Assembly: GCF_006517255.1 (NCBI RefSeq) | Contig: NZ_CP041185.1 | Span: 2,666,001-2,730,000 of the forward strand | Origin: Janthinobacterium tructae | GTDB lineage: Bacteria; Pseudomonadota; Gammaproteobacteria; Burkholderiales; Burkholderiaceae_D | Direction of reading: 5' to 3' | Length of the DNA stretch: 64,000 bases | Shown here: in pieces, positions 1 through 64,000 of the stretch | How positions within the stretch are numbered: position 1 is the stretch's first letter | Layout: every line of letters starts with the position of its first letter | Position numbers and translations under genes: made by a program | The notes under the pieces: generated by a model | The model's database searches: none | Told to the model about the DNA's origin: nothing | The model's input: only the letters and a program-made list of their open reading frames with translations

Positions 1-87
1 CTCTAAGGCCTGTGTATGTTGGGTAGCGAACGGTGAAGCCGGCGCAAGCGCAGCATGATGACTGCTTGTTTATTCAAGGAGACTGCC

Positions 88-258
88 ATGACCCAGCAAA
101 GCGAAAAAGCGCGCGAACAGCAGCAGCGCGAAGATCAGCAAGCCCAGCATGAAGCGAACAAGAGCCGCCAGCAGGCCGAGCAGGACAAGGGCGCGATCCG
201 CCAGAATGACGGCCTGAAACCGCACCAGGGTGGCGACAAGGGGCCGCGCGGCCAGTAA
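88..258 (+). CDS. small hydrophilic hypothetical protein (56 aa)
   Basis: I do not recognise a family. The product is 56 residues, without hydrophobic segments, and very rich in Gln, Lys, Glu and Asp, with runs such as 'REQQQREDQQAQHE'. It looks disordered or helical, like many small stress-associated proteins, but that is only a resemblance. The start at 88 is chosen because AAGGAGA lies at 76-82, six bases upstream; an in-frame ATG at 55 lacks such a site. A strong hairpin terminator follows directly, so this is probably a short monocistronic transcript. It converges with the phosphate transporter gene on the other strand. Confidence 0.6.
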   Translation: MTQQSEKAREQQQREDQQAQHEANKSRQQAEQDKGAIRQNDGLKPHQGGDKGPRGQ

Positions 259-280
259 TTCTGACCACCGGACAGATAAA

Positions 281-307
281 AAAAGGGAGCCTGGACGGCT
301 CCCTTTT
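281..307. terminator. bidirectional rho-independent terminator
   Basis: Perfect stem AAAAGGGAGCC / GGCTCCCTTTT with a 5-base loop (tggac), with an A run on the left and a T run on the right. It lies between two convergent genes and can serve both. Confidence 0.8.
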
Positions 308-326
308 CAATCGCGGCGGTACTTCA

Positions 327-1337
327 TCACATGATGTGGTGGCCAATCCACCAGGCGACTGCGGCAACAAACGCGGAAGCGGGAATCGTGAAGATCCAGG
401 CCCAGACGATGTTGCCCGCGACACCCCAGCGCACGGCCGACATTTTTTGTGCCGACCCGACGCCGACGATGGCGCCCGTGATGGTGTGCGTGGTCGACAC
501 GGGAATGCCCAGCGCCGTCGAGACGAACAGGGTGATGGCACCGCCCGTTTCGGCGCAGAAGCCGCCGACGGGTTTCAACTTGGTGATCTTCTGGCCCATG
601 GTCTTGACGATGCGCCAGCCGCCGAACAGCGTACCGAAGCTGATGGCCGTATAGCACGAGATGATGACCCACAGCGGCGGCATGGCGTCGGCCGCGTTCG
701 AGTAGCCGGCGGCGATCAGCAGCATCCAGATGATGCCGATGGTCTTTTGCGCATCATTGCCGCCGTGACCCAGGCTGTAGGCGGCCGCCGATGCCAGTTG
801 CAGGCGGCGGAACCATTTATCGACCTTGCGCGGCGTCGAGCGCACGAATATCCACGACACCAGCAGCATCATGATCGAGCCGAATACAAAGCCCAGCACG
901 GGTGCGATGACGATGAAGGCGACGGTTTTCCACAGGCCGGCCGCGACCAGCGCGCCCGTGCCCGACTTGGCGACGGCGGCGCCCACCAGGCCGCCGATCA
1001 GGGCGTGCGAGGACGACGATGGAATGCCGTAGTACCAGGTAAACAAATTCCAGAAGATGGCGCCCATCAGCGCGCCGAAGATCACGTACTGGTCGATCAC
1101 TGTCGGGTCAATCGTGCCCTTGCCCACCGTGGCGGCCACGGTCAGCTGGTGGAACACGAAGATGGCCACGAAGTTGAAGGTGGCGGCCATGGCAACCGCG
1201 GTCTGCGGTTTCAATACGCCCGTCGAGACCACCGTGGCGATCGCGTTGGCGGCATCGTGGAAGCCGTTCATGAAGTCAAACAGCAGCGCGAGGGCGATCA
1301 ACAGGCCTAGCACGTAGATGCTGATTTGTATGGTCAT
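327..1337 (-). CDS. pit: PiT family inorganic phosphate transporter
   Basis: Low-affinity inner membrane phosphate (metal-phosphate/H+) symporter. The 336-residue protein is almost wholly hydrophobic and carries the two family signature repeats: 'GFHDAANAIATVVS' near residue 25 and 'GHGGNDAQKTIGI' near residue 193, plus 'GIPVSTTHTITGAIVG' near the C terminus. It is shorter than E. coli PitA (about 500 aa), as is usual for PiT proteins paired with a DUF47 gene. It lies 42 bases downstream of that gene on the same strand, and the pair is expected to be co-transcribed. The substrate is inferred from family and context. Confidence 0.9.
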   Translation of the reverse strand: MTIQISIYVLGLLIALALLFDFMNGFHDAANAIATVVSTGVLKPQTAVAMAATFNFVAIFVFHQLTVAATVGKGTIDPTVIDQYVIFGALMGAIFWNLFTWYYGIPSSSSHALIGGLVGAAVAKSGTGALVAAGLWKTVAFIVIAPVLGFVFGSIMMLLVSWIFVRSTPRKVDKWFRRLQLASAAAYSLGHGGNDAQKTIGIIWMLLIAAGYSNAADAMPPLWVIISCYTAISFGTLFGGWRIVKTMGQKITKLKPVGGFCAETGGAITLFVSTALGIPVSTTHTITGAIVGVGSAQKMSAVRWGVAGNIVWAWIFTIPASAFVAAVAWWIGHHIM

Positions 1338-1379
1338 TGTAGTTTCTTTTCTGATTCTGGTTCAGGACAGGCCCAACGC

Positions 1380-2006
1380 TTACGCGTTTTCGACGATGAT
1401 GCCTTCGATAATATTGGACACATCTTCGCAACGGTCGGTCACGGTTTCCAGAATTTCGTAGATCGCTTTCAGCTTGATCAGGTTACGCACGTCCGGTTCG
1501 TCGCGGAACAGTTTGGACATGGCGGCGCGCATCACATGGTCGGCGTCCGATTCCAGGCGGTCGATCTCTTCGCAGATGGCGACGATCTTGCGCGAGTTGT
1601 CCATGTTGTGCAGCATGGCGACGGCGTCGCGCACTTTTTCGGTACAGGCCAGCACCAGTTCGGCCAGGCGCTTGGCTTCCGGCGTGACGGCTTTCAGGTC
1701 GTACAGCGAGACGGTTTGCGCCGCATCTTCCAGCAGGTCGAGGATGTCGTCCTGGCGCGTGATCAGCTGATGGATGTCGTCGCGGTCGATCGGCGTGATG
1801 AAGGTCTTGTGCAGCATTTCCACGGTGGCGTAGGTGACTTTGTCGGCCTGTTTCTCGATGCTTTCGATCGCATGCACGCGGTTTTCCAGGTCATCGAAAT
1901 TGGTCATCAGGCCGAGCATTTCTTTAGCGCCCTTGACGCACAGTTCCGCGTGCTGGTTAAACAATTCAAAAAACTTGCCCTCAGTGGGCATCAAGCGTCC
2001 AAACAT
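1380..2006 (-). CDS. DUF47 family PhoU-like protein
   Basis: A 208-residue, fully helical protein of the DUF47/PhoU-like family (TIGR00153 type), starting 'MFGRLMPTEGKFFELFNQHA'. Members accompany PiT transporters and are thought to regulate phosphate uptake or handle metal-phosphate. The Asp/Glu-rich helices with 'ESIEKQADKVT' and 'ITRQDDILDLLEDAA' fit the metal-binding E/DxxxD pattern of PhoU folds. It sits immediately upstream of the pit gene, so it is probably the first gene of that operon. There is no signal peptide or membrane segment, so it is cytoplasmic. The exact role is inferred. Confidence 0.85.
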   Translation of the reverse strand: MFGRLMPTEGKFFELFNQHAELCVKGAKEMLGLMTNFDDLENRVHAIESIEKQADKVTYATVEMLHKTFITPIDRDDIHQLITRQDDILDLLEDAAQTVSLYDLKAVTPEAKRLAELVLACTEKVRDAVAMLHNMDNSRKIVAICEEIDRLESDADHVMRAAMSKLFRDEPDVRNLIKLKAIYEILETVTDRCEDVSNIIEGIIVENA

Positions 2007-2047
2007 GTCATTCTCCGTTAAGCATTGAGTCGTGTTATTTACTACAG

Positions 2048-2073
2048 AAAGCCGCCCCGTATGAGGGGGCGGC
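2048..2073 (-). terminator. probable terminator after dnaB
   Basis: Stem GCCGCCCC / GGGGCGGC with a 7-base loop. On the minus strand it is followed by TTTCTG, a weak U tract. It separates dnaB from the DUF47-pit pair. Confidence 0.5.
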
Positions 2074-2099
2074 CAATGGAATATCAGTGCTGCTGAGTC

Positions 2100-3485
2100 T
2101 TAGTCGCCTTGGTAAAGCGCCAGGCCACCACTGTAATTGCCAAATTTGGTGTACTGCCCCATGAAGGTGAGGCGGATGCTGCCGATCGGACCGTTACGTT
2201 GTTTACCGATGATGATTTCGGCCGTTCCCTTGTCTGGCGAGTCGGGGTTATACACCTCATCACGGTAAATGAACAGGATCACGTCGGCATCCTGTTCAAT
2301 AGCGCCCGATTCGCGCAAGTCCGACATCACGGGACGCTTGTTCGGCCGCTGTTCCAGCGAGCGGTTCAGCTGCGACAACGCGATCACGGGACAACCGAGT
2401 TCTTTCGCCAGGCCTTTCAAGCCCCGTGAAATCTCGGAAATCTCCGTGGCGCGGTTATCGCCCGGGCTATTGGCCGACATCAGCTGCAAGTAATCGACGA
2501 TGATCAGGCCCAGCTTGCCGCATTGACGCGACAAACGGCGCGAGCGGGCCCGCAATTCGATCGAATTCAAGGCCGGCGTTTCATCGATGTACAACTGGGC
2601 GTCGTTCATCTTTTGAATCGCATTCGTCAGGCGTGGCCAGTCTTCGTCGTTCAGGCGGCCCGTGCGCAGACGGTGCTGGTCGAGCTGGCCGACGGAACCG
2701 AGCATACGCATGGCCAGCTGGGCGCCGCCCATCTCCATCGAAAACACGGCCACGGGCAAGCCGCTGTCGATGGCCACGTTTTCGCCGATGTTGACGGAAA
2801 ACGCCGTCTTGCCCATCGAAGGACGGCCCGCCACGATCACCAGGTCGCCCGGCTGCAGACCGGAGGTCATGCGGTCGAGGTCGATGAAACCGGTGGGCAC
2901 GCCCGTGATTTCACTCTGGTTGTCGCGGCTGTACAGCTCGTCGATACGCTCGACCACCTGCGTCAGCAGGGGCTGGATGGCGGTCCAGCCCTGGGCGCCG
3001 CGCGCGCCTTCTTCGGCGATGGCGAAAATCTTCGATTCGGCCTCGTCAAGCATCTGCTTGACTTCCTTGCCTTGCGGGCTGAAGGCCGTGCCGGAGATAT
3101 CGTCGGCGACAGTGATGAGTTTGCGCAGCACGCCGCGGTCGCGCACGATCTCGGCATAACGCCGGATGTTCGCGGCCGATGGCGTATTTTGCGCCATGGC
3201 GTTCAGGTAAGCGAGTCCGCCCACATCATCGGCCTTGCCGAGCTGGGTCAGGGTTTCAAAAACAGTAATGACATCGGCCGGTCTGGAGCCGTTAATCATC
3301 TTGACGATTTGCTCGAAGATGATGCGATGGTCATAGCGATAGAAATCCTCCGCATGCATGAAGTCGGCGATGCGGTCATATGCTGCATTGTCGCGCAACA
3401 GACCACCGATAACGGATTGTTCTGCTTCGATCGAATGCGGCGGAATACGGAGGGAATCCAGTTGCGGATCAGAGGGGGCGTTCAT
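2100..3485 (-). CDS. dnaB: replicative DNA helicase DnaB
   Basis: Hexameric 5'-3' helicase that unwinds DNA at the replication fork. The 461-residue length is normal. The N-terminal domain begins with 'LRIPPHSIEAEQSVIGGLL', the DnaB family opening. The RecA-like motor has Walker A 'GRPSMGKT' and the Walker B region 'LGLIIVDYLQLM', followed by 'GCPVIALSQLNRSLEQR'. The chosen ATG (3485) gives the standard N terminus; further in-frame ATGs upstream would add about 45 residues without similarity to the family. It follows the rpsF-priB-rpsR-rplI operon, a common neighbour order, but a terminator lies in the 135-base gap, so dnaB likely has its own promoter or is reached by readthrough. Confidence 0.97.
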   Translation of the reverse strand: MNAPSDPQLDSLRIPPHSIEAEQSVIGGLLRDNAAYDRIADFMHAEDFYRYDHRIIFEQIVKMINGSRPADVITVFETLTQLGKADDVGGLAYLNAMAQNTPSAANIRRYAEIVRDRGVLRKLITVADDISGTAFSPQGKEVKQMLDEAESKIFAIAEEGARGAQGWTAIQPLLTQVVERIDELYSRDNQSEITGVPTGFIDLDRMTSGLQPGDLVIVAGRPSMGKTAFSVNIGENVAIDSGLPVAVFSMEMGGAQLAMRMLGSVGQLDQHRLRTGRLNDEDWPRLTNAIQKMNDAQLYIDETPALNSIELRARSRRLSRQCGKLGLIIVDYLQLMSANSPGDNRATEISEISRGLKGLAKELGCPVIALSQLNRSLEQRPNKRPVMSDLRESGAIEQDADVILFIYRDEVYNPDSPDKGTAEIIIGKQRNGPIGSIRLTFMGQYTKFGNYSGGLALYQGD

Positions 3486-3555
3486 GGCGCGAATTATACC
3501 CGCTTCGGCGTGCTGGCAAAAATAAAGGGCTGAAATTGAGCGAAAAAAAGGCCAC

Positions 3556-3583
3556 AAAAAAGCCGGGCGAACCCGGCTTTTCA
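3556..3583 (-). terminator. terminator of the rpsF-rplI operon
   Basis: Hairpin AAAGCCGGGTTCGCCCGGCT read on the minus strand, followed by a run of six T. It lies just past the rplI stop codon and before dnaB. Confidence 0.8.
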
Positions 3584-3620
3584 TCGTGCGGCAATGCTTG
3601 CGGGCCAGGCCCGCAGACAA

Positions 3621-4076
3621 TTACGCGTTCGCGTCTGGTACGACAGCGATAACAACTTCCACGACCACGTCGGTGTGCAGAGCAACCGAAACGTTGTGCT
3701 CGCCAACGATCTTCAGCGGGCCGGTAGGCATGCGGATTTGTGCTTTTTCAACAGCAAAACCTTGCTTGGTCAGCGCTTCAGCGATGTCGAAGTTGGTGAC
3801 GGAACCGAACAGACGGCCATCAACACCAGCTTTTTGAGCAACTTGAACGGTCAGGCCGCTCAGTTTTTCGCCCTGGGCTTGCGATGCGGCCAGTTTGGCG
3901 GCAGCAGCTTTTTCCAGTTCGGCGCGCTTGACTTCGAATTCAGCCACAGCGGTAGCCGTGGCACGACGTGCCAGGCGTTGCGGGATCAGGAAGTTACGTG
4001 CGTAACCGTCTTTGACTTTGACGACTTCGCCGAGGTTACCGACGTTAACAACTTTTTCTAACAGAATGATTTGCAT
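3621..4076 (-). CDS. rplI: 50S ribosomal protein L9
   Basis: Large-subunit protein that binds 23S rRNA near the base of the L1 stalk. 151 residues, the usual size. It starts '[19 protein letters not shown]' and contains the N-domain signature '[17 protein letters not shown]', here as '[19 protein letters not shown]', followed by the long helix and the C-terminal domain. Last gene of rpsF-priB-rpsR-rplI, 27 bases after rpsR. Confidence 0.97.
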
Positions 4077-4103
4077 AGTTCTTCTCCAGGAATATCTGAC
4101 CGA

Positions 4104-4394
4104 TTAAGCGTGGTGCAGATCGGTGTATGGCAGCAGCGCGAGGAAGCGAGCGCGCTTGATTGCGGTGTCGACTTGGCGCTGGTAGTGCGCTTTGGTACCG
4201 GTCAGGCGTGCTGGCATGATCTTGCCGTTTTCTTGGACGAAGTCTTTCAGCGTGTCGACGTCTTTGTAGTCGACTTGCTCAACGTGAGCTGCGGTGAAGC
4301 GGCAGAACTTCTTGCGTTTGAACAACGGGTTTTGCTGTTTGCGTTTTTCTTTAAGCTTGAGCTTATTTTTGTCGAACTTTTTACCGAATGCCAT
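4104..4394 (-). CDS. rpsR: 30S ribosomal protein S18
   Basis: Small-subunit protein that pairs with S6 on the platform and binds 16S rRNA. 96 residues, including an N-terminal Lys-rich extension ('[17 protein letters not shown]') longer than the roughly 75-residue E. coli protein, a feature often seen in Burkholderiales. The S18 core '[19 protein letters not shown]' and '[19 protein letters not shown]' is intact. Third gene of the ribosomal operon. Confidence 0.97.
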
Positions 4395-4409
4395 GTCAGG
4401 CTCCTGTAT

Positions 4410-4718
4410 CTAAAATGCGCTAGTCGGGGTGACTGCACTAAAATCAATGATGTGAAACACCAAACTCTTGCTGTTGCGGCTCTTCCTGGCCAGGAAACCC
4501 GTGAACTGATACACCCCGCCCAAGCTTGCCTGACTGAACCGGCCTGATATTTCGCCAGCGGCTAGCGCGGCAACATCAAACTCGGTCAAACGGGCAATCC
4601 CTGCTTCCATCTGCTGCGAACTGTGTTGCAATACTGCATTCACAATCGGCAGCCCTGCCGGGGTATAGCGCAATATTTCGCGCTCGGCAATGATGGCGGT
4701 TACTTGTAGCTGGTTCAG
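4410..4718 (-). CDS. priB: primosomal replication protein PriB (CTG start)
   Basis: Single-stranded DNA-binding OB-fold protein that helps PriA reload DnaB at stalled forks. The recognisable body runs from 'LRYTPAGLPIVNAVLQHSSQ' to the end. The only in-frame TTG (4673) would delete the first beta strand. Upstream in frame the codons read L-N-Q-L-Q-V-T-A-I-I-A-E-R-E-I, which matches the normal PriB N terminus (M-N-x-L). No ATG, GTG or TTG precedes that stretch after the S6 stop, so the start is taken as CTG at 4718-4716, with AGGA about nine bases upstream. This gives 102 residues, the family size. The S6 stop is 20 bases upstream, so translational coupling may help the weak start. Confidence 0.85.
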   Translation of the reverse strand: MNQLQVTAIIAEREILRYTPAGLPIVNAVLQHSSQQMEAGIARLTEFDVAALAAGEISGRFSQASLGGVYQFTGFLARKSRNSKSLVFHIIDFSAVTPTSAF

Positions 4719-4738
4719 CGCACGATCCTGGTCAAGAA

Positions 4739-5128
4739 TTAAGCTGCTGCTGCGGCAGGAGCGGCTGCTGGTGCTTCGGTGCGGTGGCTTTTGGCCGCGT
4801 CTTCGCGTTGTACCGATTTCATCATCGGCGAAGGTGCTGTTTCAGCTTTCTTCATTTTAACGGTCAGGTGACGCAACACGGCATCATTGAATTTGAATGC
4901 TGTTTCCAACTCGACCAGGGTCTCGTTGTCGCATTCGATGTTCAGGCAGATGTAGTGTGCTTTAGGCAGCTTTTGGATCGAGTAAGCCATTTGACGGCGG
5001 CCCCAATCTTCCACGCGGTGAACCGAACCGCCGCGGGTGGTTACGCTGGCTTTGTAGCGTTCGATCATCGCGGGCACTTGCTCGCTTTGGTCCGGATGGA
5101 CGATAAAGACTATTTCATAATGACGCAT
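4739..5128 (-). CDS. rpsF: 30S ribosomal protein S6
   Basis: Small-subunit protein partner of S18. 129 residues, with the canonical start '[19 protein letters not shown]', the '[19 protein letters not shown]' core and an Ala-rich C-terminal tail ('[12 protein letters not shown]'). First gene of the operon, preceded by a consensus-like sigma70 promoter at 5201-5229. Confidence 0.97.
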
Positions 5129-5200
5129 GCAAACTCCTTCAGGTCGGATTGATAATCGCCCACCCCGGCGTCAAGACGGGTGTGGGAAGGTCAGCCGAAG

Positions 5201-5229
5201 ATTATAACCGCCTTTTGCAAACGTTTCAA
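5201..5229 (-). promoter_or_regulatory. sigma70 promoter of the rpsF operon
   Basis: On the minus strand TTGAAA (5229-5224) and a perfect TATAAT (5206-5201) are spaced by exactly 17 bases. The predicted start leaves a leader of about 65 bases before rpsF, which could hold an S6:S18 autoregulatory structure; I did not resolve such a fold. Confidence 0.75.
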
Positions 5230-5347
5230 TCATTCCTTCAACAAGCGGCCCGCGCACGGAGCAGGCCAGGCGCTTTTTCCTGCCCATTCCAGTATTTCGC
5301 ACGAAATTCGCGCAAATAACCGAAATCCCCTTGCATAGTGGGCGATA

Positions 5348-5363
5348 CTGTACAAAAATACAG
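5348..5363 (+). promoter_or_regulatory. LexA operator (SOS box 1)
   Basis: CTGTACAAAAATACAG matches the proteobacterial SOS consensus CTGT-N8-ACAG perfectly. It lies 26 bases before the lexA start. Confidence 0.9.
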
Positions 5364-5364
5364 A

Positions 5365-5380
5365 CTGTTCATATAGACAG
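5365..5380 (+). promoter_or_regulatory. LexA operator (SOS box 2)
   Basis: CTGTTCATATAGACAG, a second perfect CTGT-N8-ACAG box only one base after the first (17-base centre-to-centre distance). The tandem arrangement implies tight autoregulation of lexA. Confidence 0.88.
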
Positions 5381-5389
5381 CATTTTAGT

Positions 5390-6040
5390 ATGCACCCACC
5401 GCTCATGATCAAGCTGACAGCACGACAAGAACAAATTCTGAACCTGATCAAGGACGCGATTGAAAACACGGGTTTTCCTCCCACCCGTGCCGAAATCGCC
5501 AATGAACTGGGTTTCAAATCGGCCAATGCGGCCGAAGAGCATTTGCAGGCCCTGGCCCGCAAGGGCGCGATCGAGATTTCGCCTGGCACCTCGCGCGGCA
5601 TCCGCCTGATCGGTGCGGCAGCCGAAGCAGCGCCATCGAAGGTGCCGGCAGCGCTGCTGATGTCGCTGCCCCTGATCGGCCGGGTGGCGGCAGGCTCGCC
5701 CATCCTGGCACAGGAAAACCTGGAAGCGAGCTACAACGTGGACCCGGCCCTGTTCTCGGCCAAGCCCGACTTCCTGCTGAAGGTGCGCGGCTGGTCCATG
5801 CGCGACGCCGGCATCATGGATGGCGACTTATTGGCCGTCAAGAAGGTCGACAGCGCCAAGAACGGCCAGATCGTCGTGGCCCGCATCGGCGACGAAGTCA
5901 CCGTCAAACGCTACAAGAAGACGGGTTCCGTCATCGAACTGCTGCCGGAAAACCCCGACTTCAAGGTCATCACCGTATCGCCGGAAGATGAGTTCGCCCT
6001 GGAAGGCCTCGCGGTAGGCTTGATGCGCAGCTGGCATTAA
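5390..6040 (+). CDS. lexA: LexA repressor, SOS regulator
   Basis: Represses DNA damage genes and cleaves itself when RecA filaments form. The N-terminal winged helix begins '[19 protein letters not shown]'. The cleavage site is the Ala-Gly within 'RVAAGSP', the catalytic Ser lies in 'GWSMRDAGI', and the catalytic Lys in '[10 protein letters not shown]'. The frame is open from ATG at 5390 (216 aa), but the family N terminus M-I-K-L starts at 5405 (211 aa), so either ATG may be used; neither has a clear Shine-Dalgarno. Two SOS boxes stand directly upstream. A bidirectional terminator follows. Confidence 0.96.
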
Positions 6041-6052
6041 ACCACCGCAGGT

Positions 6053-6092
6053 AAAAAGGGCCGCAACAGCATGACTGTTGCGGCCCTTTTCA
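6053..6092. terminator. bidirectional terminator between lexA and the PLP enzyme gene
   Basis: A 16-base perfect stem, AAAAGGGCCGCAACAG paired with CTGTTGCGGCCCTTTT, around a 5-base loop. A and T runs on the two flanks serve the convergent genes. Confidence 0.88.
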
Positions 6093-6105
6093 TTTGTCCG
6101 CCCGC

Positions 6106-7347
6106 TTAGGCATCGAGTGCCTGGCGGAAATCCTCGAGCAAATCGGCTTCATCCTCGATACCCACCGACACGCGGATCAAGGACTCGGCAATGCCCATGC
6201 TGGCTCGGCGCTCGGCACCCATCTCATAAAAGATCGTGTGAGCGACGGGAATGACCAGGGTGCGCGTGTCACCGAGGTTGCTCGCTGGAATAGCCAGATT
6301 CAGGCGATTCAGGAAATCGAAGCAATCGATGCCATCTTTTAATTCAAAGCTGAACAGCGAGCCATAACTGCGGAACAAGTCCGTCGCCAGCGCGTGCTGC
6401 GGGTGCGACGCCAAGCCAGGGTAATGCACGGCCGCCACGCGCGGGTCGGCGACCAGCATGCTGGCCAGCGCCAGGGCATTGGAACAGGTGCGGTCCATGC
6501 GCAAGGCCATGGTTTCCGCGCCGACGGCGATATGGTGCGCCGCTTCCGGACCCAGCGATGCGCCGAAATCGCGCAAAGCCTTGGCGCGGATTTGCGCGAT
6601 GCCCCACTGCGCCGGCGCCGCTTTTTTATAATTGTCGAAAATGTTCGGGTACTGCGTCCAGTCGAACACGCCCGTGTCCGTCAAGCTGCCGCCCAGCGCA
6701 TTGCCGTGGCCGCCGATGGATTTCGTCAGCGCATTGACCACCAGGCCCGCGCCCACCGCTTTCGGGCGGAACAGATAAGGCGTCGTCATGGTGTTGTCGA
6801 CGATGTACAAAATGCCGCGTTCCTTGCACAAGGCACCGATCTTTGCCAGGTCGGCGATCTGCGTGCGTGGATTGGCGATGGTTTCCACGAACACGATGCG
6901 CGTGGCCGGCGTGATGGCGGCCGCCACATTGGCCACCTCGGTGGCGTCGACGAACGAGACGGCGATGCCCTGCCCCGTCACCGTCTGCCACAGGCTGTTG
7001 GTATTACCAAACAAAAAGGCCGACGACACCACATGGTCGCCCGCGCGCAGCAGCGACTGCACCACGGCGCCGATGGCGCCCATGCCGGTGGCGAAACACA
7101 AGGTGGCCACGCCATCTTCCATCTTGTTGACCTTGTCTTCCAGCGCGGACACCGTCGGGTTACCCTGGCGGCCGTAGCGAAAGCCCGGCTCCTTGCCCTG
7201 GAACACGGAAGCGAGCTGGCGCGCGTCGCTGTAGCCGAAGGCGACGGAGGTGTGCACAGGCTTGTGCAACGAGCCGTGCTCGATACCCTTGCGGCGGTCG
7301 TTATGCAGGATGGTGGTGGTAAAGCCGTAGTTTTTTTTATAGTTCAT
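6106..7347 (-). CDS. Cys/Met metabolism PLP-dependent enzyme (cystathionine gamma-synthase family)
   Basis: Fold-type I PLP enzyme of the transsulfuration / homoserine sulfhydrylation group. 413 residues. The PLP-phosphate loop lies around 'CFATGMGAIGAV', the cofactor Asp in 'ILYIVDNTMTTPYLFRP', and the Schiff-base Lys in 'NALTKSIGGHGNALGG'. 'RYGRQGNPT' near the N terminus is the family Tyr-Arg motif contacting PLP from the neighbouring subunit. Start at 7347 ('MNYKKNYGFTT'); an ATG nine codons upstream falls in the purF terminator. Burkholderiales often have metZ (O-succinylhomoserine sulfhydrylase) beside purF, but 'TKSIGGHG' differs from the usual MetZ 'TKFIDGQG', so I leave the exact substrate open. 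Confidence 0.85.
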   Translation of the reverse strand: MNYKKNYGFTTTILHNDRRKGIEHGSLHKPVHTSVAFGYSDARQLASVFQGKEPGFRYGRQGNPTVSALEDKVNKMEDGVATLCFATGMGAIGAVVQSLLRAGDHVVSSAFLFGNTNSLWQTVTGQGIAVSFVDATEVANVAAAITPATRIVFVETIANPRTQIADLAKIGALCKERGILYIVDNTMTTPYLFRPKAVGAGLVVNALTKSIGGHGNALGGSLTDTGVFDWTQYPNIFDNYKKAAPAQWGIAQIRAKALRDFGASLGPEAAHHIAVGAETMALRMDRTCSNALALASMLVADPRVAAVHYPGLASHPQHALATDLFRSYGSLFSFELKDGIDCFDFLNRLNLAIPASNLGDTRTLVIPVAHTIFYEMGAERRASMGIAESLIRVSVGIEDEADLLEDFRQALDA

Positions 7348-7357
7348 GATCGCGGAG

Positions 7358-7383
7358 AAAAAAAAGCCCGGCATCGGCCGGGC
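7358..7383 (-). terminator. terminator after purF
   Basis: Stem GCCCGGC / GCCGGGC with a 4-base loop, followed on the minus strand by a run of eight T. It closes the long biosynthetic block just past the purF stop. Confidence 0.85.
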
Positions 7384-7390
7384 AGGTTAC

Positions 7391-8914
7391 TTATGCTTCT
7401 GTCGTCGCCAGGTTCAGGTTCAGCTGGGAACGTGGCGTATCTTCCGGCGCTGCCGCCTTCGGATGGTGGCGCGCATATTCCAGGCGGTCCAGATATTCCT
7501 GCGACACGTCGCCCGTCACGTACACGCCATCGAAGCACGAAGCCTCGAAGTTCGTCAGTGCCGGATTGACGTCGGCAATCGCCTGCTTCAATGCGCCGAT
7601 ATCCTGGTACACCAGGTAATCGGCCGTGATTTCGCGGCACACTTCTTCCGTCGTGCGGCCATAGGCGATCAGCTCATCGCGCGTCGGCATATCGATGCCG
7701 TACACGTTCGGGTAAATCACCGGTGGCGCGGCCGAGGCGAAGATGACTTTCGTCGCGCCCGCTTCGCGCGCCATCTGCACGATTTCACGGCTGGTGGTGC
7801 CGCGCACGATGGAATCGTCGACCAGCAACACCACCTTATCCTTGAATTCGGACGGGATCGCGTTGAGCTTCTGGCGCACGGATTTCTTGCGCGCCGCCTG
7901 GCCCGGCATGATGAAGGTACGGCCGATGTAGCGGTTCTTGATGAAGCCTTCGCGGTATTCGAGGTTCAGCGCCAGTGCCAGCTGGATGGCGGCAGGACGC
8001 GAGGAATCGGGAATCGGCATGACCACGTCGATATGCACGTCCGGCAATTCGGCACGGATCTTTTCAGCCAGGTATTCGCCCATTTTCAGGCGCGTGGCGT
8101 ACACCGAGGCGCCGTCGATGACGGAGTCGGGACGGGCCAGGTAGACGAATTCGAACACGCAGGGATTCAGGCTGGCATTGTCGGCGCACTGAGCGCTGTG
8201 CAATTTCTTGTCGGCATCGATGAAGACGGCTTCGCCGGGACCGATGTCGCGCACGAAGCGGAAGCCCATGCCTTCCAGGGCCACGGATTCGGAGGCGATC
8301 AGGTATTCGGGGCCTTGCTCCGTTTCATTGATGCCCAGGCACAGCGGACGGATGCCGTGCGGGTCGCGGAAGGCCAACAAGCCCACGCCGGCGATTTGCG
8401 CCACGGCGGCGTAGCCGCCCTTGACGCGGCGGTTCAGCACGGTGATGGCCTTGAAGATGGCTTCCGGGTCCAGGTTCAGGCCCGTTGTCGCTTCCTGGAT
8501 TTCATGCGCCAGCACATTGAGCAGCACTTCCGAATCGGAATCGGTATTGATGTGGCGGCGGTCATTTTTGAACATTTCCTGTTTCAACTGTTCCCAGTTG
8601 GTCAGGTTGCCATTGTGCGCCAGGGTGATGCCGAACGGCGCATTCACATAAAACGGTTGTGCTTCCTCTTCGCTCGACGAACCGGCCGTCGGGTAGCGGC
8701 AATGGCCGATGCCCGTCGTGCCTTGCAACGAACGCATGTTGCGCGTACGGAAGACGTCACGCACGAGGCCATTGGCTTTGTGCATGGAAAACATACTGCT
8801 GTGATTGGTCGCAATCCCTGCCGCGTCCTGACCGCGATGTTGCAAGAGCAACAATGCATCATAGAGCAATTGATTGACAGGTTGATGGGAAACGACGCCG
8901 ACGATGCCACACAT
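7391..8914 (-). CDS. purF: amidophosphoribosyltransferase
   Basis: Commits PRPP to purine synthesis, making phosphoribosylamine with glutamine as nitrogen donor. 507 residues. The class II glutamine amidotransferase domain starts 'MCGIVGVVSHQPVNQLLYDA', with Cys2 as the nucleophile. The C-terminal phosphoribosyltransferase domain has the PRPP loop 'VVLLVDDSIVRGTTSREIV'. AGGAG precedes the ATG. Upstream are cvpA, a SPOR gene and folC, the same neighbourhood as E. coli folC-dedD-cvpA-purF. Confidence 0.97.
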   Translation of the reverse strand: MCGIVGVVSHQPVNQLLYDALLLLQHRGQDAAGIATNHSSMFSMHKANGLVRDVFRTRNMRSLQGTTGIGHCRYPTAGSSSEEEAQPFYVNAPFGITLAHNGNLTNWEQLKQEMFKNDRRHINTDSDSEVLLNVLAHEIQEATTGLNLDPEAIFKAITVLNRRVKGGYAAVAQIAGVGLLAFRDPHGIRPLCLGINETEQGPEYLIASESVALEGMGFRFVRDIGPGEAVFIDADKKLHSAQCADNASLNPCVFEFVYLARPDSVIDGASVYATRLKMGEYLAEKIRAELPDVHIDVVMPIPDSSRPAAIQLALALNLEYREGFIKNRYIGRTFIMPGQAARKKSVRQKLNAIPSEFKDKVVLLVDDSIVRGTTSREIVQMAREAGATKVIFASAAPPVIYPNVYGIDMPTRDELIAYGRTTEEVCREITADYLVYQDIGALKQAIADVNPALTNFEASCFDGVYVTGDVSQEYLDRLEYARHHPKAAAPEDTPRSQLNLNLATTEA

Positions 8915-8952
8915 GGTGTGCTCCTAAACTGTGCTACTGATTTTAAAAAAAT

Positions 8953-9441
8953 TCAAAATTTCACATGCTGCGCGTAAGCGGCAGGCAGATAAGGCTTGAT
9001 GGCACGCGCGCCCTGCTCCGCGAGCGGGCTGAGCAACGCATTTTTCCAGAATGACTGCTGCGGTATGGAAGTCATGCCGCACAAGATGACGGTGGTCAGC
9101 ACGATCACCAGGCCGCGCGCCACGCCGAACAGGCTGCCCAGAGTGCGGTCGGCCAGGCTCAGGCCCGTCACCTTGACCAGTGCGTCGACCGTCATGGACA
9201 GCAATCCCATCAAAATGCGTACGCCGATGAACAGCACCACGAAGGCCAGCAACAGGCGGACGGCTTCGCCCGGCACGGCTTCCGGCAGGAATTTCGCCAG
9301 GGTGGCGCCATACGCGTTGGCGATGACGAACGCCACGATCCAGCTGACCAATGACAGTATTTCCTTGACCAGGCCGCGCATCATGCTGATCAGCACGGAC
9401 GTCACCAGCACGAACAGCACCAGGTAATCGAAGATCGTCAC
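8953..9441 (-). CDS. cvpA: CvpA family inner membrane protein
   Basis: 162 residues with four hydrophobic segments, starting 'MTIFDYLVLFVLVTSVLISM' and containing 'GLVKEILSLVSWIVAF' and 'DRTLGSLFGVARGLVIVL', typical of colicin V production proteins. In enterobacteria CvpA is needed for colicin V export and for bile/envelope stress tolerance; the molecular role is unsettled. It lies 38 bases upstream of purF and 20 bases after the SPOR gene, in the conserved folC-dedD-cvpA-purF order. Confidence 0.9.
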   Translation of the reverse strand: MTIFDYLVLFVLVTSVLISMMRGLVKEILSLVSWIVAFVIANAYGATLAKFLPEAVPGEAVRLLLAFVVLFIGVRILMGLLSMTVDALVKVTGLSLADRTLGSLFGVARGLVIVLTTVILCGMTSIPQQSFWKNALLSPLAEQGARAIKPYLPAAYAQHVKF

Positions 9442-9461
9442 GTCCGTTCAGCCTTGCAACA

Positions 9462-10460
9462 TCACGCTGGTACCAGACTGCCGCCCAGGCCCAGCTTCTG
9501 CAGCTTGGCGCGGGTCTTTTCGGCGTCTTCACGGCTGCCGAACGGGCCCACGCGCACGCGGATGCGCTCGCCCGCCGGGCTGGAGACTTTCTGCGTATAG
9601 GACTTGATGCCCGCTTCGCGCAGCTTGTCCTGCAATTCATCGACCTTGTCCTGCGTCGCCAGGGCCGCCACCTGCACCACGAACTTGCCGCTGCCGGCGT
9701 CGTGTGCCTTGTCTTGTGCTTTCTCTTGCGGCTTGTCCAGCGCCTTGCCTTCCAGAATCGCCATGGCGCGCGCGGCATCGTCGGCCGATTGCGCCGGCTT
9801 GGCAGGCTTGGCTTCCGGTTTTACCTCATGCTTGGGTTCCGGCTTCGATTCCACCTTGACCTCGTGCTTCGGTTCCGGCTTGGTTTCGTGTTTCGGCTCA
9901 GGCTTCGGCTCCACCTTGACCGGTTTGGGCTCAGGCTTGGGCTCGGGTTTCGGTTCCACATAGGCCGGCTTGGCAGGCGCAGGCTGGACGGCGGCCAGCA
10001 CGGGCGCAGGTACCGCTGCTGGTGCCGGCGTGGGCTTGGCCGCTGGCGGCAGGGGCGCGTCGATGATTTCCTCGGACTGGTCCAGGCCATTGTGCGCAGA
10101 CGCCTGAGCGGGCGCGGCCGGCACGGGAGCGGGCACAGGCGCAACGGCCTTTTCTTTCGACGGAATGTCGATGGCGATATCGTTGAAAGGCGCTTTCGGC
10201 TCGGAATCGAGCAGCATCGGCAAGCCGACAGCCACACCCAGGGCCAGGGCGATGGCACCGACCAGGCGGCGGCGGGCGCGCTTCTTTTCAGGCAAGACCG
10301 GGTCCGGCGCTTCCTTGCCGCCACGGCGCGAACCGCCGCCACCGGAGGTGTTGGCGGCGCGCTTGCGGGTCGGCGACTGTGCTTCGCCAGGGACATAAAA
10401 GCCGCTGTCTTCGCCAGAGGATTCTTGCTTGTTTTTAAACAGTTTCGAGAACAAGCCCAT
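9462..10460 (-). CDS. SPOR domain protein (DedD-like)
   Basis: Bitopic inner membrane protein that probably binds denuded septal peptidoglycan. 332 residues: a short cytoplasmic part, one membrane helix near residues 67-84 ('LVGAIALALGVAVGLPMLL'), a long Pro/Ala/Lys/Glu-rich periplasmic linker with at least ten 'EPKPEPK / EPKHE' type repeats (about residues 165-225), and a C-terminal SPOR domain ('GKFVVQVAALATQDKVDELQ' to 'RVRVGPFGSREDAEKTRAKL'). The position equals E. coli dedD, between folC and cvpA. The linker is unusually charged and would be extended, reaching across the periplasm. Confidence 0.9.
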   Translation of the reverse strand: MGLFSKLFKNKQESSGEDSGFYVPGEAQSPTRKRAANTSGGGGSRRGGKEAPDPVLPEKKRARRRLVGAIALALGVAVGLPMLLDSEPKAPFNDIAIDIPSKEKAVAPVPAPVPAAPAQASAHNGLDQSEEIIDAPLPPAAKPTPAPAAVPAPVLAAVQPAPAKPAYVEPKPEPKPEPKPVKVEPKPEPKHETKPEPKHEVKVESKPEPKHEVKPEAKPAKPAQSADDAARAMAILEGKALDKPQEKAQDKAHDAGSGKFVVQVAALATQDKVDELQDKLREAGIKSYTQKVSSPAGERIRVRVGPFGSREDAEKTRAKLQKLGLGGSLVPA

Positions 10461-10484
10461 GCGTGATTTTCAGTCGAGTGCGTT

Positions 10485-11783
10485 TCAGTGAAGTGAGGAT
10501 TTTCTGGCCTTCATCACGCCGGCAACGGTGAGGAAAGAACCAAAGACCACAATTCTATCATTCTCACCGGCCCGGCTCATTGCATTTGCAAAAGCTTGTG
10601 CCGGATCATCGAAAATAGACACAGTATGCTCGCTGCTGTCGGGCTTATCTTCGAGCATGATCTGCACCTTGGCGGCCAGCTCGGAAGCCGTGGCCGCGCG
10701 CGGCGACGGCAAGCCCGCCAGGCACCAGTGGTCGACGTGTTCGCTCATCGCGGCCAGCACGCCATCGATATCCTTGTCGTGCATGGAGCCGAACACGGCA
10801 TAGGTGTACGGGTGAAACCCCATGTTGCCCAGGTTCTGGTTCAGCGCCGCGGCCGCGTGGGGGTTGTGCGCCACGTCGAGGATCACGCTGGGGCGGCCCG
10901 GCAAGACCTGGAAGCGACCCGGCAATTCCACCGTCACCAGGCCCGTGCGCACTTCCTGCGCGCCCACGGGCAGTTTCAGCCTCAGCACTTCCAGCGCGGC
11001 CAGCACGGCCGTCGCATTCAGGATCTGGTTGGCGCCGCGCAAGCTCGGGTAGGCCAGCGAATTGCGGCGCTGCTCGCGTCCGCCGTAGTTCCACTGCTGC
11101 TTGTCGCCCGAATAGTTGAAATCACGGCCCATCAGCCACAGGTCGGCGCCGATGGCGGTCGCATGGTCGATCAGCGACTGCGGCGGCACGGGGTCGCTGC
11201 AGATGGCCGCCTTGCCCGCACGGAAAATACCGGCCTTTTCAAAGCCGATCGCTTCGCGCGTGTCGCCCAGGTAATCCGTATGGTCGATGTCGACGCTGGT
11301 GACGATGGCCACATCGGCGTCGATCACGTTGACGGCATCGAGGCGCCCGCCCAGGCCCACTTCCAGGATGGCCACGTCCAAGTTGGCTTGCGACAGCAAA
11401 TACAGGATGGCCAGGGTGGTGAACTCGAAATACGTGAGCGGCGTGTCACCGCGCACGGCTTCGACGGCATTGAAGCTGGCAACGAGCTGTTCGTCGCTGG
11501 CCATCTCGCCCAGCACGCGCGCGCGCTCGTTAAAATCGAGAAAGTGCGGCTTGATGTACAGCCCCACTTTGTAGCCGGCACGCAACAGCACGGATTCCAG
11601 CATGGCGCAGGTGGACCCCTTGCCATTCGTGCCCGCCACCATGATCACGGGGCAAGTAAACGCCAGTTGCATGCGTGCCTTGACGGCTTGCACGCGATCC
11701 AGGCCCATGTTGATCTGGGTTTCCGAATGGCGGGTTTCCAGCATGGCGAGCCAGTCTGGCAATGACGTAGGGAGGTTTTGCAT
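10485..11783 (-). CDS. folC: bifunctional dihydrofolate synthase / folylpolyglutamate synthase
   Basis: Adds glutamate to dihydropteroate and then to folates. 432 residues from ATG 11783 ('MQNLPTSLPDWLAMLETRH'); an ATG ten codons upstream has a poorer context. The Mur-ligase type P loop is 'MVAGTNGKGSTCAMLESVL'. 'VAIVTSVDIDHTDYLGDTRE' and 'LDVAHNPHAAAAL' are further FolC motifs, and 'AICSDPVPPQSLID' fits the central domain. It sits between accD and the SPOR gene; a palindromic REP-like element lies in the gap to accD. Confidence 0.95.
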   Translation of the reverse strand: MQNLPTSLPDWLAMLETRHSETQINMGLDRVQAVKARMQLAFTCPVIMVAGTNGKGSTCAMLESVLLRAGYKVGLYIKPHFLDFNERARVLGEMASDEQLVASFNAVEAVRGDTPLTYFEFTTLAILYLLSQANLDVAILEVGLGGRLDAVNVIDADVAIVTSVDIDHTDYLGDTREAIGFEKAGIFRAGKAAICSDPVPPQSLIDHATAIGADLWLMGRDFNYSGDKQQWNYGGREQRRNSLAYPSLRGANQILNATAVLAALEVLRLKLPVGAQEVRTGLVTVELPGRFQVLPGRPSVILDVAHNPHAAAALNQNLGNMGFHPYTYAVFGSMHDKDIDGVLAAMSEHVDHWCLAGLPSPRAATASELAAKVQIMLEDKPDSSEHTVSIFDDPAQAFANAMSRAGENDRIVVFGSFLTVAGVMKARKSSLH

Positions 11784-11850
11784 GGGAGACTTCTTGAAGG
11801 ATGCGATGCGCAAGGCGCAGAAGAGATATAACGAGGCAGGACGATGCAGG

Positions 11851-11880
11851 TCGGGTTAGGCCAAAGACCGTAACCCGACG
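11851..11880. repeat. REP-like palindrome between accD and folC
   Basis: Inverted repeat GTCGGGTTA ... TAACCCGAC around an asymmetric centre. It is the same design as the element at 13787-13817 (GTCGG-x-TTA with TAA-x-CCGAC arms) and is probably a dispersed intergenic repeat. It lies 11 bases past the accD stop. Confidence 0.65.
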
Positions 11881-11891
11881 CCAGCGGCAAA

Positions 11892-12764
11892 TTAAGCCAG
11901 CACTTCCACAGCCTGGTTTTGCAACAAGGCCAGCAGACGCGCGATTTCTTCGCGCATCTTGCGGCGGTCGACGATCATGTCGACGGCGCCCTTGGTGACG
12001 AGGAACTCGGCGCGCTGGAAGCCTTCCGGCAGTTTTTCGCGCACGGTGTTTTCAATCACGCGCGGGCCGGCAAAGCCGATCAGCGCTTTCGGCTCGGCGA
12101 TCACCACGTCGCCCATGAAGGCGAACGAGGCGGACACACCGCCCATGGTCGGGTCGGTCAGCACGCTGATGAATGGCAATTTCTTTTCCGACAGCTTGGT
12201 CAGCATGGCCGTGGTTTTCGCCATCTGCATCAGCGACAGCAAGCCTTCCTGCATGCGCGCGCCACCGGTGGCGGTGATGCAAATGAACGGCACTTTCTGT
12301 TCCAGCGCGATTTGCGCGCCGCGCACGAAGCGCTCGCCCACGACGGAGCCCATGGAGCCGCCCATGAATTCGAATTCGAAACACGCGACGACGACTGGCA
12401 AGCTCATGATGGCGCCCCCCATGACGACCATCGCATCCGTCTCGCCCGTCGCTTCCATGGCGGACTTCAGGCGGTCCGGGTATTTCTTGCTGTCCTTGAA
12501 CTTCAGGGTATCGACAGGCAGGATTTCCTGGCCGATTTCATAGCGGCCGCCCGCGTCGAGCAGGCTGTCGAGGCGCTCACGCGCGCGGATGCGCATGTGA
12601 TGATCGCATTTCGGGCACACGTGCAAATTCGATTCCAGGTCCGTACGGTACAGCACGGCTTCGCACGACGGGCACTTGACCCACAGGCCTTCCGGCATGG
12701 TCTTGCGCGCGGCGGCATCAGAACGCTGGATGCGCGGTGGCAGCAGTTTTTCCAACCAACTCAT
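11892..12764 (-). CDS. accD: acetyl-CoA carboxylase carboxyltransferase subunit beta
   Basis: With AccA forms the carboxyltransferase half of acetyl-CoA carboxylase, making malonyl-CoA. 290 residues. The N-terminal zinc ribbon has four Cys in 'CPSC' and 'CPKC' (about residues 34-56). The carboxylase fold contains '[19 protein letters not shown]' and '[18 protein letters not shown]', the oxyanion-hole Gly regions of the crotonase-like superfamily. It lies between trpA and folC, an order common in Proteobacteria. Confidence 0.97.
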
Positions 12765-12961
12765 ATTTTCTCCTTGGGCCCTTGTAGGGGTAGCGTCGGT
12801 GGACGCCCCCGGCAGACGGTAAACGGCGACGCCCCGCAGGGTGCCACCAAAAATTTTATCTATTGCACAATAACAGGCAAATCAGTGGCCGAAGTGTAGC
12901 CGTTTATCGCCGGGCTGTCGAACTTTGCCGTCAACGCATCTTGCGTAAACGGCAAGCTTGC

Positions 12962-13759
12962 TCAGGCATCCAGGGCGGCGCGGATGCCTGCCGTAAAGCT
13001 GCGCACGGCGTCCACGGCGCCGCCTTCCGGCGCATTTTCTATCTCCTGGATGATGCGGCTGCCGATCACGACGGCATCGGCCACCTTGGCAACGGCCTTG
13101 GCCGTGGCGCCATCGCGGATGCCGAAGCCCACGCCGATAGGTAATTTTACATGCTGGCGGATGGCCGCGAGACGTTCCGCCACCTGTTCCGTATCAATGT
13201 TACCGGCGCCCGTGACGCCCTTGAGCGACACATAATAGCTGAAGCCGCCGCCAACCTTGGCCACTTGCGCGATGCGCTCTTCGGTCGAGGTGGGCGCCAG
13301 CAGGAAGATCAGGTCGAGGCCGGCTTCGCGCATGGCGGCACCAAACTCCTCGCACTCTTCCGGCGGATAGTCGACGACGATGGCGCCATCGGCGCCGGCC
13401 GCTTGCGCGGCGGCAATGAAGGCGGCGCTGCCGATACGCTCGATGGGATTCGCATAGCCCATCAGTACCACGGGCGTCGTCTGGTTCGTTACGCGGAACT
13501 GGCGTACATAGCCGAACACATCGTGGATGCCGACGTTGAATTTCAATGCGCGCTCGCAGGCGCGCTGAATGACGGGGCCTTCGGCCATGGGATCGGAAAA
13601 CGGTACGCCCAGTTCCAGTATGTCGGCGCCGCCCTCGACGAGCGCGTGCATCAGGGGCACGGTGGCGTCAGGGCCGGGGTCGCCGGCGGTAATGAAGGTG
13701 ACCAGGCCGGTCTTGTTGTTGGATTTTAAGTTGGCAAAGGTGGCGGCGATACGGGACAT
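12962..13759 (-). CDS. trpA: tryptophan synthase alpha chain
   Basis: Cleaves indole-3-glycerol phosphate to indole and glyceraldehyde 3-phosphate, passing indole to TrpB. 265 residues. The catalytic Glu lies in '[19 protein letters not shown]', which also holds the catalytic Asp further on; 'GVTGAGN' and '[14 protein letters not shown]' are the phosphate-binding loops. It follows trpB after an 86-base gap that holds a palindromic element, so coupling to trpB is not by overlap. Confidence 0.97.
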
Positions 13760-13786
13760 GGATAGCTTTCTTTATCGGTGGGAGAT

Positions 13787-13817
13787 GTCGGCTTACGCGC
13801 TGGCGCGCTAAGCCGAC
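13787..13817. repeat. REP-like palindrome between trpB and trpA
   Basis: GTCGGCTTACGCGC and GCGCGCTAAGCCGAC form a nearly perfect inverted repeat with a two-base centre, followed by CTACG. It shares arm design with the 11851-11880 element. Confidence 0.7.
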
Positions 13818-13845
13818 CTACGCGTTATTGAAAATTGACAGTTAT

Positions 13846-15096
13846 TTAACTGAAATTCAATCCCATGCGCTCCGCCACGGTATGCATGTCCTTGTCGCCA
13901 CGGCCCGACAGGTTGGCCAGCACGATCTGGTCTTTCGGCAAGGTGGCCGCCAGCTTGGCCGCGTAGGCCAGCGCGTGCGACGATTCCAGGGCGGGGATGA
14001 TGCCTTCGATATGGCAGCAGTCGTGGAACGCCTGCAGCGCCTCGTCATCCGTGATGGACACGTATTGCGCGCGGCCCAAGTCTTTCAACCACGCATGTTC
14101 CGGACCCACGCCGGGATAATCGAGGCCGGCCGAGACGGAATGCGTCTCGATGATCTGACCGTTTTCATCCTGCAACAGATAGGTGCGGTTGCCGTGCAGC
14201 ACGCCCGGAAAACCGGCCGCCAGCGAAGCGGAGTGCTTGCCCGTATTCAATCCTTCACCGGCCGCTTCCACGCCGATCAGTTTTACATCCTTCTGGTCGA
14301 TGTACGGGTAAAAGATGCCCATGGCGTTCGAGCCGCCGCCGATGCAGGCGACCACATAGTCGGGCTGGCGGCCCGTCATTTCCGGCATCTGCACCAGGCA
14401 CTCCTCGCCGATCACGGACTGGAAGTCGCGCACCATCATCGGGTAAGGATGGGGTCCGGCCACGGTGCCGATGATATAAAAGGTGTTTTCGATGTTGGTG
14501 ACCCAGTCGCGCATGGCTTCATTCAGCGCATCCTTGAGGGTCTTCGAGCCCGATTCGACCGGTACGACGGTGGCGCCCAGCAATTTCATGCGGTACACGT
14601 TTTGCGCCTGGCGCTTGACGTCTTCGCTACCCATGTAGACCACGCATTCGAGTCCGAAGCGGGCGCAGATGGTGGCCGTGGCCACGCCGTGCTGGCCCGC
14701 GCCCGTCTCGGCGATGATGCGCGGCTTGCCCATGCGCCTGGCCAGCAGGGCCTGGCCGATCACGTTGTTGATCTTGTGCGCGCCCGTGTGGTTCAAGTCT
14801 TCGCGCTTGAAATAGATTTGTGCGCCACCGGCCATCTCGGACCAGCGCTTGGCGTGGTAGATGGGCGATGGACGGCCGACGAAGTGCTTGAGCTCATAGC
14901 GGAATTCTTCGAGGAATTCCGGGTCAGCGCTGTAGCGCGCATAGGCGTCTTTCAGCTCGTCCAGCGCGTGCGTGAGCGTTTCGGCAACAAACGCGCCGCC
15001 GTACGGGCCGAAGTGGCCGCGCAGGTCGGGAAACGGATAATCGGTGGCGTGGAACAATGCGGCGGCGGCGCCGGGCGCTGTGGTGTGGTCATTCAT
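13846..15096 (-). CDS. trpB: tryptophan synthase beta chain
   Basis: PLP enzyme joining indole and serine to tryptophan. 416 residues. The PLP Lys lies in '[20 protein letters not shown]'; the phosphate-binding loop is '[16 protein letters not shown]'; '[14 protein letters not shown]' region is present as '[19 protein letters not shown]'. The start at 15096 is chosen for the AGAGGA about six bases upstream and for the normal N terminus ('MNDHTTAPG...[15 protein letters not shown]'). Its start codon overlaps the last eight bases of trpF, so translation is probably coupled. Confidence 0.97.
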
Positions 15097-15772
15097 GGTG
15101 GTTTCCTCTGGCAATGATGGCATCGGCATCCTGCACCGCGGCGATAAACGCGCGGACACGGGACGCGTCCTTGATGCCCTTGGACGCTTCGACACCACTG
15201 CTGATGTCGACGGCGTAAGGGCGCACGCGCACCACTGCGTCAGTCGCGTTTTGTACGCTCAAGCCACCACTTAAAACGACCCGAGGCGCGAGTTCTTCTG
15301 GAATGAGGGACCAATCGAATACCTTTCCTGCACCGCCATACGCATCCACATAGGTATCCAGCAAAAGGCTGGCAAACAGGGGACTGGCGGCGCGATAGCG
15401 CTGCTCGTATTCTAGCAAATCTTCACGGGAGGTGTCAGGTTTGACGCGGAACACTTGCGTAAACGGCGTATTGACGGCCCAAGCGAGCGCCGCGCTGTGT
15501 TCCGGTGTCTCGTCGCCATGAAATTGCAGCAGAGATAACGGCGCCACGGCCCTGGTGGCCCGCACTTCTTCCACGGTGGCGTTGACGAACAAGCCCACCG
15601 TCGTCACGTAAGGCGGCATGGCGGCGATCAGGGCCGCCGCCTGCTCGGGCGTCACGTAGCGGGGGCTTTTCGGATAAAACACGAAGCCGATGGCGTCGGC
15701 GCCCGCCGCCACGACCGCCTGTATGTCTTCGGCGCGGGTCAGGCCGCAGATCTTGATGCGTGTGCGTGGCAT
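15089..15772 (-). CDS. trpF: phosphoribosylanthranilate isomerase
   Basis: Third-from-last pathway step, isomerising phosphoribosylanthranilate to CdRP. 227 residues, TIM barrel. The catalytic Cys is in '[20 protein letters not shown]'; '[20 protein letters not shown]' and '[16 protein letters not shown]' are family motifs, the latter holding the phosphate site. The 3' end overlaps trpB by eight bases. truA is 21 bases upstream in the same direction. Confidence 0.96.
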
Positions 15773-15793
15773 GTTATTCCTTAAGGTAAGCCG

Positions 15794-16624
15794 TCAGAAC
15801 CAGGGCAAGGCGCTGCTGCTGTCTTGCGGCAACTCCCACTTGGGGTCGTAATCGATCTGCGCCAGGTACAAGCCGTCCGGCATGAAGGTGGGCGCGGCAG
15901 CATGGCGATCTTTACTTTCCAGCAAGTGCCCCAGCCATTCCGGCTTTTCGCGCCCCGTGCCGATGTAGACGAGCGAGCCGACCAGGTTGCGCACCATGTG
16001 GTGCAAAAAGGCATTGGCCGTGATGGTAAAAATGACGCAATCGCCGCGCCGCTCGATGCGGATGTCGTGCATCAGCTTGACGGGCGACTTGGCCTGGCAT
16101 TGCGCGGCGCGGAAGGCCGTGAAGTCGTGCCAGCCCAACAGCGGCTGCACGGCCTGGCGCATCAGTTCCACGTCCAGCGGACGGAAAAAGAAGCCGGCGC
16201 GCCCTTCCACCAGCGGCGAACGGGTGGCGTTGTTGTACAACACATAATGATAGGTACGCGCGCGCGCACTGAAGCGGGCGTGGAAGAAATCGTTGACGGT
16301 GGGGTCACCTTCGAGCTCCTTGGCCCAGCGCACGGCGATCGATTTCGGCAGGAAGGCGTTGACGCCGCGCACCCACGAGTGCACGTCGCGGTTCAGTTCC
16401 GTATCGAAATGCACCACTTGCTCAAGCGCATGCACGCCCGTGTCCGTGCGGCCGGCGCAGGTGGTGGCCAGGCGCACGCGGGCAAACTGCTCCAGCGCGT
16501 TTTCCAGCTGGTCCTGCACCGTCTGCCCATCTTCCTGTTTCTGGTATCCATGCCAGGCCGTGCCGTCGTACTGCAGGCCGAGGACGATACGCTTGAATGG
16601 GGTTGCTGTCGTAATATTTTGCAT
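15794..16624 (-). CDS. truA: tRNA pseudouridine38-40 synthase
   Basis: Makes pseudouridine in the anticodon stem of many tRNAs. 276 residues from ATG 16624 ('MQNITTATPFKRIVLGLQYD'). The catalytic Asp lies in 'CAGRTDTGVHALEQVVHFDT'; 'FHARFSARARTYHYVLYN' and 'ITANAFLHHMVRNLVGSLV' are strongly conserved TruA segments. It starts the truA-trpF-trpB-trpA group, downstream of fimV; a 92-base imperfect palindrome fills most of the gap to fimV. Confidence 0.96.
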   Translation of the reverse strand: MQNITTATPFKRIVLGLQYDGTAWHGYQKQEDGQTVQDQLENALEQFARVRLATTCAGRTDTGVHALEQVVHFDTELNRDVHSWVRGVNAFLPKSIAVRWAKELEGDPTVNDFFHARFSARARTYHYVLYNNATRSPLVEGRAGFFFRPLDVELMRQAVQPLLGWHDFTAFRAAQCQAKSPVKLMHDIRIERRGDCVIFTITANAFLHHMVRNLVGSLVYIGTGREKPEWLGHLLESKDRHAAAPTFMPDGLYLAQIDYDPKWELPQDSSSALPWF

Positions 16625-16675
16625 CCAAGCATTATACCGACGCAAAGGCGGCCCCGCCTTCCGGCCACGCAAGCG

Positions 16676-16767
16676 CCTGAGACGGCGTTCAGGGCAAGGC
16701 GCGCGGTCGAAGACAGTACGAATAGTACGGCGAGACCGTGCAACGCAGCCATGGACGTCGTATCAGG
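16676..16767. repeat. 92-base imperfect palindrome between fimV and truA
   Basis: The ends CCTGA/TCAGG pair, then ACG-CGT-CA-GG with CC-TG-ACG-CGT, then CGGTC/GACCG, and the centre is GTAC-gaata-GTAC. The whole gap folds into one long interrupted hairpin starting four bases after the fimV stop. No clear U tract follows, so it is more like a dispersed repeat (REP/BIME-like) than a simple terminator, though it may also stop or protect transcripts. Confidence 0.6.
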
Positions 16768-16770
16768 TGC

Positions 16771-19347
16771 TTAGCCCAGCAAAGCTCTCATCGTATTCGC
16801 CTTCGCAACCTGCTCTTCGCTGCCGCCTTTGATGACCTCGTCGATCAGCTCACGCGCGCCTTCCTTGTCGCCGATTTCCTGGTAAGCGATCGCCAGGTCC
16901 AGCTTGGTATCCATTTCCATGTGGATGGCCGACAAGGGGTCATCCACGCCCACGCTGGCCGTCTTGCCATCGTTGAGGTCCAGGTCGATGCCGGACAGGT
17001 CGAATTCTTGTGCCGGCGGTATGGCTTCCGGCAAGGTCGCTGGCGTTTGCGCATCGTCAAACAGGCTGTCGATGGACGACTCGGCCGTCGCGACGGGCGC
17101 GGCAGCGGGCGCCACCGGCTCGTCGAGGTCGAAATGGGCCAGGTCCACGTCTTTCAACGGGTCAGGCAAAGGCGTCAAACCGGCGCCCAGGCCATTCACG
17201 GGGCCGGCTGGCGGCTCCAGGTCGAGGCCGAAATCCATGCTGGCATCATACTGCGCCTCCTGCGGAGTGGACTGCGGCTTGCTGTCCGGCCCCGGCATGA
17301 CGATCGGGTCGCTGGTGGAAACGGGCTCGAAATCGAGGCTGTCGAGGTCAAAATCGAGGGGGGCGCGTGCATCGCGGGCGCTCACCGAGGAAACCGGCTC
17401 TGCCGGCGCCAGGTCAGCCGATGGGGCAGGCAGATCGTCGGGCAAGTCCATGCTCTGGCCATGCAAGTCGTCGCCGGCGCCCTTGCTCAGGCTGACGACG
17501 GCATCGTCTTCCGTGTCGCCATACAGGGGATTGGTGGGATCGAGCGCCAGGCCCAGCGCGGCCGCCTGCGGCCACTCTTCGCCCTGGCCACGCGTCAGGC
17601 TGTAGAGCTCGCTGGCCTGGTCTTCAAACGCGCGCACATCGCTGCGGGCCGAATAGATTTCCAGCAACTTCAAGCGGGCCGCATGGCGCTCGGGGTGGAT
17701 GCGCAAGGCTTCCTTGAGGATATCTTCCGCCTGGCCATCGCGGCCGTAGGCAATATACACGTCCGCTTCGGCGACGGGGTCTGTTTCATTCGCATCGAGC
17801 ATGCTGGCGCCCGCTGCGGCAGCCACGCCGGCTGCTGCGGCGGCGCCCGTACCGAACAGGTGGTTGCTCGCTTCGGACTGCTGCTCTTCCGGCGCCAGGC
17901 CCGATGGCGGCGTCACCGGCGCTTCCGGTTCAAGCACGGGCGCCACGCTCTCTGGCGCAGGCGGCGCGTCCTTGCGGCGGCGCGCGATCACCAGCGCAGC
18001 CACGGCGGCCAGCAATGCGGCCAGGCCGATGCCGATGGCCCCCAGGTGATCATTGATCTTGTCGGTGATGGTCGGCTCCAGCGGCGATGGTTTTCTCACC
18101 AGCGGCACCGGTTTCGCCTTGGGTACGGGAGGCAGGGCTTCGGCCGGCGCGCTGGCGACGGCGCTGGCCGCTGCACTGGCCGATGCGCTGGCAGCGGCCT
18201 CGGCCGGCTTGGCGGGCGCGGGAGCGCTCTTGTCGGCCATGGCCTTGCTCTTGACCGCCATCAACTTTTCCAGGTCGCTGACGTTCTTTTCCAGCTCCTT
18301 GACACGGGCGGCCGCTTCATCGACCTGCTTCGCCTTGGCAATCTTGTCTTCCTCGCTGGCGACGGCGCTCTTGCCGGCCGACTTGGCCGCCGGCTCCGCC
18401 TTCGACAGTGTCAGCTTGTCTTGCGATTCGCTCACGGCCGTCGGCTTTTCCTGGACCTTGGTCGCGCCGATCTTGCCAGCCGTGCTTTGCGTCGCCTGCG
18501 CCGCCTTGGCCGGCTTGCTTTGCGATACCTGACCCGCCAGCTTGTTGCGGTAGGCTTCGAAATCGATGGCGTGCGCCGTCACGACGCCCTTCGCTTCGGC
18601 CGCGTCGGTGGCGCGCACGGCATCCGCCCCCGGTACGGCCAGGATGCGCCCCGCCTGCATGCGGTTCATGTTCTCGCCCCTGAAGGCATCGGGATTGGCG
18701 CGGTACAGGGCGACGAGCATCATGTCGAGCGACACGCCCGATGGTTTCAGCTCGCTGGCGATGCGGCTCAGGGTGTCGCCCGCCCTGACCTTGTATTCGC
18801 CCGCCGCCTTTTTCGCGGCCGGTGCCGTATCAGCTGCGGTCGGCTTGCCCTTGCCTGGCTGCACGGGCGCCGTCACTTGCGCGCCGCGCGTCTGGCGCGT
18901 TTCGGGCGTATCGAGCACGAACGCATATTCGCGTACTTGCCGGCCATGCTTGCCGCTCAACTCCAGCAGCAAATCGACCAGCGGCTCGGTCAACGGCTGG
19001 GCCGAACTGATACGCACGAAAGGCTTGCCATTGCGCGTCTCGATGGCGAAGGTCAACGCATTCAAGGCGGGATTCAAATCCACCACGGCCTGGCGGTAGG
19101 CGTCGGGCGGGGCCAGCTTTGCCAGCAGCGACGACGCTTCGTCTGGTTTGACCGCCGTCAATTCGATTTCGGCGCGCAATGGCTGGCCGACGGCGGACAG
19201 CACGGTAATCTTGCCCAGCTCGGCTGCGGATACCGCCGGTGACAACAACACCGCACAGGCGACAGCGCTGCTGAGTGTTTTAATGGCAAGGGAGGCGACC
19301 CGGGGACGAGTATGTACAGGCATAGTTGGCGGCATCTTAGTTGACAT
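16771..19347 (-). CDS. fimV: FimV family pilus assembly / motility hub protein
   Basis: Large inner membrane protein that binds peptidoglycan and organises polar type IV pili and secretion machinery. 858 residues: signal-like segment up to about residue 42; FimV N-terminal domain ('ELGKITVLSAVGQPLRAEIE', about 43-150); LysM domain 184-240 ('YKVRAGDTLSRIASEL'); coiled coil 'EAAARVKELEKNVSDLEKLM'; Ala/Pro-rich spacer; one membrane helix ('IGIGLAALLAAVAALVIARR'); an acidic cytoplasmic part with a TPR-like stretch; and the C-terminal FimV domain 'LAIAYQEIGDKEGARELIDE'. ATG codons at 19347, 19335 and 19323 are all possible; none has a strong ribosome site. Its place between asd and truA is conserved in betaproteobacteria. 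Confidence 0.92.
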   Translation of the reverse strand: MSTKMPPTMPVHTRPRVASLAIKTLSSAVACAVLLSPAVSAAELGKITVLSAVGQPLRAEIELTAVKPDEASSLLAKLAPPDAYRQAVVDLNPALNALTFAIETRNGKPFVRISSAQPLTEPLVDLLLELSGKHGRQVREYAFVLDTPETRQTRGAQVTAPVQPGKGKPTAADTAPAAKKAAGEYKVRAGDTLSRIASELKPSGVSLDMMLVALYRANPDAFRGENMNRMQAGRILAVPGADAVRATDAAEAKGVVTAHAIDFEAYRNKLAGQVSQSKPAKAAQATQSTAGKIGATKVQEKPTAVSESQDKLTLSKAEPAAKSAGKSAVASEEDKIAKAKQVDEAAARVKELEKNVSDLEKLMAVKSKAMADKSAPAPAKPAEAAASASASAAASAVASAPAEALPPVPKAKPVPLVRKPSPLEPTITDKINDHLGAIGIGLAALLAAVAALVIARRRKDAPPAPESVAPVLEPEAPVTPPSGLAPEEQQSEASNHLFGTGAAAAAGVAAAAGASMLDANETDPVAEADVYIAYGRDGQAEDILKEALRIHPERHAARLKLLEIYSARSDVRAFEDQASELYSLTRGQGEEWPQAAALGLALDPTNPLYGDTEDDAVVSLSKGAGDDLHGQSMDLPDDLPAPSADLAPAEPVSSVSARDARAPLDFDLDSLDFEPVSTSDPIVMPGPDSKPQSTPQEAQYDASMDFGLDLEPPAGPVNGLGAGLTPLPDPLKDVDLAHFDLDEPVAPAAAPVATAESSIDSLFDDAQTPATLPEAIPPAQEFDLSGIDLDLNDGKTASVGVDDPLSAIHMEMDTKLDLAIAYQEIGDKEGARELIDEVIKGGSEEQVAKANTMRALLG

Positions 19348-19439
19348 GGGAAAACTGTTACTTTTCCAGAGGTATCAACATATCATCATGCCCAGAGCTA
19401 TGCAAGCTCCGCATGGTTGAGCCTTGACGGGCTCAGGGC

Positions 19440-19470
19440 GAAAAAAAAGCCGGGAAAACAGCCCCGGCTT
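19440..19470 (-). terminator. terminator after asd
   Basis: Stem AAGCCGGG / CCCGGCTT with a short loop. On the minus strand it is followed by eight T. It separates asd from fimV, so fimV must have its own promoter in the short gap. Confidence 0.8.
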
Positions 19471-19506
19471 GATCTGCATCAGCGATTGATTGCTGAATTA
19501 TTGCTG

Positions 19507-20634
19507 TTACGCGTCGAGCAAAATACGCAGCATGCGGCGCAGCGGCTCGGCCGCGCCCCACAGCAATTGGTCGCCCACGGTGAAGGCGGACAGGTATTCG
19601 CCGCCCATGCTCATCTTGCGCACGCGGCCGACGGGAATCGTCAGGCTGCCCGTGACGGCTGCCGGCGACAGGTCGCGCACGGACGCTTCGCGCGTGTTCG
19701 GGACCAGCTTGACCCATTGATTGTTGCTGGCGATGATGTCGTTGATTTCATCGAGCGGCACGTCTTTTTTGAGCTTGATGGTCAGCGCTTGCGAATGGCA
19801 GCGCATGGCGCCGATGCGCACGCACAGGCCGTCGACAGGAATTTCTTTGGTGCCAAAGTCGATGCCGCGGCCGAGGATCTTGTTCGTTTCCGCGCCCGCC
19901 TTCCACTCTTCCTTCGACTGGCCGTTGCCCAGGTCCTTGTCGATCCACGGAATCAGGTTGCCGGCCAGCGGCGCGCCGAATTGCTTGATTTCATCCGGGG
20001 AATAGCCGTGCTGGGTGGCCAGCACCTGGCGGTCGATTTCCAGGATGGCGGAAGCGGGGTTGTCCAGCAGCGCCTTGACGGAGCTGTTGATGGTGCCAAA
20101 TTGCGTCAGCAGTTCGCGCATATGCTGCGCGCCGCCGCCCGATGCCGCCTGGTACGTCATCGACGTCATCCAGTCGATCAGGTCGTGCTGGAACAGGCCG
20201 CCCAGGCCCATCATCATGCAGGAAACGGTGCAATTGCCGCCGATGTAATTCTTGACGCCCTTGCCCAGCGCATCCTTGATGACGTGCAGGTTGACGGGAT
20301 CGAGCACGATGACGGCGTCTTTTTCCATGCGCAAGGTCGAGGCCGCATCGATCCAGTAGCCATTCCAGCCGCTGGCGCGCAGCTGCGGGAAGACGGCGCT
20401 GGTGTAGTCGCCGCCCTGGCAGGAAATGATGATGTCGCACTTGGACAGTTCGGCGATGTTGTTGGCATCCTTGAGGATGGTTTCATTCTTCGCCATGGCC
20501 GGCGCGGCGCCGCCCGTGTTCGAAGTGGTGAAAAACACCGGTTCGATGTGGGCGAAATCGCCCTCTTCCTGCATGCGCTGCATCAGGACCGAACCGACCA
20601 TACCGCGCCAACCTACCAAGCCAACTAATTTCAT
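19507..20634 (-). CDS. asd: aspartate-semialdehyde dehydrogenase
   Basis: Reduces aspartyl phosphate to the semialdehyde, the branch point to lysine, diaminopimelate, methionine and threonine. 375 residues. '[19 protein letters not shown]' is the NADP-binding start; the active-site Cys lies in '[17 protein letters not shown]'; '[12 protein letters not shown]' and '[16 protein letters not shown]' follow. The start at 20634 is preferred over 20640 because TGAGGA then lies six bases upstream rather than touching the codon. It lies downstream of leuB. Confidence 0.97.
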
Positions 20635-20679
20635 TACCATTCCTCAAGATGAGACGGCGACTGCCGTCATTAGACTATT

Positions 20680-21750
20680 TTATCCCAGTGCTTTTACAAC
20701 TGCATCACCCATCGCCTCGGTACCGACTAATGTCGTGCCCGCTTCATGGATATCGGCCGTGCGCAAGCCCTGCGCCAGCACTTGCTTGACGGCAGCCTCG
20801 ATACGGTTTGCCTGCTCTTCACGATTCAGCGAATAGCGCAGCATCATGGCGGCCGACAAAATCGTCGCCAGCGGATTGGCGATGCCCTTGCCCGCGATAT
20901 CGGGCGCCGAACCGTGCGACGGCTCGTACAAGCCCTTGTTGTTGGCATCCAGCGAAGCGGACGGCAGCATGCCGATCGAGCCCGTCAGCATGGCGGCCGC
21001 GTCCGACAAGATGTCGCCGAACATGTTACCGGTCACCATGACGTCGAATTTCTTCGGCGCCCGCACCAGCTGCATGGCCGCGTTATCGACATACATATGA
21101 TCGAGCGCCACGTCCGGATATTCCTTGTGCACATCGATGACGATGTCTTTCCAGAACTGGAAGGTTTCCAGCACGTTCGCCTTGTCCACGCTGGTCAGGC
21201 GCTTGTCGCGCTTTTGCGCCGCCTGGAAAGCCACGTGGGCGATGCGGCGGATTTCGCCTTCCGCATAGCGCATGGTGTCAAAACCTTCGCGCTGGCCCTT
21301 GAACGGACCGTCCGGGCACTCGCGCACGCCGCGCGGCTGGCCGAAATAGATGTCGCCAGTCAATTCGCGGATGATCAGGATATCGAGGCCGGAGACCACT
21401 TCCGGCTTCAGGGTCGAGGCGCCCGCCAGTTCCGGATACAAAATGGCCGGACGCAGGTTGGCGAACAGGCCCAGGTTCTTGCGCAAGCCCAGAATCGCCT
21501 GCTCGGGACGGAACTGGCGCTCCAGGCTGTCGTACTGGTAGTCGCCGACGGCGCCGAACAGCACGGCATCAGCCGCTTTCGCCAGCGCCAGGGTGGCTTC
21601 CGGCAGCGGGTGACCATGGGCCGCATAGCCGGCGCCGCCCACGGGTGCCGTTTCCAGCTCGAACGATTCGCCCAGCACGTTCAACACCTTGACGGCTTGC
21701 GCGACGATTTCAGGACCGATGCCGTCGCCGGGTAAGATTGCAATTTTCAT
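20680..21750 (-). CDS. leuB: 3-isopropylmalate dehydrogenase
   Basis: Oxidative decarboxylation of 3-isopropylmalate in leucine synthesis, NAD dependent. 356 residues from '[20 protein letters not shown]'. '[14 protein letters not shown]' and '[17 protein letters not shown]' are substrate-site motifs; '[20 protein letters not shown]' and '[20 protein letters not shown]' complete the family pattern. It follows leuD after 11 bases. Confidence 0.97.
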
Positions 21751-21761
21751 ATTTTTATCGA

Positions 21762-22409
21762 TCAAATGACGTTGGCGAGCCACGGTTGGCTATTCAAATG
21801 GCGCTCTTCGAAGGCGCGGATATCGTCGGCATGGCGCAGGGTCAGGCCGATATCGTCGAGGCCATTCATCAGGCAATACTTGCGGAAGGCGTCGATCTCG
21901 AATGGATACGAGACGGAACCATTGCTGGTGCGCACGCATTGCTGCTCCAGGTCCACCACCAGCTTGTAGCCGGGGAAGGCCTTGACTTCATTGAACAGGT
22001 GCTCGACCTGGCTTTCCGACAGCACGATGGGCAGCAAGCCGTTCTTGTAGCAATTATTGAAGAAGATGTCGGCGAACGAGGGCGCGATGATGGCGCGGAA
22101 GCCATATTGATCGAGCGCCCACGGCGCGTGTTCGCGCGAGGAGCCGCAGCCGAAGTTCTTGCGCGTGAGCAAGATCGAGGCGCCCTGGTAGCGCGCCTCG
22201 TTGAGCACGAACTCGGGGTTCAGCGGGCGGCGGCTGTTGTCCTGGCCCGGTTCGCCATGGTCGAGATAACGCCATTCGTCGAACAGGTTGGGGCCGAAAC
22301 CGCTGCGGTGGATCGATTTCAGGAATTGCTTCGGGATAATCGCGTCGGTGTCGACGTTGGCGCGGTCCAGCGGGGCGACCAGGCCTTCGTAAATCGTAAA
22401 TTTATCCAT
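21762..22409 (-). CDS. leuD: 3-isopropylmalate dehydratase small subunit
   Basis: Partner of LeuC in isomerising isopropylmalate. 215 residues from '[20 protein letters not shown]', with '[14 protein letters not shown]' and the swivelling-domain motif '[20 protein letters not shown]'. Start at 22409 fits the family; in-frame codons upstream lie in the spacer. Between it and leuC sits a small lipoprotein gene. Confidence 0.97.
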
Positions 22410-22460
22410 GCTGTTTCTACTCGGTAGGACGGGCGGCGCTATGCGCCGGCACGTCACGGT

Positions 22461-22583
22461 TTATTTTCCGCCGGCGCCAGTGACGACCTGGCCGACTTTC
22501 TGCACATCGCGGCCGATGCCGGAGACGGTGTTGCAGCCGGACAGGACGACGGTGACGATGAGGAGGGCGAAGAGTTTTTTCAT
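22461..22583 (-). CDS. entericidin-like small lipoprotein
   Basis: A 40-residue product beginning 'MKKLFALLIVTVVLSGCNTV' and ending 'VTGAGGK'. The first 16 residues are a lipoprotein signal with lipobox LSGC, so Cys17 would be lipidated. The mature part 'CNTVSGIGRDVQKVGQVV' matches the entericidin A/B pattern (C-N-T-x-x-G-x-G-x-D). Entericidins are tiny membrane lipoproteins linked to an antidote/toxin pair in enterobacteria. Only one copy is seen here. It sits in the leuC-leuD gap on the same strand, so it is probably co-transcribed with the leucine genes. A two-tier hairpin precedes it. The ribosome site is weak. Confidence 0.85.
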   Translation of the reverse strand: MKKLFALLIVTVVLSGCNTVSGIGRDVQKVGQVVTGAGGK

Positions 22584-22605
22584 GATGATTTCTTGATAGT
22601 AAGTA

Positions 22606-22647
22606 AGGGACCAGAAACGCTAGTGTACGCCAGCGGCGCCGGTCCCT
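22606..22647 (-). other. stem-loop between leuC and the entericidin-like gene
   Basis: Outer arms AGGGACC / GGTCCCT enclose inner arms CGCT / AGCG. On the minus strand no T run follows, so it may be an RNA processing or stabilising structure rather than a full terminator. Confidence 0.4.
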
Positions 22648-22651
22648 GCCC

Positions 22652-24055
22652 TCATCGCAAGCCCCGCACGTCGACAAAGTGGCCGGCGATGCCCGCCGCC
22701 GCCGCCATCGCGGGTGACACCAGGTGGGTACGGCCTCCCTGCCCTTGCCGGCCCTCGAAGTTGCGGTTCGAGGTCGAGGCGCAGCGTTCGCCCGGCTCCA
22801 GACGGTCCGCATTCATGGCCAGGCACATGGAGCAGCCCGGCTCGCGCCACTCGAAACCGGCATCCTTGAAGATGCGGTCCAGTCCCTCGCGCTCGGCCTG
22901 GTCCTTGACGAGACCGGAACCGGGTACCACCAGCGCCAGGGTGACGTTCGAGGCGCGGTACTTGCCGCGCACCACGGCGGCCGCCGCGCGCAAGTCCTCG
23001 ATGCGCGAATTGGTGCAGGAACCGATGAAAACCTTGTCGATGCGGATGTCTTCGATGGCGGTATTCGGTTTCAGGGCCATGTAGACCAGCGCCTTTTCCA
23101 TCGCATCGCGCTTGACGCTGTCTTTTTCCTGGTCTGGATCGGGCACGCGGCCATCGATACCGACCACCATCTCGGGCGATGTGCCCCAGGTCACCTGCGG
23201 CACGATGTCTTGCGCGTTGAGGGTGACGACCAGGTCGAAGCGGGCGCCCGGGTCCGAATGCAGGGTGCGCCAGTAGGCCACGGCGCGTTCCCAGTGCGGA
23301 CCGGCCGGCGAAAACGGACGGCCCTTGACATAATTGATGGTGGTGTCGTCCACGCCGATGATGCCGGCGCGCGCGCCCGCCTCGATGGCCATGTTGCACA
23401 CCGTCATGCGTCCTTCCATCGACAGGGAGCGGATGGCCGAGCCGCCGAACTCGATACAGTAACCGGTGCCGCCAGCCGTACCGATCTTGCCGATGATGGC
23501 CAGCACGATATCCTTGGCCGTCACGCCGGCCGGCAAGGCGCCGTCAACTTGCACCAGCATGGACTTGGATTTCTTTTGCAGCAAGGTTTGCGTGGCCAGC
23601 ACGTGTTCCACTTCGGACGTGCCGATGCCGTGCGCCAGCGCGCCAAAGGCGCCGTGCGTGGAGGTGTGCGAGTCGCCGCAGACGACCGTCATGCCGGGCA
23701 GGGTCGCACCCTGCTCAGGGCCGATCACATGCACGATACCCTGGCGCTTGTCGTTCATGTTGAAGTAGGTCAAGCCGTAATGCTTGGCGTTCTTGTCCAG
23801 CGTTTCCACCTGCAGGCGCGAGACCGGATCGGCAATGCCGTCGATGCGGCTGGTGGTGGGCACGTTATGGTCGGCCACGGCCAGGTTGGCGGAAATGCGC
23901 CACGGCTGGCGGCCCGCCACGCTGAGACCATCGAAGGCTTGCGGGCTGGTGACTTCGTGCAGCAGGTGCCGGTCGATATACAAAATTGTCGTGCCATCAT
24001 CTTCGGCCCGAACAACGTGGGATTCCCAGAGTTTGTCGTAAAGCGTCTTCATCAT
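22652..24055 (-). CDS. leuC: 3-isopropylmalate dehydratase large subunit
   Basis: Aconitase-family [4Fe-4S] enzyme of leucine synthesis. 467 residues. Cluster Cys lie in '[14 protein letters not shown]' and '[10 protein letters not shown]'; '[20 protein letters not shown]' is the family motif. Two adjacent ATG codons (24055 and 24052) are equivalent starts. First gene of leuC - small lipoprotein - leuD - leuB, with asd further downstream. The aspartate-like extended -10 at 24122-24130 could start this operon. Confidence 0.97.
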
Positions 24056-24121
24056 GATTTATGCAGCGTTGCCACAGCCTGTTTAAGTGATCTGTCGTAC
24101 TGATCGAAGGGATCGGCAATG

Positions 24122-24130
24122 ATTATGCCA
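24122..24130 (-). promoter_or_regulatory. possible extended -10 element for leuC
   Basis: On the minus strand TGGCATAAT reads as an extended -10 (TGn plus CATAAT). No good -35 is seen. It would give a leader of about 60 bases before leuC. No leucine-rich leader peptide was found. Confidence 0.35.
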
Positions 24131-24276
24131 TATATTGTGCAATGCAGAAGCAAAAGCCGCCCCAGCGTGGAATGGGCGATACAAAATTCGGCCTGCCTTG
24201 CGGATATGGTTAAAAAATTGCTGATACGAAAATCCGCCAAAATGCCGGCGGGGCGAATAAAAATCGAAAAAAATCG

Positions 24277-24312
24277 AAAAAAAAGCCCGCTGCAGAGGTC
24301 TGCAGCGGGCTT
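24277..24312 (-). terminator. terminator after cheA
   Basis: Stem AAGCCCGCTGCA / TGCAGCGGGCTT with a 6-base loop, followed on the minus strand by a run of eight T. It isolates the cheZ-cheA pair from leuC. Confidence 0.88.
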
Positions 24313-24331
24313 GGTGTGCTTGCCGGTGTTT

Positions 24332-26239
24332 CTAGGCAGCCATGCGCACACTTCCCCTGCAACCATCCATCAGGAACGATAGGCCTACGACCAGCACCAG
24401 CTCGCCCTCGGCCGAGCGGGCGGTACCGGTAATGCCTTCCACGGTGATGGCCGTCATCGGCTTGATCACCAGGTCGGCCGTACCGTCGACGGCTGCCACG
24501 GCGAGAATGTACGGCTGTGGCGCAGCGACAACAATGCCCACGCGTTCGCTGCACGATTCGTATCCCAGGGCGCCGGCCAGCGAGCGCACGGGCAATGGAC
24601 GGCCCTGGTCTTTCAGCACGGGCGCGCCGCCCACTTCCATGAAGGTTTCCGGCAATTCGACGACGCGCTGCACCACTGCCATCGGCAACGCCAGCGCGGC
24701 GCCCGAGGTGGACACCAGCATGGTCGGCACGATGGACAGCTCGATCGGCAGGCGGATGGCGAACTTGGTGCCCTTGCCCAGCGTCGACTCGATGTGGATG
24801 GCGCCGCGGTTTTTCTCCACGGCCGTCTTCACCACGTCCATGCCCACGCCGCGTCCGGAGACGCTGGATGCGACTTCCTTGGTCGAGAAGCCCGGCAAGA
24901 ACACCAGCTGGAAGCATTCGTCGTTGCTCAATTGCGCGTTTTCGCTGATCAAGCCCTTTTGCTGGGCCTTGCTGCGCAGGAAGGCCGGGTCCATGCCCTT
25001 GCCATCATCCTGCAGCACGATCATGACACTGTTGGCTTCCTGCCAGGCCTTCAGCGAAATATACGATTTGGCGGGCTTGCCAGCGGCCAGGCGCGCTTCC
25101 GGCGATTCGACGCCATGGTCGAGCGAATTGCGCAGCATGTGCACCAGCGGATCGTACAGGCTGTCGACCACCACGCGGTCGACTTCGGTCTCCGCGCCCT
25201 CGATGGTCAGCTCGACATCCTTGCCCAGGTCTTTTGCCAGCTCGCGCACCAGGCGCGGGAATTTCTGGAACAATCGGCCCACGGGCTGCATGCGCGTGGC
25301 CAGCGTGGCCCGCTGCAGTTCCGTCGAGTAGCGCGACGCGCGTTCCAGGGTTTCCGCCAGGGTCGCCATCAGGGTGGCGGCCTGGCCTTCGAATTTAAAT
25401 TGCAGCAAGCGCTCAAGCAGCACGGCAGCCTGGTTAGCGGCCTGTACCGATTCTCCGGCCACTTCCAGCAGCGCGTCGAGCTTGACGGCGTCAACGCGGA
25501 TACTGTCTTCCTTGACGGGCGCGGCATGACGCACTTCCGGACGCTCGTCGCGGCGTTCCGCGCCATCCCAGGCCTTGGCGGCCGGCTTGGCAGCGGCAGC
25601 AGCGGCAGCGGCAGGCGCGGCGGCCACGGCTGCAGGTGCAGGTGCAAGTGCAGCGGCGACGGCGGAGGCCGCTGCGGCAGCGATCTGGCTGCCCGCCGGC
25701 ACGACGGCGTTATACATGCCTTCCCAATCCAGGCCATCGGCGCTGGCGGTAGCTGCGGACACGGCGGCAGCGGCTGGGGCCGCCACGACCACCTCGGCAA
25801 CCACTACGGCGACTTCCGCCACCACGGCGGCGGCCGGCGCGTGTGCGTCCATACCCTTGCCTTCGATGGCGTTCGTCAGGATGTGTTCCAGCTCTTCCGG
25901 CATGGCCGGCAAGCTTTCCGGCGCGGCACCGTTGGCCAGTTCCGTCAGCTGGTCGGCGACGAAACCGGACGCTTGCAGCGCCGCCTCGATGGCGATCGGG
26001 GTCACCGGCGCGGCGCCCGTGCGCAGGGCGTCGAACAGGTTTTCCGTCAGATGGCAGGCCGCCACCAGTGCGGGCAGGCCCATGAAGCCAGCGCCACCCT
26101 TGATGGTATGGAAGGAACGAAACACGGCATTCAGTGTTTCCTTGTTGTCAGGATCACGCTCGAGGCGCAATAAGTGCTCTTCAACATTAACCGCAAGATC
26201 CATCGCCTCAACGACGAAATCCTTGAGCATATCGTCCAT
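24332..26239 (-). CDS. cheA: CheA-type chemotaxis histidine kinase without P2 domain
   Basis: Hybrid of phosphotransfer and kinase domains that phosphorylates CheY. 635 residues: Hpt domain with phospho-accepting His in 'FRSFHTIKGGAGFMGL' (residue about 44); an Ala-rich low-complexity linker (about 130-235) in place of the P2 docking domain; dimerisation; HATPase with 'HMLRNSLDHGVES' (N box), 'LQDDGKGMD' (G1) and 'GRGVGMDVVKT' (G2); and a C-terminal CheW-like domain ('LPIELSIVPTMLVS...'). Its start overlaps the cheZ stop (TAATG). No cheW, cheY or receptor gene is nearby, so it must work with partners encoded elsewhere. Confidence 0.9.
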   Translation of the reverse strand: MDDMLKDFVVEAMDLAVNVEEHLLRLERDPDNKETLNAVFRSFHTIKGGAGFMGLPALVAACHLTENLFDALRTGAAPVTPIAIEAALQASGFVADQLTELANGAAPESLPAMPEELEHILTNAIEGKGMDAHAPAAAVVAEVAVVVAEVVVAAPAAAAVSAATASADGLDWEGMYNAVVPAGSQIAAAAASAVAAALAPAPAAVAAAPAAAAAAAAKPAAKAWDGAERRDERPEVRHAAPVKEDSIRVDAVKLDALLEVAGESVQAANQAAVLLERLLQFKFEGQAATLMATLAETLERASRYSTELQRATLATRMQPVGRLFQKFPRLVRELAKDLGKDVELTIEGAETEVDRVVVDSLYDPLVHMLRNSLDHGVESPEARLAAGKPAKSYISLKAWQEANSVMIVLQDDGKGMDPAFLRSKAQQKGLISENAQLSNDECFQLVFLPGFSTKEVASSVSGRGVGMDVVKTAVEKNRGAIHIESTLGKGTKFAIRLPIELSIVPTMLVSTSGAALALPMAVVQRVVELPETFMEVGGAPVLKDQGRPLPVRSLAGALGYESCSERVGIVVAAPQPYILAVAAVDGTADLVIKPMTAITVEGITGTARSAEGELVLVVGLSFLMDGCRGSVRMAA

Positions 26240-27072
26240 TAGAATCCCAAATCCGCAAGAAGGTCGTCTACATTATCCTGGTCCAGTGCCACCGACGGCA
26301 CGGATGGGCCCTGCATCAGCGGCACCGGCTTTTGCGCCAGTTTTTCGCGCACTTCGGCCGGCGCGTTGTCGCGCAGAAGCTGGGCAAGCTCGTGCTCCAC
26401 CGTCTTGGTGATGTTGACCACTTTTTTGATCAGCTGACCCGTGATGTCCTGGAAGTCCTGCGCCATCATGATTTCCAGCAAGCGCGCTTTTTCCGCTTCC
26501 GTTGCCTCGGCAACGGCTTGCGCGAACTGGCGCGAATCGCCGGCCAGGGCCTTGAACTCTTCCAGGCTCAGCTTGCCATCGAACAGCGCCGTCCAGCGGC
26601 TGTCCATGTCCTTGGCTTTCTTCGACAGCACATCTTGCGCCGGCATGCCTTCGTCGAGCGTATTCAGAACCTTGTTGGCGGCCTGTTCCGTCAGAGTGGC
26701 GACATATTCCAGGCGGTCCTGTGCGTCGACGATCTGCGATGACGCTTCCGTCAACGCCTTGTCGTAGCCCAGTTCGCGCAGGGAATCGTGCAGCAGGCGC
26801 ACGATGCCGCCCAGGCGTTCGAACATCGGCTTGTCGGACTGGTCAACAGGATCGGCCGCTTCGCCAGGCACGCCTGCCGTTGTCGCAGGTGGCGCTTCCG
26901 CGGAGGCTGGCGGCACAGCGGCGCTGGCCGACACCGAATCGAACAGCGCGTCAAAATCGTCGTCCGCGATCACGGCTGCGGGCGCTGCGGCAGGCGCGGG
27001 CTTGGGAGCGGCCGCACTTTGCGCAGATACTTCATCGAATAATGCATCGAAATCATCAGCGGCGTTGGTCAT
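26239..27072 (-). CDS. cheZ: CheZ family CheY-P phosphatase
   Basis: Removes phosphate from CheY. 277 residues. The long helical hairpin carries 'MMAQDFQDITGQLIKKVVNI', where the catalytic Gln of the 'QDxxGQ' motif lies. The extreme C terminus 'DQDNVDDLLADLGF' is the CheY-binding peptide known from CheZ. Unusual: the N terminus carries two copies of a similar acidic motif, 'DDFDALFDEV' (residues 6-15) and 'DDFDALFDSV' (38-47), separated by Ala/Pro linkers. It is joined to cheA by a TAATG overlap, as an orphan pair. Confidence 0.9.
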   Translation of the reverse strand: MTNAADDFDALFDEVSAQSAAAPKPAPAAAPAAVIADDDFDALFDSVSASAAVPPASAEAPPATTAGVPGEAADPVDQSDKPMFERLGGIVRLLHDSLRELGYDKALTEASSQIVDAQDRLEYVATLTEQAANKVLNTLDEGMPAQDVLSKKAKDMDSRWTALFDGKLSLEEFKALAGDSRQFAQAVAEATEAEKARLLEIMMAQDFQDITGQLIKKVVNITKTVEHELAQLLRDNAPAEVREKLAQKPVPLMQGPSVPSVALDQDNVDDLLADLGF

Positions 27073-27538
27073 ATCCCTGCTTCTCCATAATTTGTCAAAA
27101 TTCCGCCTGAACTGTGCGTTTTACAGACTGATACCCACAATTTCTCGATTAAGATGATTTGAGGCAATACCGCTGCGATGGTGCGAGTGTAGCAGGGCGC
27201 CGCCCTGTTGGTAAATCTCAAAACGCGCTTCCCGGTGTAAAGCTGGCCCACAAGAGCTTTTCCGTGGGGAAATAAGTGTTCCTGCTGTTGTATTTTGAAA
27301 TACTACCATTGGCATGCGTGCAAGAGCACGCGGCGCACAAGAAATCCTGCTCGCGGGCGGCTGCGCAACAGTGTCCATGCCTATCGTTGCGGCTAAAACA
27401 CGATCTTTCTGCCAACGTTGTCTATACTGAAGGTGCAATAGTATTGATAATTATCAAGTCTTTACATGAATACCATGCTGCCGCCGCGCCTACAATAAGG
27501 GGCGTTGCACGCGCCGAGTCACCGCCAAAGGACCTGCC
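27073..27538. other. divergent intergenic region between cheZ and usp
   Basis: 466 bases without a convincing gene. It holds the cheZ leader on the left and, near the right end, a perfect FNR-type box (27444-27457) and a TACAAT at 27491-27496 that could be the -10 of the usp gene. Short frames here lack ribosome sites and family features. Confidence 0.6.
27444..27457 (+). promoter_or_regulatory. FNR/ANR binding site
   Basis: TTGATAATTATCAA is a perfect copy of the TTGAT-N4-ATCAA consensus and a complete palindrome. It is 82 bases before the universal stress protein gene. If TACAAT at 27491 is the -10, the centre sits near -52, which is not the classical -41.5, so the actual start may differ. 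Confidence 0.88.
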
Positions 27539-28006
27539 ATGTATAAGAAAATTCTGATCGCCACGGACGGCTCCACCGTCTCCAACCTGACGGCCTGTGC
27601 CGGCGTTGCCTTTGCCGAACAGATGCAAGCTGACATCCTTGCCGTGTACGTGGCGCCCGAGTACCAGTACCCGGTGTACATCGAAATCATTCCACCCAGC
27701 TATCCCAGCGAAGAGGAGTACCGCATCGCCATGCGCAAGGCGGGAGCCGACCACTGGCAGCCCATCCTCGACGCGGCCGCCAAGCGGGGCCTGGAAGCGA
27801 CGGGCCTGACGGCCTTTTCCGACAGTCCGGCCCTGAAAATCGTGGAAGTGGCGCAATTGCAGCACTGCGACCTGATCTTCATGGGCTCGCATGGCCGCAG
27901 CGGCTGGGGGCAATTGCTGCTCGGCAGCGTGACCAACAAGGTGCTGTCGCACTCGAAATTGCCGGTGCTCGTGCATAGGCTGATCAAGGAACCCCCATCA
28001 AAATAA
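27539..28006 (+). CDS. universal stress protein (UspA family)
   Basis: Cytoplasmic ATP-binding stress protein. 155 residues, single Usp domain: 'YKKILIATDGSTVSNLTACA' at the N terminus and the ATP loop 'GSHGRSGWGQLLLGSVTNKV' with the closing strand 'LPVLVHRL'. The G-2x-G-9x-G(S/T) pattern shows it is of the ATP-binding class. The upstream FNR box suggests induction at low oxygen, as for many Usp proteins in denitrifying and microaerobic bacteria. Confidence 0.93.
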   Translation: MYKKILIATDGSTVSNLTACAGVAFAEQMQADILAVYVAPEYQYPVYIEIIPPSYPSEEEYRIAMRKAGADHWQPILDAAAKRGLEATGLTAFSDSPALKIVEVAQLQHCDLIFMGSHGRSGWGQLLLGSVTNKVLSHSKLPVLVHRLIKEPPSK

Positions 28007-28050
28007 GGGGTCACATGGCCACGCAGGCCGCCGCATCCCGGTGCGCGGGT

Positions 28051-28074
28051 AAAAGGCAACACTGCGGCCTTTTC
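28051..28074 (+). terminator. probable terminator after usp
   Basis: Stem AAAAGGC / GCCTTTT with a 9-base loop and only a short T run. It lies 45 bases past the stop. Confidence 0.5.
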
Positions 28075-28171
28075 AGTTAAAATGACAATGTTTCTCGTTT
28101 CTTAACATTAACACCTGGCCGGCCGCCACGAAACGGCCAGGACACATTACACGCTTCCGGATTGCGCGCCT

Positions 28172-28816
28172 ATGATACGTATTGTGATTGCCGACGACCA
28201 CACCATCATGCGGGAAGGATTGAAACGCATCCTTGACGGCGCGCCGGACATCGACATCGTGGGCGAAGCCATCGACGGCTTTGAGGTACTCAACCACGTC
28301 CGTCAAGGCGGCTTCGACCTGTTGCTGCTCGACCTGTCGATGCCGGGCCGCAGCGGCGTCGACCTGATCCGGCAAATCCGCAGCGAAGCGCCCAAGCTGG
28401 CCATCCTGATCCTCACCATGCACGAGGAAGAGCAATATGCGGTGCGCGCCATCCGCGCCGGCGCGCAAGGCTATCTGACCAAGGAAAGCGCGGGCACCCA
28501 GCTGGTGGGCGCCATCCACAAGGTGGCATCGGGCCGTCCCTACATCAGCGCCGAGGTGGCAGAGCAGCTCGTGCTCAACATCATGATGCCGAATGAAAGC
28601 CTGCTGCACAAACAGCTGTCGGACCGCGAGTTCGAAGTCTTTTCCCTGCTGGTGGCAGGCAAGTCGATCACGGAAATCGCCAACAATCTTCACCTGAGCG
28701 TGAAAACCGTGAGTACGCACAAGACACGCATCATGCAAAAGATGGGCATGAGTTCGCTATCGGAAATGGTGCAATATGCGGTGGCACACCGCCTGCTATC
28801 CCCCTTCAAGACCTGA
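28172..28816 (+). CDS. NarL/FixJ-type response regulator
   Basis: Two-component DNA-binding regulator. 214 residues: receiver domain with acidic pocket 'VIADDHTIMREGL', phospho-Asp in 'FDLLLLDLSMPGRSGVDLI' and the Thr and Lys positions in 'ILTMHEEEQ' and 'YLTKESAG'; a C-terminal LuxR-type HTH in 'LSDREFEVFSLLVAGKSITE' to 'LSVKTVSTHKTRIMQKMGM'. No kinase gene is adjacent. Position between an FNR-controlled usp gene and an FNR-like gene suggests a redox or nitrate-type signal, which is inference. There is no clear Shine-Dalgarno. Confidence 0.9.
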   Translation: MIRIVIADDHTIMREGLKRILDGAPDIDIVGEAIDGFEVLNHVRQGGFDLLLLDLSMPGRSGVDLIRQIRSEAPKLAILILTMHEEEQYAVRAIRAGAQGYLTKESAGTQLVGAIHKVASGRPYISAEVAEQLVLNIMMPNESLLHKQLSDREFEVFSLLVAGKSITEIANNLHLSVKTVSTHKTRIMQKMGMSSLSEMVQYAVAHRLLSPFKT

Positions 28817-28833
28817 GCTATCCACGCGCGCGC

Positions 28834-28849
28834 GTAGGAACAATCCTAC
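28834..28849. promoter_or_regulatory. inverted repeat in the FNR-like gene leader
   Basis: GTAGGAACAATCCTAC: six-base perfect arms with a 4-base spacer. It lies between the response regulator and the FNR-like gene. It has the size of a dimeric operator but no T run for a terminator. The binding protein is unknown. Confidence 0.4.
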
Positions 28850-29078
28850 ATCAACTGCCACAGCTCCTACTGCCATATTCAGCCACTGCTGATATTAATT
28901 GCATACGGTTGTTGGCATACTGAAACCAGTCATCAAGTTGCTGGGAAGTTATTTCATCACACACCAAGTCTTCAGCGCATTGAGATTTACCCGCCTGGAC
29001 GCGCGCCGCCCCATCCTTGCCCGCCGCCCTGTGCACCTTGTCATTCAACTCTGAACTACCTGTCACCAGGAGATGAAC

Positions 29079-29948
29079 ATGCTGTCCACGCAAACGCCTG
29101 AAACCCGCGCTGCCGCCACGTCGCTGCCCCCCTCCTCGCCGATGGAAGCGGGGCGCCAGCGCCAGGGGCGGCTTTGGTCGAACCTGAAGGAGGTATGCGA
29201 CCTGCTGCATATCTCCAGCGCCTGCACCATCGCCGCCGATGAACTGCTGTTCCAGCATGTGCAATTCAAGACGGGCCAGCGCGTGCACACCATCGGCCAG
29301 CCCTTCGACACCCTGTACATCGTCAATTCGGGCTTCCTGAAAACCGTGCTCATCGATGAATTCGGCAATGAGCAGGTACTCAGTTTTCCCATGAAGGGCG
29401 ACATGCTGGGCGTCGACGGCATCCACTCGCGCCATTACTCCTCGGAAGCGGTGGCGCTGTCCGACTGCGACCTGATCCTGCTGCCGTTCAAGAAGCTGAC
29501 GGCGCTGGGCCGCGTGCACCTGGAACTGGAAAATGTCATGTACGGCGTGATGAGCCGCGAACTGGTGCGCGAGCAAGCCATGATCGGCATGCTCGGTGCC
29601 CTCAGCGCCGAAGCCCGCGTGGCGCGCTTCCTCGTCTCGCTGGCCGACCGCTTCGCGCAGATGGGCTACTCGAGCAAGCTGTTCAACCTGCGCATGACGC
29701 GCCATGAAATCGGCAGCTACCTGGGCCTGACCCTGGAAACGGTCAGCCGCACCCTGTCCGCCTTCAATGAAATCGGCCTGATCTCGGTCGACCAGCGCAC
29801 CATCGGCATCAAGGACCCGGACGCCCTGAAAACCCTGCGCCGCCTGCCGCCCTCGCGCTCGCGCGCCAAGCAGCTGGCCGCCGCCAAGCTCAAGGCCGAC
29901 ACCACGGCGGCCGCCACCGCCTCGGCGCAATTGCTGGCCACGATTTAA
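29079..29948 (+). CDS. Crp/Fnr family regulator, FNR-like with degenerate cluster ligands
   Basis: 289 residues: extra N-terminal tail, cyclic-nucleotide-type sensor barrel ('VHTIGQPFDTLYIVNSGFLK', 'GDMLGVDGI'), dimer helix and C-terminal HTH 'MTRHEIGSYLGLTLETVSRT' where E-T-V-S-R equals the E-x2-S-R helix of FNR that reads TTGAT. FNR needs C-x2-C-x5-C plus a fourth Cys; here only the first and last of the N-terminal set remain (Cys40 and Cys49; the middle one is Leu43), and the Cys122 equivalent is Ile133 with a Cys three residues earlier. So canonical 4Fe-4S sensing is doubtful. The ATG at 29079 is chosen over 29073 for better spacing to AGGAG. The box at 27444 is a likely target. Confidence 0.88.
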   Translation: MLSTQTPETRAAATSLPPSSPMEAGRQRQGRLWSNLKEVCDLLHISSACTIAADELLFQHVQFKTGQRVHTIGQPFDTLYIVNSGFLKTVLIDEFGNEQVLSFPMKGDMLGVDGIHSRHYSSEAVALSDCDLILLPFKKLTALGRVHLELENVMYGVMSRELVREQAMIGMLGALSAEARVARFLVSLADRFAQMGYSSKLFNLRMTRHEIGSYLGLTLETVSRTLSAFNEIGLISVDQRTIGIKDPDALKTLRRLPPSRSRAKQLAAAKLKADTTAAATASAQLLATI

Positions 29949-29982
29949 CGCCAGCCGATTCCTTCAAGCTTGGCACAGGCTT

Positions 29983-30019
29983 GACCCGGCCAAGGCACAC
30001 CGCCTTGCCGGGTCTTTTT
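29983..30019 (+). terminator. terminator after the FNR-like gene
   Basis: Stem GACCCGGC-AAGGC / GCCTT-GCCGGGTC with a small bulge, followed by six T. Confidence 0.85.
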
Positions 30020-30124
30020 TGCTGTCCGGCCCTTCTCCCGCCCGCTGGCGCCACCGCGCGCCACGCACACGGCACGCCCCTCCCCGGCAGTCAAAAAAAA
30101 GCCTGCATCGGGCACAAATAAGCC

Positions 30125-30153
30125 TTGCTTTTCGGGCCACATTCAACAATAAT
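30125..30153 (+). promoter_or_regulatory. sigma70 promoter of hemP
   Basis: TTGCTT (30125-30130) and AATAAT (30148-30153) with 17-base spacing. The predicted start falls inside the Fur box that follows directly. Confidence 0.6.
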
Positions 30154-30172
30154 GCAAATACGAATCATTCTC
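30154..30172 (+). promoter_or_regulatory. Fur box upstream of hemP
   Basis: GCAAATACGAATCATTCTC matches the 19-base Fur consensus at 13 positions, with the right half nearly perfect (AATCATT-TC). It begins at the base after the -10, a position that would block transcription when iron is plentiful. Confidence 0.65.
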
Positions 30173-30195
30173 AACTGAGACAAAGAAAGCCCAAC

Positions 30196-30393
30196 ATGCA
30201 CAGCTCAAAACCAGCCTTGATCCAGGATGCCGCTACTGCCCACGTCCGTCCTCCCGTCAGCATGGCCCAGCCGGCGCGCCGCATCACCAGCGAAGCGCTG
30301 CTGCAGCAGGGCCGCGAAGTGGAAATTGAGCACAGCGGCAAGATCTATCGCCTGCGCGTTACCCAATTGAACAAGCTGATCCTGACTGCCTGA
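30196..30393 (+). CDS. hemP: hemin uptake protein HemP
   Basis: 65 residues. The C-terminal half 'RRITSEALLQQGREVEIEHS' then 'GKIYRLRVTQLNKLILTA' is the HemP domain, ending in the usual 'LNKLILTK/A'. HemP is a small protein of heme uptake loci; in Burkholderia and related bacteria it is needed to activate heme receptor genes. Here no heme receptor lies next to it, but a Fur-controlled promoter does. Followed by two genes of unknown function on the same strand. Confidence 0.9.
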   Translation: MHSSKPALIQDAATAHVRPPVSMAQPARRITSEALLQQGREVEIEHSGKIYRLRVTQLNKLILTA

Positions 30394-30479
30394 AGCAGCA
30401 CGGCAGCCAGTCACCACACTCGCCAGCCAGTCGCGCCCCGTGCGCGCAGCCAGCCAAACCACCCGCACAGGAGTGTTTG

Positions 30480-30806
30480 ATGGCGAACGACCGACCTTCC
30501 CCGATGTTTCCTTCCCCGCAAGGCCAGCAGCCTGAATTGCTGCTGTCGGCCGTGCTGCACCTGATGTCGCACTACCATGCGGGCAGTCCCTGCGAGAAAC
30601 TGGCCGGTGTCATCGAACGCCATCTGCAAGTGCTGTCCAGTTCGCCCGGACTGGGTCCCGTATTGCAAGCGACCTGCCAGCAACTGTCGCAGCAATGGGC
30701 CACCCTGGTGGCGCTGCACCGGCCCGCGCCGCCGAAGACCACCTTGTTCGAGCGCCTGGCACGCCTGCTGAGCGCCAGGCGCCCTGCCTCGCCCCTGCCG
30801 CAATAA
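30480..30806 (+). CDS. hypothetical protein in hemP locus (108 aa)
   Basis: I do not recognise a family. AGGAG at 30469-30473 sets the ATG at 30480. The 108-residue product is helical, with 'ELLLSAVLHLMSHYHAGSPC' and 'LAGVIERHLQVLSS' and a basic tail ('LFERLARLLSARRPAS'). The His-x-His and single Cys around residues 31-38 could bind metal or heme, which is speculation. It lies 86 bases after hemP and 38 before the DUF2325 gene, so the three may form one iron-responsive transcript. Confidence 0.65.
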   Translation: MANDRPSPMFPSPQGQQPELLLSAVLHLMSHYHAGSPCEKLAGVIERHLQVLSSSPGLGPVLQATCQQLSQQWATLVALHRPAPPKTTLFERLARLLSARRPASPLPQ

Positions 30807-30844
30807 TTTCTCTTCAACACCCCACCGCCTAACAGGATATCGCC

Positions 30845-32074
30845 ATGTGTGACAAAGACCAGTCCCTGCCCGTGATCAGCAATTGTTCCAGCGGCGAGGC
30901 CGAAACGGCCGCGCTCGCTTCGCGCCGCCGCCGGCTGTGGGAACTGTCGCACACCTGCCATTGTCCGCTGGTCGGCGTGGGTTTGCCATTGGGCTACCTG
31001 CGCAAGCTGGTGGGCAAGATGACGGGTGGGCGCGTGCTGGCCGACGACTACGAAGTGCATGTGGGCGCCGTGACGGAATGCGGGGTGCGCAACCGCCTGT
31101 CCGAAGCCCTGCAAAAGGAACTCGAACGCCGCTACGCTCCCGTCATCCTGCGCTTTCGCGGCGCCAAGACCACGGAGCAGGTAGCGCAACTGTGGCGCAC
31201 GGCCGTCGCCAACGGCGACGTGTCGGGCGCCTTCTGGGCCGGCCTGACGCACCCGCGCTGCGACGCCGAGCTGGAAGAGCAAATGTGCCGCGATTTGCAC
31301 ATGATTCAGCACCAGGCCGGCGCCTGCGTGCGCGCCGACATGGGGAAATTTACCGCCTTGCAGGAAGAAAATGCGCGCCTGACACACGAACTGGCCAAGC
31401 TGCAACAGCGCAGCCAGGCCATGCTGATGGAAAAAACGGGCGAACTGGAACGCCAGGAAGCCGTGCTGCTGCGCACGCGGGCCGAATCGATTGGCAAGGA
31501 TAGCGTGATCGATGGCTTGCGCTTTGAGCTGACGCAATTGCAGGCCGCCATCCCGGCGCTGGAATCGCGCACGCGCCTGCTCGAACGCCTGGCGCAAATG
31601 GATGAGCGGGAGAAAGAATTACGCCAGCAAATCGCGGAATTGAAGCAGGCCCAGCCACGCCCGGCCGCCGCCGTGCCGCCACCGGCGACTAAGCTGGAAG
31701 TGCCGACGGGCGGCAAGCTGAAAATGCCGATCCGCCTGGTCGATCAAAGCGTCTTGTGCGTGGGTGGCCGCAGCGGCAATGTCGCTACCTACCGCGCCCT
31801 GATCGAGCGGGTCGGCGCGCAGTTCGCCCACCACGACGGCGGCCTGGAAGACAATGCCAACCTGCTCGATTCGAGCCTGGCGGCGGCCGACCTGGTGATT
31901 TGCCAGACGGGCTGCATCAGCCACAGCGCCTACTGGCGCGTCAAGGATTATTGCAAGCGCACGGGCAAGCGCTGCGTCTTCATCGACAACCCCAGCATTT
32001 CCAGCCTGGCGCGCGGCTTGCAGGAAGTGAGCGGCGAGATGGAAGCGACGCCGCTGGCCGCGCTCCAGCCGTAA
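30845..32074 (+). CDS. DUF2325 domain-containing protein
   Basis: 409 residues. The N-terminal part has several Cys and His ('LWELSHTCHCPLVGVGL'); a central coiled coil spans about residues 170-275 ('LQEENARLTHELAKLQQ', 'REKELRQQIAELKQAQ'); the C-terminal 100 residues are DUF2325 ('SVLCVGGRSGNVATYRALIE', 'HHDGGLEDN', 'ADLVICQTGCISHSAYWRVK', 'CVFIDNPS'). DUF2325 has a Rossmann-like look with a conserved 'xxGGR' start; its function is unknown. AGGATAT precedes the ATG. Context with hemP and Fur suggests an iron or heme link. It converges with the flavodoxin reductase gene. Confidence 0.8.
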   Translation: MCDKDQSLPVISNCSSGEAETAALASRRRRLWELSHTCHCPLVGVGLPLGYLRKLVGKMTGGRVLADDYEVHVGAVTECGVRNRLSEALQKELERRYAPVILRFRGAKTTEQVAQLWRTAVANGDVSGAFWAGLTHPRCDAELEEQMCRDLHMIQHQAGACVRADMGKFTALQEENARLTHELAKLQQRSQAMLMEKTGELERQEAVLLRTRAESIGKDSVIDGLRFELTQLQAAIPALESRTRLLERLAQMDEREKELRQQIAELKQAQPRPAAAVPPPATKLEVPTGGKLKMPIRLVDQSVLCVGGRSGNVATYRALIERVGAQFAHHDGGLEDNANLLDSSLAAADLVICQTGCISHSAYWRVKDYCKRTGKRCVFIDNPSISSLARGLQEVSGEMEATPLAALQP

Positions 32075-32089
32075 GCAGCCCCTTCTGTA

Positions 32090-33454
32090 TTAATACACGT
32101 CGCGCCGGTAGCGCCCCTCGGCAGCCAGCGCATCGAGCGCGGACCGGCCCAGCATCTCCTGCAGGGCCTGGTCGACGCCGCCGGCCATGCCGGCCAGGCT
32201 GCCGCAAATGTAGATGGCCGCGCCTTGCTGCAGCCACAATGTGATTTCATCGGCATTGCCGCGCAGGCGGTCTTGCACGTAGGTGCGCTCGGCCTGGTCG
32301 CGCGAGAACGCCAGGTCCAGGCGCGGCAAGTCACCGCTGGCGTGCCAGCCTTCAATTTCTTCGCGATAATGGAAATCGTGGGCCGCGTTGCGCTCGCCAA
32401 AGATCAGCCAGTTGCGCCGCTGACCCGCCAGCACGCGGCTTTTCAAATGTCCGCGCAAGCCGGCGATGCCGCTGCCGTTGCCGATCAAAATCAAGGGCCG
32501 CTGGGCATTATCTTCCAGGCGAAAGCGTTTGTGCTGGCGCAGGCGCAATTGCAGCACCTCGCCCACTTGCGCTTGCGCCGTGAGCCAGCCCGAGGCAAGG
32601 CCCAGGCTGCCATCGGGATGCGCATGCTGGCGCACCAGCAAATGCACGCGGCCATCGCGCGGAATCGAAGCGATCGAATATTCGCGCGGTTGCGATGGGT
32701 CGGCCGGCGCGGCCACTTGCACCAGGTCGCCCGACTGCCAATCCGGCAAGCTGCCTGACACAGGCGCCAGTTCCACATGATAGATGGCGCCGCCCGCGCT
32801 GCCCGGATTGAGCAACTGCCGCTGCATCAATTTCCAGTCGCCGAAGGCGGGGGCGCTCCAGTCGGGCGCGTCGCTGGTGCCGGCCAGGTGGCTCAGGTGC
32901 TGGAACCATTGTTCGATGGCGGCGCTGGCGCTGCGGTCGACCTCGATGCGTTGAAACAGGCGCGAGGCACCCTGCGTGGCAAGCCAGGCATCGAGCGCGC
33001 GGCCGAAGCCGCAAAACTGGCCATAGCTGCGGTCGCCCAGGGCCAGCACGCCATAATGCAATTGCGGCAGCGCCAGTTCGCCCGTCATCAGGCGGCCCAT
33101 GAAGGCGGCCGCATTGTCGGGCGCATCGCCTTCGCCATATGTGCTGACCAGGAACAAGGCCCGTTCCGCTTGTTGCAGATCCATGGCCGTGAGTTCGGCC
33201 AGCGCGCACAGGCGCACGGGGATGCCGGCCAGCTGCAAACTGTGCGCCGTTTGCGTGGCCAGCTCCTCGGCATTGCCCGTCTGGCTCGCATACGCCACCA
33301 GCCAGGCGGGATGGTTGGCCAGCGCAGCCCTGGCGGCAGCGGACGCGCGGCGCTTGGCGCGCGCGCGCAGCCAGGGCGCCAGGCAAACGCCCGCGTAGCT
33401 GAGGGACAAGGTGGCCAGCAAGGCCAGCCGCGTCGTATCGTGCGTAAAAATCAT
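32090..33454 (-). CDS. membrane-anchored flavodoxin/FAD/NADPH reductase (sulfite reductase flavoprotein-like)
   Basis: 454 residues: one N-terminal membrane helix (about 8-28); flavodoxin domain with FMN loop 'YASQTGNAEELATQTAHSL' and 'STYGEGDAPDNAAAFMGRL'; FAD domain with 'REYSIASIPRDGRVHLLV'; NADPH domain with 'LILIGNGSGIAGLRGHLKSR' and 'IYICGSLAGMAGGVDQAL'. The layout resembles CysJ and cytochrome P450 reductases, but the membrane anchor and company of PepSY, ApbE and DUF2271 genes point to feeding electrons into a membrane flavin chain rather than to sulfite. Last gene of a Fur-box operon, 13 bases after apbE. Confidence 0.88.
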   Translation of the reverse strand: MIFTHDTTRLALLATLSLSYAGVCLAPWLRARAKRRASAAARAALANHPAWLVAYASQTGNAEELATQTAHSLQLAGIPVRLCALAELTAMDLQQAERALFLVSTYGEGDAPDNAAAFMGRLMTGELALPQLHYGVLALGDRSYGQFCGFGRALDAWLATQGASRLFQRIEVDRSASAAIEQWFQHLSHLAGTSDAPDWSAPAFGDWKLMQRQLLNPGSAGGAIYHVELAPVSGSLPDWQSGDLVQVAAPADPSQPREYSIASIPRDGRVHLLVRQHAHPDGSLGLASGWLTAQAQVGEVLQLRLRQHKRFRLEDNAQRPLILIGNGSGIAGLRGHLKSRVLAGQRRNWLIFGERNAAHDFHYREEIEGWHASGDLPRLDLAFSRDQAERTYVQDRLRGNADEITLWLQQGAAIYICGSLAGMAGGVDQALQEMLGRSALDALAAEGRYRRDVY

Positions 33455-33467
33455 GGGGAATAAATGT

Positions 33468-34496
33468 TCATTCGTCGAGCATGGCCAGCATGTGGCTGCT
33501 CAGCGTTTCGTGGTAGCCATCGCCGTCGCGCTGCAGGAAGCGCGCGGCCAGGCCCTGCTCTTCGGCCAGCGCCATGCCGGCGTCTGGTCCCAGCACCGTC
33601 AGGGCCGTCGACCAGGCGTCGGCCGCCATGCATTGCTGATGCACGACAGTGACGGAAGCGAGTTGATTGGCGATCGGCATGCCGCTGCGCGGATCGATCG
33701 TATGGGAAAAACGCACCGTGCCGTCCTGGAAGAAACGCCGGTAGTCGCCCGAGGTCGCCACGGAGAGGCCGTGCAGCGCCAGCAACAGTTCCGGCGGATG
33801 CTTGGCGGCATCGGCGCCATCGACCTGTTCCAGCATGACCCACCACGGCTGGCCATCGGGCTTGCTGCCGGCGCCGCGCAGCTCGCCACCCACTTCGACC
33901 AGGTAATGGTCGATGCCCTGGCTGTCCAGGTAACGGGCCAGGCGGTCCACGCCATAGCCCTTGGCCACGGCCGACAAATCGAGTTGCAAGCCACCGGGCT
34001 GGCGCGCGCGGCGGGCCGGCAAGTCCAGCTGCAGGCGGCGGCGCTGGCGCTGCGACAGCAGCAGCGCCAGCGTATCGTCTTTCGGCGGCAGGAAGCCCGG
34101 TTCATCGTAGCGCTCGCGGGGGCCGAAGCCCCACAGGTTGACGAGGGCGCCCGCGCACGGGTCGTACGCGCCCCCGGACGCTTGCGACACGTGCATGGCA
34201 AAGCCGAGCACCTCGCAAAACGCGGCGGGCAGGCTGTGCCAGCTGCCCGGCTCGGCCCGGTTGAAACGGCCCAGGTCGGACGCGTCGCTCCAGTGGCTCA
34301 TTTGCGCCACGACCAGGTCCAGCTGTTGCTGCAAGCCCTGCTGCAGGTCGGCGCTACCGGCGCGTCCCGGCATGGTGGACTCGACCAGGCGCACCGACCA
34401 GCTGGTGCCCATGGTCAAGCCGCGCAAGTCCCGGATCGCGGCGCCGGGCGGCGCGACCTGATCGGAAATATGCTGCGGCAGCAGGACCCGGCGCAT
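33468..34496 (-). CDS. apbE: FAD:protein FMN transferase (ApbE family)
   Basis: Attaches FMN covalently to a Thr or Ser of periplasmic redox proteins. 342 residues with 'GLTMGTSWSVRLVE' at the start, 'LDLSAVAKGYGVDRLARYL' (FAD site), 'YLVEVGGELRGAG', and 'FSHTIDPRSGMPI' with 'AMAADAWSTALTVLG' near the end (Mg site Asp and Thr). Oddly, no signal peptide or lipobox precedes the catalytic domain, although the partner acts outside the cytoplasm. Its probable substrate is the DUF2271 protein two genes upstream. Confidence 0.92.
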   Translation of the reverse strand: MRRVLLPQHISDQVAPPGAAIRDLRGLTMGTSWSVRLVESTMPGRAGSADLQQGLQQQLDLVVAQMSHWSDASDLGRFNRAEPGSWHSLPAAFCEVLGFAMHVSQASGGAYDPCAGALVNLWGFGPRERYDEPGFLPPKDDTLALLLSQRQRRRLQLDLPARRARQPGGLQLDLSAVAKGYGVDRLARYLDSQGIDHYLVEVGGELRGAGSKPDGQPWWVMLEQVDGADAAKHPPELLLALHGLSVATSGDYRRFFQDGTVRFSHTIDPRSGMPIANQLASVTVVHQQCMAADAWSTALTVLGPDAGMALAEEQGLAARFLQRDGDGYHETLSSHMLAMLDE

Positions 34497-34522
34497 CGGC
34501 GAGCTCGTGAAGAGGCCGCCGC

Positions 34523-35347
34523 TTACTGCGGCAGCACTTCCACGGTGGCCGCGTAGGTCATGCGGCGCTCGGGCATGGCTGGCGGCTGGCCGGCCACGGC
34601 CGGTGTGGCCGCCGGCCAGGTGCTGCTCAGGTAATACATGCCTGCCGCTGGCACCGTAAACGTGATCTCGCCCTTGGCATCGGTGCTCTGGCGGATTTCA
34701 CCGAGCACACCACGGTAGCGCACGCCGCCTGGCACCAGGCTGAAGGCCTGGTTCGCCGCCGGCTTGCCGTCGACCAGGAAACGCCAGGTGGCTTTTTCGC
34801 CCGCGCGCAAGTCGTTCGGGTGCGTCACCGGCACGAATTCCAGGCCCACGCCCGTCGGCTTGAACACTTCCGTGCTGGTTTCGCCATTGCTGAAGAAAGT
34901 TTCCAGGCGGCTGGCCGTGCGCGTGATTTTCACGTCTTGCGCATCGGCCGGCATGTCTTTCTTGAAGGTTTCCTCGTTGCCGCGGAAACGCTTCTGCTCG
35001 CCATTTTGCTTGTAGCTGGCCATCACGTTTTGCGACACGATGGCCGCCTTGTACGTGCCCGGCTTTTCCATTTTCACGTCGAAGACGCTGCGCAAGCGGC
35101 CCGTGACGGTGTTCGCCGGCGCCACTTTCGCGCCATCCGGGCCGGTCACTTGCAGCGCGTCCAGGCGCAGCGGCTGGTGGTCGATCTCGAACAAGCCATC
35201 GGAGACGGCGGCGTCCACCGTCACCCAGGCGTCCTTGCTTTCCACCATCGTGCTCGATGGCACCATCCAGCCGCGGTGGGCGTGGGCGTTCATGGCCAGG
35301 CCGGCCAGGGCCAGGGCGATCAGCGGTTTATTGAATTGCTTGAACAT
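34523..35347 (-). CDS. DUF4198 domain-containing periplasmic protein
   Basis: 274 residues with signal peptide 'MFKQFNKPLIALALAGLAMN-AHA'. The mature protein begins 'HRGWMVPSSTMVESKDAWVT', matching the DUF4198 family of periplasmic beta-sandwich proteins that sit beside TonB receptors and metal uptake genes. 'PTGVGLEFVPVTHPNDLRAG' and 'TFTVPAAGMYYLSSTW' are typical. The His at the mature N terminus could be a metal ligand, as in related copper-binding proteins, but that is inference. Third gene of the Fur-box operon. Confidence 0.82.
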   Translation of the reverse strand: MFKQFNKPLIALALAGLAMNAHAHRGWMVPSSTMVESKDAWVTVDAAVSDGLFEIDHQPLRLDALQVTGPDGAKVAPANTVTGRLRSVFDVKMEKPGTYKAAIVSQNVMASYKQNGEQKRFRGNEETFKKDMPADAQDVKITRTASRLETFFSNGETSTEVFKPTGVGLEFVPVTHPNDLRAGEKATWRFLVDGKPAANQAFSLVPGGVRYRGVLGEIRQSTDAKGEITFTVPAAGMYYLSSTWPAATPAVAGQPPAMPERRMTYAATVEVLPQ

Positions 35348-35357
35348 GATATGCGCC

Positions 35358-35873
35358 TTATGGTTTGAGTTGGACGACGACATTGCCGAGTTCTTCCTTG
35401 CCTTTGGCAGGAACGGACTGGGCCGACTTCAGCGGCCACTGGAACGGCACGCGCACCAGTTCGCGTCCACCCGCTTCGCGCGCCGCTTCCACCACCACCT
35501 GGTATTCACCGGCCGGCAGCTTGTCGAGCAAGGCCTTGGCACCGGGGAACGTCAGCGTATGTTCGCCCGGCGCACGCGTGGCGCCGCTGACGCCGTCGAC
35601 GGGCATGGCCAGGTCGCGGCCGCTCTTGCGCCACCATTGACGCATGTCCTTCAGCCATTTCTCGCCTGCCTTGTCCTTCTTTTTCACGTCATACAGCACC
35701 GTCAGGTTGCCGACGACCTTTTGATCGGCCGTTTCCAGCCACGCCGCCACGTAGGGACGGTGATATTCCGCCACGTTCAGTTGCGGAATCTCAATCTTGA
35801 GGGCCAGGTCGGCCGCCATCGCCGACGTACCGATCAGGGGAAGGCCAAGCGCCAGGGAGTAGCGTAATTTCAT
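35358..35873 (-). CDS. DUF2271 protein, probable flavinylated periplasmic electron carrier
   Basis: 171 residues from ATG 35873 with signal peptide 'MKLRYSLALGLPLIGTSAMA'. The DUF2271 core includes 'YVAAWLETADQKVVGNLTVL', 'WLKDMRQWWRKSGRD' and 'AGEYQVVVEAAREAGGRE'. Residues 93-99 read D-G-V-S-G-A-T, the D-x-x-S/T-G-A-T/S motif that ApbE modifies; Thr99 would carry FMN. ApbE is encoded two genes downstream, which supports the modification. Probably shuttles electrons between the membrane PepSY protein and a periplasmic acceptor such as ferric siderophore. Confidence 0.85.
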   Translation of the reverse strand: MKLRYSLALGLPLIGTSAMAADLALKIEIPQLNVAEYHRPYVAAWLETADQKVVGNLTVLYDVKKKDKAGEKWLKDMRQWWRKSGRDLAMPVDGVSGATRAPGEHTLTFPGAKALLDKLPAGEYQVVVEAAREAGGRELVRVPFQWPLKSAQSVPAKGKEELGNVVVQLKP

Positions 35874-35905
35874 GGTGTGCCTGTAAAAAGGAAAAATAAA
35901 AACGA

Positions 35906-36559
35906 TCAGTGAATAAACAGCAAGGCGATCGCGCAAGGTATCAAGATACCGAGGCCAACCATCGGCCAGGTAAATGGCCGGTTGGCCGCGTGGAACTTCA
36001 AAATCAATAGCCCCGTCAGGCAAAACACGATGCAGGCGCCGGCAAAAATGTCGATGAACCAGCTCCAGGCCACGCCCGTGTTGCGGCCCTTGTGCACATC
36101 GTTGAGCCAGGATACCCAGCCCCGGTCCGTCAATTCATATTCGGCGGCCCCGTCTTCCAGGCCGATGCGCACCCAGGCGTCACCACCCGCCTTCGGCAAC
36201 GGCAGATACACTTCGTCGACGCTCCATTCGGCGGGACGGCCGCCCGCATTGAGCGACCATTGCTGCTTGAGCCAGGTTTCGGCGGCGGCCGGCATGGGTG
36301 CATTGGCGCCATCGTGCTGGGCGGCATACGCGGCCAGTTGCGTGACCAAAGGGGCCGGCAATGTCGCCTGCTGGCGCGTGATCGCCGGCTTGGCTTCGAT
36401 CTGGCCAGCGTGGTTCAGAGTGATGCCGGTGATAGCGAACAGAAACATGCCCAGCAGGCAAAGCGCTGAGCTGATCCAGTGCCATTGATGCAAGTTCTTC
36501 AGCCAGACGGCGCGGCTGGCGTTATTCTTGGCCTTGTCTGCGGCGCCCGCATTACCCAT
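35906..36559 (-). CDS. PepSY-associated transmembrane protein
   Basis: 217 residues, three membrane helices: about 29-50 ('WISSALCLLGMFLFAITGI'), 163-187 ('WFIDIFAGACIVFCLTGLLI') and 195-216. The periplasmic part between the first two holds a degenerate PepSY-like region ('EWSVDEVYLPLPKAGGDAWV', 'YELTDRGWVSWLNDVHKGRN'). His residues flank the helices (in 'LHQWHW', 'NHAG', 'VHKG', 'KFHA') and are candidate heme ligands. Related proteins are in siderophore/iron reduction loci. First gene of a five-gene operon under a Fur box. Confidence 0.85.
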   Translation of the reverse strand: MGNAGAADKAKNNASRAVWLKNLHQWHWISSALCLLGMFLFAITGITLNHAGQIEAKPAITRQQATLPAPLVTQLAAYAAQHDGANAPMPAAAETWLKQQWSLNAGGRPAEWSVDEVYLPLPKAGGDAWVRIGLEDGAAEYELTDRGWVSWLNDVHKGRNTGVAWSWFIDIFAGACIVFCLTGLLILKFHAANRPFTWPMVGLGILIPCAIALLFIH

Positions 36560-36654
36560 AGCTCGCTCCCGGCAATGAGCGGGCCAGGTGGCGCGACAAG
36601 TCAGTGTGCTTCATTCCCATCCTTCAATCAAAGTGCATGCTGATATTTTCAAAC

Positions 36655-36685
36655 AAATGATAATGATTATCATTTATTAAGTCAA
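36655..36685 (-). promoter_or_regulatory. Fur box overlapping the promoter of the PepSY-ApbE operon
   Basis: The near-perfect Fur palindrome ATGATAATGATTATCAT lies within 36657-36673. On the minus strand TTGACT (36685-36680), 17 bases, and TATCAT (36662-36657) form a sigma70 promoter whose -10 and spacer are covered by that box. This is a textbook iron-repressed promoter. Confidence 0.85.
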
Positions 36686-36720
36686 TACATGGGGCACCTC
36701 GCCGGGTCAGCGTTTTGTAA

Positions 36721-36739
36721 CAGCTTTGAAACAAAGCTG
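36721..36739. promoter_or_regulatory. inverted repeat upstream of the FMN-binding stress protein gene
   Basis: CAGCTTT-gaaac-AAAGCTG: seven-base perfect arms. It lies 84 bases before the plus-strand gene. No T run, so more like an operator than a terminator; the regulator is unknown. Confidence 0.35.
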
Positions 36740-36822
36740 GCCTGCTACGTAAGCTGCCGTACAGAGCAGCATGCAGCACCCGCCTATGCTGTTGTTCAGG
36801 ACAACCAACAAGGGAGCACCCC

Positions 36823-37320
36823 ATGCAATCGTATTCCAGCGAACAACTGGCCAGCATCGCGGCCAGGATCAAGGACGTCAAATTCGGCATGCTGACCACC
36901 AGCGACGACATGCGCACCCTCACCAGCCGGCCACTGACGCAGCAGCAGGTCGATAATGAGGGACAAATCTGGTTCTTTGTCTCGGACGAGGCCGCCTACA
37001 CGCGCGACTTGCTGAACAATCCGCAAGTCAATGTCAGCTTCGTCGACACGGGCGACAGCCTGTATGTGTCCGTCTGCGGCCATGCGCAGTTGCTGAAGGA
37101 CCGCGCCAAGGCGGAGGAATTGTGGAATCCGCTGATGAAAGCCTGGTTCCCGGGCGGACTCGACGATCCGAAACTGTCGCTGATCAAGGTGACGATCCAG
37201 TCGGCCGAGTATTGGGATAGCAGCGCCAGCAAAATGATGCAATTCTATGCAATGGCCAAGGCGGCCATCACGGGCGAGCCGCCGAAGGATCTGGGCGAAC
37301 ACGGCCGGGTCGAGCTGTAA
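36823..37320 (+). CDS. pyridoxamine 5'-phosphate oxidase-like protein (general stress protein 26 type)
   Basis: 165 residues, split-barrel FMN-binding fold. 'VKFGMLTTSDDMRTLTSRPL' then 'IWFFVSDEAAYTRDLLNNPQ' and 'NVSFVDTGDSLYVSVCGHAQ' match the general stress protein 26 / Pyridox_ox_2 group rather than true PdxH. These proteins bind FMN or FAD and are linked with stress; the reaction is not known. Transcribed away from the Fur-controlled operon; the Fur box lies 148 bases upstream and could influence it. Confidence 0.85.
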   Translation: MQSYSSEQLASIAARIKDVKFGMLTTSDDMRTLTSRPLTQQQVDNEGQIWFFVSDEAAYTRDLLNNPQVNVSFVDTGDSLYVSVCGHAQLLKDRAKAEELWNPLMKAWFPGGLDDPKLSLIKVTIQSAEYWDSSASKMMQFYAMAKAAITGEPPKDLGEHGRVEL

Positions 37321-37429
37321 CAGAGCCTTCCTGATTGACGCGCGCGCAGGCAGGCATGGCCAGCCGGCGTGCGCGAACACGCCTGACGGCTGACCCTGCA
37401 GGGATGATCAGACAGCCAAGAAGGGCAGC

Positions 37430-37705
37430 TCAGACCCCTGTACTGCCCGTGGTATCGGGTGCATCGTCAGCGCTCTGCCGGCTCTGGCCTGCGGAACCGG
37501 ACTGATGATGGGGCAAGCGGTCGGCGCGCCGTACTTCGCCGATGGAAAACAGATCGTCGCCGATATCGAGACCCTGCTCGCTATCGACCAGCACAAAGTT
37601 CTCGGCCGACTCGGCCGTACTTTGCTTGTTGCCCGGCGTGGACGGCATGGACGGCGTGCCGCCCTGGCTATTGCCGGGCTGCGGCGTAGTGGAGTTACCC
37701 ATCAT
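37430..37705 (-). CDS. small low-complexity hypothetical protein (91 aa)
   Basis: Not recognised. The start is one of two adjacent ATG codons (37705, 37702), preceded by GGGGGA. The product is hydrophilic, rich in Ser, Gly, Pro, Thr and Gln, with 'NFVLVDSEQGLDIGDDLFSI' as the only ordered-looking part. It has no membrane or signal segment. It lies beside a KGG-motif stress protein on the same strand, and both have the composition of stress or desiccation-type disordered proteins. Confidence 0.55.
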   Translation of the reverse strand: MMGNSTTPQPGNSQGGTPSMPSTPGNKQSTAESAENFVLVDSEQGLDIGDDLFSIGEVRRADRLPHHQSGSAGQSRQSADDAPDTTGSTGV

Positions 37706-37875
37706 ATTCCCCCTGATCGTGAGTGCGAGTCGATTGCAGCTTGACTGCGGCTTGGCCATCGCCGGCGCCGCTACTTCATCATAGTGCATGCCTGCTGCAT
37801 TGCATCAAAATTTTGCGACTGGCCGGCGGCAATGCACGATTCCCGCCGGCCAGACTGCCTTGCTACGGCTTGCGC

Positions 37876-38265
37876 TTACTTGTTGCGCGAACCGGACGAG
37901 CCCGACCCTGAACCTGAACCTGAGCCGCCGCTTTGCTTGTTACCACTGTCGCGGTTGCCCTCCTGGTTCATGCTGGCATTCTCACGCGAGCCGCTGGAGC
38001 TGGAGCTGGCGGCACTTTGCCGGCTGCCATCGTTCTTGTGGCTTTGGCTGCCTGCGCGGCGCGCTTCTTCCGACGTGAATTCATGCGCCGTGCCCTTTTC
38101 ATGCGCTGCACGTCCGCCTTCGCTGGCGATTTCGCGCTGCTGGGCAGGGTCCATGGAAGCGAAGCCACGCTTGCTGGTATCGCTTTGCTTGTTGCCGCCG
38201 CTGCCGCTACTACCACTGCTGCTGGCTTTACTACCTTGCTGTTTATTGTCGCTCGATGTGGCCAT
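37876..38265 (-). CDS. KGG-motif stress protein (YciG-like)
   Basis: 129 residues. AAGGAGAT eight bases before the ATG at 38265 fixes the start. One copy of the stress-induced motif is present in 'KRGFASMDPAQQREIASEGG' and 'RAAHEKGTAHEFTSEEARRA', as in YciG/ConE-type proteins (G-F-A-x-M-D-x-x-x-x-x-x-I-A-x-x-G-G-x-x-A). The rest is Ser/Gly/Asn-rich and disordered, ending in a 'SGSGSGSGSSGS' tail. Such proteins are induced in stationary phase and under osmotic or acid stress; the molecular role is unknown. Confidence 0.8.
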   Translation of the reverse strand: MATSSDNKQQGSKASSSGSSGSGGNKQSDTSKRGFASMDPAQQREIASEGGRAAHEKGTAHEFTSEEARRAGSQSHKNDGSRQSAASSSSSGSRENASMNQEGNRDSGNKQSGGSGSGSGSGSSGSRNK

Positions 38266-38458
38266 GATGATCTCCTTGATCAATGGAATCAGAAACAGTG
38301 CAAACCATGCAATTCTTCCCTCTCGCACGGCAAGGGAACCCTCATCTTAGTGCGCACAGGGGGCGCAAGAAATAGGAGGATGGCAAGAGTGCATGTAGGA
38401 TGAGTCCCGCCCACGGTGGCACATTTACTTTCAGTTTTCCACCAAAAGTACCAAACAC

Positions 38459-39148
38459 TCAGCAGTTAGGGGGTATGGCAAAAATCGCCGCGTCGGCCGT
38501 CACATACACGCGTTCGCCAGCGGCAGGCCGTAGCGCATGGCCGCCCGTAAAGGCGCCAAACGCGGGCAGAATGGCATGCAATGGCCCCAGCAGGAAACAC
38601 GGCAGGCGCAGGCCGCCACCGCGTGATCCCCGCCCTGTTGCGCGCAGATGAAACACGGGATGCACATGACCGGCCAGCACATAGCCGGGCGCCACGGTGT
38701 CCGGGTGATGGCAGAACGACAGATTGCCGACGCTGTGCGGTTCATCGACCATGCGGATGCCCAGCGCGGCGGCCGGATCGCCCGCGTGCAGGTCATGGTT
38801 GCCGCGCACCACCGTCAGGCGCACGTTGGAATGACGCGCGCGCCAGGCCAGCATCGCCGCCACGGTGGCGGGCGCATGCGCGGCGCGCGCGTGCAGGAAG
38901 TCGCCGAGAAAGACGATTTCCTCGCAAACATGGCTGGCCAGCAAGGCGTCGAGCGCCAGCAGGTTTTGCCTGGTGGTGCCGCGCGGCACGGGCACGCCCA
39001 GCGCGCGGAAGGCGGCCGCCTTGCCGAAATGGATGTCGGCGATGATCAGCATCCGGCGCGCCGGCCAGTACACGGCCTTGTGCGCCAATAGCCAAACGCT
39101 CTCGCCAGCCAGTTCCACCACGCAGTGCGCTGGGCGCAGGCCGCTCAT
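38459..39148 (-). CDS. pdeM: ligase-associated DNA damage response endonuclease PdeM
   Basis: Binuclear metallophosphoesterase with Mn-dependent endonuclease activity in the characterised relative from Pseudomonas putida. 229 residues. Metal ligands lie in '[13 protein letters not shown]' (D-x-H), '[10 protein letters not shown]' (G-D), 'VVRGNHD' (G-N-H-D), 'FCHHPD' and '[10 protein letters not shown]' (G-H-x-H). Last gene of the repair cassette; its ATG overlaps the helicase stop by four bases (ATGA). Confidence 0.93.
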
Positions 39149-41610
39149 GCGGCCGCCTTTTCCAGCACGTTCACCAGGCGCGCCACCCGGTCCGACAGTT
39201 TTTCCGTCGTCAGCTGTTCGCGGAAACGCTCGACCATCAGGCCGAAGGCAAATGGCGAGGCGCGCTCCAACGCTTGCAGGGAAATCTGCCGCCCATGCAG
39301 CTCGCGCAAGGTGGCGCGCAAACGCGTCAGTTCCAGTTCCTGCTCCAGCACTTCGCGCTGCGCCTGCGTGAGCAGCAAATTGGCCGCGTCGTGCTTGCGG
39401 AACACTTCAAAGAACAGCGAGGACGAGGCCTGCAGCTGGCGCGCGCTTTTCGGCTGGCCCGGATAGCCCTGGAATACGAGGCCGGCGATGCGGGCGATTT
39501 CACGGAAGCGCCGCTGCGACAATTCCGTCGCGTTCAGGCTGGCCAGCACGTCTTCCAGCAAGTTGTCCGTGCTGAGCAGGGCAATATCGGCGCCGCTGGC
39601 GGCCGTCAACAGCGACGCAAAATCAATGTCGTCCGCACCCAGCAATTCAAAGCCGTAATCGTTGACGGCGATCGACAAGGTGGCCGGCTGCACACGCGCG
39701 ATGCGGTACGCCAGCAGCGACGCCAGTCCCAGGTGCACGGAGCGACCGGCGAATGGATACACGAACAGGTGATGGCCTTCGCGGCTGGACAAGGTTTCCA
39801 CCAGCAGACTGGCGCGCGTGGGCAGGCTGGACCATGCCTGCTGGATGGCCAGCAGCGGCGCCAGCGCGCGCATTTCCGGTCCGCTGGCCTTCCCTTCTTG
39901 CGCCAGCTGCAACTGGTCCAGCACGGCATGCGCCAGTTCCGACGACAGCGGCATCTTGCCGCCCTGCCAGCGCGGCACGGCGCCGCGGCTGCCCGTGGCG
40001 CGCCGCACGTAGGCCGTCATGTCGTGCACGCGCACGAATTCCAGGATGCGCCCGCCAAACAAGAAATGGTCGCCCTGCTTCAGGCGCGCGATGAACGCCT
40101 CCTCGATGCTGCCGATGCGCCCGCCGCCGAGGAACTTGACCTGGATCGCCGCCTCCGAGACGATGGTGCCGATGCTCATGCGGTGGCGCCGCGCCAGCGC
40201 CACGTCCGGCACCCGGTACGTGCCCTGTTCATCGGGCAGCACGCGCCGGTATTCCGGATACACGGTCAGGCTTTGCCCGCCGCGCGCGACGAAGTCGAGC
40301 GCCCATTGCCACTCGTCCAGGCTCAGGTGACGATACGACCAGGCCGCGCGCACTTCCGCGTACAGCGCCAGCGATGCAAAACCGCCGCCCAGGGCGATCG
40401 TCACCAGGTGCTGCACCAGCACGTCGAGCGGCTTGTCCGGCACGGGGCGCGCTTCCAGGTGGCCCTGCGCCAGGGCCGCGCGGGCAGCGGCCGCTTCCAG
40501 CAATTCCAGGCTGTTGGTGGGCACCAGGGTGACGCGCGAAATGCGTCCCGGCGCGTGGCCGCTGCGCCCGGCCCGCTGCACCAGGCGCGCGATGCCTTTC
40601 GCGCTGCCCACCTGCAGCACGCGCTCGACGGGCAGGAAGTCGACGCCCAGGTCCAGGCTGGAGGTGCACACGACGGCTTTCAACTCACCCGTTTTCAGGT
40701 GCTGCTCGACCCACTCGCGCACTTCGCGGTCCAGCGAACCGTGGTGCAGCGCGATCAGGCCCGCCCAGTCGGGCCGCGCATCGAGCAGGTGCTGGTACCA
40801 CAGCTCGGCCTGCGAACGCGTATTCGTAAACACCAGGGTGGTGGCGCTACCCTCGATCTCGGCGATCAGGGGCTGCAGCATCTGGATGCCCAAGTGACCT
40901 CCCCAGGGAAAGCGCGTCGGGTTCACAGGAATCAGGCTGTCGACGAGGATGCGCTTTTTAATTTTACCTTCCACCAGCACGCCATCGCTTTGTTCTCCCA
41001 ACAAGACGTCCTGCGCCTGCCGCAGATTGCCGAGGGTGGCCGACAGGCCCCACGTCATCAAGGTTCCATTCCAGCGGCGCAAGCGGGCCAGCGCCAGCTG
41101 CACTTGCACGCCGCGCTTGCTGCCCATCAATTCGTGCCACTCGTCGACGATCACCGTTTCCAGCAGGCTGAAGCGTTCCTGCGCGTCCGCCTGGCTCAGC
41201 ATCAGGGACAGGCTTTCCGGCGTCGTGACGAACACTTCGGGCCAGGCTTTCGCCTGCCGTGCCCGCTGCGCGGCGCTGGTATCGCCCGTGCGCGCCTCGA
41301 TGCGCCAGCCGGGGGCGAGCTCCGCGCCAGACGCCTGCAAGGCGCGCACGGTGTCGGCCGCCAGCGCCCGCATGGGCGTGATCCACAGCACGCGCAAGCC
41401 CTGCTTTCTGCCCTTGCGCGCCAGACGCTCGGCACGCAGCAAGGCGCCGAACCACACGGCATACGTCTTGCCGGATCCCGTGCTCGCATGCAGCAGGCCG
41501 GAGCGGCCCTGTGCAGCGGTGCGCCAGACGGCGCGCTGGAAGGGAAAGATCGTCCAGCCGCGCGCGGCAAACCACGCGTCGATGCGCTGCGCCAGCATGC
41601 TTTTGCTCAT
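39145..41610 (-). CDS. ligase-associated DEXH-box helicase (Lhr-Core type)
   Basis: ATP-dependent 3'-5' DNA helicase of the Lhr-Core group. 821 residues. Walker A '[20 protein letters not shown]', motif Ib '[15 protein letters not shown]', DEXH box '[15 protein letters not shown]' (D-E-W-H), motif III 'GLSATLGN', motif VI '[11 protein letters not shown]'. The C-terminal winged helix and Lhr-specific barrel follow ('[20 protein letters not shown]' region). Four-base overlaps on both sides (ligase upstream, pdeM downstream) show strict co-translation. Confidence 0.95.
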
Positions 41611-43247
41611 GTGGCCTGGGCCAGCATGGCCTTCAGGGTGGCCAGGGTGTCCGCGTCGGCGATGGCCTTGTCTTCTCGCCGGCGCAAGATGCGGGGAAAG
41701 CGCACGGCGATGCCCGCCTTGTGGCGGCCGGATGCGGCGATGCCTTCGAAGCCGATCTCGAACACCATGGTGGGCTGGACGCTGCGCACAGGACCGAATT
41801 TTTCGATCGTCGTCTTGCGGATGGCCGCGTCCACTTGCGCGATCTCCGCATCCGTCAAGCCCGAATACGCCTTGGCGAATGGCACCAGCTTGCGTTCCTC
41901 GCCACCGCCACCACCCTCCTCATCCCATACGGCAAACGTGTAATCCATGTACAGCGACGCGCGCCGGCCGTGGCCCGCCTGGGCGTAGATCAGCACGGCG
42001 TCGATGGCATACGGGGCTATCTTCCATTTCCACCATGTGCCCACGTCTTTCGTGCGGCCCACGCCATACGCGGCCGAGACGGCCTTGAGCATCATGCCTT
42101 CCACGCCGCGCGCGCGCGATTCCTCACGGATGGCCGCCAGAGCGTCCCAGCTGGCAGCCATGATGCGCGGCGACAGGCGCAGCGCGGGCGCATCTACCTG
42201 TGTCACGACGCTTTCCAGCAGCGCGCGGCGCTCCAGCTGGGGCAGTTGACGGATATCCACGCCATCGAGTTCCAGCACATCGTAGGCTACCAGCACGGCG
42301 GGCAACTCGGCCAGCAGCTTGGGCGACACCGTCTTGCGGCCCATGCGTTGTTGCAAATCGGCAAATGCTGCCGGGACGTCGCCCGGCTGCCAGACGAGGA
42401 TTTCGCCATCGAGCACGGTGCCCTCGGGCAAGGCCAGTTGCGCCAGTTCGGGAAAGCGCTCCGTGATCAATTCCTCGCCGCGCGACCACAGCCAGTTCAC
42501 GCCCTCGCGGCGCAGCAGCTGGGCACGCATGCCATCATATTTCCATTCGACCAGCCAGTCGCCGACGTCGGCCAGTGTCGCCGGCTCCGCCTGCAAGGGG
42601 TGCGCGAGGAAGAAGGGGTAAGGCTGGCCGCCGCGCAGCGCATGTTCGCCATCCGACTGCGCGGCGATCAGTTTGAGAAAGCCCGCGCCCGTGGGGCTGA
42701 CCTTGCCATCAGTCCAGCCCATCATGCGCTGGGCGATCAGCTTGCTGTCGACGGCGGCGATGGAGGCCAGCGCGCGCGTCACCAGCAGTTTGGACACGCC
42801 CACGCGAAAGCCGCCACCGATCAGCTTGATGAGTAAAAAACGTTCGCGCGTTTCCAGCTCGTCCCAGTAGGCCAGCAAGTCGGCGCGAATCGTGTCTGGC
42901 GCTGCGCCGCGCAACGGTGCGATACGCTGCTCTATCCACTCGGCCAGACCGATGTCGCTGCGCCTGACGGGCGCGGGCAGGATCAGGGCGATGGTTTCGG
43001 CCAGGTCGCCGACGGCGTGATACGCCTCGTCGAACAGCCAGGCATCAAGGCCCGCCCTTTCGGTGGCATACTCGCGCAGCAGTTTGGTGGGCACGGCCTG
43101 GCGCGGCTTGCCGCCGGCCAGGAAATACACGGCCCAGGCCGCGTTCTCGGGCAAGGCGCCGCTGAAATAGGCTTGCAGCGCCGCCAGCTTGCGGCTGGTG
43201 GAGGTGGTCTCGTCGAGCTCCGCGTACAACCGGGCAAAGTCACGCAT
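41607..43247 (-). CDS. ATP-dependent DNA ligase (repair cassette)
   Basis: Seals nicks using ATP. 546 residues from ATG 43247 ('[20 protein letters not shown]'). N-terminal DNA-binding domain, then nucleotidyltransferase motif I '[13 protein letters not shown]' with the adenylated Lys, motif III '[11 protein letters not shown]', motif IV/V '[13 protein letters not shown]' and '[19 protein letters not shown]', and an OB-fold end. The length and domain order fit stand-alone bacterial ATP ligases of the Lhr-Core/PdeM cassette, not LigD. It overlaps the exonuclease gene by eight bases and the helicase by four. Confidence 0.93.
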
Positions 43248-44280
43248 GGGCGACGTCCCCCGCTGCCGTGGTCGCACCAGGCGCACCGTCATCAGCCTCG
43301 TCATCGCCATATTCCGTCTCGAAGCCGCCCGCCTGCCAGCCGTTCTGCTGCAGCCAGCGCACCATCACGGGAATCGAGCCGTGCGTGACGATGATGCGCT
43401 CGGCCTGCGTGGCCCGGATGGCTTGCATCAGGCCGGGCCAGTCGGCATGGTCGGACAGCACGAAACCACGGTCCACGCCGCGCCGCCGGCGCGCGCCGCG
43501 CAGCAGCATCCAGCCGCTGGCAAATGCATCGCTGTAGTCGCCGAAGCGCTTCATCCACGGCGAACCGGCCGCCGATGGCGGCGCGATCACCATCGCCGTC
43601 TTCAGCGCCGCCTTGTCCATGACGTCACTCACCATGACGGTGGCGGGCAAGGCCACGCCGGATTCGCGGTAGACCTGCGTCAAGGCCTGCGCCGCGCCAT
43701 GGCAGATGATGGGGCCGATGCCGGCGTCCAGCCCCGCCAGGATGCGCTGCGCCTTGCCGAAGGCATAGCAGAACAGCACGCTGGTGCGCCCTTCGGCCGC
43801 ATTCCTGCGCCACCACTGGTTGATGTCGTCATACACGTCCTGCGGCGCCTGCCAGCGGTAGATGGGCAGGCCGAAGGTCGATTCCGTGATGAAAGTGTCG
43901 CAGCGCACGGGCTCGAACGGCGCGCACGTGGGGTCGGGCTGCAGCTTGTAGTCGCCCGACGCCACCCACACTGCGCCGCCGTATTCCATGCGCACCTGGG
44001 CCGAACCGAGCACGTGGCCGGCCGGATGCAGCGACACTTGCACGCCATGGTGTGCGAGGCTGTCGCCATACGCGAGCGCCTGGATGGACACGGCGCCCAG
44101 GCGCGCGCGCAGCACCTGCTCGCCGGGCGCGGCGCACAGGTAATGCCGGTGCCCGACCCGCGCATGGTCGGCATGCGCATGCGTGATGATGGCGCGCTCG
44201 ACCGGGCGCCACGGATCGATGTAGAACTGACCCGGCACACAGTACAAGCCTTCCTTGCGCACCACCACCATGTCCGCCAT
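43240..44280 (-). CDS. ligase-associated beta-CASP/MBL-fold exonuclease
   Basis: Metallo-beta-lactamase-fold nuclease related to RNase J/SNM1-type enzymes; in the cassette it is the exonuclease component. 346 residues from ATG 44280, with AAGGAG upstream. The metal motif 'ITHAHADHARVGH' (H-x-H-x-D-H) is present, with 'LHPAGHVLGSAQV', 'WVASGDYK' and C-terminal 'FVLSDHADW' and 'IIVTHGS' giving further His/Asp ligands. First gene of the four-gene operon exonuclease-ligase-helicase-pdeM. Confidence 0.92.
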   Translation of the reverse strand: MADMVVVRKEGLYCVPGQFYIDPWRPVERAIITHAHADHARVGHRHYLCAAPGEQVLRARLGAVSIQALAYGDSLAHHGVQVSLHPAGHVLGSAQVRMEYGGAVWVASGDYKLQPDPTCAPFEPVRCDTFITESTFGLPIYRWQAPQDVYDDINQWWRRNAAEGRTSVLFCYAFGKAQRILAGLDAGIGPIICHGAAQALTQVYRESGVALPATVMVSDVMDKAALKTAMVIAPPSAAGSPWMKRFGDYSDAFASGWMLLRGARRRRGVDRGFVLSDHADWPGLMQAIRATQAERIIVTHGSIPVMVRWLQQNGWQAGGFETEYGDDEADDGAPGATTAAGDVAHA

Positions 44281-44439
44281 GCCCGACTCCTTACGAAAAA
44301 CCGCGTTGGAATGGGCTAATTCTAGCGCGCTTGCGCTCAATCACTGTTCGACAGCGCACTATGGGTTCAAGCCGGTGCGACAAACTCGGCCATGAAGGTG
44401 CGCGTGGTGTTTTCCGGGAAGGCAGTGGTGACCTGGAAT

Positions 44440-44838
44440 TCAGGAAGCGAACAGGATGGCCCAGAACAGCATCAGCAAGCCGGCAATCGACACGCACCAC
44501 ACGAGCGTACGCACGACGGGCACGCCAAACGCGTACAGGGGTAAATACAGCACGCGGGCGGCCAGGTACAGAGCCGCGCCGTACAGGGTCAGCGCGCTTT
44601 CCTGCGCCGTCACGTGGGCGATCAGCACGGCGGCGGCGAACAGGGGCAGGGTTTCAAACAAGTTCGCCTGGGCGCGCTGCAAGCGGCCCGTGATCTTGCC
44701 CACGGGCGGCCCGTCGCCATCGCGCGCGCTGACGTTATACGCCGTGCCCGTTTCGCGCGTGCGAAACAGCGCAGGCAGCAGGATTTGCACCAGCGCCAGC
44801 ACCAAAGTGCAGCCCAGCATGGTCAGTTCAGGAGTCAT
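44440..44838 (-). CDS. MAPEG family membrane protein
   Basis: 132 residues from ATG 44838 with AGAGGT upstream. Four membrane helices. 'VGKITGRLQRAQANLFETLP' is the MAPEG signature (R-x-x-x-N-x-x-E), the glutathione-binding loop of microsomal glutathione transferase-like proteins. The bacterial members have no settled role. It lies 47 bases downstream of the hybrid kinase gene and may be read through from it. Confidence 0.85.
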   Translation of the reverse strand: MTPELTMLGCTLVLALVQILLPALFRTRETGTAYNVSARDGDGPPVGKITGRLQRAQANLFETLPLFAAAVLIAHVTAQESALTLYGAALYLAARVLYLPLYAFGVPVVRTLVWCVSIAGLLMLFWAILFAS

Positions 44839-44885
44839 CTTTACCTCTGCGGATGGGATAGGCAAGCCGTGCCGGCGCGTGCCCG

Positions 44886-47800
44886 TCAGGGTTGGTCGAG
44901 TGCTGCTTGTAATTCCGTCAAATCATACGGCTTGCGCAAGACACTGGCGGAAAAGCCCAGTTCATCCATCGATTCCTTGCCATAGCCCGTGGAAAAGATG
45001 ATGCGCATGCCCGGTTTCTCGCGCAGCACCATGCGTGCCAGCGCGATGCCGGACATGCCGGGCAGGCTGACATCGGTAAACAGGATATCGAAGTCTTGCT
45101 CGTTGAGCAATTTCCACGCCGCCTCGCCATCGGACACGCCGCTGACCGTGTGGCCCAGCATACCCACCAGTTCACACACCATCAGCTGGGAATCGAGATT
45201 GTCTTCCACCACGAGTATCTTCATCGATGTCGGCATGTCCCCCTGCGGTTCGGGCGCATGGCCAGTCAGGTCCAGCCCCGGCGTGCCGCTTCCCAGCGCG
45301 CTGGCCGCCGTGCTGCCGCTTGCCGGAGAGCCGGCCACCGGCGCGCCGGACCGTTCAAACTGACGCGCACGCATTTGCTGCTGGCGGTTGGCCAGCACAT
45401 GGCGCAGCTTGCGTGCCAGCTCTTCGCGCCGGTACGGCTTGCTGAGCAATTCCACGCCGGCGTCGAGCCTGCCCTCATGCACGATCACATCCTGCGCGTA
45501 GCCCGAGGTAAACAACACGGCGATGTCGGGCTGCAATTCGCGCGCCTGGCGCGCCATCTCCGTGCTGCTGACGGGACCTGGCATGATCACGTCCGTAAAC
45601 AGCAAGTCGATCTGCGCGCCACTGTGCAGCACGGCCAGCGCGCTTTCGCCATCTTCAGCTCTCAGCACCGTATAGCCGAGCGCACCGAGCATGTCGACCA
45701 CGGTGGTGCGCACGCCCACGTCGTCTTCCACCACCAGTACGGTTTCGCTGCCGCCCGTGACGACACCGCTCAACTCCAGTTCCTCGTCCGCTTCGGCCAT
45801 CAGGGAACGGGGCAAATAGATTTTGACTCCCGTGCCCACGCCAGGTTCACTGTAGATGCGGATATGGCCGCGGCTTTGCGTGACGAAACCATACGCCATC
45901 GACAGGCCCAGGCCCGTGCCCGCGCCTTCCGGCTTGGTGGTGAAAAACGGCTCGAACGCGCGCTGCAGCACGGGGCCGCTCATGCCGCGGCCCGTGTCCG
46001 TCACCGACAGCATCACATACTGCCCCGCTGGCACATCCACCAGCTTGTGCACATACTGTTCGTCGAGCACGACATTGCCCAGCTCGATGGTCAGCTTGCC
46101 CGCGCCATCCATGGCGTCGCGCGCATTGATGGCCAGGTTCAGGATGACGTTCTCGATCTGGCTGCGGTCGACCAGGGTATTCCACAGCCCGCCGCCGCCC
46201 ACCAGCACGATGTCGATCGCTTCGCCCATGGCGCGCCGCAGCAGCGCATCCATATTGCGCACCACGCGGGCCAGGTCGGCCACCACGGGTTTCAACGGTT
46301 GACGCCGCGCAAACGCCAGCAGGTGCGACGACAGCTTGGCGCCCCGCTCGACGGCAGCAATCGCCGTGTCCAGGCGCTGGCGCATGAGCCCATCCGAGCC
46401 CGTCAGGTGGTGCAGCAAATGCAAATTGCCGGAGATGATTTGCAGCACATTGTTGAAGTCGTGTGCGATGCCGCCCGTCAGCTGGCCCACGGCTTCCATC
46501 TTTTGCGCCTGGCGCAAGGCGTCTTCCGCCTTGGTGCGCTCACCCACTTCCTGTTCGACACGGTGTTCCAGCGTTTCGTTCAATTCATGCAGCGCTTTTT
46601 CCACGCGGCGCCGGTCCGTGATATCGGTCTTGACGGCGATCAGGGAACGCGTATGACCCTGCTCGTCCAGCAGACGGCTGACATTGCTCGACACCCACAC
46701 CTGCGAGCCGTCGGGCTTCAAATAGCGTTTTTCCAGCGAGAAAGACTCACCCGTTTCCACCAGGCGCTGGAACAGTACGCTGTTGCCGGGCACATCCGCC
46801 GGATGCATGATGTCGTTCATGTTCAGGCTCAGCAGCTCTTCGGCCGAGCGGCCCAGCATGCGGCACAGGGCCCCGTTGACCCTCTGGAAACGGCCATCGA
46901 GGCCCAGCTCGGACAAGCCCACGGAGGCCTGGCCGAAAATGGCTGACATGCGCTCCTGGCTAGCGTTGAGTTCATCCTCGATCTGGCGCCGCTCCGTCAC
47001 GTCGAACGAGACGCCCACGTAGCGGCGCTGGCCCGGCATGCGGCCGGCCACCACCTCGCCCTGGCGCGCGATCCAGCGCAGCGCGCCGTCGGCAGGGCGG
47101 CGGATGCGGTATTCCACGTATTCGAGGGGGTTGGGCGTCAGGTCCAGCTTGCTCGGTCCGACCTTTTGCTGGTCGCGCGCATCGACCAGACTCACCAGCA
47201 GGCGTTCCGTCACCTCCACCTCGTCGGCAAGACCCCACAGGCGGCGGAAGGTAGGCGACACCAGCATCGCGCCCTTCTCGGGGAACCATTCGAAGGTGCC
47301 GATGCCGCCCGCCTGCTGGGCCAGGCGCAAGCGCTCCTCGCCTTCCATGCGCTCGGTGACATCGATGCCTTCGACCAGGATGCCCGTGACCACCCCCTCG
47401 TCATCCTTGATGGGCTGGTACACGAAATCGATCTGGCGCTGGCCCGTCTGCCCATCCGCCGTCTGCAAATCCACTTTGACCTGGCGCCCCTCGTAAGGTT
47501 CGCCCGTGCGGTAGACCTGGTCGAGCAGTTCGATGAAGCCTTGTTCCTTGACTTCAGGCAAGGCCGATTCGACAGTCTTGCCCAGTAAATCGCGGTGGCC
47601 CACCAGGCGCAGATAATGTTCATTCGCCAGCTCGAACACATGCTGCGGCCCACGCAGCAGGGCCATGAAGCTGGGCGCCTGCTGGAACAGGGCGCGCAGC
47701 AGCGCGCGCTCCTCGCCCAGGCGGCGGTTGGCCGCGCGCACGGCCTCGCTTTCCGCCTGCAAGGTGGTGTTGAGTTGGCCCAGCTCGGCCGTGGCCAGCT

Positions 47801-48284
47801 TCAGCTGGCGCCCCTCTTCCATGCGCGCCGTCAATTCCAGCGCCGTGCACAGCACGCCGTCCACCTGACCGTCGGCGCCATGCACGGGCGTGTAAAACAG
47901 GTCGAAACAGACATCCGCGCGTTGTCCGCCGCGCAACAGCGGCAGGCTGCATTCACGGTGCACCTGCGTCTCGCCGCGCAATCCCGCTGCGAGGATGCGC
48001 GCGTTCCAGTCCCAGATTTCGGGCCAGACGGCAGGCACCGTGCCGCCCAGCGCCGCCGGATGGCGCGCCCCGGCGATCGGGATGTAATCGTCGTTATAGA
48101 TCATGACGTGCTGCGGGCCCCACATCAGCACCATCGCCATCGGCGAATTGAGCACGATGTCGACACTGGTGCGCAAATGGGCGGGCCAGCCCTCCAGCGC
48201 GCCCAGGCTGGTGGCGCACCAGTCATGCTGGCGCACCAGTTCGCCCATGCTGCCGCCGCCGCGCGGCCAGGCTGGCGCGCTCAT
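44886..48284 (-). CDS. multi-PAS hybrid sensor histidine kinase with two receiver domains
   Basis: 1132 residues, soluble. Order: N-terminal PAS-like region ('[20 protein letters not shown]'), coiled coil, three further PAS domains with PAC tails ('[20 protein letters not shown]', '[20 protein letters not shown]'), HisKA with H box '[18 protein letters not shown]', HATPase ('[14 protein letters not shown]', 'DTGRGMSG', '[11 protein letters not shown]'), then two receivers with phospho-Asp in '[11 protein letters not shown]' and '[14 protein letters not shown]'. The second receiver is the output end. The start at 48284 makes an ATGA overlap with the preceding kinase gene. No DNA-binding output is encoded nearby, so signalling ends in phosphotransfer. 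Confidence 0.9.
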
Positions 48285-49423
48285 GTGGCCAGTCCCGCTT
48301 GCACGCGCACCTGGCACTGGCGCGGGATGCGCACCGTCGCCAGCGTGCCCTGCGTGGCCGTCGAACTGATCTCTACCGTGCCGCCGTGGGCCTTGACGAA
48401 CATGTTCACCGTGTACAGGCCCAGCCCCAGGCCCTGCCCCGTACGGCGCTTCTCGCCCGCTTGCTGGAACGGCTCGAACAGGGTCGGCAGCAAGGCGGCG
48501 GGAATCACGCCACGGTTAGCGATGCGCAACTCAATGCAGTCGGCGGCGCGTCCGTCGAGGGCCAGTTGCACCGGCGTGCCCGCCTCGCCATGCGTGATGG
48601 CATTGCACAAGAGATTCGAGATGACTTGCGACAGCAAACCCGCATCGCATTGCCCGTGCAGCTCGCCGACACTGCTGACTTCGACCAGCGGGGCCTGGCC
48701 GGCCGTCTCGCATTCCTCGACGATGGCGCGCGCCAGCGCCAGGTAGTCGTGCGTGCTGGTGCGCAACTCCATCGTGCCGGAACGGATGCGCGCCAGGTCC
48801 AGCAGCTGGTCGACCATGCGCGCCATGCGCTTGGCACTGCTTTCGATGCGCTGCGCCGTGACGATCACCTTCGGGTGGTCGCTCATCATCGGCAACAGCA
48901 TGGCGCCGTTCATCACCACCGACAGCGGCGTGCGCAAGTCGTGGCCCAGCACGGCCGTGAACAGTTCGTTGAGGTGCAGCGCATGCTTGAGCTCGTCGAG
49001 CTGGGCCGACAATTCACGCTTTTGCTGGAACAGCTGCACCAGCACCGCCACCTTGCTTTGCAAGGCTTTCACGTCGATAGGCTTGTACAGGAAATCGACG
49101 GCGCCCGCCTCGTAGCCACGGAAACTGTAGCTTGGTTCGCGCGATGCGGCCGTGAGGAAAATCAGGGGAATGCCGCGCGTGCGTTCGCTGCCGCGTATCA
49201 GCTCGGCCAATTCAAAACCGTCCATCTGCGGCATTTGCACGTCGATCAGGGCCAGGGCCACTTCATGCGTCAACAGCAGTTCCAGCGCTTGCGCGCCCGA
49301 ACTTGCTTTCAGGATCACAATACCGGGCCGCGCCAGCACGGCTTCGGCGGCGACCAGGTTTTGCGCGATGTCGTCAACGACGAGGATATGGATAGGTGCG
49401 GTCACGGAATCATCTTCAGGCAT
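48281..49423 (-). CDS. response regulator-histidine kinase fusion (REC-HisKA-HATPase)
   Basis: 380 residues: N-terminal receiver with 'ILVVDDIAQNL', phospho-Asp in 'ALALIDVQMPQMDGFELAEL', Thr in 'LIFLTAASRE' and Lys in 'DFLYKPIDVKAL'; then a HisKA with 'TAVLGHDLRTPLSVVMNGA' (H-D-L-R-T-P), and HATPase 'ISNLLCNAITHG' and 'GQGLGLGLYTVNMFVKAHGG'. No sensor domain, so input is by phosphorylation of the receiver. It precedes the hybrid kinase with a four-base overlap. The N-terminal start is not supported by a strong ribosome site. Confidence 0.9.
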   Translation of the reverse strand: MPEDDSVTAPIHILVVDDIAQNLVAAEAVLARPGIVILKASSGAQALELLLTHEVALALIDVQMPQMDGFELAELIRGSERTRGIPLIFLTAASREPSYSFRGYEAGAVDFLYKPIDVKALQSKVAVLVQLFQQKRELSAQLDELKHALHLNELFTAVLGHDLRTPLSVVMNGAMLLPMMSDHPKVIVTAQRIESSAKRMARMVDQLLDLARIRSGTMELRTSTHDYLALARAIVEECETAGQAPLVEVSSVGELHGQCDAGLLSQVISNLLCNAITHGEAGTPVQLALDGRAADCIELRIANRGVIPAALLPTLFEPFQQAGEKRRTGQGLGLGLYTVNMFVKAHGGTVEISSTATQGTLATVRIPRQCQVRVQAGLAT

Positions 49424-49511
49424 CGCAACGGCAAGATGCCATCGTGTTTCGATATGAACATCAACATTGTTTCAATTTTCACATATATTACACGCACTGC
49501 CCCACTCCCAT

Positions 49512-50120
49512 TCACTTGTATTCGCCAGCACCGAGCAAGGCCAGGCTGGCAGCCATCTGCGGCAAATCGAGCACCCGGTCTGCGCCAGCCAGCTTGAGCG
49601 CGGCGGCCGGCATGATGCCACAACTGGCCCGCGTTGGCTCCTGCACCCAGGCAGCGCCGCCCAGTTGCCGCACGCGTGCCAGTCCCGCCGCGCCATCGGC
49701 CGAGGCGCCCGTCAGGATGATGGCCAGCATGGCGCGCCGGTAGGCGTAGGCTGCCGTTTCCAGCAGGACATCGATGGACGGGCGCGAAAAATACACGGGT
49801 TCTTCCTGCGACAGGGAAAAACAGCCATCGGGTTCGATTTGCAGGTGGTAATCGGGCGGGGCAAAATACACGGTGCCGCCTTGCAGCGGCTCCTTGTCCT
49901 GCGCTTCGCGCAAGGGCAGCGCGCAGCGCGCCGCATACAGCTGCGGCAACTGGCTGGAGCGGCCCGGCGCCAGGTGCAACACCACCACCACGGTGGCGCG
50001 GCAGGTGGCGGGCAAGGCGCGCAGCACGATGCCCAGCGCTTCCACGCCGCCGGCCGAGGCGCCGATGGCGATCAGGCGCAGGCCGGCGGGCGGTGGCGCC
50101 ACGTCGCAGGTCGGCAACAT
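49512..50120 (-). CDS. receiver-less CheB-type protein-glutamate methylesterase
   Basis: 202 residues, only the CheB catalytic domain. Catalytic triad: Ser in 'AIGASAGGVEAL', His in 'VVVVLHLAPGRSS' and Asp in 'ILTGASADGAAGLARV'. The normal N-terminal receiver is absent, so it is not controlled by CheA phosphorylation in the usual way. One base downstream of the cheR-type gene and upstream of the kinase pair. With no chemoreceptor gene near, the methyl-ester substrate is unknown. Confidence 0.9.
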   Translation of the reverse strand: MLPTCDVAPPPAGLRLIAIGASAGGVEALGIVLRALPATCRATVVVVLHLAPGRSSQLPQLYAARCALPLREAQDKEPLQGGTVYFAPPDYHLQIEPDGCFSLSQEEPVYFSRPSIDVLLETAAYAYRRAMLAIILTGASADGAAGLARVRQLGGAAWVQEPTRASCGIMPAAALKLAGADRVLDLPQMAASLALLGAGEYK

Positions 50121-50121
50121 C

Positions 50122-50967
50122 TCAGGCCCGCTGGAAGATGCGTTCAGCCGGGCTCAGCTCGTTGAAGCTGGCGGAGTGGCGGCTGAAATGCAGGCTTTCC
50201 TTCATGCCCAGGCCCAGGAAGCCCCGGTTCACCAGCGCTTCGTGGAACAGGCCCAGGCTGCGGTCTTGCAAGTCTTTATTGAAGTAAATCATGACGTTAC
50301 GGCAGGAAACCATGTGTACCTCCGAAAACACGCTGTCCGTCGCCAGGCTATGGTCGGCGAAGACGAACTGGCGCCGCAGGCGCCGGTCAAAGATGGCACC
50401 CTTGTAGGCGGCCGTGTAATAGTCGGACAGCGAGCGCTTGCCGCCGGCCAGTTGGTAGTTTTCGCTGAACTGGGCGATGCGCTCGACCGAATAGATGCCC
50501 GCTTCGGCGGCGGCCAGTGCCTCGACATTGATGTCGGTCGCATAAATCATGCTGCGCTCCAGCAAGCCTTCCTCTTCCAGCAAGATGGCCAGCGACCACA
50601 CCTCTTCGCCGCTGCTGCAACCGGCAACCCAGATCTTGATGGAGGGATATGTGTGCAGGACTGGCACGACTTTTTCGCGCAAGGCGCGGAAATACGCGGG
50701 ATCGCGGAACATCTCGCTCACTTGCACCGTAAAGAACTGCAGCATCTGCGCGAACATGGCCGGTTCGTGCAAGATACGGTCCTGCAATTGCGACAGGCTG
50801 GCGCAGCCGAAGCGCTCCATGGCCTGGCGCATGCGCCGGCGCAACGACGCCACGGAATAATCGCGGAAATCGTGCTGATAGCGCAGCAGTATTCCCTCAA
50901 GTAATAACTTCAGTTCGATATCGAAAATATCATCATCTAGCAATTTGACATCCACCCTTCTATCCAT
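50122..50967 (-). CDS. CheR-type protein-glutamate methyltransferase
   Basis: 281 residues: N-terminal CheR domain ('DFRDYSVASLRRRMRQAMER') and SAM-dependent methyltransferase domain ('IKIWVAGCSSGEEVWSLAIL' SAM motif, 'MIYATDINVEALAAAEAGI', 'DSVFSEVHMVSCRNVMIYFN'). The C-terminal 'VNRGFLGLGMKESLHFS' matches CheR. Start 50967 gives the standard N terminus. First gene of cheR-cheB-REC/kinase-hybrid kinase. Such receiver-less CheR/CheB plus kinase clusters are known but their target is unclear. Confidence 0.9.
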   Translation of the reverse strand: MDRRVDVKLLDDDIFDIELKLLLEGILLRYQHDFRDYSVASLRRRMRQAMERFGCASLSQLQDRILHEPAMFAQMLQFFTVQVSEMFRDPAYFRALREKVVPVLHTYPSIKIWVAGCSSGEEVWSLAILLEEEGLLERSMIYATDINVEALAAAEAGIYSVERIAQFSENYQLAGGKRSLSDYYTAAYKGAIFDRRLRRQFVFADHSLATDSVFSEVHMVSCRNVMIYFNKDLQDRSLGLFHEALVNRGFLGLGMKESLHFSRHSASFNELSPAERIFQRA

Positions 50968-51097
50968 GCTGCATCCCCCCGGCCCCGCACCACTTCGCGG
51001 GTGCATGGGGCCAGCCGGAATGCTAGCAGATCACCGGCGATTATCGCGCAGCTAAAGCGCCAGTTAGGTACGCTGGCGTACGCTCGGCCCACTTTTT

Positions 51098-52090
51098 TCA
51101 GGCATCCACGCCCTTCATGCCCTCGTCCGTATAACGCGCCCCCGCCGCCATGCCCAGAGGAAAGGTGGCGTTCATCGCCGCCAGTTCCGCCCCGTCCAGC
51201 TGCACGGCCAGCGCGCCGAGGTTGTCGTGCAAATACGCGATGCGCTTGGTGCCGGGAATGGGGATGATGTCGTCGCCTTGCGCCAGCAGCCAGGCCAGCG
51301 CCAGCTGGGCCGGCGTGCAGCCTTTTGCGCGCGCCAGTTGCTGGACTTGCGCGACGATGGCCTGGTTGCGCGCCAGGTTGTCGGCCGCGAAACGGGGATT
51401 GAACTGGCGAAAGTCGCCTGGGTCGAGACTGGCCGCATCGGCGATGGCGCCCGTCAGGAAACCGCGCCCCAGCGGACTGTAGGCAAAGAAACTGGCGCCC
51501 ACGTCGCGGCAGGCTGCCAGCACGCCCTGCTCCGGCTCGCGCGTCCACAGCGAGTATTCGCTCTGCACAGCCGCCACGGGGCAGATTGCCGCCGCGCGCC
51601 GCAAGGTGGCGGCGCTCACTTCGCACAGGCCCACGGCGCGAATTTTTCCTTCTTGCAGCAGTTGCGCCAGCGCCCCCATCGATTCTTCCAGTGGCGTATC
51701 GAGGTTCAGCCTGTGCAGGTAAAACAGGTCAATGGCCTCCACGCCCAGGCGCGTCAGCGACGCTACGCATGCCTGGCGGATATAGGCAGGGGAATTGTCG
51801 ACGCGGCGCGCATAGCTGCCCGCCTCGCGCGCCAGGCCGCACTTGGTGGCGACCAGGGCTTGTCCGCGCCGGCCCTTTAAAAATCGCCCCAGCAATTGCT
51901 CGTTGTGGCCGAAGCCGTAGGCGTCGGCCGTGTCGAACAGGGTCACGCCCGCCGCCAGGGCCGCTTCCAGCGTGGCCAGCGATTGCGCCTCGTCCGTGGC
52001 ACCATAAAATTCCGACATGCCCATGCAGCCCAGGCCCAGTGCCGAGCTGCTCAAGCTGCTATGGCCGATACGTCGTTGTTGCAGGTGCAT
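51098..52090 (-). CDS. aldo/keto reductase
   Basis: NADPH-dependent carbonyl reductase, TIM barrel, 330 residues. Catalytic tetrad: Asp and Tyr in 'FDTADAYGFGHNE', Lys in 'LVATKCGL' and His in 'DLFYLHRL'. The C-terminal 'IPIPGTKRIAYLHDNLGAL' is the NADP-binding loop of the AKR13/tas-like group. GGGAGAT precedes ATG 52090. Divergent from a LysR regulator that probably controls it. Confidence 0.9.
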   Translation of the reverse strand: MHLQQRRIGHSSLSSSALGLGCMGMSEFYGATDEAQSLATLEAALAAGVTLFDTADAYGFGHNEQLLGRFLKGRRGQALVATKCGLAREAGSYARRVDNSPAYIRQACVASLTRLGVEAIDLFYLHRLNLDTPLEESMGALAQLLQEGKIRAVGLCEVSAATLRRAAAICPVAAVQSEYSLWTREPEQGVLAACRDVGASFFAYSPLGRGFLTGAIADAASLDPGDFRQFNPRFAADNLARNQAIVAQVQQLARAKGCTPAQLALAWLLAQGDDIIPIPGTKRIAYLHDNLGALAVQLDGAELAAMNATFPLGMAAGARYTDEGMKGVDA

Positions 52091-52160
52091 GTTGATCTCC
52101 CTCATGTCAATGCGTCCAGTCTAGGCCGCGCCGGCTGGCGGGGGAATGTGCGATTTCGTG

Positions 52161-52175
52161 ATACCTTTCTGGTAT
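52161..52175. promoter_or_regulatory. LysR-type operator over the regulator start codon
   Basis: ATACC-tttct-GGTAT is a perfect inverted repeat with the T-N11-A form of LysR boxes. Its right arm includes the first bases of the lysR ATG (52174). It lies in the 83-base divergent gap. Confidence 0.6.
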
Positions 52176-53064
52176 GAGAACCCTCGATACGCATGCCCTG
52201 ACCCTGTTTTGCGCCGTCGCGCGCTGCCTGAACTTCCGCCAGGCGGCAGAGCAGTTGCACATGACCCAGCCGCCCCTGTCGCGCGCCATCCGGCTGCTGG
52301 AAGAGCGGCTGGGCACGCGCTTGTTCGAGCGCGACACGCAGGGCGTGGCCCTGACGCAGGCGGGCCGCACCTTGCTGCCGCAGGCGCTGCACATTCTCGA
52401 TCTGCTGGAGTTGGCGCAAAGGTCGCTGCAGCAAGACAGCGCGCCCGCGCGCCTGCGCCTGGGCCTGACCAGTTCGGTGGAAGCCGGCCTGTTCCGCCCC
52501 CTGCTGGCGGCATTGGACAAGCAATTGGGCACCATGCGCCTGGAACTGACGGCGGCACCGTCGCCGCGCCTGGTCGCTGCCATGCGCAAGGGCCAGCTCG
52601 ATGCGGCCCTGCTTGCGCTACCCAGCGCCACGTTCGAGCTGGCCGTGCAGCCGCTGGCGCGCCAGCCCATGATGCTGGCCCTGCCCGCAGGGCACCGGCT
52701 GGCGAAAAAGCGCAAGCTCAGTCTGAGCGACATCGCGGCAGAACGGATTTACTGGTTTGAACGGGCGCGCCAGCCCGCCTTTTTCGACCATTGCCAGCAG
52801 GTTTTTCGCCGCCACGGCTTCGCGCCAACTTTCCTGCGCGAAGCGATGGACCACCATGTGCTGCTCAGCGATGTGGCGGCCGGCAAGGGCATGGCGCTGC
52901 TGGCCGATTCGTTCCGCGCGCTGCGCCTCGCTGGCGTGATCTACCGGCCATTGCTGGAGGGCGAGGAGCTGGCGGCCGGCATCGGCCTGGCCTGGCACGA
53001 AGAGCACGGCCATGCGGCCCTGCCCCTGCTGCGCCAGCTGGCGCAAGAACATCTGGCAAAGTGA
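52174..53064 (+). CDS. LysR family transcriptional regulator
   Basis: 296 residues: N-terminal winged HTH ('LTLFCAVARCLNFRQAAEQL', 'MTQPPLSRAIRLLEERLGTR') and a two-lobed substrate domain ('RLRLGLTSSVEAGLFRPLL'). The ATG at 52174 starts inside a T-N11-A palindrome and has no Shine-Dalgarno, so a very short or absent leader is likely. It is divergent from an aldo/keto reductase gene and probably regulates it. The inducer is unknown. Confidence 0.9.
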   Translation: MRTLDTHALTLFCAVARCLNFRQAAEQLHMTQPPLSRAIRLLEERLGTRLFERDTQGVALTQAGRTLLPQALHILDLLELAQRSLQQDSAPARLRLGLTSSVEAGLFRPLLAALDKQLGTMRLELTAAPSPRLVAAMRKGQLDAALLALPSATFELAVQPLARQPMMLALPAGHRLAKKRKLSLSDIAAERIYWFERARQPAFFDHCQQVFRRHGFAPTFLREAMDHHVLLSDVAAGKGMALLADSFRALRLAGVIYRPLLEGEELAAGIGLAWHEEHGHAALPLLRQLAQEHLAK

Positions 53065-53131
53065 AGGCCGCGCGCGGAGGCGCCAGACGCGCTACCATAA
53101 CGCCTTCCCCATTTTGCGCGCCACCACGACC

Positions 53132-53641
53132 ATGACGTTTACCCTCAGCGACGCCGCCTACGGCACCGATACCCCCGAAGCCAAGCAAGCCATGTATGCG
53201 GACCTGCGCTCGCAGCTGCAAGGCTTGCTGTCGGGCGAGAGCGACTTCATCGCCAATACAGCCAACTTCAGCTCGCTGGTCTTCAACACCATGCCCGGCT
53301 TGAACTGGGCCGGTTTTTATTTCCTGAAAGGCGAGGAACTGGTGCTGGGACCGTTCCAGGGCAAGCCGGCCTGCATCCGCATCAAGAAGGGACGCGGCGT
53401 GTGCGGCACCACCGTGGTCGAAGGCAAGTCCATCGTCGTGCAGGATGTACACGCGTTTCCCGGTCACATCGCCTGCGACGTCAATTCCCGCTCGGAACTG
53501 GTGGTACCCGTCTTTGCGCAGGGCCACATCATCGGCGTGTTCGACCTCGACAGTCCCCTGGTCGGCCGCTTCGATGATATCGACGCGCAAGGCGTCGAAT
53601 CGCTGGTGCGCGTGCTCGAAGCGGCGATTGTCGCCGAGTAA
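53132..53641 (+). CDS. msrC: GAF-domain free methionine-(R)-sulfoxide reductase
   Basis: Repairs oxidised free methionine using a thioredoxin-linked Cys relay. 169 residues from ATG 53132, a single GAF domain. 'NWAGFYFLKGEELVLGPFQG' is the family motif. The three functional Cys are visible in 'GKPACIRIKKG', 'GRGVCGTTV' and 'FPGHIACDV', matching the fRMsr Cys84/94/118 pattern. It follows the LysR gene on the same strand, 67 bases on. Confidence 0.93.
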   Translation: MTFTLSDAAYGTDTPEAKQAMYADLRSQLQGLLSGESDFIANTANFSSLVFNTMPGLNWAGFYFLKGEELVLGPFQGKPACIRIKKGRGVCGTTVVEGKSIVVQDVHAFPGHIACDVNSRSELVVPVFAQGHIIGVFDLDSPLVGRFDDIDAQGVESLVRVLEAAIVAE

Positions 53642-53645
53642 ATAG

Positions 53646-54242
53646 CTAGTTGCCGGACTTGACGGCGATGAATTCGCCCTTGCCGACCGTCGCCAGGCAC
53701 GTCGTATAGCGGCTGTCGGCGCGGATGGCTTCGATAAAACCGGCCATGTCCGCGTAGTGCGAACTGGCATTGTCGACCACCAGCACGCCGCCGGCCGCCA
53801 GCGCGCGGTCCAGCTGCGGCCACCATAGGGCGTATTGCTGACGCGCGGAATCGAGGAAGATAAAATCGTAGGCGCCGTCCGCCGCATCGCGCAGCACGTC
53901 GCCCGCGTCCGCCAGCAACTGCCCGATCACGCCTTGCAATTGCGCGCGCGCAAAGTTGGCATGCGCCATGTCGAACTTGTCCTGCGCCTTTTCCACCGTC
54001 ACCACGCTGCCGCCCAGCGAGCGCGCCGCGCGCGCCAGCCACAGGGTGGAATAGCCGTTCGAGGTGCCGATTTCCAGCACCCGGCGCGCGCCGCGCGCGT
54101 GCACCAGCACGGCCAGCAATTCGCCCGTGTCGCGCGTGATATTGAGCATGCGGCTGGCGCGCTCGGCATGTTCAGCATCATTGGCCAGACCGAACGCTTC
54201 CAGTTCGTCCAGCAGGGTATCGATGGTATCGGCGCTTGCCAT
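53646..54242 (-). CDS. class I SAM-dependent O-methyltransferase
   Basis: 198 residues from ATG 54242 with AAAGGAG upstream. 'RVLEIGTSNGYSTLWLARAA' is SAM motif I, 'VVTVEKAQDKFDMA' follows, 'DFIFLDSARQQYALWWPQL' holds the catalytic Asp region of the catechol/caffeoyl-CoA O-methyltransferase type, and 'GGVLVVDNASSH' the metal-binding Asp-Asn. Substrate unknown, possibly a catechol or other hydroxyl compound. Confidence 0.88.
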   Translation of the reverse strand: MASADTIDTLLDELEAFGLANDAEHAERASRMLNITRDTGELLAVLVHARGARRVLEIGTSNGYSTLWLARAARSLGGSVVTVEKAQDKFDMAHANFARAQLQGVIGQLLADAGDVLRDAADGAYDFIFLDSARQQYALWWPQLDRALAAGGVLVVDNASSHYADMAGFIEAIRADSRYTTCLATVGKGEFIAVKSGN

Positions 54243-54279
54243 GATGGCTCCTTTGCAAAATACCAGCATAGCAAAAATA

Positions 54280-55170
54280 CTACACTTGTGCGCGCCTCAA
54301 TGGGCGTTTCAGGGTTTGCACCATCAGCACGCCCAGCAGCGTCACGCCGCCACCGATCACATCGTAGCTATGTAATGTTTCACCCAGGAACAGCATGGCG
54401 ATGATCACCGTGAATACGGGCAATAGATTCATTAATGTCGTCGCGCGGCTGGGCCCCAGCTTGGCCAGGCCGTGCATCCACAAAAACGGCGCGATGATCG
54501 AGGCGGGAATGCCGGCAAACAGCACCAGCGGCAAGCCGGCGCTGGTGACGGGCGGCGCGGACTGGCTCAGGTAATACACGAACAGCACGGGCACGGCGCA
54601 CCAGACCTGGATCAGCAAGGAATGCCAGTTATTCAGGGGGATCTTCCAGCGCTTGAGCAGCACGCCGTAACCCGCATACGACAGGCAAGCGAGCAGCATC
54701 AGGGCGTCGCCCACGGCCGCGCCATGGGCGAGCAGCGCGGCCGGGTCGCCATGGCTGAGCAGATAGCCGAGTCCCAGCAAGGACACGATGCCGCCGAACA
54801 CGCCACCCACGGTGGGCGCCTCTTTCAACACCAGTACGGACAGGCCCACGGCCAGCAGCGGCATCATCGACGCCAGAATGCCCATGTTGGTGGCCGTCGT
54901 CGTCTGCGCGGCGATGTAGGCCAGGCACTGGTACATGACCATGCCCAGCATGCCCAGCACAAACAGCTTCCCCAGATACGGTTTCACCACGGACCGCTGT
55001 TTCCACACGGGGCGGGCAAACACGAGCGCCAGCAGCACGCCGGCCAGCAGCCAGCGGTAGAACGAGATGGCGGCCGGATCGATCACGCCGACAGCCATCT
55101 TGCTGACGATGGTATTGATGGCCCAGATCAGCACGGCAATCACGGGAAACAGATAATGCTTGGCTTTCAT
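54280..55170 (-). CDS. EamA/DMT family transporter
   Basis: 296 residues, ten predicted membrane helices in two EamA repeats, starting 'MKAKHYLFPVIAVLIWAINT' with 'SFYRWLLAGVLLAL' and 'QTTTATNMGILASMMPLLAV'. Drug/metabolite exporter type; substrate unknown. ATG at 55170; in-frame codons upstream give no membrane features. Divergent from an AraC-type regulator, the likely controller. Confidence 0.9.
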   Translation of the reverse strand: MKAKHYLFPVIAVLIWAINTIVSKMAVGVIDPAAISFYRWLLAGVLLALVFARPVWKQRSVVKPYLGKLFVLGMLGMVMYQCLAYIAAQTTTATNMGILASMMPLLAVGLSVLVLKEAPTVGGVFGGIVSLLGLGYLLSHGDPAALLAHGAAVGDALMLLACLSYAGYGVLLKRWKIPLNNWHSLLIQVWCAVPVLFVYYLSQSAPPVTSAGLPLVLFAGIPASIIAPFLWMHGLAKLGPSRATTLMNLLPVFTVIIAMLFLGETLHSYDVIGGGVTLLGVLMVQTLKRPLRRAQV

Positions 55171-55202
55171 GCAAGTAACTCCACTATTCAATGACGGCCA
55201 TT

Positions 55203-55231
55203 TTCGCATGGTCCGATTCCATGGATATAAT
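55203..55231 (+). promoter_or_regulatory. sigma70 promoter of the AraC-type gene
   Basis: TTCGCA (55203-55208), 17 bases, TATAAT (55226-55231). The perfect -10 gives a leader of about 30 bases containing AGGA before the ATG. Confidence 0.6.
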
Positions 55232-55266
55232 GAAAACCGGACAAACGATGCGAAGAACAGGACAAG

Positions 55267-56046
55267 ATGGCCAGCAACCAGCATTTCCCCGCCGTTTCCG
55301 ACACCCTGCCCTACCCCGTGTACTTTCGCCTCGACGATTATCACGCGCACCAGCAATTCGATTACCAGAGCCATCCCTGGGGCCAGCTCACGTATTGCTC
55401 CACGGGCGTGATGGAAATCATGGTGGCGGGCCAGCGCTACCTGTCGCCACCCCAGTACGCCGTGTGGATACCGCCCGAAACCTTGCACGACGGTTATATC
55501 CGCCAGGATGTCGTGTTTCACTCGGCCTACATCGACGCCAGCCTGTGCGACCGGCTGCCGGCGCAGCCATGCGCGCTGGTATTGAGTCCCTTGCTCAAAG
55601 CCATACTCGGCGACTTCGCCGGTCGGGGCGTCACCACGCCCGCCACCGAGGCCGACCAGCGCCTGGCGCAAGTGCTGGTCGACCAGTTGCAGCTGGCGCC
55701 GTGCAGCCGCAACTACCTGCCCGGCAGCGACGAGCCCGTCATCGCGGCGCTGCTGGCGGCCCTGCAGGCGGAGCCGGGGAGTAACCGCTCACTTTCCGAG
55801 TGGGCCGCGCAATTGCATGTGACCGAACGCACGCTGGCGCGCCGCTGCCAGCGCGAACTGGGCATGCCGTTCGGCGAATGGCGCCAGCGCCAGCGCTTCC
55901 TGGCGGCCCTGCCCCTGCTGGAACAAGGCGACACCGTGCAGGCGATCGCGCTGGAACTGGGCTACAGCACGGCCTCGGCCTTCATCGCCATGTTTCGCCG
56001 CCAGAGCGGCGGCACGCCGGACCAGTTCCGCCGCGGCCTGCGCTGA
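55267..56046 (+). CDS. AraC family transcriptional regulator
   Basis: 259 residues: N-terminal cupin-like sensor ('WGQLTYCSTGVMEIMVAGQR', 'AVWIPPETLHDGYI') and C-terminal double HTH ('LSEWAAQLHVTERTLARRCQ', 'IALELGYSTASAFIAMFRRQ', 'GTPDQFRR'). Belongs to the group that commonly controls adjacent exporters; here the EamA transporter is divergent. Confidence 0.92.
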   Translation: MASNQHFPAVSDTLPYPVYFRLDDYHAHQQFDYQSHPWGQLTYCSTGVMEIMVAGQRYLSPPQYAVWIPPETLHDGYIRQDVVFHSAYIDASLCDRLPAQPCALVLSPLLKAILGDFAGRGVTTPATEADQRLAQVLVDQLQLAPCSRNYLPGSDEPVIAALLAALQAEPGSNRSLSEWAAQLHVTERTLARRCQRELGMPFGEWRQRQRFLAALPLLEQGDTVQAIALELGYSTASAFIAMFRRQSGGTPDQFRRGLR

Positions 56047-56137
56047 AAAAGCCAAACCTGGCCTCCGCTTTGTCATGGTTTGTCATATTGGGATGCTAAA
56101 ATCCAAACATCTTTCCAGAGAGCAAAAGGACGCGCGC

Positions 56138-58600
56138 ATGAATTCCAGCACTGAAACGGCCCATGACACCCCAGGCAGCGAGGATGCGCCGCAGGTGACA
56201 GAGATGACCGTGACGGCGCCAGCGCCCATCCGCCTCGACAAGGAAGACATCCCCACCGTGCTGGGCAAGCTGCGCACGCTGGTGCAGGACAAGACGCGCT
56301 TCGAGCCGCAGGACATCACGCCGCTGGGCGAGGAAGATGCCTTGCAGGATTTTTCGCTGCAGGCGAACTACGCGCTCGAAGCGCGCTTCGAGCAGCGCGT
56401 CATCAATGGCTACTTCACGCCATCGGGCAACGACTGCCGCTGTGGCTCCCACGAGGTGGGAGCGCTCGCTCACGCGCAGGAGAAGGAGCGGCTGCGCCGC
56501 GCGGCGGGCAAGCTCGACAATGCCTTGCGCCAGGCGGGCCAGGCCTACAATGGGATCGAGGCGGGCGTCTACCTGCCGCACGCCGTCAAGTACTGGCACC
56601 TGGACACCTGCAACAACTGTCATGGAAAAGGCCGCATCAGCTGCCACACCTGCCACGGCTTGACCACGGAAACCTGCTGGAGCTGCCATGGCGGGCGCAC
56701 CGTCAGCTGTGACGCGTATGGCTGCTACGGCAGCGGCAAGGTGTCGTGCTCGTATTGCAGCGGCAGCGGCTCGGTCGCCGAGCAAGTCACCGATTACGTC
56801 ACGGTGCAGGTGCCCACGACCACCTACAGCAACGGCAGCTCGCACACCAGCTACCACAGTGAAACGCGCACGCAATACCGCACCGAGCATCGCAATTGCT
56901 ACCATTGCAGCTACGGCAAGGTCACGTGCAACAGCTGCCACGGTTCCGGCAACATCAATTGCGGCACTTGCCGCGCCAGCGGCAGTGTCACCTGCCGTAC
57001 CTGCAGCGGCGTGGGGGACTTGCGCTGCAACCCCTGCGACGGCTCCGGCAAGGTGGGCAAGGCGGCCTGGGTCGACGTGCACGTCGCGCCCGGCTACAGC
57101 GTCAGCCTGCCCAAGCAGGCGCCCGACGACGCACGCCGCATCCGCGACAAGGAGAGCGTGCACTCACTGGCGGCTATTGCCAGCAGCCTGGCCCTGGCAA
57201 AAGTGAGCATTTACAATGAAGACCAGCCGCAGGAAGTCGACGCCCTGTACGCAGGCAAGCTGCGCATCGTGCGCCTCGATGCATCGTGCAACGCCGAAAA
57301 GCACCACCTGGTGGCGTACGGCACCGACTTGCGCTGGCTGACCCTGGACGACATCGTGGAAAAGCTGCTGCGCGGCGACCTCAAGGCGCTCAGCGACGCG
57401 CTGGCCGGCAGCGCCGACGACGGCCTGTTCTCGGCCCACGTGCAGGGCTTGTTGACGCCGCTGCGCGACGTGGCAGCCTCGGAGCTGAATGCGGACGTGA
57501 TCGAGTCTGTCCTCAGCGGTGACGCAGACCACGCGCACGTCGATGTCGTCTCGGCCGAGTATGCGCAGAATGTGCGCACCTGCGTGCTCGGTGCCTTGCG
57601 CCAGGTCTACACGCGGCTGGCCAAGCAATTCTGGTGGAAAAGCGCACTGGCCGCGCTGGCCGCCGCCATCGCCACCTGGTTCTTTGCCGGGCGCGGTGCC
57701 GCCGCCGTCGCCGGCCTGCTCGTCACGGGCGCCGCCTACTGGCTGTTCAACCGCAAGGTCAAGGCCGTGCTGAGCGAGGCGCTGGGCGGCGAGCAGCAGG
57801 CCGAACGCGCCATGCGCATCGCCGGCAAGGGCCGCCGCAACCAGCTGGCGCAAGTGCTGGTCCTCGCGCCGGCCAGCCTGGCCGTGCTGGCCGCCAGCTA
57901 TGGCTTGCCCATGCGCGTGCGCCCGGTTTCTGCGCCGCCGCAAACGGCCATGGCCTCGGCGCCCGTCGCCTCCCATGCGCCGGCCGTCGTACCGCAGGAC
58001 GCGAGCAGCGCCAGGGCCGTCAAGCTGTACGAAAATGGCGACAAGGTACAGGCACTGGCCATGCTGGAAAGCCTGGTCGGCAAGGGCGACGCCGGCGCAT
58101 ATGGGCTATATGGCTGGATGCTGCTGATGGGCGAAGGCAAGAGCGGCCCCGCCACCGCGCCAACGGCGCAGCAGCGCGAAGCGCGCCAGGTCGCCGCCAA
58201 GCCCCTGGTCGGCAAGGGCTTGCTGAAAAACGACAGCTATGCACTGACGGCGAAGGGCGTGATGCTGGCCGAAGGCTGGCAAGAACCGCGCAACATGGCG
58301 CGCGGGCTCGACTTGCTGAAACAGGCCGCCAACAAGGGCAATACGCAAGCCATGCACTTGCTGGGCCTGTACCACGTGCGCGGCTACCAGATCCCGGTCA
58401 ACCACGCGGAAGCGCGCAAATGGTTCACCCTGGCCGCCGACAAGGGCAGCGCGGGCGATATCTACAACCTGGGCCTGATGGACTGGGAAGGCGCTGGTTT
58501 GAAACGCCCGGACCGCGCCAGCGCCATGCAGCGCTGGAAGATCGCCGCCGCCATGGGAGAAGAGCGCGCGATTAAGGCTGTAGCGCAAGGCAAACCTTAA
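56138..58600 (+). CDS. membrane protein with ten DnaJ-like Cys hairpins and Sel1 repeats
   Basis: 820 residues from ATG 56138 (AAAGGA upstream). I know no described protein with this layout. Residues 158-207 hold five Cys hairpins (C158/C161, 169/172, 180/183, 191/196, 204/207), several with G-x-G after the second Cys as in the DnaJ zinc domain; residues 208-253 are a Ser/Thr/Tyr-rich insert; residues 254-300 hold five more (254/257, 264/267, 275/278, 286/289, 297/300). C100 and C102 stand apart. Residues about 320-490 are unassigned. Hydrophobic segments lie at about 502-517, 519-537 and 571-590, and the end (about 624-815) contains Sel1/TPR-like repeats ('NMARGLDLLKQAANKGNTQA', 'AEARKWFTLAADKGSAGDIY'). 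Probably a membrane-bound zinc-binding scaffold or chaperone. It is bordered by an AraC gene and meets the next gene tail to tail. Confidence 0.8.
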   Translation: MNSSTETAHDTPGSEDAPQVTEMTVTAPAPIRLDKEDIPTVLGKLRTLVQDKTRFEPQDITPLGEEDALQDFSLQANYALEARFEQRVINGYFTPSGNDCRCGSHEVGALAHAQEKERLRRAAGKLDNALRQAGQAYNGIEAGVYLPHAVKYWHLDTCNNCHGKGRISCHTCHGLTTETCWSCHGGRTVSCDAYGCYGSGKVSCSYCSGSGSVAEQVTDYVTVQVPTTTYSNGSSHTSYHSETRTQYRTEHRNCYHCSYGKVTCNSCHGSGNINCGTCRASGSVTCRTCSGVGDLRCNPCDGSGKVGKAAWVDVHVAPGYSVSLPKQAPDDARRIRDKESVHSLAAIASSLALAKVSIYNEDQPQEVDALYAGKLRIVRLDASCNAEKHHLVAYGTDLRWLTLDDIVEKLLRGDLKALSDALAGSADDGLFSAHVQGLLTPLRDVAASELNADVIESVLSGDADHAHVDVVSAEYAQNVRTCVLGALRQVYTRLAKQFWWKSALAALAAAIATWFFAGRGAAAVAGLLVTGAAYWLFNRKVKAVLSEALGGEQQAERAMRIAGKGRRNQLAQVLVLAPASLAVLAASYGLPMRVRPVSAPPQTAMASAPVASHAPAVVPQDASSARAVKLYENGDKVQALAMLESLVGKGDAGAYGLYGWMLLMGEGKSGPATAPTAQQREARQVAAKPLVGKGLLKNDSYALTAKGVMLAEGWQEPRNMARGLDLLKQAANKGNTQAMHLLGLYHVRGYQIPVNHAEARKWFTLAADKGSAGDIYNLGLMDWEGAGLKRPDRASAMQRWKIAAAMGEERAIKAVAQGKP

Positions 58601-59241
58601 GCTGCTGCCAGCGCCTGCAAGGCCATCGGGTTGGGCGTCGGCTCGCCGATTTTAGTCAGCAGGTTGCGGTCCGTGTGGTGGAAGGGTTCGTCCTTGCCGC
58701 GGATCAGCATGACCGTGTCTTCATCGTAGCCCCAGGTGCCGTCGGCGTGGATGTCGACCTTGATGCGGTATTCGACGGTGGTGAACGCGTGTTCGAGGAA
58801 AGGGTTCGAGCAGATGCCGTAGGCCGTCGAATCGCGCCTGGCCACCAGTTCGAAACTGCTGGCGTCCGCCGTCGTCGTGCCCGACGCCATGGCGATCTGG
58901 CCGCGCGGGATGGCCAGGGTCTGGATCACGGTGCCCGTGGCCGGCTCCCACAGCCAGTAGCCGACCTGTTCATGGTAGGTTTTTACCTGATCCGGCTTGG
59001 TGATGTGGATGTAATAGCGCAAGCCGTAGAACAGTTGCGGGCCATTGGTGACGGGATCGATCGGCTGCAGTTCGATGCGCTCGACAAACGCCTGCTTGCG
59101 CGGGCCGTCCGCTTTCGGCTTGACGTCCAGGCCGCGCGTGCCCGTCCAGATGCCGGCCATGCCGGTCAATGGGCCCAGGTTGTTCAGGGTATGCACGTCG
59201 GCGGACGGCTCGGTGTAGATATCTTCGGAAAAATCGCTCAT
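58597..59241 (-). CDS. heme-binding beta-barrel (nitrobindin/FABP-like) protein
   Basis: 214 residues from ATG 59241. 'LGPLTGMAGIWTGTRGLDVK' resembles the nitrobindin/THAP4-type G-x-W-x-G-x-G opening, and 'QLFYGLRYYIHI', 'VGYWLWEPATGTVIQTLAI', 'FTTVEYRIKVDIHADGTWGY' are barrel strands. Members bind heme or fatty acids and some handle peroxynitrite; the heme-ligand His is not certain here. The stop codons of this and the preceding gene share the TTAA at 58597-58600. Confidence 0.75.
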   Translation of the reverse strand: MSDFSEDIYTEPSADVHTLNNLGPLTGMAGIWTGTRGLDVKPKADGPRKQAFVERIELQPIDPVTNGPQLFYGLRYYIHITKPDQVKTYHEQVGYWLWEPATGTVIQTLAIPRGQIAMASGTTTADASSFELVARRDSTAYGICSNPFLEHAFTTVEYRIKVDIHADGTWGYDEDTVMLIRGKDEPFHHTDRNLLTKIGEPTPNPMALQALAAA

Positions 59242-59297
59242 GCGGAAGTCTTCAAAATGGGGCAACAGTGCTTGCCGCCATTGTAAGACGCAGGCCG

Positions 59298-59696
59298 CTA
59301 TCCGGGAAAGAGCGCGATGTGGCGTTCGATGAACAGCAAGGCGGCTGTCGCCAGCGCGGGGCGCTGCGCCTCGAACACCGTCGCGTCGCGCGCCTGCAGC
59401 AAGTTGGCGGCCACCTCGGGCAGCAGCAAGTCATCGGCGATCAGCACCGCCACCGCCCCAATGTTCGCGTACAGCGCGCTGTCAAAGCCTTCCCAGTCCA
59501 CATAGGCCAGCCACTCGGCCAGCATCACCACGCCAGCGACGGGCGGCGCCAGGGCCGCGATGCGATCCAGGCGCAGCACGCTGTCGCTGCGGATGCCTTC
59601 CTGCTGCAAGACCGCCAGCGCCACCTGCTGCAGCGCGTCCTCGGCGTCGTGCCGGTGCTGGTTCAGCAGGCGCTGCGTCAGGCTGGCGCTGTGCAT
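59298..59696 (-). CDS. hypothetical protein upstream-coupled to map (132 aa)
   Basis: Not recognised. 132 residues, Ala/Leu-rich and helical with no clear membrane span ('RIAALAPPVAGVVMLAEWLA' is mildly hydrophobic). Its ATG lies one base past the map stop, so it is probably the second gene of a map operon and translationally coupled. No catalytic motif is visible. Confidence 0.65.
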   Translation of the reverse strand: MHSASLTQRLLNQHRHDAEDALQQVALAVLQQEGIRSDSVLRLDRIAALAPPVAGVVMLAEWLAYVDWEGFDSALYANIGAVAVLIADDLLLPEVAANLLQARDATVFEAQRPALATAALLFIERHIALFPG

Positions 59697-59697
59697 C

Positions 59698-60501
59698 TCA
59701 GACCAGCGGATCGGGCAAACCGGTCAGGGTGAAGATTTCAAAACCCGTTTCCGTCACGGCCAGCGAGTGCTCGAACTGTGCCGACAGCGAACGGTCTTTC
59801 GTCACCGTCGTCCATTTGTCGGGCAAGACCTTGACCTGGTAGCTGCCCACGTTGAGCATCGGTTCGATCGTGAAAATCATGCCCGGTTCGAGCACGATGC
59901 CGGTGCCGGCGCGGCCATAGTGCAGCACTTGCGGCGTATCGTGGAAGACCTGGCCCACGCCATGTCCGCAGAAGTCGCGCACGGAAGAAAAGCCCTGCGC
60001 CTTGGCCACCGCTTCGATGGCGGCGCCCACGTCGCCCAGGGTGGCGCCAGGGCGCACCGTATGGATGCCGGCCATCATGGCGTCATACGCCGTGTTGACG
60101 AGGCGGTTGGCCAGGATGGACACGGCGCCCACCTTGAAGGTGCGGCTGGTGTCGCCGAACCAGCCCTGGAACTTCGGCGTCACGTCGATGTTCAGGATGT
60201 CGCCCACTTTCAGGAATTTCGTTTCCGACGGGATGCCGTGCGTGACCACGTGATTGACGGAGATGCAACTGGCGTGCTTGTAGCCGTGGTAGTCGATGGT
60301 GCCGGGGATGGCGCCGGCGGCGCGCATGAATTCTTCGCACAGGGCGTCGAGCTTGGCCGTCGACACGCCAGGCTTGACGAAGGGCGTGATGTAATCGAGC
60401 GTGTCGGCGGCGATGCGGCCGGCCGCGCGCATGCCGATGAAACCTTCTTCGTCGTGCAGGGGGATTTTCTTGCCGTGTTCAAGCTGGGTGGAATAGCGCA
60501 T
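59698..60501 (-). CDS. map: type I methionine aminopeptidase
   Basis: Removes the initiator Met. 267 residues from ATG 60501 ('MRYSTQLEHGKKIPLHDEEG'). All five metal ligands are visible: Asp in 'ILNIDVTPKFQGWFGDTSRT' (two Asp), His in 'FCGHGVGQVFHD', Glu in 'IFTIEPMLN', Glu in 'SAQFEHSLAVTETG'. This map is not next to rpsB, so it may be a second copy; only this one is in view. The frame stays open far upstream but that part is antisense to the regulator reading and shows no family signal. Confidence 0.93.
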   Translation of the reverse strand: MRYSTQLEHGKKIPLHDEEGFIGMRAAGRIAADTLDYITPFVKPGVSTAKLDALCEEFMRAAGAIPGTIDYHGYKHASCISVNHVVTHGIPSETKFLKVGDILNIDVTPKFQGWFGDTSRTFKVGAVSILANRLVNTAYDAMMAGIHTVRPGATLGDVGAAIEAVAKAQGFSSVRDFCGHGVGQVFHDTPQVLHYGRAGTGIVLEPGMIFTIEPMLNVGSYQVKVLPDKWTTVTKDRSLSAQFEHSLAVTETGFEIFTLTGLPDPLV

Positions 60502-60515
60502 GGATGTCTTCTTGG

Positions 60516-61115
60516 TTAATGTGATGTGGTGTTTAAGGCCCAGCCGCGCACGGCGTCGTGCGAGGCGCGCAGCATGGCGTCGACACTGGCCGGTATCGGC
60601 CGCTCCTGGGTCAGGTAGGGCTTGACGACGGCCACGGGGGCGTCGATCAGCACGAATTTGAGCAGCATGTGATCCAGGTCCAGCTCCGTGGTGGCGGGCA
60701 TGGCTTCGGCGCAGCGCACAAAGCAGGCGTCGAGCGCCGCCTGCTCCTCTTCCACGGCGGCCAGCAATTGCTCGCTGAGGCCACTGCTGAAATCGGGGCT
60801 GTCCGCGCATTGCAGCAGGAAGCGCGCATACACGGGCTTGCGCCGGCACCAGTCCAGCAAGCCGTGCACGCCGGCCCAGGTGTCGCCGCCGAGCCAGCGG
60901 CTGGCCACTTCCTCGCGGAAGTCGCTCTTCACGCGCAGCCAGGCGCGCGCCAGGATGGCGTTGCGCGAGTCGAAGCGGTGATACACGGAACCGATGGGCG
61001 CACCGGCCTTGACGGCGATGGCGGCCATCGACACGGCGCCCACGCCGCACTGGGCGGCGACGGCAATCGCGCTGTCGATGAAGTTGTTTTCGTTGAATTT
61101 TGCGAGTCTGACCAT
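60516..61115 (-). CDS. TetR family transcriptional regulator
   Basis: 199 residues: N-terminal HTH 'FNENNFIDSAIAVAAQCGVG' with 'VSMAAIAVKAGAPIGSVYHR' and a Cys-containing effector domain. A perfect 30-base palindrome covers its promoter and start codon, indicating autorepression. 14 bases upstream of map in the same direction, so it may control map and the following gene, or the divergent AMP nucleosidase gene. Ligand unknown. Confidence 0.9.
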   Translation of the reverse strand: MVRLAKFNENNFIDSAIAVAAQCGVGAVSMAAIAVKAGAPIGSVYHRFDSRNAILARAWLRVKSDFREEVASRWLGGDTWAGVHGLLDWCRRKPVYARFLLQCADSPDFSSGLSEQLLAAVEEEQAALDACFVRCAEAMPATTELDLDHMLLKFVLIDAPVAVVKPYLTQERPIPASVDAMLRASHDAVRGWALNTTSH

Positions 61116-61143
61116 TCAAATAGAATACAGATTCTATTTGAAT
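61114..61143. promoter_or_regulatory. perfect 30-base palindrome, TetR operator
   Basis: ATTCAAATAGAAT and ATTCTATTTGAAT, 13-base perfect arms with a 4-base spacer (acag). The left end is inside the tetR start codon. Size fits a TetR-family operator. Confidence 0.85.
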
Positions 61144-61150
61144 TCGTCAA
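61115..61150 (-). promoter_or_regulatory. tetR promoter, predicted leaderless
   Basis: On the minus strand TTGACG (61150-61145), 17 bases, TATTCT (61127-61122). The expected start point is at or next to 61115, the A of the ATG. The operator overlaps the -10 and spacer. Confidence 0.55.
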
Positions 61151-61238
61151 GCGGCCCAGGCAGACAAGAAACGCGTCCAACGCGAGATGCCCCGCTGCCT
61201 TACAATGGTATGCACGAACCGCTACAAGGAGAATCCGC

Positions 61239-62753
61239 TTGCTTACGCCCCCCTTCATCGCCTCCTCCCGCTTCGACGATCCACGCCTGGCGTTGGAACA
61301 AGTGCAAGCCATTTACCGCAGCAGCATCGAACACCTGCGCGATGCGCTGCAGCGCTTTGTCGCCGGCGAAGACATGCACGAGCGCGTACGCGCCTGCTAC
61401 CCCTTCGTGCGCATCCAGACCGACACCGTGGCGCGCGCCGACTCGCCGCTGGCCTACGGCTTTGTCGCCGGTCCCGGCGTATTTGAAACCACCCTGACGC
61501 GCCCCGACCTGTTCGGCGACTATTACCTCGACCAGTTCACCCTGCTGCTGAAAAACCATAACAGCGGCCAGAATGTACACCTGGAAGTGGGCGTCAGCGC
61601 CCAGCCCATACCCGTGCATTTTTCGTTCGCCGAGCATGACCATATCGAAGGCAATATGGATGCGGGCCGCCGCCTGGCCATGCGCGACCTGTTCGACCTG
61701 CCCGACCTGTCGGCCATGGACGACGGCATCGCCAACGGCACGCACGAACCGGCGCATGGCGAAGCGCAGCCGCTGGCCTTGTTCACGGGGCCGCGCGTCG
61801 ATTACTCGCTGCAGCGCCTGCGCCACTACAGCGGCACCTCGCCGCAGCACTTCCAGAACTTCGTCCTGTTTACCAATTACCAGTTCTACATCGACGAATT
61901 CATCCGCCTGGGCCACGCCATGATGGACCGCGCGCCCGACCCGCAAGCACCATCGGACGACGACGGCTACATCGCCTTTGTCGAACCGGGAAACGTGGTC
62001 ACGCGCCGGGTCGGCCAGACAGTCGAAAGCGAAGATGCGCTGGGCGCCGCGCCGCCGCGCCTGCCGCAGATGCCCGCCTACCACCTGCTGCGCGCCGATG
62101 GCAGCGGCATCACCATGGTCAATATCGGCGTCGGTCCCGCCAACGCGAAAACCATCACCGACCATATCGCCGTGCTGCGCCCGCACGCCTGGCTGATGCT
62201 CGGCCATTGCGCCGGCTTGCGCACCACGCAAAGCCTGGGCGACTACGTGCTGGCGCATGCATACGTGCGCGAAGACCATGTGCTCGACGAAGACTTGCCG
62301 CTGTGGGTACCGATCCCGCCGCTGGCGGAAATCCAGCAGGCGCTGCAAACGGCGGTGGCGGAAATCACCCAGCTGACAGGGCATGATTTAAAACACATCA
62401 TGCGCACCGGGACGGTGGCCAGCACGGACAACCGCAACTGGGAACTGCTGCCGCAGCGCACACCGGAGCGCCGTTTCAGCCAGAGCCGCGCCATCGCGCT
62501 GGACATGGAAAGCGCGACGATCGCCGCCAACGGCTTCCGCTTCCGCGTCCCGTACGGCACCCTGCTGTGCGTGAGCGACAAGCCGCTGCACGGTGAAATC
62601 AAGCTGCCCGGCATGGCCAACCACTTCTACCGCGAGCGGGTCGACCAGCACCTGCGCATCGGCATCCGCGCCGTGGAACTGCTGCGCCGCCAGGGCGTGG
62701 ACCGGCTGCACAGCCGCAAATTGCGCAGCTTTGCGGAAGTGGCGTTTCAGTAA
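61239..62753 (+). CDS. amn: AMP nucleosidase (TTG start)
   Basis: Hydrolyses AMP to adenine and ribose 5-phosphate. 504 residues (E. coli Amn is 484). N-terminal Amn domain ('HVSFAEHDHIEGN' region as 'PVHFSFAEHDHIEGNM') and C-terminal nucleoside phosphorylase fold ('MVNIGVGPANAKTITDHIAV', 'WLMLGHCAGLR', 'AIALDMESATIAANGFRFRV', 'CVSDKPLHGEIKLPG'). No ATG or GTG starts the frame at the right place; TTG at 61239 has AAGGAGA eight bases before it and gives the family N terminus. Divergent from the TetR gene. Confidence 0.93.
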   Translation: MLTPPFIASSRFDDPRLALEQVQAIYRSSIEHLRDALQRFVAGEDMHERVRACYPFVRIQTDTVARADSPLAYGFVAGPGVFETTLTRPDLFGDYYLDQFTLLLKNHNSGQNVHLEVGVSAQPIPVHFSFAEHDHIEGNMDAGRRLAMRDLFDLPDLSAMDDGIANGTHEPAHGEAQPLALFTGPRVDYSLQRLRHYSGTSPQHFQNFVLFTNYQFYIDEFIRLGHAMMDRAPDPQAPSDDDGYIAFVEPGNVVTRRVGQTVESEDALGAAPPRLPQMPAYHLLRADGSGITMVNIGVGPANAKTITDHIAVLRPHAWLMLGHCAGLRTTQSLGDYVLAHAYVREDHVLDEDLPLWVPIPPLAEIQQALQTAVAEITQLTGHDLKHIMRTGTVASTDNRNWELLPQRTPERRFSQSRAIALDMESATIAANGFRFRVPYGTLLCVSDKPLHGEIKLPGMANHFYRERVDQHLRIGIRAVELLRRQGVDRLHSRKLRSFAEVAFQ

Positions 62754-62773
62754 GCGCCGCATTTCCCACGCAA

Positions 62774-62800
62774 GCCGCCCTCGCCGGGCGGCTTTTTTTT
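62774..62800 (+). terminator. terminator after amn
   Basis: Stem GCCGCCC / GGGCGGC with a 5-base loop and eight T. Confidence 0.9.
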
Positions 62801-63079
62801 GCCCGGCGCCCAAGCCCGGCAATGTCGCGACCTTGCCGTATATGGCGCAATATCGTCACAAAAAAACAACATATGTCTAGACAGGCAACAGGCAAATGCC
62901 GAATTTTCAACGATCATTTTACCCAATGACAAATTTAATTTATTTAACAATTGAAATTTAATATTTTCCTGCTCTCCACAAATAAAATTCATGTCTTTTC
63001 ATTCTGGCGCGTGCCATGCGCATGCACAAATACCCGGCAGCTCTTGACAGTCAAGATCAAAAAATGGTCTGATGAATTG

Positions 63080-63101
63080 CAAATTTAAAATACTAAATTT
63101 G
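63080..63101. repeat. inverted repeat 1 in receptor leader
   Basis: CAAATTTA-aaatac-TAAATTTG, eight-base perfect arms. Possible operator. Confidence 0.5.
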
Positions 63102-63114
63102 TAAACATAGTCAT

Positions 63115-63132
63115 TTTGAAAATAATTTCAAA
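63115..63132. repeat. inverted repeat 2 in receptor leader
   Basis: TTTGAAA-ataa-TTTCAAA, seven-base perfect arms. Confidence 0.45.
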
Positions 63133-63150
63133 TAGCTAAATAAAACCCTA

Positions 63151-63168
63151 AGGAAACTGAAGTTTCCT
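63151..63168. repeat. inverted repeat 3 beside the ribosome binding site
   Basis: AGGAAACT-ga-AGTTTCCT, eight-base arms, ending five bases before GGAGGA. As RNA it would form a hairpin next to the ribosome site. Confidence 0.5.
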
Positions 63169-63184
63169 AGTTGGAGGATAGACA

Positions 63185-64000
63185 ATGATTGAAAAGACAT
63201 TAAACAAATCCTTGCGCATGATGTTCGCCGGTACCTTGGCCATGAGCGCAGGTTTCATGCACCAGGCAGCCCAGGCGCAGGAAGCCAAAGCTGACGAAAA
63301 ATTGCAGCGCGTGGTCGTCACTGGTTCCGCGATCAAGCGCGTGGATGCCGAAACCGCCGCACCGGTGGAAATTTACAGCAAGAAAGATATCGAGCGCACG
63401 GGCGCCACCAGCGTCGCCGAACTGGTGCGCAACCTGGCCTCCATCGACATCAATGACCAGGGTGAACTGAGCGCCAGCTCGCCTTCAGGCTCTGGCACCA
63501 CCAATATCAAGATGCGCGGCTTGAGCGAACGCAACGTGCTGATCCTCTTGAACGGTCGCCGCCTGCCGACCAATGCGCTGGCTGACGGTTCGGGCGCGGG
63601 CGCCGCGGTCGACGTCAACGCCATCCCGCTGAGCGCGCTGGAGCGCATTGAAATTCTGAAAGACGGCGGTTCGGCCATTTATGGCGCCGATGCGGTTGCC
63701 GGCGTGATGAACTTCATCACCAAAAAGAATTACCAAGGTCTGGAAGCGAAAACCAGCTACGGCCAAAGCTCGCGCTCGGACGCCAAGGAAAAGACCGCCA
63801 ACCTCGTGTACGGCTACGGCGACTATGACACCCAGGGCTTCAACGTACTGGCAACGGTCGACGTGTTCAAGCGCGACCCGATCTACCGCAAGGACCGCGA
63901 CCTGACCAGTTCAGCCGACTTCCGCCGCTTTGGCGGCCCGGATGGTCGCAGCGGCTACCATCCTAGCGGCAATATTGCCGGCGGCGGCACTCTGGTGCCG
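63185..64000 (+). CDS. TonB-dependent receptor, N-terminal part (cut by window end)
   Basis: Outer membrane gated channel. 272 residues are in view and the frame is open at the window end. Signal peptide about residues 1-31 ('MMFAGTLAMSAGFMHQAAQA'); TonB box-like 'QRVVVTGSAIKRV'; plug domain with 'VEIYSKKDIERTGATSVAEL', 'MRGLSERNVLILLNGRRLP', 'IPLSALERIEILKDGGSAIY' and 'GADAVAGVMNFITKK'; barrel strands begin after about residue 180. The type resembles large carbohydrate or siderophore receptors; substrate cannot be told from this part. Start is fixed by GGAGGA seven bases upstream. Confidence 0.92.
   Translation, partial: MIEKTLNKSLRMMFAGTLAMSAGFMHQAAQAQEAKADEKLQRVVVTGSAIKRVDAETAAPVEIYSKKDIERTGATSVAELVRNLASIDINDQGELSASSPSGSGTTNIKMRGLSERNVLILLNGRRLPTNALADGSGAGAAVDVNAIPLSALERIEILKDGGSAIYGADAVAGVMNFITKKNYQGLEAKTSYGQSSRSDAKEKTANLVYGYGDYDTQGFNVLATVDVFKRDPIYRKDRDLTSSADFRRFGGPDGRSGYHPSGNIAGGGTLVP

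Follow-up and report, generated by a model that had tools for sequence, protein, structure and literature searches.

The window analysed here, a stretch of 64,000 nucleotides from Janthinobacterium tructae, carries on its + strand an open reading frame encoding a protein of 820 amino acids, without internal stops (positions 56138..58600; all features below lie on the same strand). The start methionine is shared, with relatives P0005 and P0012 aligning from the same Met as the query protein. An alternative in-frame ATG at 56075 would add 21 residues. A scan found no promoter-like site, a terminator scan gave matches at chance level, and no Rfam family was present at the gathering threshold.

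The protein begins with an N-domain (residues 41-155; 56258..56602) with an invariant TRF at residues 53-55, and a C-domain (residues 304-495; 57047..57622) with invariant G395, D414, L418, S448 and E449 follows the cysteine-rich region; neither domain was matched by a Pfam model above its cut-off. Twenty of the 24 cysteines of the protein form ten hairpins, at the positions and in the two groups of five (residues 158-207 and 254-300) described in the initial annotation. Hairpins 1 to 5 (C158/C161, C169/C172, C180/C183, C191/C196, C204/C207; 56609..56770) make up the outgoing arm of what we describe below as a ladder, and hairpins 6 to 10 (C254/C257, C264/C267, C275/C278, C286/C289, C297/C300; 56897..57046) the returning arm. 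The gap of 46 residues between the fifth and sixth hairpins is the largest and is centred between the arms. It contains the Ser/Thr/Tyr-rich insert that had been noted between the two groups (residues 212-253; 56771..56896), a tip loop which probably forms a long beta-hairpin. The initial annotation had written all hairpins as CxxC followed by G-x-G. This was correct for most of them, but hairpin 4 is C-x4-C (C191/C196) and the G-x-G is missing in some, with glycine at +2 from the second cysteine in eight of the ten hairpins and at +4 in seven.

The hydrophobic segments reported after the cysteine region were recovered by simple hydropathy as three predicted membrane spans (residues 502-518, 521-537 and 570-586; 57641..57895). 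An additional hydrophobic stretch at residues 343-359 was just above threshold, and none was found before the ladder. A Pro/Ala-rich linker (residues 593-630; 57914..58027) leads to a tail of Sel1 repeats (about residues 690-816; 58205..58585), as had been proposed for the C-terminal end, which scored 35.7 bits with Pfam PF08238 (cut-off 30.7).

This tail was the only part of the query that exceeded a cut-off in Pfam or NCBIfam. No curated model from either collection reached its cut-off on the core, and DnaJ, BSD2 (BSD2_CRD, 10.5 bits against 27), AtTam37 and others scored below theirs. These searches gave no curated full-length family, in agreement with the earlier statement that no named family has this order of parts. 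The Pfam list at E<=1 held no DnaJ model, consistent with the predicted absence of a J domain, and PF00684 was likewise missing from it. Among relatives, PF00684 scored 28.2 bits in P0035 (cut-off 32.7) and 35.2 bits in P0165, and some distant ladder relatives carry this domain. Among solved structures, DnaJ matched the core profile best (E 5.9e-05); a profile comparison aligned columns 241-386 with 96.6% probability, mostly through the Cys part. The earlier description as a membrane protein with DnaJ-like hairpins is supported. Homology of the C-domain to the DnaJ CTD was considered and was not established, as the alignment is carried mainly by the Cys part. Among PHROGs there were matches to the Sel1 part and a weak one to a single arm, and plasmid searches with relatives P0132 and P0171 gave no match.

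The nearest homologues are in Janthinobacterium, with 97% identity at locus L009. The core was present in 33 of 40 genomes of this genus, its own included (33/37 among those of good quality). It was found in 23 of 245 genomes in the family sample, 18 of these from the same genus, and in 1 of 369 in the class sample, the query itself, in a search that scored at most three candidates per genome and so is likely to have missed some. From a further search, whose alignment included Sel1 repeats and whose tally of 330 of 392 consists mostly of Sel1 proteins, only the core matches were considered, and the tally does not enter these figures. Relatives were found in Duganella, Herbaspirillum, Pseudoduganella, Massilia, Chromobacterium and a Gallionella MAG, among others, and further relatives in Cronobacter, Ralstonia, a Bryobacterales MAG and Polyangium. 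In an alignment of 41 sequences (the query and 40 of 49 search hits, with identity down to 23%) all 20 ladder Cys columns were conserved, 15 of them invariant and five at >=90%, which argues that the twenty cysteines are not a chance occurrence. T53-R54-F55, G395, D414, S448 and E449 were also invariant in the alignment. In a wider set of 21 sequences C183, C191, C297 and C300 fell below 90%, because a clade with 4+4 hairpins lacks one hairpin per arm. Comparison with five congeneric loci gave dN/dS values of 0.05-0.17 for the C-domain, among the lowest of the protein, showing that this domain is under purifying selection. Values were 0.08-0.25 for the ladder arms and 0.08-0.22 for the Sel1 tail; the tip loop did not exceed these in four of the five comparisons (0 to 0.16) and gave 0.39 in the remaining one. 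Residues 1-40 were looser (0.14-1.80).

The gene neighbourhood was examined in twelve genus loci from the 16 supplied. The neighbours were largely the same, with EamA, AraC-type and methionine aminopeptidase genes (named by eye) and a THAP4-like gene (named by Pfam); the AraC-type neighbour was missing from L023, L024, L025 and L048. Across nine loci that included distant genera, compared after leaving out L077, L078 and L080 as near-copies of loci used, no neighbour family recurred besides the syntenic pair L083/L084 and the distant gene pair L028/L082. The gene had been said to have no operon partner, and the neighbours in the loci compared are consistent with this.

In the 15-residue flanks of spans 1, 2 and 3, Lys and Arg together numbered 4/1, 1/3 and 5/2 (before/after). 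Among 28 proteins scanned with simple hydropathy the number of spans varied. The same charge alternation was clear in P0005, P0017, P0020, P0035, P0045, P0047 and P0155, and blurred in P0055 and P0152. By this positive-inside pattern the ladder would lie in the cytosol, a reducing environment, and the Sel1 tail on the periplasmic side, a topology that we regard as likely on these sequence features. The domains found after the spans in relatives count in its favour: PG_binding_1 in P0152 and P0155 (just under the cut-off in P0171) and LCCL in P0117. A PEGA match in P0173 was below threshold, and TerB was found in P0159 and P0168, with no spans detected by hydropathy in P0159. The Sel1 tail is missing or swapped in some relatives, and several have no recognised tail. 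In G002, a genome of the same genus, the reading frame spans 635 aa and is closed by a TAA just beyond the core. The Sel1 tail is a variable attachment, and the defining unit is thus the N-domain, ladder, C-domain and membrane spans.

We counted hairpins in 178 proteins, the query included, to which the third search contributed its best 120 of 194 hits; the counting rule admitted CxC, Cx4C and HxxC variants. At least four hairpins were present in 174 of the 178. Clustering at 40% identity gave 61 representatives, of which 60 had at least six hairpins (P0161 was dropped). A single clearly longest gap, the tip, was present in 52 of these 60 and absent from P0041, P0149, P0151, P0160, P0164, P0167, P0170 and P0178. 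This gap was exactly central in 42 of the 52 non-redundant ladders, where random placement expects 5.8, although these 42 are not independent because they share ancestry and were recovered with profiles of the query's family. Twenty-two of the centred ladders were 5+5, 12 were 4+4 and eight were 3+3. The ten off-centre representatives were P0103, P0111, P0116, P0146, P0159, P0163, P0165, P0168, P0169 and P0176, and eight of them were uneven by one hairpin, a difference that can depend on the counting rule. In the redundant set of 178, a clear tip was present in 163 proteins, and 149 of these had equal hairpin numbers on both sides.

Several known proteins share parts of this arrangement. The DnaJ zinc domain (PF00684) has the same CxxCxGxG-type hairpins, but DnaJ has four of these and a J domain, whereas the query has ten with gaps of mostly seven residues. 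In all 20 DnaJ loci found in a search of 31 genomes of the phylum the hairpin gaps were 13,[18],10, a pattern that is centred but not equal. The Zn1 site of Salmonella DnaJ is described as C147, C150, C200 and C203, from motifs 1 and 4, with a quadruple Zn1 mutant binding about one zinc instead of two, and the zinc domain as binding and holding unfolded substrates, in the accessible text of PMC8262869. A DnaJ-type zinc domain without a J domain is found, according to the source excerpts available, in the plastid proteins BSD2, ZnJ2 and ZnJ6, with which ORANGE is grouped, and in the query zinc-type hairpins were likewise present and a J domain was not found. ZnJ6 is reported there to associate with membranes, to have a transmembrane domain by prediction and to show both holding and oxidative activities (PMC7865324). 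The general idea of a J-less membrane zinc protein is therefore not new, as far as these excerpts go. Unlike the query, ZnJ2 and ZnJ6 have four motifs, and the excerpts do not mention a Sel1 tail.

The C-terminal Cys domain of GRXCR1 and GRXCR2 (PF23733) resembles the query in its 7-residue hairpin gaps around a 20-residue gap; in the available part of PMC6114524 that of GRXCR2 is printed as CX2CX7CX2CX20CX2CX7C and likened to DnaJ. These are vertebrate inner-ear proteins, however, and have at most two hairpins per side. PF23733, which has a cut-off of 26 bits, matched the ladders of P0149 and P0169 below threshold (17.6 and 24.0 bits). Animal SSUH2 presumably resembles the query in having an N-domain, a DnaJ-like Cys region and a C-domain.

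The spacing of the hairpins bears on how they pair. Hairpins are usually seven residues apart, and we defined as non-standard any arm gap that differed from this by at least two, which was the case in 21 representatives; the symmetry axis was placed in the longest gap where there was only one such gap and otherwise in the middle gap. Non-standard gaps coincided at mirror positions in 16 of 33 cases. When the gaps of one arm were shuffled the mean was 4.65 (sd 1.7, maximum 12), and none of 20,000 trials reached 16. Mirrored gaps were seen for example in P0158 (7,7,11,[38],12,7,7), P0175 (7,7,9,[30],9,7,7), P0164 (7,7,7,7,11,[15],11,7,7,7,7) and P0167 (7,7,7,18,[20],17,6,7,7), and in P0149, with twelve hairpins per side, two 9-residue gaps were mirrored. 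Of the 17 unmatched cases, eight were one-sided fives or a 4/10 pair, seven were in P0165, P0170, P0176 and P0178, where the longest gap was used as axis, and two were in P0103 and P0156. A nested antiparallel ladder requires that an insertion on one strand be mirrored on the opposite strand, and two tandem fingers do not. On these sequence statistics we consider it likely that the twenty cysteines of the query belong to a single antiparallel zinc arm, with hairpin i predicted to pair with hairpin 11-i. This would probably give five Zn(Cys)4 rungs: 1-10 (158/161 with 297/300), 2-9 (169/172 with 286/289), 3-8 (180/183 with 275/278), 4-7 (191/196 with 264/267) and 5-6 (204/207 with 254/257). Nested pairing is already established for the 2+2 hairpins of DnaJ, and the query's family would extend it to five rungs. 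Against this pairing, altered hairpins (a CxC in P0117 and an HxxC in P0043) are not accompanied by an altered predicted partner. The possibility that the protein contains two tandem DnaJ-like zinc domains, each group of five folding alone, is suggested by the 46-residue gap that parts the groups and by NCBIfam DnaJ models that match either half below their cut-offs. However, five hairpins per group, or three in relatives, cannot all pair internally, which argues against neighbour pairing inside one arm, and read in tandem orientation the non-standard gaps coincided in only 3 of 43 cases. Tandem domains are thus quite improbable, and the 'doubled' DnaJ zinc domain of the initial annotation is better replaced, given the mirror symmetry, by one extended nested ladder of which the two groups are the arms.

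With this nested arm as a basis, we read the query as most probably a holdase or adaptor that has a zinc arm tethered to the membrane and no J domain, by analogy with the systems above. The chain would run out through five Cys hairpins, turn at the flexible Ser/Thr/Tyr-rich tip and return through five more, hairpins i and 11-i sharing one zinc to give a cytosolic arm. This arm would be seated on the membrane-proximal C-domain and anchored in the inner membrane by the three spans. Its tip or one of its faces may hold or present a client or partner at the membrane; since a J domain is lacking, it would do so without recruiting Hsp70, while the periplasmic Sel1 tail may dock to an envelope partner. 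We moderately favour this full account of a membrane-anchored five-rung zinc arm with client or partner holding and a periplasmic docking tail. Client holding as the main function is proposed more tentatively, at somewhat less than an even chance, on the model of DnaJ's zinc domain and of ZnJ2 and ZnJ6 from plastids; ZnJ6 with its zinc cysteines mutated still holds citrate synthase according to the accessible text of PMC7865324, which argues against an easy transfer of function to the query. The arm could instead hold no clients and act as a rigid scaffold or lever, relaying to the cytosol a signal that reaches the tail (Sel1, PG-binding or LCCL) in the envelope. The exchangeable tails on one related core and the strong constraint on the C-domain fit such a relay, but several relatives have no tail and the G002 frame stops just after the core, making it a doubtful alternative. 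A redox device, acting as thiol oxidoreductase or as an oxidative-stress sensor that releases zinc on oxidation and is coupled through the membrane, seems unlikely. Zinc-site cysteines of DnaJ and ZnJ6 show thiol redox activity in the available portions of PMC8262869 and PMC7865324, and the query has ten CxxC-type sites that are predicted to be cytosolic. However, the symmetry of the ladder suggests structural rungs, no thioredoxin-type Pfam domain was in the query's list at E<=1, and the neighbours did not recur in the loci compared, though they were not annotated one by one for redox roles. A place in a stress or defence cassette linked to caspases or to ECF sigma factors was suggested by the copy in Massilia arenae (L028), which is preceded by genes for an ECF sigma factor and a Peptidase_C14 protein, and by a remnant of the gene on a Rhodocyclaceae contig (L030) near CHAT-TPR and ECF sigma genes. 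As these cases are only two, they do not establish a link; the nine-locus comparison showed no recurring neighbour family beyond the two pairs named above, and none of the three proteins scanned (P0001, P0049 and P0060) matched a PADLOC family at E<=0.1, so that this explanation is hardly credible.

The zinc-arm reading also bears on DnaJ itself. We think it fairly probable that DnaJ's zinc finger represents the minimal form of a modular, extensible antiparallel zinc ladder, or zipper, in which rungs change in mirror-image pairs from 2+2 (DnaJ) via 3+3, 4+4 and 5+5 to about 12+12, and which bacteria would use as a long rigid arm on membrane-spanning proteins with exchangeable envelope-binding tails. 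In the open-licence literature searched, no description was found of longer nested zinc ladders ('zinc ladder') and no paper combining at least three of Sel1 repeat, DnaJ-like, cysteine-rich and Janthinobacterium; nor did phrases for six, eight or ten CXXC occur in the ten papers listed for DnaJ-type zinc finger terms. Judged from open-licence papers alone, extended ladders are apparently not in print. If this series is real, the DnaJ cysteine-rich domain, known as a two-zinc unit, would be one point in a series growing by paired rungs. The membrane family would link cytosol and envelope in one J-less architecture with interchangeable tails, in which the action of a DnaJ-type zinc arm by itself could be studied. 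Many poorly annotated bacterial proteins would also gain a predicted fold and metal count, with half as many rungs as hairpins and hairpin i paired with N+1-i. Relatives of this kind include four proteins from Cronobacter, two of them named in the source 'DnaJ-like cysteine-rich domain-containing protein' (P0136 and P0141) and two hypothetical proteins (P0132 and P0138); no Sel1 model matched P0132 at E<=0.01. The Cronobacter proteins share with the query significant matches to the family profile, and differ from it in their 3+3 ladders, with three rungs.

Among the best 120 of the 194 profile-search matches, hairpin counts identified ladders (proposed antiparallel zinc arms) of 14 to 24 hairpins in the relatives P0149 (about residues 340-601), P0151, P0162, P0160, P0165 and P0170. 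Several of these displayed palindromic gap patterns without a long tip loop, and in one the ladder is preceded by a sulfatase-modifying-factor-like domain. A ladder with six hairpins per side (6+6), without a long tip, was also present in a 940-residue relative (L085:6450-9272, + strand) from a different genus of the same family as the query; this ladder was left out of the ladder statistics.

Other relatives differed in domain context. In P0159, in which a search for membrane spans found none, and in P0168, the ladder is fused to a TerB domain, which hints that such ladders are linked to TerB-type stress systems. P0177, P0148, P0173 and P0153 have the order N-domain, ladder, C-domain, which may resemble that of animal SSUH2.

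Within the genus, one genome carries the ladder gene as two open frames that overlap each other (G008:C1:2589007-2590739, L049); either an error in the sequencing or a genuine interruption of the gene may account for this. Searches of two further congeneric copies, whose open frames measure 635 aa (G002:C1:3975921-3977660, L046) and 607 aa (P0024), found no Sel1 match.

In the window, a gene encoding a THAP4-like heme-binding beta-barrel protein (PF08768; 58597-59265, - strand) lies convergently 3' of the ladder gene. At L028:5174-7762 and L030:8426-12481, ECF sigma and caspase-like genes, the latter of the Peptidase_C14 or CHAT-TPR type, adjoin two distant family members.
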